From: a virus
IMG/VR virus record: IMGVR_UViG_3300010885_025951
Location: 1-23,412 of that record
DNA: 23,412 bases
Direction: 5' to 3' (one strand)
Position numbers and translations under genes: made by a program. Numbering within the stretch: position 1 is the first letter of the stretch; each line of letters opens with the position of its first letter. Positions 1-23,412 of this stretch are shown here, piece by piece. Below the pieces are notes generated by a model. That model was not told where the DNA came from. It saw nothing but the letters and a program-made list of their open reading frames with translations, and made no database searches.

Positions 1-258
1 GAAGAAGCTGCTTGTAAAGCATTAGGTTATGATTACAACGATTGGGTTTCATTATTCTCTAAAGATAAATCTACAGTTATTTACAGTGAAGTAACTAATT
101 GGTGTAAAGGTGCTAAATGGCAAGCTGAAAGAATGTATAGTGAAGCTATTGAATTTGGAGAATGGATCAAAAATAACCCTTATGTTTGGAATTACTCAGA
201 TAAATTAAACGATACAAGAACAACAGAAGAATTGTTTAAACAATTTAAAAAGAAATAA
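1..258 (+). CDS. Hypothetical protein, C-terminal 85 residues
   Basis: An open frame runs from the first base of the window to a TAA at 256-258, so the start lies upstream and is not seen. The visible part is hydrophilic and mixed in charge, with several Trp and Tyr residues (DWVSLF, NWCKGAKW, EFGEWI, YVWNYSD) and a Lys-rich end. No catalytic motif is visible and I do not recognise the family. The next gene starts one base after this stop, so the two are probably co-transcribed. Codon use (TTA, AAA, GAA, GCT, AGA) matches the rest of the window, supporting a real gene. Confidence 0.75.
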   Translation, partial: EEAACKALGYDYNDWVSLFSKDKSTVIYSEVTNWCKGAKWQAERMYSEAIEFGEWIKNNPYVWNYSDKLNDTRTTEELFKQFKKK

Positions 259-259
259 C

Positions 260-505
260 ATGGGAAAAGTAACAATAGAATTTGATACTGTAGAAGAAGC
301 TACTGAAATAAGAGAAGCTTTAGATGGTTACAAGTGGAAAGGTGCTATGTGGAATTTAGACCAAAAGTTAAGAGGAACTACTAAATATGGTACTAGTTTA
401 ATTAATACAAAAAATAGTGCTAGTAGTGAAGAAGTTGAAATAGCAGAAGTAGTAAGAGAATTAATAAGAGAATGTTTATCAGAGTATAATCTTAAATTAG
501 AATAA
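260..505 (+). CDS. Conserved phage hypothetical protein (81 aa)
   Basis: A small acidic protein. It opens with a beta-strand-like segment (KVTIEFDT), then EEATEIREALDGYKWKGAMWNLDQKLRGTTKYG spread over residues 10-45. The pattern of a short strand, an Asp-Gly-x-Lys turn, then a W-N-L-D-Q-x-L-R helix and K-Y-G recalls a small family of unknown function found in many phages (usually written A-L-W-E-L-D-Q-W-L-R); that link is from memory. The C-terminal half is helical and Glu-rich. The start ATG lies one base after the preceding stop and the next gene begins two bases after this one. No enzymatic residues stand out. Confidence 0.8.
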   Translation: MGKVTIEFDTVEEATEIREALDGYKWKGAMWNLDQKLRGTTKYGTSLINTKNSASSEEVEIAEVVRELIRECLSEYNLKLE

Positions 506-506
506 C

Positions 507-614
507 ATGACACAAACAGCAGTTTTAACATTTATTTTGGGCTACATAATTGGTATCCTTTGGGAAAGATGGAAATATTATAGAAAGACAAGTAAGCACT
601 TGCAAGATTTATAG
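507..614 (+). CDS. Small single-span membrane protein (35 aa)
   Basis: The frame starts two bases after the previous stop and ends at TAG 612-614. Residues about 5-19 are hydrophobic (AVLTFILGYIIGILW), long enough for most of one transmembrane helix, followed by a strongly basic tail (ERWKYYRKTSKH). The positive-inside rule would put the C-terminus in the cytoplasm. The tight spacing supports translation. Function unknown; tiny membrane proteins of this kind are common in phage early regions. The main doubt is the short length. Confidence 0.5.
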   Translation: MTQTAVLTFILGYIIGILWERWKYYRKTSKHLQDL

Positions 615-681
615 CATTGCATATAACTACTCGCTTGAAACAATAAATATTAACGTATAACATAAACTTAAAAAAAGAATT

Positions 682-879
682 ATGAGCAAACAAACGGCAG
701 TTGAATGGTTAGGAGTTTATATAAAAAGTATTACATTTTTAAATTGTGATGATATTATTGAACAAGCCAAAGCAATGGAGAAAAAGCAGATAGAAAGTGC
801 TTATTGGGATGGTGGGGAAGATATGCCAATGACAAGTAAACAATGTGAACAATACTACAACGAAACATTTAAAAAATAA
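682..879 (+). CDS. Conserved phage hypothetical protein (65 aa)
   Basis: A mostly helical, acidic protein. The order TAVEWLxxxI... then IIEQAKAMEKKQIESAYWDGG and finally EQYYNETFKK is a pattern I recognise from many small phage proteins of unknown function, especially in Bacteroidetes phages. The middle segment (residues about 25-42) could form a short amphipathic helix or coiled coil. The gene follows a 67-bp gap in which I see no other gene and precedes the tRNA region. No function can be assigned. Confidence 0.75.
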   Translation: MSKQTAVEWLGVYIKSITFLNCDDIIEQAKAMEKKQIESAYWDGGEDMPMTSKQCEQYYNETFKK

Positions 880-890
880 ATAATAAAAAT

Positions 891-980
891 TTTAAAGTGT
901 TGTTCCCTTGAGAAAGGAATTTAATACCATATAGTGCAGATGGAGGAAACACTACAACACAGAGGACTTCTCATCCTCAA
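891..980 (+). ncRNA. Candidate structured RNA upstream of the tRNA
   Basis: This non-coding stretch holds several good helices. GTGTTGT (897-903) pairs perfectly with ACAACAC (954-960). Inside it, CCTT (906-909) and AAGG (914-917) close a GAGA tetraloop, TAGTG (932-936) pairs with CACTA (950-954), sharing A954 with the outer helix, and CCAT (927-930) could pair with ATGG (940-943). Just downstream GAGGA (962-966) pairs with TCCTC (974-978) around a 7-nt loop CTTCTCA that looks like an anticodon arm with UCU in anticodon position. It does not form a complete tRNA. It could be a degenerate tRNA, a processing element for the tRNA, or an independent RNA. Confidence 0.35.
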
Positions 981-984
981 ATAT

Positions 985-1057
985 AGTCAGGTAGCTCAGT
1001 GGTAGAGCGAGGGTTTTCTAAACCTAGTGGTCACAGATTCGATTCCTGTCCTGGCTA
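985..1057 (+). tRNA. tRNA-Arg (anticodon UCU)
   Basis: The cloverleaf can be drawn by hand. The acceptor AGTCAGG (985-991) pairs with CCTGGCT (1050-1056) with one wobble; the D stem is GCTC/GAGC; the anticodon loop is TTTCTAA (1015-1021) with anticodon TCT at 1017-1019; the T loop is TTCGATT. CCA is not encoded (A1057 is the discriminator, followed by CTA). Two stem positions do not pair: A1010/A1026 at the base of the anticodon stem and A1037/C1045 at the top of the T stem, so the molecule is slightly degenerate. It would read AGA/AGG codons, and AGA is by far the commonest Arg codon in this window. Confidence 0.85.
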
Positions 1058-1062
1058 CTATT

Positions 1063-1079
1063 GTACTATTATATAGTAC
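1063..1079 (+). other. Perfect hairpin just after the tRNA
   Basis: GTACTA (1063-1068) and TAGTAC (1074-1079) pair perfectly around a TTATA loop, six bases after the tRNA 3' end. It lacks a T-run, so it is more likely a 3' processing or stability element than a terminator. Confidence 0.4.
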
Positions 1080-1157
1080 CTTAGCCATTTATAAGTTCAG
1101 TTTCAAATCTAGTAAAATTGAAAAAAAAAATTTTAATTAATTTAGTTGTTTTTAATC

Positions 1158-1191
1158 AAAACTCCTGTTGTTAATTCGACAGGAGTTTTTT
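1158..1191 (+). terminator. Rho-independent terminator
   Basis: AAAACTCCTGTTG (1158-1170) pairs with CGACAGGAGTTTT (1177-1189) around a TTAATT loop, with one T-G pair, followed by more T. The 13-bp stem with a U-run is a strong intrinsic terminator. It would end the transcript carrying the upstream small genes and tRNA. Its distal arm overlaps the promoter candidate at 1168-1198. Confidence 0.85.
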
Positions 1192-1198
1192 AACTTTG
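1168..1198 (+). promoter_or_regulatory. Candidate Bacteroidetes promoter driving a leaderless gene
   Basis: TTG at 1168-1170 and TAACTTTG at 1191-1198 are 20 bases apart, matching the known Bacteroidetes primary promoter (-33 TTG, -7 TAnnTTTG). The A of the downstream ATG (1203) is five bases after the final G, about where transcription should begin, so the mRNA would be leaderless or nearly so. The elements lie inside and directly after the terminator hairpin. A second promoter at 17136-17166 has the same distance to its ATG. Confidence 0.55.
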
Positions 1199-1202
1199 TA
1201 AC

Positions 1203-1463
1203 ATGAATTTAACTAGACAATTGATAGAGCTAAATAAAGCTAATATAGTACCTAAGAAATTTGATACTAAGCTAAATTGTATAACTTATATATTAAGTTA
1301 TTATAAATTAAAATATCAAATAAATGGTAATATTTTTGATTTATTTTATGATTTAAAATTAAGGCAATTACAACATATTTGTCATAAGGTTAAAGATCAT
1401 GTAAATAATGATGAATCAGCCTTTGAATATTTAAATGATTTAATAAGTTTTTTAAAAATATAA
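1203..1463 (+). CDS. Hypothetical protein (86 aa)
   Basis: First gene after the terminator/promoter at 1158-1198. The protein is basic and predicted mostly helical, with many Leu, Ile and Tyr residues (LNCITYILSYYKLKYQI; IFDLFYDLKLRQLQHI). No signal peptide, metal site or enzyme motif is visible. Its TAA overlaps the ATG of the next gene (TAATG at 1461-1465), so translation is probably coupled. I do not recognise the family. If the promoter call is right, it starts a new transcription unit, possibly an early or regulatory gene. Confidence 0.7.
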   Translation: MNLTRQLIELNKANIVPKKFDTKLNCITYILSYYKLKYQINGNIFDLFYDLKLRQLQHICHKVKDHVNNDESAFEYLNDLISFLKI

Positions 1464-1708
1464 TGAAACCATTATTAACACAAGAGCAGTTAAATAAAAT
1501 ACTTGATTCTGAAAAAATAGAAGATACAGAAGCTATTGAAGTAATCAGAAAATATGTTTTTGATTGTAAAAAAGTAGATATTAAAGGTATTAATAGACCT
1601 ACTGATAGTCCTACATTTGTATTAATAAATAATACAATGGTAGTTACTAATAATATAGAGTTGATGTTTAAAATGTATATAGAAGCTAAAAGTTATTACA
1701 AACAATAA
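1463..1708 (+). CDS. Hypothetical protein (81 aa)
   Basis: The start overlaps the previous stop in a TAATG junction. The N-terminal half is acidic and helical (TQEQLNKILDSEKIEDTEAIEVIRKYVFD); the second half contains beta-like segments around TFVLINNTMVVTNN. It is soluble, with no membrane segment and no recognisable catalytic residues. The family is unknown to me. Followed by a 31-bp A/T-rich gap in which nothing further is seen. Confidence 0.7.
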   Translation: MKPLLTQEQLNKILDSEKIEDTEAIEVIRKYVFDCKKVDIKGINRPTDSPTFVLINNTMVVTNNIELMFKMYIEAKSYYKQ

Positions 1709-1739
1709 AAAAATAAAAACTAATTTAATTTTAAATAAA

Positions 1740-1973
1740 ATGAATACAAGTTTATATGGATGGTTATTCACTTTTAATTGCTATGATAATATGTGGTATG
1801 CTTTTAAAAGTGAAGATTTAAATGACTATTGGAATGGTAATCCTAATTCTAATATTCTAAAAAATGAAGATAAAAATGTTCTTATTAGAGCTATTAATAC
1901 AGAATCTGTAATAGTTAATCCTAAAGAATTAAATAAAAATAATAGTGCTAAATTAGATTTTGGTAAACTATAA
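1740..1973 (+). CDS. Conserved phage hypothetical protein (77 aa), GWLF-x-FN type
   Basis: The N-terminus reads LYGWLFTFNCYDNMWYAFK, then DYWNGN and a Leu/Ile-rich segment (NVLIRAINTE). The order G-W-L-F-x-x-N, then a W-x-A stretch, then an S/N-x-x-x-L-I-x-x-I helix recalls small proteins of unknown function I have seen in Bacteroidetes phages, but this is memory only. Aromatic-rich strands suggest a compact beta fold. The stop overlaps the next start (TAATG). No function can be given. Confidence 0.7.
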   Translation: MNTSLYGWLFTFNCYDNMWYAFKSEDLNDYWNGNPNSNILKNEDKNVLIRAINTESVIVNPKELNKNNSAKLDFGKL

Positions 1974-2212
1974 TGAAAAGATGTTTTAAATGCACTAGAA
2001 AATATCCTTTATTCTTATTTGGTAAAAATAATATGAAATATGTTATTAAATCAGATAAAGGTAGATTAATTGAGTGTAGAATATGTACAGTTAAAAGATT
2101 TATCAAAGAAGAAGGAAAAATAGTAAAATATAATTTTATTATTAAAAAGTTTGAAATAATAACTTTAAAAATTAATTTAAAAAATATAATTAATCAATTT
2201 TTAAACAAATGA
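1973..2212 (+). CDS. Small zinc-ribbon-like protein (79 aa)
   Basis: Two Cys pairs, C4-x2-C7 near the N-terminus and C37-x2-C40 (CRIC), frame about 30 residues that include KYPLFLFGKN. This is the usual arrangement of a zinc ribbon or treble-clef finger in small phage proteins, where the first pair is followed by K/R-x-x-P-x-x-x-F. After the second pair the protein is basic and helical (KRFIKEEGK...), then an Ile/Lys/Asn-rich tail. It may bind nucleic acid, though this is inferred. It overlaps the next gene by four bases (ATGA). Confidence 0.7.
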   Translation: MKRCFKCTRKYPLFLFGKNNMKYVIKSDKGRLIECRICTVKRFIKEEGKIVKYNFIIKKFEIITLKINLKNIINQFLNK

Positions 2213-2718
2213 TAACAAAAGAAAAAATAATTGAAATATTAGGAAAAGGATTTTCTAAATTTTATAATCAAGGATTTATTAATAAAGCAGAATTAGCTGA
2301 TGAAATATTAGCTTTAAATAATAACGAACCTAATGTTCAAAAAATAGAACTTAAATATAAATCTGGTGATAAAGTTATCTGTAAAAAACCATTAATTATA
2401 GGCAGTCCTAGACATGCTATTATAATTAAAAAAGGTTCTATACATAATTTAGTATGTTCTAATAATACTGAAGGAGGTACTTTAGGTATATTTGGTATTA
2501 TGTCTTGTATTGATCTTAAATTTGAAGAATATTTTAAACTATATATTGAAAAAACTAAAGATTATGAAATATTAGAATTTACTTCTAAAAATTCAGGTTG
2601 TATAGCGTTTAAAAATAATAAAGGTACTTATGATTCTGATAATGTCAGTAATTTAAAAGAATTAGAATTATTATCAGATTCTAGAAGTTTAATAACTAAA
2701 GTTAAAAGATTTTTGTAA
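2209..2718 (+). CDS. Hypothetical protein (169 aa), probably frameshifted near its C-terminus
   Basis: An N-terminal helical part (residues 1-40) leads into KYKSGDKVICKKPL, a beta-rich SH3-like pattern also seen at the start of small accessory proteins in this window. A Gly-rich strand region follows (TEGGTLGIFGIMSC), then EEYFKLYIEK. The frame stops at 2716-2718, but the +1 frame stays open and coding-like for about 20 more codons to a TGA at 2777-2779. There it overlaps the next ATG (2772) as most genes here do. So the protein was probably about 190 residues and lost its true end through a one-base insertion near 2704-2714. Function unknown. Confidence 0.7.
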   Translation: MITKEKIIEILGKGFSKFYNQGFINKAELADEILALNNNEPNVQKIELKYKSGDKVICKKPLIIGSPRHAIIIKKGSIHNLVCSNNTEGGTLGIFGIMSCIDLKFEEYFKLYIEKTKDYEILEFTSKNSGCIAFKNNKGTYDSDNVSNLKELELLSDSRSLITKVKRFL

Positions 2719-2771
2719 TGCTAATGCAATATTAAATACAGAAGAATTAATTATAAAATTAAGAAAAAATT

Positions 2772-3218
2772 ATGAATGATAATATATTTACAATTGGTGA
2801 TACAATTGAAAGTGACTCTGGTAAACATATAATTACAAGTTTTCAAATACAAGAAAATAAAATTAGAGTTAATTATAAAGGAGTTTTAGATAATCAAATT
2901 TATTGGAATTATTTAAATAATATTAAAAAAGCTAAAACTCCAATCCTAGTTACAGATGACAATATTGAAATGTATTCTAAAGATATTATTTGGATTGTAA
3001 CTAATAATGATTTTGTTTTATTAAATACTTTAAAAGCTGAAGAAATTACTACAATTAAATTACCAATTCAAGGTTATAAAATATTCTCAACTAAAGAAGC
3101 AGCTGAAGAATATGTAATTATTAACAAGCCTTGTTTATCTCTTATGGATTTAAGAAAAGCTGGTTATGTAACTGCTAGTGTAACATTAAAACAATTAGTA
3201 AAAAGTAAATTAAAATAA
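2772..3218 (+). CDS. Conserved phage protein (148 aa) with FSTKEAAEEYxxxNKPxLSL C-terminus
   Basis: The N-terminus (FTIGDTIESDSGKHIITSF) resembles the G-D-x-I/V strand start of SH3-like domains. The C-terminal 95 residues follow a pattern common in Bacteroidetes phage proteins: PILVTDDNIEMY, then DIIWIVTNNDF, then a Lys-rich turn, then FSTKEAAEEYVIINKPCLSL. That module recurs fused to different N-termini in such phages, suggesting a shared interaction role, but its function is unknown. The stop is followed directly by the structured region before polA. Confidence 0.75.
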   Translation: MNDNIFTIGDTIESDSGKHIITSFQIQENKIRVNYKGVLDNQIYWNYLNNIKKAKTPILVTDDNIEMYSKDIIWIVTNNDFVLLNTLKAEEITTIKLPIQGYKIFSTKEAAEEYVIINKPCLSLMDLRKAGYVTASVTLKQLVKSKLK

Positions 3219-3360
3219 TGAACCAAGAAGCCTCTAGTTTAACTATGCAAAACTGAGTACCTCTAACGTGTTCTAGGCTAATTTAGAGTAGCTATATAAG
3301 ACTATTTTCCAATAGATGCTTATATTAATCCAGTAAGCTAAAGTCGGCTGGTATTTTTTT
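3219..3360 (+). ncRNA. Candidate structured leader or small RNA upstream of polA
   Basis: Apart from a 12-codon frame (3218-3256) this stretch is non-coding and unusually rich in helices. ATATAAG (3294-3300) pairs with CTTATAT (3319-3325) over an inner CTATT/AATAG hairpin (3302-3306 with 3311-3315). TAGCT (3289-3293) pairs with AGCTA (3336-3340), and CTCTAA (3261-3266) with TTAGAG (3283-3288). AGCC (3229-3232) can pair either with GGCT 3276-3279 or with GGCT 3346-3349, beside which ACC (3222-3224) pairs with GGT (3350-3352). A T7 run (3354-3360) follows. It could be a leader that controls polA by attenuation, or a separate small RNA with its own terminator. Confidence 0.45.
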
Positions 3361-3376
3361 AAATAAAATAAATAAA

Positions 3377-5986
3377 ATGATAAAAATAATAGGATGTAAT
3401 TCTTTATTTGAAGAATTTGAAGAAGTATCTGTACAAGAATGTTTAAATTATTTTAAAGATTTTAGAAGTATTCAATTAGATACAGAAACTACTGGTAAAG
3501 ACCCTCATACAGCTAAATTACTTTGTTTACAATTAGGTGATAATAATAATCAATTTATAATTGACTGTAGAGTAATTAATGTTTTATTATTCAAAGAATT
3601 AATTGAGTCTAAATTAATTATAGGACAAAATTTAAAATTTGATTATAAAATATTAAAACATGCAGGTATTATTTTAGATAAATGTTGGGATACAATGTTA
3701 GCTGAATGTGTATTATATTGTGGTTATGAGAAATATGGTTATGGTTTAGATAAAATAGTAAAAAGATATTTAGATATTGATCTAGATAAAAATGCTAGAA
3801 GTAGTTTTATTAACACAAATTCAGAACCATTTACTCATACTCAAATAGTTTATGCAGCTAAAGATGTTACCTATTTATCTAAAGTTGCTAGATTACAACA
3901 TCAAGAAGCTGAAAAAAAAGATTTACTTTATTGTATTAATTTAGAGAATGAAGCATTTAAAGCTTTAGCTGATATTGAGTATAATGGTATGATTTTAAAT
4001 AAAGATAAATGGATACATAATACTAAAACTTTTAAACAAGAATTAGATAATATTCAAATAGATTTAGATAAAATTGTAAAAGAAGAATCTAAATTATCTA
4101 AGTATGTACCTGAATATGTACAAGGTAATTTATTTGGCTTTGAAGAACGTGAACTAAATATTAATTATGCTTCTCCTTTACAGATAAAGAATATGTGTAT
4201 AGCTTTAGGTTATAATATAGATTCTACTAATGATCGGGAGTTGACTAAGTTAGTTAATAAACATCCATTCTTTAGTAAGTTACAAGACTATAGAGAGAAA
4301 GCTAAGATTATTAGTACTTATGGTGAAGGATTTCTAAATTATATTAATCCTGCTACTAATAGAGTACATACAAATTTTTGGCAAGTATTAAATACCGGCA
4401 GAGTATCTAGTGGCTCTAAAGAAGATAATGCTCCTAATTTACAGAATATTCCAGCTAAAAACATATTTAGAAATTGTTTTGAAGCTAGACCAGGATATTT
4501 ATGGGTATCTATTGACTACTCAGGTCAAGAGTTAAATCTTATGGCTGATGGTTCTGGTGAAGAAGGATTTATTGATGTACTAAACAGAGGAGAGGATTTA
4601 CATTGTTATGCTGGTAGTATGATGTTTAAAAAAACTATTACTAAAGCTGACAAAGAATTAAGAAATAAGGCTAAAACTATAAACTTTGGCAAGCCTTATG
4701 GCATGGGTCCTCCTAAGTTAGCAGATACTTTACAAATTAGTTTAGAAGAAGCTGATCAATTATTTAAAGAGTATGGTAAATCTTTTCCTAAATTAAATAA
4801 ATGGTTAGAACAACAAGGTAAATTTGGTAAATTAAATGGATATTCTTTAACTTTTGCTCCTTGTAAAAGAAGAAGATTTTATCCTGAAATTGAAACAGCT
4901 AGAGAACTAAGACAACAAGTACAATTTGTAGAAAAAGGTTCTACTGAATCTAAATTTTTATGGAAACAAATATTAATTATTGAAGGACAAATAGAAAGAA
5001 ATTCTATGAATTCACCTATCCAGGGTGAACAATCACTGCCCTGGCTAAATCTTGTTAATTGTCTGGAAGCCTGAAATGGTAATCAGCAGCCAAGCTATAT
5101 AGGGATATATAGAAGGTTCAACGACTAGGTAAAGTATTCTAGAACAGAAGAAATACCCACGAAAGCAAGATATTTTGATATTAAATAAATTACTATTATG
5201 TTTACTCCAAATTATAAATTAGAGTATTCATGAATGAGGCAATGAAAAAATACAGGAAAACTGAAAAATATAAGCTTACACAAAAAGCATATAGATTAAA
5301 AAGACGTGAAAATCCTGAATATGTAGAAAAGTTAAAACAAGAAAAAAAAGAATCTTTTAGAAGAAATTATATTCATAATTTATGGAAAAGGACAAAAGAT
5401 AGAGCTATAAAAAAAAATTTAGAATTTAATTTATTAGAATCTGAGTTAGTTATACCTATATATTGCCCTATTTTAGAAATTCCTTTATTTATAGGAGTTA
5501 AAGGAAATTATGAAAATAGTCCTACTATAGATAGAATAGATAATTCATTAGGATATTTAAAAAGTAATTGTAGAATAATTAGCATGAAAGCTAATACAAT
5601 GAAAAATAATGCTTCTTTAAATGAATTAAAAATGTTTTATAAAAATATTTTTACATATTATCAAAATAAAGATATAGTCTGAACATACAGGAAGAATAAC
5701 TGTATGAATTATAGGATAAAGAACCTATAAGATAACAATAAAGAGTGGTGCAGATATTACTAAAGAAGCTTTAATAGGTGTTAGAAATTTAATTTTACAA
5801 GAATATCTTGATACAGCTTATTTAATTTGTACTGTTCATGATGCTATAGATGTTGAAGTTAGAGAAGATTTAGCTGAAGAATTTGCTAAAAAAATGGAGA
5901 AAATCATGATTGATTGTGGTAATAAATATGTTTCTAAAGTTCAAATGAAAGTTGATACTACTATAACTAAAGAATGGGTTAAGTAA
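3377..5986 (+). CDS. polA: DNA polymerase I family (family A), interrupted by a group I intron
   Basis: Joining 3377-5026 to 5744-5986 gives a 630-aa replicative polymerase. Residues 30-165 are a DEDD 3'-5' proofreading domain (D35-x-E37, N85/D89, Y159/D163). The polymerase domain has the TGRVSS/PNLQNIP segment (340-359), motif A with D380 (DYSGQELN), motif B R429-K433-F437-Y441 (KTINFGKPYG), and motif C H582-D583 in exon 2. No 5'-3' nuclease domain is present; a separate exonuclease at 21829-22608 can supply it. The intron falls on a codon boundary between G550 and S551, so splicing restores NSPIQG-SGADITK. Unspliced reading stops early at 5074. Motif C reads HDA rather than the usual HDE. 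Confidence 0.93.
5027..5743 (+). mobile_element. Group I intron in polA (717 nt)
   Basis: The 5' splice site follows T5026. Exon CCAGGGT (5020-5026) pairs with GCCCTGG (5038-5044) to give P1 with the required U-G pair at the splice site. Core elements are visible: AATCAGCAGCCAAGC (5081-5095), GGTTCAACGACTA ending at 5127, and GATATAGTCT (5671-5680); GACTA 5123-5127 pairs with TAGTC 5675-5679 as P7. Two P9-type hairpins follow (CATACAG 5684-5690 with CTGTATG 5700-5706; TTATAGG 5709-5715 with CCTATAA 5724-5730). The last intron base is G5743. The endonuclease gene sits in the P8 side between the two halves of P7. Confidence 0.92.
5230..5682 (+). CDS. Intron-encoded HNH-type homing endonuclease (150 aa)
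   Basis: The C-terminal half has the pattern YCPILEIPLF, then SPTIDRIDNSLGYLKSNCRIIS and ANTMKNNASL. This is the phage HNH-like family in which D-R-I-D-x-x-x-G-Y-x-x-x-N replaces the classical H-N-H core (D101, D104, N113). The N-terminal 60 residues are strongly basic with a repeated K-x-x-x-T-x-K-Y pattern, likely DNA-contacting. It would cut the intronless polA allele and spread the intron. The frame's last codons (KDIV-stop) lie inside the intron's P7 strand. The ATG overlaps the stop of an 11-codon frame (5198-5233). Activity is inferred from family and place. Confidence 0.85.
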   Translation: MNEAMKKYRKTEKYKLTQKAYRLKRRENPEYVEKLKQEKKESFRRNYIHNLWKRTKDRAIKKNLEFNLLESELVIPIYCPILEIPLFIGVKGNYENSPTIDRIDNSLGYLKSNCRIISMKANTMKNNASLNELKMFYKNIFTYYQNKDIV

Positions 5987-6001
5987 TTAATAAATAAAAT
6001 T

Positions 6002-6313
6002 ATGAAAACAAAAAAGTTTATTATAGGTAGATGGTATAGTATAAAAGATTATCCAAGATCTTATAGAAAATGTTCACATAATTTACCAGATTCTGCTGGA
6101 TATATGTCTTATAGTGAAAGAATAAATGATACTAAATATGATAATGAAGAAGGAAGTTGCGGAAATAAAGACAATAGATTAAAATTAGTTAATTTATCAA
6201 AAATTTTAGATTATTTACCTAATAATCATCCAGACAAATTAGATTATTATAAACAAACTAATACTGATTATAAATATTTAATGCTATTTTTTAAAAAATT
6301 AAACATAATATGA
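6002..6313 (+). CDS. Small accessory protein (103 aa) of the YLxxFFKKLNI-ending family
   Basis: It starts FIIGRWYSIKDYP, a strand-rich opening like other small proteins here (G-x-W-Y), has a middle with several Asn/Asp/Cys residues, then LVNLSKILDYLPNNHPDK, and ends DYKYLMLFFKKLNII. The same C-terminal signature, a linker, Y-L, four residues and F-x-K-x-N-I, closes at least four other small proteins in the window (7383, 7674, 10632 and 15442), so these are probably paralogues or share a docking tail. Function unknown. It overlaps the helicase gene by four bases. Confidence 0.75.
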   Translation: MKTKKFIIGRWYSIKDYPRSYRKCSHNLPDSAGYMSYSERINDTKYDNEEGSCGNKDNRLKLVNLSKILDYLPNNHPDKLDYYKQTNTDYKYLMLFFKKLNII

Positions 6314-7392
6314 AATCTAGAGATAAATTAAGAGAAGAGGTTTTAAAAGTAATAAAAAATGAAACTAATTGTACAATAGCTTTAACAGGTTCAAGTGGTA
6401 AAACAAGTATAGGATTAACTCATTTAAGTAAAGTATTTAATGTAAAAAAGAAATATTTAGTAGTTGTTCCTAAATTAAGTGTAAAACAATCTTGGATTGA
6501 TGATGCTCATAAATTTAATTTTGAATATTTACTTAAAAATATTACTTTTTCTACTTATTTATCTTTAAACAAACAAAATAGTAATTATGATTGGGTTTAT
6601 TTAGATGAAATACATAATCTAACATTTAAACATAATAATTGGTTAAACAAGAATACAAGTAATGTTTTAGGGTTAACAGGTACTTTACCTCAAAATCCTA
6701 AAAATATTAAACGTATGTTAATTGATAAGTATGCTCCTGTTAAATTCACTTATACTACTGATGAAGCTGTTAATGATAATATGTTAAATGATTATCAAAT
6801 TATTGTACATTCATTAGAATTATCTGATATTAAAAACATTAAGAAAACTAAGAAAGACGGTACTAATTATTATTTATCTGAAAAGGATGAATATAATTAT
6901 CTAACTAGTAGAATGACTTTAGTTAATACTAAAGAAGCTATGAAGTTAGGTATTATTAGAATGAGGTATTTACAAAAATTACAATCTAAAGAAGTTTTAG
7001 CTAAACAATTATTAGATAAATCTCAAAATAAATGTATTTTATTTGCTAATACTCAAGAACAAGCTGATAGATTATGTAAATATAGTTATCATACTAAAAA
7101 TAAATTTTCTGATATTAATTTAGCAATGTTCAAAAATAGTACTATTCATAAACTATCTTGTGTAGAACAATTAAGTGAAGGTATTAATATTCCTAATTTA
7201 AAAGAAGGTATTATTATGCATTTTTTTAGTGCTAATAGTCCTAAATCTAAACAGAAGTTTTATAGATTATGTAGGTTATTACCCACAGAAACAGCTATTT
7301 TGAGGATATTATACTACAAAGATACAGTTGATGAAAAAAATGTTATAGAAGGATTAAAACATTTAAATCAAAGTAAAATAACATGGACTTAA
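6310..7392 (+). CDS. Superfamily 2 DNA/RNA helicase (360 aa)
   Basis: Residues 24-33 (ALTGSSGKTS) form motif I (Walker A). D99-E-I-H102 is the DExH Walker B, LTGT at 122-125 is motif III, CILFANTQEQADRL begins the second RecA-like domain, SEGINIPN is motif V, and FYRLCRLLP is motif VI with its arginines. It is compact, near the minimum for a two-domain SF2 enzyme, and lacks obvious accessory domains. Similar short phage helicases act in replication, recombination or transcription-coupled steps; which applies here cannot be told. It sits between polA and the small accessory genes, with overlaps on both sides. Confidence 0.88.
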   Translation: MKSRDKLREEVLKVIKNETNCTIALTGSSGKTSIGLTHLSKVFNVKKKYLVVVPKLSVKQSWIDDAHKFNFEYLLKNITFSTYLSLNKQNSNYDWVYLDEIHNLTFKHNNWLNKNTSNVLGLTGTLPQNPKNIKRMLIDKYAPVKFTYTTDEAVNDNMLNDYQIIVHSLELSDIKNIKKTKKDGTNYYLSEKDEYNYLTSRMTLVNTKEAMKLGIIRMRYLQKLQSKEVLAKQLLDKSQNKCILFANTQEQADRLCKYSYHTKNKFSDINLAMFKNSTIHKLSCVEQLSEGINIPNLKEGIIMHFFSANSPKSKQKFYRLCRLLPTETAILRILYYKDTVDEKNVIEGLKHLNQSKITWT

Positions 7393-7670
7393 AAAAATTA
7401 CCAGAAAAATGGTTTGTTATAAGAGATGAAAATAATTATGAAGTTATTAATAAATGGAATAATGAAAGTTATCCAAATACAATTAGAGCTATTCAAAGTT
7501 GTGTAGCTTATTTTTATTCAGATACTGATTATAAAATGACTTATTATCCAGGTTATACTCAAATTACATTTGAAGATTTTACTAAATATGTTTTATATAA
7601 AAATGAAGAATCTGTAATTCAAAATTATGATTATTTAATTAAAATGTTTACTAAATTTAATATACAATAA
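7383..7670 (+). CDS. Small accessory protein (95 aa), LPEKW...FEDFTKYVL...YLIKMFTKFNI family
   Basis: The N-terminus LPEKWFVIRDENNYEVINKW, the middle TQITFEDFTKYVL and the tail YDYLIKMFTKFNI match a family of small proteins widespread in phages (L-P-x-x-W, then N-x-E-V, then I-T-F-E-x-F-x-K-Y-V-L). Two relatives occur in this window: the frameshifted gene at 10632-10935 and the 27-residue remnant at 14432-14515. It overlaps the helicase gene by 10 bases. No catalytic residues; likely a small binding module, function unknown. Confidence 0.8.
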   Translation: MDLKKLPEKWFVIRDENNYEVINKWNNESYPNTIRAIQSCVAYFYSDTDYKMTYYPGYTQITFEDFTKYVLYKNEESVIQNYDYLIKMFTKFNIQ

Positions 7671-7673
7671 TAA

Positions 7674-8012
7674 ATGGATGAAGAAATTAACATAGGTGAT
7701 ATAGTAATATTAAAAAATACTAACAATCATTTTTCTGATGCTCCTGGATATAATTCTTATATTACTTTTTCAGCAATTGATATAGAATCTGAACTTTTAA
7801 TTCATGATATAATAGAAGTTAAAACCTCTAATAGTCCCAGCTGGGCGTCTGTCGGGGTGGGAGATTTAGATATAGAATTAGCTTATAAAGTTTTTTGTAA
7901 TAAAGGATTTACATATTTAAGAAGAAATGCATTTAAATTAAAATCTAGAGCTGAAATAAAAGAAGATTATAATTATCTAACAGATTTTTTTACTAAATAT
8001 AATATATTATGA
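7674..8012 (+). CDS. Small accessory protein (112 aa) of the paralogous family, with a GC-rich patch
   Basis: Residues 1-20 (EINIGDIVILKN) give a G-D-x-V strand start like SH3-type folds; the end is DYNYLTDFFTKYNI, the tail shared with several neighbours, following a region (YLRRNAFKLKSRAEIKED) that resembles the L-x-x-R-x-A-x-x-E-I segment of the 15442 protein. Codons at 7833-7862 (SPSWASVGVG) use CCC, AGC, GCG, GTC, GGG and GTG, quite unlike the AT-rich codons around them. The start is three bases after the previous stop, and the end overlaps the next gene as ATGA. Function unknown. Confidence 0.75.
   Translation: MDEEINIGDIVILKNTNNHFSDAPGYNSYITFSAIDIESELLIHDIIEVKTSNSPSWASVGVGDLDIELAYKVFCNKGFTYLRRNAFKLKSRAEIKEDYNYLTDFFTKYNIL
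7834..7863 (+). other. GC-rich patch inside an AT-rich gene
   Basis: Twenty-two of these 30 bases are G or C, while the surroundings are mostly A/T. It contains the 10-base palindrome CCCAGCTGGG (7836-7845), and TCCCA (7835-7839) can pair with TGGGA (7858-7862). The reading frame stays open. Origin and role are unknown. Confidence 0.6.
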
Positions 8013-8179
8013 TTATTGGAAAAAAGAGAAGAGAAAAAGTTAAAAGTATTAGAGGGGCTCCTTTAAAAGAAGAAATAACCAGGAAATTAGGACATCCAGG
8101 TTGGTTAAAATTTCCTACTCATGTTCAAATAGAAATAGAAGATCAATATTTACAATATAAAAATTTAGGATTAATATGA
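8009..8179 (+). CDS. Small basic hypothetical protein (56 aa)
   Basis: The frame starts in an ATGA overlap with the previous stop and ends in an ATGA overlap with the next start (8176), which strongly suggests it is translated. The N-terminus is very basic (GKKRREKVKS), followed by LKEEITRKLGHPGWLKFPTHVQIEIEDQYL. The H-P-G-W-x-K-F-P segment looks like a conserved core, but I do not recognise the family. A basic N-terminus could bind nucleic acid; this is speculation. Confidence 0.65.
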   Translation: MIIGKKRREKVKSIRGAPLKEEITRKLGHPGWLKFPTHVQIEIEDQYLQYKNLGLI

Positions 8180-8502
8180 TAGTACAAATTAAATTACATG
8201 AACAACAAATATCTAGAATAGTAGAGATGACTAAAATTCTATATCAAGATATTATTATAGATGTTTATTATGATGAAAAGGATTCTATATTCTTAATTCA
8301 GCAAAAAGACAATAATAATAATAGAATTCATTGGTATGAATTATTGATAAATCATTTAGTTCCAGGTATTTATATGTTTGGTTTAGAAGAATTTTGTCTT
8401 AATATTGAATGTTGGTTAGAAAATAAACAATCTACTCATTTAGTTGATATTGTTTATGAAAGATTTGAACAACACATTAAAAGAATTATAGAAAAAACAT
8501 GA
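8176..8502 (+). CDS. Hypothetical protein (108 aa)
   Basis: A soluble acidic protein with alternating strands and helices: EQQISRIVEMTKILYQDII, then VYYDEKDSIFLIQQKD, IHWYELLINHLVPGIY, and a helical C-terminus ending ERFEQHIKRIIEKT. No metal-binding cluster, nucleotide-binding loop or membrane segment. It overlaps its neighbours on both sides by four bases. I do not recognise the family and give no function. Confidence 0.7.
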   Translation: MIVQIKLHEQQISRIVEMTKILYQDIIIDVYYDEKDSIFLIQQKDNNNNRIHWYELLINHLVPGIYMFGLEEFCLNIECWLENKQSTHLVDIVYERFEQHIKRIIEKT

Positions 8503-8672
8503 TAACAACAATAATTATTATTTTTTTACTATTATTTATTATTCATATATTTGAAATAACTTTTGTTGAAGGTTGGGACGGATATTATATTGTCTGGTAC
8601 AAAAAATATGAAAGTCCCAATGGAATAATGAAAATAAAATATAGTAAAAGAATTAAAAAATTCAAAGAATGA
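8499..8672 (+). CDS. Small membrane protein (57 aa)
   Basis: Starts in an ATGA overlap with the previous stop and ends overlapping the next ATG (8669). Residues 2-20 are almost wholly hydrophobic (ITTIIIIFLLLFIIHIFEI), a clear transmembrane helix or uncleaved signal anchor, followed by an aromatic stretch (GWDGYYIVWYKKYE) and a basic tail. The likely topology has the basic C-terminus in the cytoplasm. It has no lipobox or holin-defining feature, so I only call it a small inner-membrane protein. Confidence 0.65.
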   Translation: MITTIIIIFLLLFIIHIFEITFVEGWDGYYIVWYKKYESPNGIMKIKYSKRIKKFKE

Positions 8673-8929
8673 GGCAGATTAAACTTACTAAAATAGAAGA
8701 TTTTACTAATGGTGAACATAAAAATAATATAAATAAAGGTTATACTAAAAAAGGGTTAGAATTAAAATTACCTACTATAGGAGAACCTTATATATTAGAA
8801 AGTAGAAAATATTTTAGTACTAGTAAAGTACTTGAAATATTAGATGATACTACTTTTAAAACAATAAACTCTATTTATAAAATTGAAGTTTTAGATCATT
8901 TAACAATAAAAGAATTTTTTCAAGATTAA
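8669..8929 (+). CDS. Hypothetical protein (86 aa)
   Basis: A mixed alpha/beta protein with a basic N-terminal half (TKIEDFTNGEHKNNINKGYTKKG) and the segment LPTIGEPYILESRKYFSTSKVLEIL..TFKTINSIYKIE, which reads as a small beta-barrel pattern (G-E-P-Y, then a Tyr-Phe-S/T-S strand, then a V-L-E-I-L strand). Proteins of this kind recur in phage accessory regions without known function. It overlaps the membrane-protein gene by four bases; the next gene starts three bases after the stop. Confidence 0.7.
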   Translation: MRQIKLTKIEDFTNGEHKNNINKGYTKKGLELKLPTIGEPYILESRKYFSTSKVLEILDDTTFKTINSIYKIEVLDHLTIKEFFQD

Positions 8930-8932
8930 ATT

Positions 8933-9091
8933 ATGAAACCTAATTGCAATTATTGTTTTGATGAATTAATAGTTTATGCTGGACCTAAAAAAGGTTACAT
9001 AGATTGTCCTAAATGTACAATAAAAATTAAAAACAATGTTAATACAAATAGAGACAGAAAATCTAATAAAAGAGAAGATAACACCAAATGA
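8933..9091 (+). CDS. Zinc-ribbon protein (52 aa)
   Basis: C5-x2-C8 and C25-x2-C28 frame a 16-residue loop with a Gly-Pro-Lys-Lys-Gly turn, the classic four-cysteine zinc ribbon. The C-terminal 24 residues are Lys/Arg/Asn-rich. It ends at TGA 9089-9091, overlapping the start of the next gene (9036) by 56 bases in another frame, a longer overlap than elsewhere here. Both frames show good coding character, so I keep both. It may bind nucleic acid or a protein partner. Confidence 0.65.
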   Translation: MKPNCNYCFDELIVYAGPKKGYIDCPKCTIKIKNNVNTNRDRKSNKREDNTK

Positions 9092-9620
9092 TTACATTAT
9101 TCTAAAACTCTTATTTGAAAATCAATATTCTACTTTACAAAAATTATTTCCTGTTACATCTACATTAACTGATAACTTAAAAATATTAGAATATGAAAGT
9201 TATTTAAAAATGACTGTAGATGAATTAGATTGGACTAAGATTAGTACTCAAATATTTTTAAGACAAAAAACTATAGATTTATTTATAGTTAAAAAATCTG
9301 CTTTTCTTACTTGGTGGAATATGTATCCAACTAAAGTAGGTATAGGTAATAATGTTAGAGTATTAAAAACTTTTGATGCTGATACTAATTTAGGTAGAAA
9401 ATGTAAACAGAAATTTGATAGAATTACTAATAATGATCCTATCAAAGAAAATCAATTAATAAAAGGCTTAGAGATTGAGTTAGAGATTAAAAAGAAGTCT
9501 AATAGTATGCAATATATGCAACTAGTAGATGTCTGGTTAAATCAAGAAACTTATCAAAAGTATATTCATTTAATTGATCAACCTATTGAGAATGATAATG
9601 AAAGAACAGATGCTGTATGA
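9036..9620 (+). CDS. Probable helicase-associated replication protein (194 aa)
   Basis: The N-terminal 60 residues look like a winged-helix arrangement (YIILKLLFENQ...LQKLFPVTSTLTDNLKILEYESYLK). The C-terminal half has WWNMYPTKVGIGNNVRVLK, then CKQKFDRI, a helical segment, and SMQYMQLVDVWLNQETYQKY. The Y-P-x-K, then R-x-L, then Y-M-x-x-x-x-x-W-L-N pattern is typical of phage proteins encoded beside DnaB-like helicases, thought to be helicase loaders or replication initiators (DnaD/DnaC-like). The gene overlaps the helicase gene by four bases, which fits that role. The loader function is inference. Confidence 0.65.
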   Translation: MLIQIETENLIKEKITPNDYIILKLLFENQYSTLQKLFPVTSTLTDNLKILEYESYLKMTVDELDWTKISTQIFLRQKTIDLFIVKKSAFLTWWNMYPTKVGIGNNVRVLKTFDADTNLGRKCKQKFDRITNNDPIKENQLIKGLEIELEIKKKSNSMQYMQLVDVWLNQETYQKYIHLIDQPIENDNERTDAV

Positions 9621-10648
9621 GTGAATTAAAGAAAAGAATAAGTGATGGTTTAGATGGTAAATTTGAAGGTTTATCAATAGGATTACCTAAGTTATCTACT
9701 TTTATTTTTGGTATTCAAAGAAGTACTATAGGACTAATAGGTGCAGGTAGCGGTGTAGGTAAATCTACTTTACTTGATTTTATTATTCTTAATGCTTTAG
9801 AAGATGCTGAAAATAAAGGTATAACTTTAAATGTATTTTATAATTCTTTTGAGATAGACAAATTAACTAAAATGTGTAATTGGCTATCTGTAAGAATTTA
9901 TGATAAATATCAAATTATTATACCACCAGAAGTTATTAAGGGTTTTGGTAAACATAGATTAACAGAAAGTCAACAAGAATTAGTTAATTCAGAAATTGAT
10001 TATATAGAAGGATTATTTAATAAAATACACTTTAATTTTAAACCAGAGAATCCTACAGGTCTTTATAAAAGATGCTGGAAATTTATGGAATCTAGAGGTG
10101 AATTTATTAAACAAACTTATATAGATGATAACAATGAAGAGAAAACTAAAATTATTGGTTTTAAGGCTAATAGCCCAAATGAGTATAATCTTATGGTTAC
10201 TGACCATTTATACCTTTTAAAAAAAGAAAGAGAGATGGATACTAAAAGAACTATTGATAAATTTAGTGAATATCAAGTAGAATTAGCCAGATTATTTGGC
10301 TTCAGTTTTATTAATTTACAACAGTTTAATCAAGGTTTAAGTTCAGTAGATAGAGTTAAGTTTAAAGGTGTTGATTTAGCTCCACAACAATCAGATTTTA
10401 GAGATTCTACTAATCCGTTTAGTGATAGTGATTGGGTTATAGGTTTAATGAATCCTTATAAATTAGATATGGATAATTGTCTAGGTTATAATATATCTAA
10501 ACTTAAAGCTAGAATGATATTACTTAAACTAATTAAGAATAGATTATCTAAAGACAATGTGGGTATAGGTTTATTTTCAACATTTGCAGCTGGTAGTTTT
10601 GAAGAATTACCTAAATCAGATATTATTAAATATGAAGACTATCAATAA
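9617..10648 (+). CDS. DnaB-like replicative helicase, RecA-fold ATPase (343 aa)
   Basis: Residues 42-51 (GAGSGVGKST) form Walker A after an IGLPKL segment that resembles the start of DnaB C-terminal domains. NVFYNSFEIDKL matches motif H1a, where DnaB has E-M. VTDHLYLLKKE is the Walker B region with D-H, and FGFSFINLQQFNQGL is the H3-like strand with the sensor Gln. Compared with bacterial DnaB it lacks the N-terminal primase-binding collar, as in many phage helicases. It would unwind DNA ahead of PolA. The gene directly upstream may encode its loader; the next gene (10632) overlaps its end. Confidence 0.88.
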   Translation: MSELKKRISDGLDGKFEGLSIGLPKLSTFIFGIQRSTIGLIGAGSGVGKSTLLDFIILNALEDAENKGITLNVFYNSFEIDKLTKMCNWLSVRIYDKYQIIIPPEVIKGFGKHRLTESQQELVNSEIDYIEGLFNKIHFNFKPENPTGLYKRCWKFMESRGEFIKQTYIDDNNEEKTKIIGFKANSPNEYNLMVTDHLYLLKKEREMDTKRTIDKFSEYQVELARLFGFSFINLQQFNQGLSSVDRVKFKGVDLAPQQSDFRDSTNPFSDSDWVIGLMNPYKLDMDNCLGYNISKLKARMILLKLIKNRLSKDNVGIGLFSTFAAGSFEELPKSDIIKYEDYQ

Positions 10649-10935
10649 TTTACCTGAATTATGGTCTATAAAAATTACAGAAACTAATTTAAAAGTTTTA
10701 AATGATTGGAGATTCATAAAAGGAGCTTTAAAATCTGAACATACAGGGGGTTATTTATTAAATTTTTATAGTTCTCATACAGGTTTTTATGTTTCTAAAA
10801 GTTCATTTATTAAATATAAAAAAAAAATATCCTTTAATTGAATATGAAGATTTTGAAAAATTTGTATTATTTAAAGATTCAGTAATTAATATGAAATATT
10901 TAATAAAATTATTTAAAAAATATAATATAAAATAA
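10632..10935 (+). pseudogene. Small accessory gene of the LPExW family, frameshifted in an A10 run
   Basis: The ATG at 10632 overlaps the helicase gene and gives MKTINNLPELWSIKITETNL, matching the 7383 protein (LPEKWFVIRDENN). That frame stops at 10839-10841 soon after an A10 run (10818-10827). In the frame reached by dropping one A the protein continues YPLIEYEDFEKFVLFKD and ends MKYLIKLFKKYNIK at TAA 10933-10935, which overlaps the next ATG exactly. So the intact gene would encode about 100 residues. It may be a real mutation, a sequencing error in the homopolymer, or a gene rescued by polymerase slippage on the A-run. A longer start at 10584 is unlikely. Confidence 0.75.
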
Positions 10936-12089
10936 TGTTTAAAAAAGATGATTATTTAGTAATAACTATAGATACAAAAAGTAAATGTTTTTTAAAAAAT
11001 CATGTTTATAAACAATATGTAGATAGTAAATATATACAAGTTTATAAAGATAGTGAATTAGAAGAAAATGGTGCTAATTATTTAGATTTTAAATTTAAAG
11101 CCAAATGGAGGTACGCTTTTCCAGATGAAATTTTAGCTTATGATGAAGCTGATCAACCAATAGATATTAAAACAATAAAAAAAGAAAGAAAAATGAATAA
11201 ATTAATGTTAAATGAGCTAGAAAAAACCTATAATAATTTGATTTTACGAAGAAAAACAGTACCTTTGTTTATGTCAAATCCAGGTTTAGGTAAAACTACA
11301 ACAATACATCAATTTCTAGATGATTTAAATGAATCTAATAAAACTAATAAAGATTGGGTTCCTAAAAAGATGTTAAAAATTACTTTAAGTCAAAGGATGC
11401 CAAATGAGGTAGTAGGTATGATGATGCCTAATATTAAAACTGGTAAACTAGAAGTATTTGATAGTTATGAGTTAAATAATTTAAATGATGGAGATATTTT
11501 GTTTATTGACGAGGTATTTAATGGTACTTTAAAACAAACTTTAGATGCGTTCTTAAATTTATTAGAAGATAGAAGTTTACCTTCAGGTAAAAAGATGGCT
11601 GATATTATGATTGTAGCAGCTTCTAACCCACAAGGATTAATAAATCTAACTCCTCAAATTAAAGAAAGATTTGTTAAAATAGATCTTAAATTTAATTCTG
11701 AAGAGTATCAAGCTTATTTAAAACAAGTATTTGCTATGCCAGAAAATCTGTCTTCACTTATTTGTACTTTAGTTAATAAAGAAAAATTTGATGCTGATCA
11801 GTGGAATTATTTTTCACCTAGAAGTATTGAGAAAGCTTTAAACAGAATAGGTTTAGAATTACAAACTACTTATGATGATTTATTAATGCCTATCTTAACT
11901 AAAGAAATAGAGATGCCAATGGACTCAATAGATCTTAATTGTAAGAAAGGAGATAAAATACCTTATTTAAGTTTGTTAAAACTTTTTACTAGAAAGAAAA
12001 ATGAGTTAGCAAGTAATGGAATTAAACTAGTTGAAAAAAAGACTAGAAAGAAAAAAGAGGTAATACCTCAAGAAGAAATAATGAGTTAA
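10935..12089 (+). CDS. MoxR-type AAA+ ATPase with an N-terminal accessory domain (384 aa)
   Basis: The AAA+ core runs from about residue 88: Walker A SNPGLGKTT (114-122), Walker B ILFIDEV (188-194), sensor 1 in IMIVAASNPQG, and an arginine-finger region PQIKERFVKID, as in the MoxR family. Residues 1-85 form an extra domain (FKKDDYLVITID, then WRYAFPDEILAYDEADQPID) like the small proteins at 15442 and elsewhere in this window. MoxR ATPases usually act as chaperones with a VWA protein to insert cofactors or remodel complexes, and a VWA gene follows 17 bases downstream. The C-terminus is Lys-rich. The start is set by the TAATG overlap at 10935. Confidence 0.88.
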   Translation: MFKKDDYLVITIDTKSKCFLKNHVYKQYVDSKYIQVYKDSELEENGANYLDFKFKAKWRYAFPDEILAYDEADQPIDIKTIKKERKMNKLMLNELEKTYNNLILRRKTVPLFMSNPGLGKTTTIHQFLDDLNESNKTNKDWVPKKMLKITLSQRMPNEVVGMMMPNIKTGKLEVFDSYELNNLNDGDILFIDEVFNGTLKQTLDAFLNLLEDRSLPSGKKMADIMIVAASNPQGLINLTPQIKERFVKIDLKFNSEEYQAYLKQVFAMPENLSSLICTLVNKEKFDADQWNYFSPRSIEKALNRIGLELQTTYDDLLMPILTKEIEMPMDSIDLNCKKGDKIPYLSLLKLFTRKKNELASNGIKLVEKKTRKKKEVIPQEEIMS

Positions 12090-12106
12090 TATTAATAATT
12101 ATATAA

Positions 12107-13045
12107 ATGATACAAAAAATCACAAGTAAAAGAGTAGAATTACCTGTAATTTATTTGGTAGAAAATGAGGAAGATTTTAATACTCTTCCAAAAGGTTTGC
12201 CTTATATTATAGGTACTGAGTCTGAATTACCTTTTATTAGGACTTATTTAGAATTTCAAGTATTATTTAAATCTTGTAGTAGAACAAATTTAGCTATTAA
12301 TTGGCTAACTTGTTTAGAAAAATTAGGTTACAAGAATTTAAGAAAATACAGTTTACAATCAGGAGGCACTTATATAGGAGCTTGTTCTGGAAAAGGTTCA
12401 GATATTGATATAGACACTTTTGTGGAAGATCAATATTTAGTTAATTTTGATAAATTAGCTGAATTAAAAGTTTTACCTGTATGGTTAGATGATTTAAGAG
12501 CTGCTGTTGAAACTAATATTATTCAAGAGGTAACTTTTGATCCTACAGCGTTTAATAGACAGTTAGGATTAAATGTAGGTGCTGCTGGAGTTAAGAGTAA
12601 TAAAAGAAATTTATTAATTCTTGATGTATCTGGTAGTATGCCTAGAGGTGTAGTTAAAACTATTACTAATTTAGCTAAATTGATGTCTAAAAGATTTTAT
12701 GCAGATATTATGCTAACTAGTGGTAAAACTATTCTTATTGATTATGATGATGTACCTAAATCTGATATTATTCAATTAGCTATTGAATCAGGTAATGGTA
12801 ATGAAGGTTTTATGTACAGAGCTATTGTAAAACAATTTAAAGAATATGGTACTGTTATCTCATTTGGTGATGATGATAATCCAGGATGTTATTCTTCAGG
12901 TAAAGAAGAATGTAATTTTAAAGTAGATACTTTATATTCTTTACATACTAATGGTAATAGAACTTCAAATGTTACCGGATATGCTAAATGGTTAACGCCT
13001 AATAAAACGCATATTGTAAAAGATTGGATTAATACAATCGCATAA
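12107..13045 (+). CDS. VWA-domain protein, MoxR partner (312 aa)
   Basis: The C-terminal half holds a von Willebrand A fold with an intact metal-ion-dependent adhesion site: LLILDVSGSMPRG (D173-x-S175-x-S177), then ADIMLTSGKTILIDYDDV, NGNEGFMYRAI and GTVISFGDDDNPG for the later MIDAS loops. The N-terminal 150 residues are unfamiliar, helical, with a Gly/Ser/Asp-rich patch (SGGTYIGACSGKGSDIDID). The pairing with a MoxR ATPase directly upstream is the standard two-gene unit in bacteria and some phages. The substrate is unknown; a phage or host complex could be remodelled. No signal peptide, so cytoplasmic. Confidence 0.85.
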   Translation: MIQKITSKRVELPVIYLVENEEDFNTLPKGLPYIIGTESELPFIRTYLEFQVLFKSCSRTNLAINWLTCLEKLGYKNLRKYSLQSGGTYIGACSGKGSDIDIDTFVEDQYLVNFDKLAELKVLPVWLDDLRAAVETNIIQEVTFDPTAFNRQLGLNVGAAGVKSNKRNLLILDVSGSMPRGVVKTITNLAKLMSKRFYADIMLTSGKTILIDYDDVPKSDIIQLAIESGNGNEGFMYRAIVKQFKEYGTVISFGDDDNPGCYSSGKEECNFKVDTLYSLHTNGNRTSNVTGYAKWLTPNKTHIVKDWINTIA

Positions 13046-13080
13046 TTAATTAAGAGATGTTATAAAAACAACCATGAAAG

Positions 13081-13098
13081 AATAAATAAATAAATAAA
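13081..13098 (+). repeat. Short AATA tandem repeat
   Basis: Four AATA units and part of a fifth lie in the 77-bp gap before the 13123 gene. The gap has no open frame of note and no consensus promoter I can see. It may simply be an unstructured A/T-rich 5' leader aiding ribosome binding. Confidence 0.5.
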
Positions 13099-13122
13099 TT
13101 AATAATTTTTAAACAAAAAAAC

Positions 13123-13629
13123 ATGAACACATTTTTAAAATTAGACGGAGTTAAGTTAAATGCAGCAGGTTATTTAGTAACAGTTGATGGTGAAAAACCA
13201 GTAAATCACACAGCATTTGTACAAGAGCAAAATCAAGCTGAATTTGCTGTAAGAGTAGCTGAAGCTATTAAAGGTAAAAATCTTAAACATTCAAAAGTTA
13301 CAAGCTTAGAACAAATTATGGCTGAAGTACATAGAGATATGAATACTACTGTAGTTACTTCTTATGTTGCAGCTCCAACTGAACCTGAAAGAAAATTAAC
13401 TAAACAATTAGCTGATGAAGCTTTAGAATTTGTTAGTTTTCAAGATAAAAAATCTGATGTTGCTGAAATTAATAAAATTATGCAACAGTATAATACTATT
13501 AATGCTATTGAGCAAGTAGGTGATTATTTTTATGAATGTTTAGTTAAGATGAATCAAATTAAACTTTATAATATTGCTGAAATTCAAGCAGCAGTAACAG
13601 CTATTCAAACAGCTACTTCTAACAAATAA
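13123..13629 (+). CDS. Helical hypothetical protein (168 aa) downstream of MoxR-VWA
   Basis: The protein is rich in Ala, Val, Glu and Gln, and almost entirely helical after a short strand-rich start (FLKLDGVKLNAAGYLVTVDGEKPVNH). Helical parts include AEFAVRVAEAIKGKN, LTKQLADEALEFVSF and YNIAEIQAAVTAIQTA. Its composition and more varied codons (GCA, GTA) set it apart from its neighbours and suggest a well-expressed soluble or structural protein. It has its own 77-bp leader and a terminator 18 bases after the stop. I do not recognise the family. Its place suggests it might be an effector or substrate of the MoxR-VWA pair, but nothing in its sequence proves it. Confidence 0.75.
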   Translation: MNTFLKLDGVKLNAAGYLVTVDGEKPVNHTAFVQEQNQAEFAVRVAEAIKGKNLKHSKVTSLEQIMAEVHRDMNTTVVTSYVAAPTEPERKLTKQLADEALEFVSFQDKKSDVAEINKIMQQYNTINAIEQVGDYFYECLVKMNQIKLYNIAEIQAAVTAIQTATSNK

Positions 13630-13646
13630 TAATTAATATTAACTTT

Positions 13647-13678
13647 AAAGCCTGGCATTAACTTGTCAGGCTTTTTTT
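13647..13678 (+). terminator. Rho-independent terminator
   Basis: AAAGCCTGGC (13647-13656) pairs with GTCAGGCTTT (13665-13674) around an 8-nt loop, one G-T pair, followed by further T to 13678. It closes the transcript of the helicase/MoxR/VWA group; the next gene starts 10 bases later. Confidence 0.88.
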
Positions 13679-13688
13679 ACATAAAATA

Positions 13689-14432
13689 ATGGAAGAACAC
13701 TTTAATAATGTTATAGACATTTTAAAAAAACAAGATATTGACGCTTGTATTACAGGTTCTTGTATGTTAGGATTTAATCCTGAATGGAATCAAGACATAG
13801 ATGTATTTTGTTATGATAAACCAAGTTTTAATAAGTTATTATTTTATATGTTTTACAATGAGTTATTTATAATAGATGATTCTTTAGAACAACATAAATT
13901 TAATGAGTATATTAATAATGATAAATCTTCTTTAGATTCTATAGGATTAATTACTATTAAATTTAAATATAATTTACTAATAGATGTAAATATTATCTAT
14001 AAGAAATTTCAAAATAATATATTTGATGTATTATCTAATTTTGATTTAGATTTAATAACTACTGGTCATGATATTAAAACAGGTAAACAATTTTCATTAA
14101 GAGAGTCTACAGGACTAGAAGGTACTTGGAATAGATGGAATAAATCTTTTTATAAAACTGATATCTGGAGTACTAAAAGATTACTAAGACAATTTGAAAG
14201 AGTTGTAAAATATACTCATAGAGGGTATAACTTAGATTCTGTTACAGATAAATATATATCTATAGTAGAAGAAATTCTTAAAACAGAAAACTTTTATAAA
14301 ACAGAAAAAGGTACTAAGTTTTATACAGATACTATTCAACAATTTGAAATAGTACTAAAAATATTAAAAATTTGGAGAGTAGAACATGTTATGAGTCCTG
14401 AACAAATATTAATATTAAAAACTTTAATATAA
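13689..14432 (+). CDS. Nucleotidyltransferase-fold protein (247 aa)
   Basis: Residues 20-41 (ITGSCMLGFNPEWNQDIDVF) carry the G-S and D-x-D core of the DNA polymerase beta-like nucleotidyltransferase fold, and a third acidic residue can be seen in LLIDVNIIYKK. Further signatures, FDLDLITTGHDIKTGKQFSLR, WNRWNKSFYKTDIW and RQFERVVKYTHRGYN, match a phage family I remember as predicted nucleotidyltransferases. Such proteins transfer a nucleotide to a protein, RNA or small molecule; the target is unknown. No toxin-antitoxin partner is evident. It is the first gene after a terminator. Confidence 0.7.
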   Translation: MEEHFNNVIDILKKQDIDACITGSCMLGFNPEWNQDIDVFCYDKPSFNKLLFYMFYNELFIIDDSLEQHKFNEYINNDKSSLDSIGLITIKFKYNLLIDVNIIYKKFQNNIFDVLSNFDLDLITTGHDIKTGKQFSLRESTGLEGTWNRWNKSFYKTDIWSTKRLLRQFERVVKYTHRGYNLDSVTDKYISIVEEILKTENFYKTEKGTKFYTDTIQQFEIVLKILKIWRVEHVMSPEQILILKTLI

Positions 14433-14515
14433 TGTTACCTGAAAAATGGATATTAACAGTTCAAAATAGCAAAAAAGATTTTATAGAAACATTTAAAAAA
14501 TTAAAAATAAAATAA
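14432..14515 (+). CDS. 27-residue remnant of the LPEKW accessory family
   Basis: It begins in a TAATG overlap with the previous stop and ends TAATG with the next start (14515), so it probably is translated. The sequence opens LPEKWILTVQNS, as in the 7383 and 10632 proteins, and ends FKKLKIK, like the tail of the same family, with the whole middle missing. It is best read as an internally deleted relative or mini-protein. No function is known. Confidence 0.5.
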   Translation: MLPEKWILTVQNSKKDFIETFKKLKIK

Positions 14516-14694
14516 TGAGTGAATTAGACAAATTATTTAAAGCATTACAAGAAATGCGATCAGAATCAAGCTCAATACCAAATTCAAAAGATGTTTGGGC
14601 AGCTATTGGTTCAAGAGATTTTACGGCAGCAGGATTTGCCAATGAAGAAGAAGCTATAGCTTGGATAGAAAATAACCCATATTCAAATTTATAA
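14515..14694 (+). CDS. Small hypothetical protein (59 aa)
   Basis: Starts in a TAATG overlap. An N-terminal helix (ELDKLFKALQEMR), a Ser/Pro linker, then KDVWAAIGSRDFTAAGFANEEEAIAWIENN. The last part looks like a small alpha/beta unit with a strand and a helix. Base composition is a little richer in GC than its neighbours (GCA, CGA, ACG, GCC codons). The next gene starts three bases after the stop. The family is unknown to me. Confidence 0.65.
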   Translation: MSELDKLFKALQEMRSESSSIPNSKDVWAAIGSRDFTAAGFANEEEAIAWIENNPYSNL

Positions 14695-14697
14695 AAT

Positions 14698-14952
14698 ATG
14701 ATACAAGAATTTATAAAAAATAATAGTCTTTCTTTAGAACCAGGAAGTAGAAATTCTACAATCACAACTTTAATAGGTTATGCTCAACATAAAGATCTAT
14801 CTAAAGCTGATTTAGAAAAAGAGTTGGAAACAGAAATCAATAATGATTCATTTATTCAAGAAGAAATTGATAGATTATGGATTTATTGTGCAAGTAATAA
14901 TTATAAAGCTTATTGGTCAATGCCTCAAGCAAGTAACCAATGGAAATTTTAA
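14698..14952 (+). CDS. Possible primase-associated PriCT-like protein (84 aa)
   Basis: Residues 14-45 read EPGSRNSTITTLIGYAQHKDLSKADLEKELET. The G-x-R-N-x-x-x-x-x-L-x-G-x-A pattern followed by a short loop and helix is the hallmark of primase C-terminal (PriCT) domains that usually follow AEP/PrimPol catalytic domains on one chain. Then come ERLW-like (IDRLWIYCASNNYKAYW) helices. The next gene, ten bases on, encodes an AEP-like catalytic core, so the pair may be a split primase with the domains in reversed order. The PriCT link is from pattern memory and is only moderately sure. Confidence 0.5.
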   Translation: MIQEFIKNNSLSLEPGSRNSTITTLIGYAQHKDLSKADLEKELETEINNDSFIQEEIDRLWIYCASNNYKAYWSMPQASNQWKF

Positions 14953-14961
14953 TAAGGTAAT

Positions 14962-15435
14962 ATGAAAACATTCCTTCTTAAAAACGGTCATCCTACTATT
15001 AAATGGTCAATGGTTCCTGATAATTGTTTTTTTGAAGGAACTATTCCTCCAGGATATGATTTAGCTGTGTGTCCTACAGATGAAAAACAAGTAATCTTAG
15101 ACGTTGATTGTAAAAATGGTAAAGATGGTTATAGCAATATTCCTCATTTAATAATGATAGAATTACAAGATACTTTTGGTTATAAAACTAAATCTGGTGG
15201 AGCTCATTATTTTATGAATTATACTGGCAATAAATTATTATTAAATACTAGTACTCAATTAGGATTAGATTTAAGAATAGGTAAAAATAAAACTACAGGT
15301 AATAATGGTGGCTATGTTAAATATAATCATACTGAAGATATTAGAAAATGTATGCACCTTATTAAACCTACATCTAATAATATGAATGTATGGTTAGAAA
15401 AATTATTTACTGGAGTTAATAATTTAAAAATATAG
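14962..15435 (+). CDS. Archaeo-eukaryotic-type primase (PrimPol-like) catalytic core (157 aa)
   Basis: The three AEP motifs appear in order: D47-x-D49 (VILDVDCKNGKDG), S78-G-G-A-H82 (TKSGGAHYFM), and D103-L-R105 (LGLDLRIG), followed by a Gly-rich strand GNNGGYVKY. This is the bifunctional primase-polymerase (prim-pol) fold found in plasmid and phage primases, which makes RNA or DNA primers. At 157 residues it is a bare catalytic domain, without helicase or PriCT domain. A PriCT-like gene lies just upstream and a second, DnaG-type primase at 19128. Activity is inferred from motifs. Confidence 0.7.
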   Translation: MKTFLLKNGHPTIKWSMVPDNCFFEGTIPPGYDLAVCPTDEKQVILDVDCKNGKDGYSNIPHLIMIELQDTFGYKTKSGGAHYFMNYTGNKLLLNTSTQLGLDLRIGKNKTTGNNGGYVKYNHTEDIRKCMHLIKPTSNNMNVWLEKLFTGVNNLKI

Positions 15436-15441
15436 TATAAA

Positions 15442-15801
15442 ATGAAAGAATATCCTTTATTATTTAAAAAAGGTGATTATGTAGTATTATTATCTACTTG
15501 TACTGGAGAAGATATATGGAATTATTCTATGCCTATTAATTATGTTTATAAATTAAGAGAAGATTGTTATAAAAATTCTTTTCATGTAGAAAAAGATGTA
15601 CAAACAAATTCAACAAATGGATGGTCTTGTAGTACTTTAAATTCTCTTTTAAATAAATTAAAATTTAGATTAGCTACTGCTGAAGAAATACATATATACA
15701 ATTTTAATGATAGACCTTTTCCTATATCTGATTTAATAAATTATAAAAAACCAGATATTACTTATTTAATAAGCTTATTTAAAAAATATAACATAAAATG
15801 A
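15442..15801 (+). CDS. Small accessory protein (119 aa), FKKGDYVV...ATAEEI...YLISLFKKYNI family
   Basis: The N-terminus LFKKGDYVVLL gives the G-D-Y-V-V strand start, then NYVYKLRE, KFRLATAEEIHIYNFNDRPFPI and the tail DITYLISLFKKYNIK. The R-x-A-T-x-E-E-I-x-x-Y and D-R-P segments are also found, as WRYAFPDEILAYDEADQP, in the N-terminal 85 residues of the MoxR-type ATPase at 10935. It is therefore the free-standing form of that domain. It overlaps the next gene by four bases. Probably a small beta-barrel binding module; function unknown. Confidence 0.78.
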   Translation: MKEYPLLFKKGDYVVLLSTCTGEDIWNYSMPINYVYKLREDCYKNSFHVEKDVQTNSTNGWSCSTLNSLLNKLKFRLATAEEIHIYNFNDRPFPISDLINYKKPDITYLISLFKKYNIK

Positions 15802-16313
15802 TAGAAGAAAAAATTATTTGTAAAAATGTAACTAGTGGTAAATGTTGTGGAAATTGGAATGAGTTTGGTATTTGTAAATTAACTATTCCACCAACTACTT
15901 TACAACCTTGTCAAGCACATGATAAAGAAACTGAAAAGGATGAAAATATTTGGAATAAAGAAAAAGTAAAATTTAATTTAGACCATATTACAGGTAAAGA
16001 TGAAAATTCAGCTACTAAATTTGATACTGGTAAACCTAGTTTTACTAGTATTCCACAATTAGCTTTATTAGAAGTAGCAAAAGGATTTACTATTGGTAAA
16101 GACAAATATGGTCAATTTAATTACAGTAAACCAATGAAATTAACAAGATACTTAGATGCTTTAGGAAGACACAATAATCAATTTTTATGTAGACAAGATA
16201 TTGATGAAAGTGGTGTACATCATTTAGCACTAATAGCTTGTAATGCTTTAATGGCTTTAGACAGTATATTAACTGGTAAAGCAGAAGACGATAGAAATAT
16301 TAATTATAAATAA
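15798..16313 (+). CDS. dATP/dGTP diphosphohydrolase-like protein (DUF5664 type, 171 aa)
   Basis: The C-terminal 100 residues fit the phage family annotated as dATP/dGTP diphosphohydrolase, N-terminal: TKFDTGKPSFTSIPQLALLEVAKGFTIG, then KDKYGQFNY, RYLDALGRHNNQF, DIDESGVHHLALIACNALMALDSI. The paired Asp/Glu and His residues (RH, DESG-x-HH) would hold metal in this all-helical nucleotide-hydrolase fold. It likely changes the deoxynucleotide pool during replication. The first 50 residues are different, with a Cys-rich stretch (CKNVTSGKCCGNWNEFGICK), perhaps a small metal-binding extension. No purine-Z synthesis partner (PurZ) is seen in this window. Confidence 0.75.
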   Translation: MIEEKIICKNVTSGKCCGNWNEFGICKLTIPPTTLQPCQAHDKETEKDENIWNKEKVKFNLDHITGKDENSATKFDTGKPSFTSIPQLALLEVAKGFTIGKDKYGQFNYSKPMKLTRYLDALGRHNNQFLCRQDIDESGVHHLALIACNALMALDSILTGKAEDDRNINYK

Positions 16314-16317
16314 ATAT

Positions 16318-16614
16318 ATGACAAATTTAGAAAAAATTGATCTTTTGTTAAAATTAACAGAAGCAAAAATCTCTCTTCCTAAAATTAGTTTAGTTAGAGA
16401 AAGAGGACAAGACGGTAGAATGACTGATGTACCTAAAATTACAGGTGGTATAGAAGTAAGTTTATTTGGTGAGCAAGATTTAATGTTGTTTAGAACAATG
16501 CTTCAAAAAGAAGTTAAAGAATTATTACCTTTTGAATCTTCAAAAAAAGAAAATCCAGCTCAGTTAGCAATGGATTTAGAAACAGAAACTGATCACCAAA
16601 CAACACAAGGATAA
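16318..16614 (+). CDS. Hypothetical protein (98 aa) upstream of the Sak4-like gene
   Basis: A helical N-terminus (NLEKIDLLLKLTEAKISLPKIS), a charged stretch with RERGQDGRMTD, a strand pair (GGIEVSLFGEQDLMLFRTML) and an acidic, Gln/Thr-rich unstructured tail. Its stop overlaps the next start in a TAATG junction, so it is made together with the recombination ATPase. No known domain is recognised; it could be an accessory factor for Sak4 or SSB, by position only. Confidence 0.7.
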   Translation: MTNLEKIDLLLKLTEAKISLPKISLVRERGQDGRMTDVPKITGGIEVSLFGEQDLMLFRTMLQKEVKELLPFESSKKENPAQLAMDLETETDHQTTQG

Positions 16615-18116
16615 TGGTAAGAGATTATTATAAAGTATTATTAGTCGGTCAATCAGGTAAGGGTAAAACTTTTTCTTTTAGAAATATGAATCCTGAAACT
16701 ACTGGATTTGTAAATGTAGAAGATAAACCTTTACCATTTAAAAACAAATTTAAAAATCATGCAAGACCTAAAAATACTATAGAAGCTAAAACAGCTCTAA
16801 AAAAATATGCTGATGATCCTACAATTACAGCTATTTGTTTAGACAGTTTAAGTGCTTATATGGATATGCTTTTAGGTGAATGTAGAGCAACTAAAAAAGG
16901 TTTTGAGATATGGGGAGCTTATAATGAGGAAATTGGTAAATTTCTTAATTATATTAAATCTATTCAAAAAGAAGTATTTATTACAGCGCATTATGAAGTT
17001 TTAGGTATAGAAGGTAATCAAGAAAAGCGTGTTAAAGTTAAGGGTGAAAGTTTGCCCTTGTAAAAGTGGTTTAATTGCTGGAATATCTTAAAGTTTTTGA
17101 CACTACAACATAATTTGAAAAAATAAGTGTGAAAGTTTGAAAAGTCAAAGGATAAGAGTATATTTGTAAAATGATACAAAATACTTACAATAGACAATCA
17201 GCAGCCAAGCCTCTGTCAAATGAGGAAGGTTCAACGACTATCCCGGAAGGGAGTACTGGTAGTAATACTGGGAAAAAGCCACTATATTTAAATGTTATTT
17301 ATAAAATAACAAATATAATTAATAATAAAATTTACATTGGTTCAGCCTCTTTTTATGATAAAAGAAAAGGAACTCATATTTCTAGATTAAGAAATAATAC
17401 TCACAAAAATAGATATTTACAATCTTCTTATAATAAACATGGAGAAAATAATTTTAAATTTGAAATTATTGAATATGTTAATTCACAAAGACAATTATTA
17501 AATAGAGAACAATACTGGTTAGATTTAACTGAATGTTATAATAGAAATATAGGTTATAATATTTCAAAAACAGCAGGTTCTAATTTAGGTAATAAAATGT
17601 CTGAAGAAAGTAAAAAGAAAATAGGTGATTTTTGGAGAGGTAAAAAATTTAGTAAAGAAAGAATAGAGCAATTAAAAAAAGATAGAACTTTAGAACAAGG
17701 AAAAGCAGTTAATGTTTTTGATAATGATATGAATTTATTATATACTTTTGAAAGTATGTCAGAAACATCAAGAAAATTATCTGTTTCTATTGCCTCTATT
17801 TCTAGACAATGTAAAAAAGGTTTTAATACTAAAAAAGTTAATTATATTTTTAGATATAAAGATATAGTCTAGTCTTTATGGAAACATAAAGTTAATATAA
17901 ACGAAAGAGTGGGAAGGTGTAATTGAGAAAGAATTTACTATTGTTCTTTATGCTGATAATAAATTTAATGATAAAGGATTACCTGAATATCATTTAAATG
18001 CAGTACAAGAAGATACTTCAGCTAAATGTCCTCCAGATTTATTAGGAGAAGGTATTACAAAAATAAATAATGATTGTAATATGATATTAGAAAAAATAAT
18101 AGAATTTACAAAATAG
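16614..18116 (+). CDS. Sak4-like RecA-fold recombination ATPase, interrupted by a group I intron
   Basis: Joining 16614-17045 to 17904-18116 gives 214 residues. GQSGKGKT (12-19) is Walker A, NVEDKPLPF follows the first strand as in this family, AICLDSLSAY is the Walker B strand, EVFITAHYEV resembles the sensor strand, and RVKVKG-KEWEGVIEKEFTIV spans the splice junction and reads as one continuous conserved segment. Sak4 proteins are single-domain RecA-like ATPases that, with an SSB, help pair homologous single strands in phages. The SSB gene is the next gene. Without splicing the protein stops at 17063, losing its last 70 residues. Confidence 0.85.
17136..17166 (+). promoter_or_regulatory. 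Candidate promoter inside the intron, driving a leaderless endonuclease gene
   Basis: TTTG (17136-17139), a 19-base spacer and TATATTTG (17159-17166) form a full match to the Bacteroidetes -33/-7 promoter. The ATG of the endonuclease (17171) lies five bases after the final G, the same distance as at 1198/1203. The transcript would start at or next to the start codon and so would leave out the intron's 5' half. Confidence 0.6.
17171..17872 (+). CDS. Intron-encoded GIY-YIG homing endonuclease with NUMOD domains (233 aa)
   Basis: The GIY-YIG core is at residues 42-58 (VIYKITN...KIYIGS), with R72, catalytic E113 (NREQYW) and N130 (GYNIS). Then comes a NUMOD3 motif (GNKMSEESKKKIGDFWRG, about 140-157) and a NUMOD1-like helix-turn-helix (VNVFDNDMNLLYTFESMSETSRKL, about 180-203). 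These DNA-binding modules are the usual C-terminal parts of I-TevI-like enzymes. The first 38 residues are low-complexity because they read through the intron's conserved core; no later in-frame ATG precedes the catalytic domain, and the promoter position supports this start. The last codons (KDIV-stop) lie in P7. Confidence 0.92.
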   Translation: MIQNTYNRQSAAKPLSNEEGSTTIPEGSTGSNTGKKPLYLNVIYKITNIINNKIYIGSASFYDKRKGTHISRLRNNTHKNRYLQSSYNKHGENNFKFEIIEYVNSQRQLLNREQYWLDLTECYNRNIGYNISKTAGSNLGNKMSEESKKKIGDFWRGKKFSKERIEQLKKDRTLEQGKAVNVFDNDMNLLYTFESMSETSRKLSVSIASISRQCKKGFNTKKVNYIFRYKDIV

Positions 18117-18137
18117 TAACAAATAAAAATATATAAT

Positions 18138-18971
18138 ATGCAAGTAAGAAAGCAAGAAGAAATTCAAGAAGTACTAAGATTTACAGGAATGTGCCCTTTT
18201 CAGATAGTGGCTTTAAATCCATCATTAGAAGAATTAAAAGCAATAGGTGTAAATTATATTCAAAATGAACCTACTTATGTTACTGATAAAGATGGAGTAA
18301 TAGGTTTACGTTTAGATTTCTGGATTAAAAATTCAGTTGGAGAAGATTATGTAGCATTAGATGGTACTATTCAAAATAGTGGGCCAATTATTGATAAAGT
18401 AAGTTATTTTATTGATAATAATATTACTAAAGCTAGTACAGGTAAAGTTAAAGTTATGAATGATTTACTACAAAATTCTTGGAGTGATTCTATTGAAACT
18501 TTAGTTGAGAATGAGAAAATGCACTGGTTTAGCAAAAATCATAATTTGAGATTAGCTAAGAATGGTGAGGTAGAAATTTTAACTTTATTCCAAAAACTAT
18601 TGAATTTAGTATTAGGATACAAAGATACTGTAGGTGATGAAGTTAAATTTACAACTCCTTGGAAAGATATTGTAGCTGGTAATTTGAAAGAATTAAGAGG
18701 TTACATTCAAATGGCTTTGAAAGAAGGTAATGGTTTAACTTTTAACAGAGGTGTTGTTAATAAAGATGGTAAATTGTATAATGCAACTTACACTAAATAT
18801 TTCCAATCTTCTAAAAATAAGAAAACTACTTATATGGAAAAAGCTCTTATTGAGCAAGAATTTAAAGCTGATTATCAAGGTAGTTTGAAGTTTCAACTTT
18901 ATACTGGAACTAGTATTCCTACTCCAAGTAAAGCTGAAGCAGTTACTGAAGAAAATTCATTACCATTTTAA
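18138..18971 (+). CDS. Single-stranded DNA-binding protein (277 aa)
   Basis: The protein has strand-rich segments with many aromatic residues (RLDFWIKNSVGEDYVALDGTIQ, KMHWFSKNHNLRL, GKLYNATYTKYF) expected of an OB-fold ssDNA-binding protein. It ends EENSLPF, an acidic tail with a terminal L-P-F like the D-D-x-I/L-P-F tip by which SSBs recruit partners. It lies directly after the Sak4-like ATPase gene, its usual companion. It would coat single strands during replication and recombination. No global similarity to E. coli SSB is evident; the call rests on tail, size and neighbourhood. Confidence 0.75.
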   Translation: MQVRKQEEIQEVLRFTGMCPFQIVALNPSLEELKAIGVNYIQNEPTYVTDKDGVIGLRLDFWIKNSVGEDYVALDGTIQNSGPIIDKVSYFIDNNITKASTGKVKVMNDLLQNSWSDSIETLVENEKMHWFSKNHNLRLAKNGEVEILTLFQKLLNLVLGYKDTVGDEVKFTTPWKDIVAGNLKELRGYIQMALKEGNGLTFNRGVVNKDGKLYNATYTKYFQSSKNKKTTYMEKALIEQEFKADYQGSLKFQLYTGTSIPTPSKAEAVTEENSLPF

Positions 18972-18986
18972 TAATCAATAAGTTAT

Positions 18987-19119
18987 AAAATAATTAGGTA
19001 CAACACAATTAAACTTCTGTGAAGTGTTGCTAAGTTTATTCCAGGTGATTTAGTTTATTGAGTGAAGGTGAAAGTCCTTTCTTGAACTTACAAATCTATA
19101 AACAAAGCCTAATTATTTT
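18987..19119 (+). ncRNA. Candidate pseudoknotted RNA leader upstream of the primase gene
   Basis: A long closing stem, ATAATTAGG (18990-18998) with CCTAATTAT (19108-19116), encloses a multibranched region and runs into a T-run ending eight bases before the primase ATG. Inside are CAACAC (19001-19006) with GTGTTG (19024-19029), TAAGTT (19031-19036) with AACTTA (19085-19090), and AAGG (19065-19068) with CCTT (19076-19079). GTTTAT (19053-19058), inside the second helix, can pair with ATAAAC (19098-19103) outside it, making a pseudoknot. No open frame fits. It may be a cis-regulator (riboswitch- or attenuator-like) or a separate small RNA. It matches no class I can name. Confidence 0.5.
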
Positions 19120-19127
19120 TTATTATT

Positions 19128-20072
19128 ATGAAAGCAAGGACTCAATTAACATACGAAGATATAACATCTAAAATAGATGAAGAATCTTTATTTAGATATT
19201 ATACAAAATTTGAAAATATAAATCATAAATTTTGTTGTCCTGTACATGATGATAAAACTCCTAGCTGTAAAATATTTTTAAATAGTCCTTTGATATATAA
19301 ATGTTTTGGCTGTGGAAGTACTGGTACTATTATTCAAGTAATTACTACTAGATATAATTGTACTTATCATGAAGCTTTACAAATAATAGCTAATGATTTT
19401 AATATTGAAAATACTTTTATCAATAAAAATAGTGTAGGATTTATTTTACAAGAAAATCATGTAAAAAAGATTAATAATACTTTAATTAAAGTACGATATA
19501 CTAATTGGAATAGTAAGTTATTAGAATATTGGAATCAGTATTCTATTAGCTTAAAAACACTAGAAAAATACAACATTAAACCAATAGATTATTACTGGAT
19601 TAACTATAGCAGATTTAAAACTAATTTTGGTTTTGCTTATAGTGTTAATAACAAGTTTAAAATATTGCAACCTAATGATGAAGATTTTAAATGGACTAGC
19701 AATTGTACAATAGAAAATATACAAGGTTTTATGCAATTAGAACCAAGTAATTTACTTATAATAACTTCATCTTTAAAAGATGTAGCTTGTTTAAATGAAA
19801 GATTTAATTTACAATGTATAGCTCCTTCTAGTGAGAATAGTTATTTACCAGAGGGGAAAATTGCCTGGTTAAAAAATAATTATAAAAAAATTATTGTCTA
19901 TTTTAATAATGATAAAGCTGGTATTGCAGCCAGTAAAGATTATAAAGAGAAGTATGGATTTGATTATATATTAAATCCTAAAGAAATATCAAAAGACCCA
20001 TCAGATTGTTTTAAAAACAATGAAGAAACACAATTAACAGAATTTTTAAAAATAAATAATATAATAATATGA
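19128..20072 (+). CDS. DnaG-type primase: CHC2 zinc finger plus Toprim-like domain (314 aa)
   Basis: Residues 36-62 hold the CHC2 zinc site C37-x2-H40...C59-x2-C62 (CCPVHDDKTPSC...YKCFGCG), which reads template sequence in DnaG primases, followed by the typical helical stretch YHEALQIIANDFNI. Residues 208-292 form the Toprim region: LLIITSSLKDVACL, where E. coli DnaG has a catalytic Glu, and VYFNNDKAG (257-265), where the first Asp of the D-x-D pair is Asn. So two of the canonical acidic residues are changed, and catalytic activity is uncertain. It lacks the C-terminal helicase-binding domain. A structured leader lies directly upstream. Confidence 0.85.
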   Translation: MKARTQLTYEDITSKIDEESLFRYYTKFENINHKFCCPVHDDKTPSCKIFLNSPLIYKCFGCGSTGTIIQVITTRYNCTYHEALQIIANDFNIENTFINKNSVGFILQENHVKKINNTLIKVRYTNWNSKLLEYWNQYSISLKTLEKYNIKPIDYYWINYSRFKTNFGFAYSVNNKFKILQPNDEDFKWTSNCTIENIQGFMQLEPSNLLIITSSLKDVACLNERFNLQCIAPSSENSYLPEGKIAWLKNNYKKIIVYFNNDKAGIAASKDYKEKYGFDYILNPKEISKDPSDCFKNNEETQLTEFLKINNIII

Positions 20073-20317
20073 ACAATATTGAAATTACAAAAAGTCGTGT
20101 AGTACTTCTAAGAAGCTTAGGTAAAACTACAGAAGAAATAGCTACTATTTATGGTGTTACACCTAAAGAGATGAGCTCTGTATTAATGGGTTTTGGTTTA
20201 ACTAAACCTAAAAAAGCTCCAGTTGAAAAAACTTATACTATTACTCCAGTTGATGATTTAGCTGATGCTGCTGGTATTTATGTAGCAGAAGATTCACGCC
20301 CACTTGAGATTGCTTAA
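20069..20317 (+). CDS. Small helix-turn-helix-like protein (82 aa)
   Basis: Residues 9-45 (SRVVLLRSLGKTTEEIATIYGVTPKEMSSVLMGFGLTK) have the length and spacing of a helix-turn-helix: a first helix with T-x-x-E-I-A, the turn Y-G-V-T, then a recognition-type helix. The remainder is Pro/Val-rich and acidic (TITPVDDLADAAGIYVAEDS), probably flexible. It overlaps the primase stop (ATGA) and is followed by a terminator, ending the recombination/primase transcript. It may be a transcription or replication regulator; DNA binding is inferred from pattern only. Confidence 0.7.
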   Translation: MNNIEITKSRVVLLRSLGKTTEEIATIYGVTPKEMSSVLMGFGLTKPKKAPVEKTYTITPVDDLADAAGIYVAEDSRPLEIA

Positions 20318-20331
20318 TTAATTATTAATTT

Positions 20332-20362
20332 AAGGAGTAGTAAAAATACTACTCCTTTTTTA
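20332..20362 (+). terminator. Rho-independent terminator
   Basis: AAGGAGTAGTA (20332-20342) pairs perfectly with TACTACTCCTT (20347-20357) around an AAAA loop and runs into a T-run to 20361. The next gene's ATG is at 20365, so the T-run also forms its start region. Confidence 0.9.
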
Positions 20363-20364
20363 TT

Positions 20365-21000
20365 ATGGTAAATAAAATAATTGGATTTATAGAAGTCCCA
20401 AAGTACATCACAGAGGTAGTATTAGCTAAAGCTAGAAATCCTAAGTATATTACTGATATTAAAGATTGTAATAAAACTCAATTAAAAAGATTAGATTCTG
20501 GCCAATATAATTGGGAAAAAATTAGCGGAAAAACTATTTTATATGATACTATTACAAGTGATAGAGTTATTAAAAATCCTTTAACTGCCGGTAAACCTAG
20601 AATACAAAGAATTAATGGTCAAGATTTTTATTCAGGATTTAGCCATCATTCAGTTAGACAGAAGATAGTACAAGCTATTAAAGAAGATTTTTTACCACAT
20701 TTTAAAAAAATAAAACTTATAGAGAATTTTCCTATACAAATAGATTTTATTTATTATGATGAATTAAATCTTAAAACTAGTGGTAAAAAGATTACAAGAA
20801 AAAATCAATCTAAAGATATTGATAATATGAGATTTGCGTATGAAAAATGTAGTTTAGATTTACTAACTACTATTAAAAAAATACCAGATGATAATTTACA
20901 ATTTATTAGAAAGATTTCTTCTGAGTTTATACCAAGTTCTGAAAGAAAATTACAAATAGTAATTAGAGAATATAATCAAACTAATATTATAATAGAATGA
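20365..21000 (+). CDS. RusA-like Holliday junction resolvase (211 aa)
   Basis: The C-terminal half follows the RusA pattern: FPIQIDFIYYDE (strand), then SKDIDNMRFAYEKCSLDLL with D151, D153 and N154, a helix with D165, then IPDDNLQFI with D175/D176. These acidic residues bind metal in the RusA dimer that cuts four-way junctions. The first 120 residues are longer than in E. coli RusA (about 120 aa in all) and contain a segment with an HH pair (GFSHHSVRQKIVQAI). It would resolve recombination or replication intermediates made with Sak4 and SSB. Start chosen at the ATG right after the terminator. Confidence 0.72.
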   Translation: MVNKIIGFIEVPKYITEVVLAKARNPKYITDIKDCNKTQLKRLDSGQYNWEKISGKTILYDTITSDRVIKNPLTAGKPRIQRINGQDFYSGFSHHSVRQKIVQAIKEDFLPHFKKIKLIENFPIQIDFIYYDELNLKTSGKKITRKNQSKDIDNMRFAYEKCSLDLLTTIKKIPDDNLQFIRKISSEFIPSSERKLQIVIREYNQTNIIIE

Positions 21001-21320
21001 GTGAAAGATTTAATAATTTAAACCCTTATATTACTGTTAAATCAATAGATGAAAGGTATGAACTTTCTTGTTTAATAGATTCTGAAGGAAAAATAAAAAC
21101 AGATTGGTGTTGGTTGGAACTTCCTGAAAAAGAAGTATGGGATAATTCAGATTTTCTTTGGGATCAATTTTATAATACACTTAAATCTTATGTAAATGAT
21201 AAAAAAATTACAATAGATTTTGAGGATATTATAGAAGATATTCCAGTTAGAGATTTTGAATTATTACTAAGTATGTTAGATTTTGGTATTAAATTAGGAT
21301 TTAAAAAAAATGGAGAATAA
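20997..21320 (+). CDS. Hypothetical protein (107 aa)
   Basis: Overlaps the resolvase gene by four bases. An acidic protein with many Trp and Asp residues (DWCWLELPEKEVWDNSDFLWDQFYNTLKSY) and a Leu-rich C-terminal helix (FELLLSMLDFGIKLGFKKNG). No charged cluster for DNA binding, no membrane segment and no enzyme motif. The strong acidity could suit a protein-binding or DNA-mimic role, but there is no direct support. Family not recognised. Confidence 0.68.
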   Translation: MSERFNNLNPYITVKSIDERYELSCLIDSEGKIKTDWCWLELPEKEVWDNSDFLWDQFYNTLKSYVNDKKITIDFEDIIEDIPVRDFELLLSMLDFGIKLGFKKNGE

Positions 21321-21723
21321 ATATTATAAACCAACAATAAATGAATTTTATGTAGGATTTGAATATTATTGGTATAGTAATAATTTTTATTCTCATGAAT
21401 TGTTTGGTAAATTAGAAACTTTAGAAGATTTAGAAAGTCAAATTTTAAATGATAATATTCGAGTTAAATACTTAAATAAAGAAGATATTAAAAGTTTAGG
21501 TTGGAAAATAGAAAAAGTTGATAAATTAAGATACAAATTAGATTTTACTGAAGTATTTTCTAGAAATAAATGGATTTTAGTTCATTATACATCTGAATCA
21601 ATATTTCGTAATAAATTAATTATTTATAATAATACCTATACAGATTGTATTTTTAAAGGAACTATTAAAAATAAATCTGAGTTAATTAAAGTATTAAAAA
21701 TGATAGGAATATATGGAGAATAA
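21310..21723 (+). CDS. Conserved phage protein (137 aa), YKPTINEFYVGFEY family
   Basis: The opening YYKPTINEFYVGFEYYW and the later IRVKYLNKEDIKSLGWK and KNKSELIKVLKMIGI match a small protein family I have seen often in phages, especially those of Bacteroidetes (E-F-x-x-G-F-E-Y, then I-R-V-K-Y-L-x-x-E-D-I-x-x-L-G-W, then I-K-N-K-S-E-L). The alternating aromatic strands suggest a small beta domain with one C-terminal helix. Function unknown. It overlaps the previous gene by 11 bases and the next by 11. Confidence 0.78.
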   Translation: MENKYYKPTINEFYVGFEYYWYSNNFYSHELFGKLETLEDLESQILNDNIRVKYLNKEDIKSLGWKIEKVDKLRYKLDFTEVFSRNKWILVHYTSESIFRNKLIIYNNTYTDCIFKGTIKNKSELIKVLKMIGIYGE

Positions 21724-21844
21724 AGTTATAGTAGTTGAAATTCCTCCTCATAAGTTATATCTTACAAAATTAGGATTTAAAAATTATAAAAAAATGTTAA
21801 TTTTTAAAGCAAAACAAAATTCAAAATTATGGAAAATAAAATAG
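21713..21844 (+). CDS. Small basic protein (43 aa)
   Basis: The frame begins MENKVIVVEI, very like the starts of the genes on either side (MENKYYK and MENKIAI), overlaps the 21310 gene by 11 bases and the exonuclease gene by 16. It ends at TAG 21842-21844. Content: a hydrophobic strand, then PPHKLYLTKLGFKNYKKM and a Lys-rich tail. The overlaps on both sides support translation. No function is visible. Confidence 0.5.
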   Translation: MENKVIVVEIPPHKLYLTKLGFKNYKKMLIFKAKQNSKLWKIK

Positions 21845-22608
21845 CAATATTAGATTTAGATTCTATAGCTTTTGCAATAGGTAATGGAAATAAAATTTTA
21901 GATTTAGATGGTAATCCTATGAGAACAGAAGATGGTAAAAAATTTTTGTACACTGAAAAAACAGAAGATGAATTAGCAGCTTCTTGTAAATTTATTATGC
22001 AAGATATTTTACTATCTAGTAAAGCTAAAGAATATGTAGGCTTTATAAAGGGTATGGATACTATTACATCTAAAAAATTAATCAATCCAGATTATAAAGC
22101 AGATAGAAAATTACAAAGTCCTGGATGGTGGACATTTGTAAAAAGTTATTTAATAAGTAATTACAATGTATATCCAGCAAATTATCATGAGGTTGATGAT
22201 TATGTTAGAATGTATAATTTAGCTTGTCCTAATAGCTTTATTTGTGCTATAGATTCTGATTTATTATCATTAAAAGGTACTCATTTTAACTGGAGAAAGA
22301 AAGAATGGATTACTACAGGTAGTGAAGAAGCTGAATTAAGATTTTGGATTAATATGTTAAAAGGAACTCACAATGCAACTAAAGGAATTCCTAAAATGGG
22401 TGAGGTAAAAGCTTGTAAAATTATTGATGATGATGCACAAGGTACTCCTTATCCACAATTAATCTTAAATGAATTTGTAAAATATTTTGGAGAATATGAA
22501 GGAATAAATCAATTTTATTCTAACTATATTTGTACCAAGATATTAGAAAAAAGTGATAACTTTGACTTTGCAAGTTATCCTACAAAAAATGTGATGACAA
22601 TATTTTAA
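21829..22608 (+). CDS. 5'-3' exonuclease / FEN-type nuclease (259 aa)
   Basis: AILDLDSIAF (6-15; D9, D11), FIKGMDTITSKKLINPDYKADR (72-93, with the Y-K-x-x-R segment), EVDDYVRMYN (121-130; E121, D123, D124) and CAIDSDLLSL (139-148; D142, D144) reproduce the acidic centre of the PIN/FEN fold of T4 RNase H, T5 exonuclease and the Pol I 5' domain. LKGTHNATKGIPKMGEVKA takes the place of the helix-3-turn-helix, but lacks the two Asp usually found there (G-D, D-N). It would remove primers and mature nicks, complementing PolA, which has no such domain. Confidence 0.88.
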   Translation: MENKIAILDLDSIAFAIGNGNKILDLDGNPMRTEDGKKFLYTEKTEDELAASCKFIMQDILLSSKAKEYVGFIKGMDTITSKKLINPDYKADRKLQSPGWWTFVKSYLISNYNVYPANYHEVDDYVRMYNLACPNSFICAIDSDLLSLKGTHFNWRKKEWITTGSEEAELRFWINMLKGTHNATKGIPKMGEVKACKIIDDDAQGTPYPQLILNEFVKYFGEYEGINQFYSNYICTKILEKSDNFDFASYPTKNVMTIF

Positions 22609-22610
22609 TT

Positions 22611-22883
22611 ATGAATTTAGATATATTAAAGAGAGCTGTAAAGCTAAATAGTAAAATTTTAGAATGTCAACAAGAAATTGATGAATTAACTTATATTCTA
22701 TCTAAAAAAGAAAGTGTTAGTATTAATATAGAATATACTATTAATAGTTCTGGATATTTTAGAAAACTACCTTTAATAGATAAAGAAATTCATGATAGAT
22801 TGACTACAGATTTTATAGAGAAGTTAAAAAAAGAAAAAGAAAGAGAATTAAAATTATTTAATTTTCAATTTTCTAAATTATAA
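22611..22883 (+). CDS. Coiled-coil-like hypothetical protein (90 aa)
   Basis: An N-terminal helix (LDILKRAVKLNSKILECQQEIDELTYIL) with Leu/Ile at heptad-like spacing, a short strand pair (INIEYTINSSGYFRKLP), and a C-terminal charged helix (DFIEKLKKEKERELKLFNF). Small proteins with this two-helix plan occur in Bacteroidetes phages and have no known role. It starts two bases after the exonuclease stop, so it is likely co-translated with it. Confidence 0.7.
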   Translation: MNLDILKRAVKLNSKILECQQEIDELTYILSKKESVSINIEYTINSSGYFRKLPLIDKEIHDRLTTDFIEKLKKEKERELKLFNFQFSKL

Positions 22884-22892
22884 AAAATTAAT

Positions 22893-23412
22893 ATGCAAGA
22901 ATTTGAAACAGATAAAATAGCTATAGAGCAATTTAAAGAGCATATTAAATTACAATGTGGTAGTAACAAATCAAAGACTTACATTTTACCAATGTTAGCT
23001 AGTAGTACTTTTAAATACTCTACTGATATTTACAACAGCAATCTTAGAGGTGTTTTTATTGGAGATAGCTCAGATCAAGCTAAATACAGCGTAAATAAAA
23101 TTATACTACTATATAGATTTAAAGGAGATAAAACATTTATTAACTTTGAAAATAAACTTATAAATCATATTTTATTTGAGCGTCATTATGAACCTGATAA
23201 ACTACATACTTTGTATGTATTTAATGTTCCTGATGAATTTAAAAATGATTATAAATTATTTACTGAATGGAAAATTTCTCAATTTAGTAAAAAGTATAAA
23301 CAACAAATAATAAACTTTCATAGATTAGATTCTAATTCAACAATATACAAAGTACTGCACAAAGATTTAAAACTTAAACAAGAAATAGAACAAAAAATAA
23401 AAGTAAGATTAA
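22893..23412 (+). CDS. Conserved phage hypothetical protein, N-terminal 173 residues
   Basis: An uninterrupted frame from ATG 22893 to the end of the window. Features include KTYILPMLASSTFKY, NLRGVFIGDSSDQAKYSVNKIILLYRFKGD, HYEPDKLHTLYVFNVPDEF and KLFTEWKISQFSKKYKQQIINFH. The I-G-D, then N-K-I-x-L-L-Y-R-F, then P-D-x-x-x-x-x-x-V-F-x-V-P pattern is one I associate with phage proteins of unknown function encoded near replication genes. No catalytic site is visible in this part. The C-terminus lies beyond the window. Confidence 0.75.
   Translation, partial: MQEFETDKIAIEQFKEHIKLQCGSNKSKTYILPMLASSTFKYSTDIYNSNLRGVFIGDSSDQAKYSVNKIILLYRFKGDKTFINFENKLINHILFERHYEPDKLHTLYVFNVPDEFKNDYKLFTEWKISQFSKKYKQQIINFHRLDSNSTIYKVLHKDLKLKQEIEQKIKVRL

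Follow-up and report, generated by a model that had tools for sequence, protein, structure and literature searches.

Why should a phage carry two unrelated types of primase in one replication region, and is the altered active site of one of them related to the presence of the other? This question is raised by the window, by which we mean the whole stretch of 23,412 nucleotides analysed here, in which the initial annotation had recognized an AEP core with the motifs D47xD49, SGGAH and DLR at 14962-15435 and a CHC2/Toprim primase at 19128-20072. ORF analysis, motifs, profiles and fold matches bear out both genes, and hence two unrelated primase types in one region; the gap between the two ORFs is 3.7 kb. 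Few phages of the human gut are as abundant as the crAss-like ones, whose replication is almost untested.

The replication block of a crAss-like virus

Affiliation with the crAss-like viruses is based on the DnaG of the window, which groups among the Crassvirales primases, and on longer relatives with the same genes (G003, G021-G024 and G026), which encode a phi14:2-type major capsid protein and a terminase; the 23-kb window is a fragment of the replication block, and the capsid and terminase evidence comes from these relatives and not from the window. On the plus strand, as are all features described here, the window encodes the 5' exon of a family A DNA polymerase (3377..5074; DNA_pol_A 4e-56), a DnaB-type replicative helicase (9617..10648; DnaB_C 1.6e-11) and the 5' exon of a Sak4-like ATPase (16614..17063; PHROG 124 2e-18). 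The polymerase exon is followed by a group I intron, and another group I intron interrupts the Sak4-like gene. Directly 5' of the DnaG lies a conserved gene (18138..18971) that also precedes DnaG in many crAss-type loci; its product had no family match in Pfam and PHROG profile searches, and is a putative SSB by its position, as in annotated crAss genomes. The AEP and its neighbors are located within a replication block that comprises PolA, an SF2 helicase, DnaB, Sak4 and DnaG.

The AEP core, its PriCT-1-like partner and the conserved module

The ORF at 14962..15435 encodes 157 residues with the motifs D47-V-D49, S78GGAH82 and LD103LR, such that the Prim-Pol type motifs I (DxD), II (xxH) and III (hD) are all present; D47, D49, H82, D103 and R105 are invariant in an alignment of 13 AEP orthologues. 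The match to Pfam Prim-Pol is sub-threshold (E 0.046, 14.6 bits, cut-off 22.8) and that to PHROG 695 is weak (1e-4); an orthologue with 52% identity (L026) scored 26.6 bits, above the Pfam cut-off. The initial annotation had allowed for a protein without an AEP fold. In our AlphaFold2 model, in which the first (N-terminal) strands are poorly modelled (pLDDT <50), the top ten PDB matches are all AEPs, including pRN1 and NrS-1, with Foldseek E values of 0.01-0.07 for ranks 1-10 vs. 0.64 for the next, unrelated match; alignment to AEPs by VIA-align yielded Z scores of 5.8-6.2 over 112-131 residues, which is of moderate strength. The conserved motifs, together with low dN/dS in close pairs (0.15-0.31), rule out a pseudogene. 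As judged by motifs, profiles and model, the product of 14962-15435 is an AEP/Prim-Pol core reduced to a minimum but complete in its three catalytic motifs, and we predict it to be active.

Searches for relatives of this AEP yielded none in bacterial genomes (0 among 114 pattern matches in genome contigs), none in plasmids, only weak matches in phage records (E of at least 0.02, to Lactobacillus and Enterococcus phages) and only chance matches when AEP profiles were run against PDB sequences. Among 50,697 annotated phage genomes, none gave a clear match to the AEP, the NTase or the VWA protein. Pfam PF09250 was uninformative over whole crAss genomes, as a known carrier was also missed, and was replaced by our own profile, which detected no such AEP in the set of reference crAss phages searched.

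A partner gene of the AEP and a conserved module around it were overlooked in the initial annotation. The partner (14698..14952) encodes an 84-residue PriCT-1-like helix-bundle protein, presumed to be the accessory subunit of the AEP from profile matches at E 0.005-0.03, a structural match at Z 4.6 and strict linkage. The matches to PriCT_1 (PF08708) fall below the cut-off (E 0.0048 in the window, 0.034 in L121), and the model of this protein, which is all-helical, resembles the helical C-terminal part of the primase RepB' (3h20 219-306). Across two DnaG clades, every AEP locus has this gene immediately 5' of the AEP; stop and start codons overlap by 1 nt in 12/22 contigs, and the junction is 9 nt in the 5 closest relatives. 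The two ORFs are separate in the window, and no fused PriCT-AEP ORF was found in 23 contigs. When PriCT and AEP were modelled as one chain, with two stop codons read as Gly purely as a modelling linker, the pTM was 0.56, and we read no contact between the two proteins from this model.

PriCT and AEP are the last genes in the series MoxR-VWA-g13123-NTase-PriCT-AEP, which is conserved in 23 contigs, the window included. The first gene (10935..12089) encodes a MoxR-type AAA+ ATPase (Pfam AAA_5 3e-8, bpMoxR 9e-4), which also precedes VWA in other AEP-carrying loci; the second (12107..13045) encodes a VWA-like protein without a Pfam match, assigned by position and by a MIDAS-like D-x-S-x-S (LDVSGS) present in both its sequence and the family consensus. 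The annotated CbbQ-like ATPase of cr125_1 matches the window MoxR at just 20 bits, so that the MoxR/VWA genes found in reference crAss phages are at most candidate orthologues of these two. The third gene, g13123 (13123..13629; 168 residues, uncharacterised), is tied to the AEP by co-occurrence, being present in 27/32 AEP-carrying loci vs. 0/61 AEP-less loci (at least 14 kb). The fourth (13689..14432) encodes a Pol-beta-type nucleotidyltransferase (GS...DxD), as judged by motif, a weak profile match (NTP_transf_2, E 0.015, below cut-off) and co-occurrence (29/32 AEP-carrying vs. 0/61 AEP-less loci, at least 14 kb); G23, S24, D36, D38 and LRQFER are invariant in 5 diverse copies.

The fixed gene order, and the strict co-occurrence of the AEP with the NTase and the MoxR/VWA pair, would also be consistent with AEP and PriCT not being mainly makers of replication primers, the module serving a task such as end processing, gap filling, counter-defence or RNA modification. 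Pointing the same way are the absence of a helicase fused to the AEP and the disagreement between AEP and DnaG trees, which indicates that the AEP switches partners. We regard this explanation as improbable; PriCT is the domain with which AEPs initiate primers, and wherever a locus is long enough to reveal its surroundings, the module is located within the replication block.

The Toprim site of the DnaG

The DnaG (19128..20072; 314 residues) comprises a CHC2 zinc finger (PF01807, E 4e-14; ligands C37, H40, C59 and C62) and a Toprim part, after which it ends, and its model resembles the primase domain of T7 gp4 (Z score 17.9 over 173 residues). At 68 bits vs. a cut-off of 283.6 for the NCBIfam dnaG equivalog, it differs from a canonical bacterial DnaG. 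It reads ITSSLKD at 212-218 and FNND at 259-262; alignments with 18 to 146 relatives show S214 where Toprim domains have their Glu, and N260 in place of the first DxD Asp (hence NND), confirming that two canonical Toprim metal ligands are missing. The signature of the crAss-type subfamily is found in full: [KS]SLKD, E236, the second DxD Asp and KDxSD. In an OLD nuclease, the Toprim Glu and the first DxD Asp directly bind metal A, and DnaG shares this site layout (PMC6755086).

The two substitutions differ in their distribution. Among 66 crAss-type DnaGs fetched without reference to the residue at the Glu position, Lys occupies this position in 50 and Ser in 16, with or without an AEP; our first large scan had used a pattern with [KS] there and was biased at that position, so the counts were redone on unbiased rows. 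E236 is invariant in 65/65 crAss-type rows with a letter there and falls, in our model, in the loop after strand 2, which bears an invariant Gly in Toprim domains (PMC6755086); in Eggerthella phage LE2-3, our single outgroup, the canonical Glu is present and E236 is absent. Because the Glu loss is common to AEP-less crAss-type DnaGs, which share the invariant E236, it is not readable as decay caused by the AEP, and this explanation was ruled out. Of the degenerate site initially described, the substitutions stand, but loss of the Glu extends well beyond this phage; the proviso that the subfamily might use another acidic residue largely holds for the Glu, whereas the first Asp is kept in nearly all relatives.

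Asn at the first DxD Asp is restricted to one AEP-carrying clade, in 7/7 of its DnaGs and in that of L120, a short-contig relative whose contig ends within the module; Asp occupies this position in 124 of the DnaGs from AEP-less loci and in 11 AEP carriers from another DnaG clade. Because of these 11, Asn is ruled out as a general marker of AEP carriage, and an AEP alone does not release the DnaG. In the clade of the window, loss of this Asp and the subfamily-wide loss of the Glu leave the metal-A site without both usual ligands. D218, D262, D290 and D293 are retained in the clade, the window copy also retains all four zinc ligands, and a dN/dS of about 0.2 indicates purifying selection on the DnaG of this clade. 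The Asn tracks a single AEP-carrying clade, and hence one evolutionary event, a pattern that fits metal-ligand loss after acquisition of the AEP.

A less probable alternative is that the DnaG is fully active via E236 as a re-sited Glu, with the Asn being tolerated and AEP/PriCT acting as a second primase in, for example, origin-specific initiation, repriming or repair. The invariance and location of E236, the reverse state in the outgroup, purifying selection on the DnaG and the lack of such an AEP in the reference crAss phages searched all agree with this alternative; however, it leaves unexplained why the near-invariant first Asp has been replaced by Asn solely in a clade that carries the AEP.

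Predicted priming systems and their known counterparts

Taking the sequence, models and analogy together, we lean towards an AEP primase naturally divided into two subunits, which is predicted to act alongside the DnaG and, in the Asn clade, possibly in its place. Motifs, fold-level matches, gene order, conservation and co-occurrence are directly supported, and we infer that PriCT and AEP form a complex and make primers. One priming system would be the standard crAss-type DnaG, with zinc finger and Toprim; the other would be a small AEP primase over two coupled genes (core 14962-15435, PriCT-1-like subunit 14698-14952), in which, by analogy with pRN1, PriCT may start the primer and the AEP extend it for PolA. 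The helix bundle of pRN1 is indispensable for primase activity, as it takes up the template with the two initial nucleotides and passes them to the catalytic domain (PMC8076596, PMC11009956). Against our reading, mixing the separated pRN1 domains gives no primers (PMC8076596), such that a primase of two polypeptides would require a genuine interface between them. For the Asn clade, we surmise that DnaG catalysis is most likely weak, altered or gone, with AEP/PriCT responsible for a large share of primer synthesis; part of the role of the lost Toprim Glu could fall to E236. Counterpoints to a loss of DnaG catalysis are that Asn can still weakly bind metal, that the other Toprim Asp residues are retained and that purifying selection persists.

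A bolder proposal, about which we are doubtful, is that a split AEP primase, as a phage counterpart of PriS/PriL, has spread through crAss-like phages in the six-gene module and, in a single clade, took over priming from a catalytically dead DnaG kept for another role, which would amount to a change of primase type in progress. If active, the pair would be the smallest two-subunit AEP primase known to us, and a natural test of primer start by a helix-bundle subunit, which fails in pRN1 with the domains separated. The DnaG series, with the Glu lost everywhere, a new invariant Glu and the Asp lost in one clade, offers a direct test of the extent to which a Toprim primase active site can be rebuilt.

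Bacillus phage 0305phi8-36 also has AEP-type and DnaG-type primases, the latter without a helicase-binding domain, but its AEP is of the PF01896 type and lies beside DnaB on another genome arm; the accessible part of that report describes no PriCT split or DnaG active-site loss (PMC2147016). The crAss-type DnaG of Yutin et al. 2021 belongs to the same subfamily and replication block as ours, with one DnaG primase reported and AEP/PriCT not mentioned in the portion of the source available (PMC7886860). In archaea, a Toprim DnaG is likewise kept alongside an AEP primase, PriSL, in a changed role as exosome subunit; it retains the Toprim Glu (E175), crucial for in vitro primase activity, whereas the crAss-type DnaG does not (PMC4227792). 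The InversePrim family of PrimPol-PV1 places PriCT-1 before the primase domain, as here, but in one polypeptide with a RepA helicase, whereas we find two proteins and no RepA helicase (PMC5862659). The primase-polymerases pRN1 ORF904 and NrS-1 share the catalytic motifs, provide the best AEP fold matches and have a helix-bundle partner; in contrast to the present arrangement of separate genes, with PriCT first and no fused helicase, their domains are fused with the catalytic part first, and in pRN1 a helicase domain follows downstream and the separated domains are inactive (PMC8076596). Cellular PriS/PriL also pairs a catalytic AEP subunit with a separate helical accessory subunit, and PriCT has been proposed as a relative of PriL (PMC5862659); here, an 84-residue helper without a large Fe-S subunit is encoded in a phage module, and the two systems are likened by architecture.

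An AEP core in a crAss-like phage

The window, a 23.4-kb fragment (GC 24%) of an uncultured virus from IMG/VR, carries all its recognisable genes on the + strand, namely PolA, an SF2 helicase, DnaB, a MoxR AAA+ protein, a VWA protein, g13123, an NTase, a PriCT-1-like protein, an AEP, Sak4, an SSB-like protein, DnaG and a phrog_107 exonuclease. The DnaG matched 165 phage records (88 of these over most of its length), with Crassvirales as the best annotated rows among the matches examined, and longer relatives with the same genes encode a terminase and a phi14:2-type major capsid protein (identity up to 40%); on these sequence matches, we regard the virus as a crAss-like phage. PolA and Sak4 are each split by a group I intron, both of which score below the gathering threshold. 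The one in PolA (5075-5750; Rfam RF00028, E 1e-9) contains an HNH-like endonuclease ORF (5230-5682), and the C-terminal exon of PolA restarts near 5744; the one in Sak4 (17063-17920; E 2.5e-7 and 1.8e-5) contains a GIY-YIG-like ORF (17171-17872). A tRNA-Arg (TCT) gene lies at 985-1058.

The 157-residue AEP (14962-15435) had a weak Pfam match (E 0.046), and its orthologue in the related contig L026 scored above the Prim-Pol cut-off. Scanning with the AEP alignment together with the DnaG scan yielded orthologues in 22 contigs besides the window, with 49-100% identity among the rows aligned and D47, D49, H82, D103 and R105 invariant. The AlphaFold2 model (mean pLDDT 80, first AEP strands weak) had only AEPs, from pRN1 and NrS-1, as its ten best PDB matches. 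By profile, the AEP was absent from the reference crAss genomes and AEP-less long contigs searched, and the AEP, NTase and VWA proteins of L026 had no or marginal matches among 50,697 phage records. These motifs and matches, along with the alignments of DnaG, bear out the initial annotation of two predicted primases, one with an altered Toprim site.

A conserved module with a putative split PriCT/AEP pair

As far as contigs reach, AEP-carrying loci share the order MoxR, VWA, g13123, NTase, PriCT, AEP. The four genes preceding PriCT were present in 25-29 of 32 such loci, a set in which one contig may be represented by overlapping copies; the same single-sequence search detected none of the four in 61 loci that lack the AEP and span 14 kb or more. 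A profile search found a few weaker relatives of the MoxR gene outside AEP-carrying loci, and contig L120 carries MoxR and VWA ahead of its end. The NTase (13689-14432), found in AEP-carrying loci only, has a GS...DxD motif and an invariant LRQFER stretch. The DnaG and AEP trees conflict, L164 and L152 being DnaG sisters with different AEP types, which points to exchange of the AEP among phages.

Immediately upstream of each AEP found (window and 22 contigs) lies a helical protein of 83-91 residues (14698-14952 in the window) that matches PriCT-1 weakly (E 0.005); the PriCT part of the model resembles the C-terminal helical part of the primase RepB'. The PriCT stop and AEP start overlap by 1 base in 12 contigs and are 9 nt apart in the window and its 5 nearest relatives, while 166-626 nt of extra DNA separate them in 4 contigs (L121, 15689-16314; L164, 1000-1485; L152, 4103-4289; L114, 9835-10000). 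We surmise that the two proteins form a complex.

The altered Toprim site of DnaG

The initial annotation offered as one reading that DnaG (19128-20072), its Toprim site degenerate, still binds template or helicase and leaves primer synthesis to the AEP, or that the two act at different stages; this idea is half borne out. Among 66 crAss-type rows with a letter at the Toprim Glu position, fetched without reference to that residue, 50 have Lys and 16 Ser, and this subfamily-wide change (S214 in the window) is uninformative about the AEP. E236, modelled in the loop following the second Toprim strand, is invariant in crAss-type DnaGs (65/65), and the sole outgroup, Eggerthella phage LE2-3, has the Toprim Glu and lacks E236; the corresponding site in Toprim domains holds an invariant Gly (PMC6755086). 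We hypothesize that E236 may stand in for the lost Glu.

In contrast, Asn at the first Asp of DxD (N260) is limited to the window, L002, L004, L008, L026, L119, L121 and L120, which form one clade (SH-aLRT 97) and all carry the AEP except L120, whose contig ends within the module. Eleven AEP carriers from another clade keep the first Asp, as do 124 AEP-less rows, the other AEP-less rows being gaps or one truncated row. The Asn change may be related to the AEP, but the association counts as a single event because the clade has a single origin. The metal-A ligands of an OLD nuclease include the Toprim Glu and the first Asp (PMC6755086), and by this correspondence the window DnaG lacks both of the usual ones. 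It retains D218, D262, D290, D293 and the zinc ligands, and its dN/dS of ~0.2 (window vs. L008) shows a protein still under selection. DnaGs of the window clade and L009 retain the CHCC zinc ligands; nearly all other crAss-type DnaGs carry S, R and D in place of the first three.

Relation to known primases

Within the scope of our searches, three features are new: an AEP/PriCT pair split over two genes in crAss-like phages, the module around it, and an Asn particular to one DnaG clade. A phage with both AEP and DnaG was described in 2007 (PMC2147016), and archaea retain DnaG beside PriSL in a changed role (PMC4227792). In pRN1, the helix bundle is needed for primer initiation and passes nucleotides to the catalytic domain (PMC8076596, PMC11009956), and a relationship between PriCT domains and PriL has been proposed (PMC5862659); together, these make it plausible that the split pair is a miniature of PriL/PriS. 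The pRN1 domains, once separated, do not prime (PMC8076596), whereas in the window phage PriCT and AEP are two genes.
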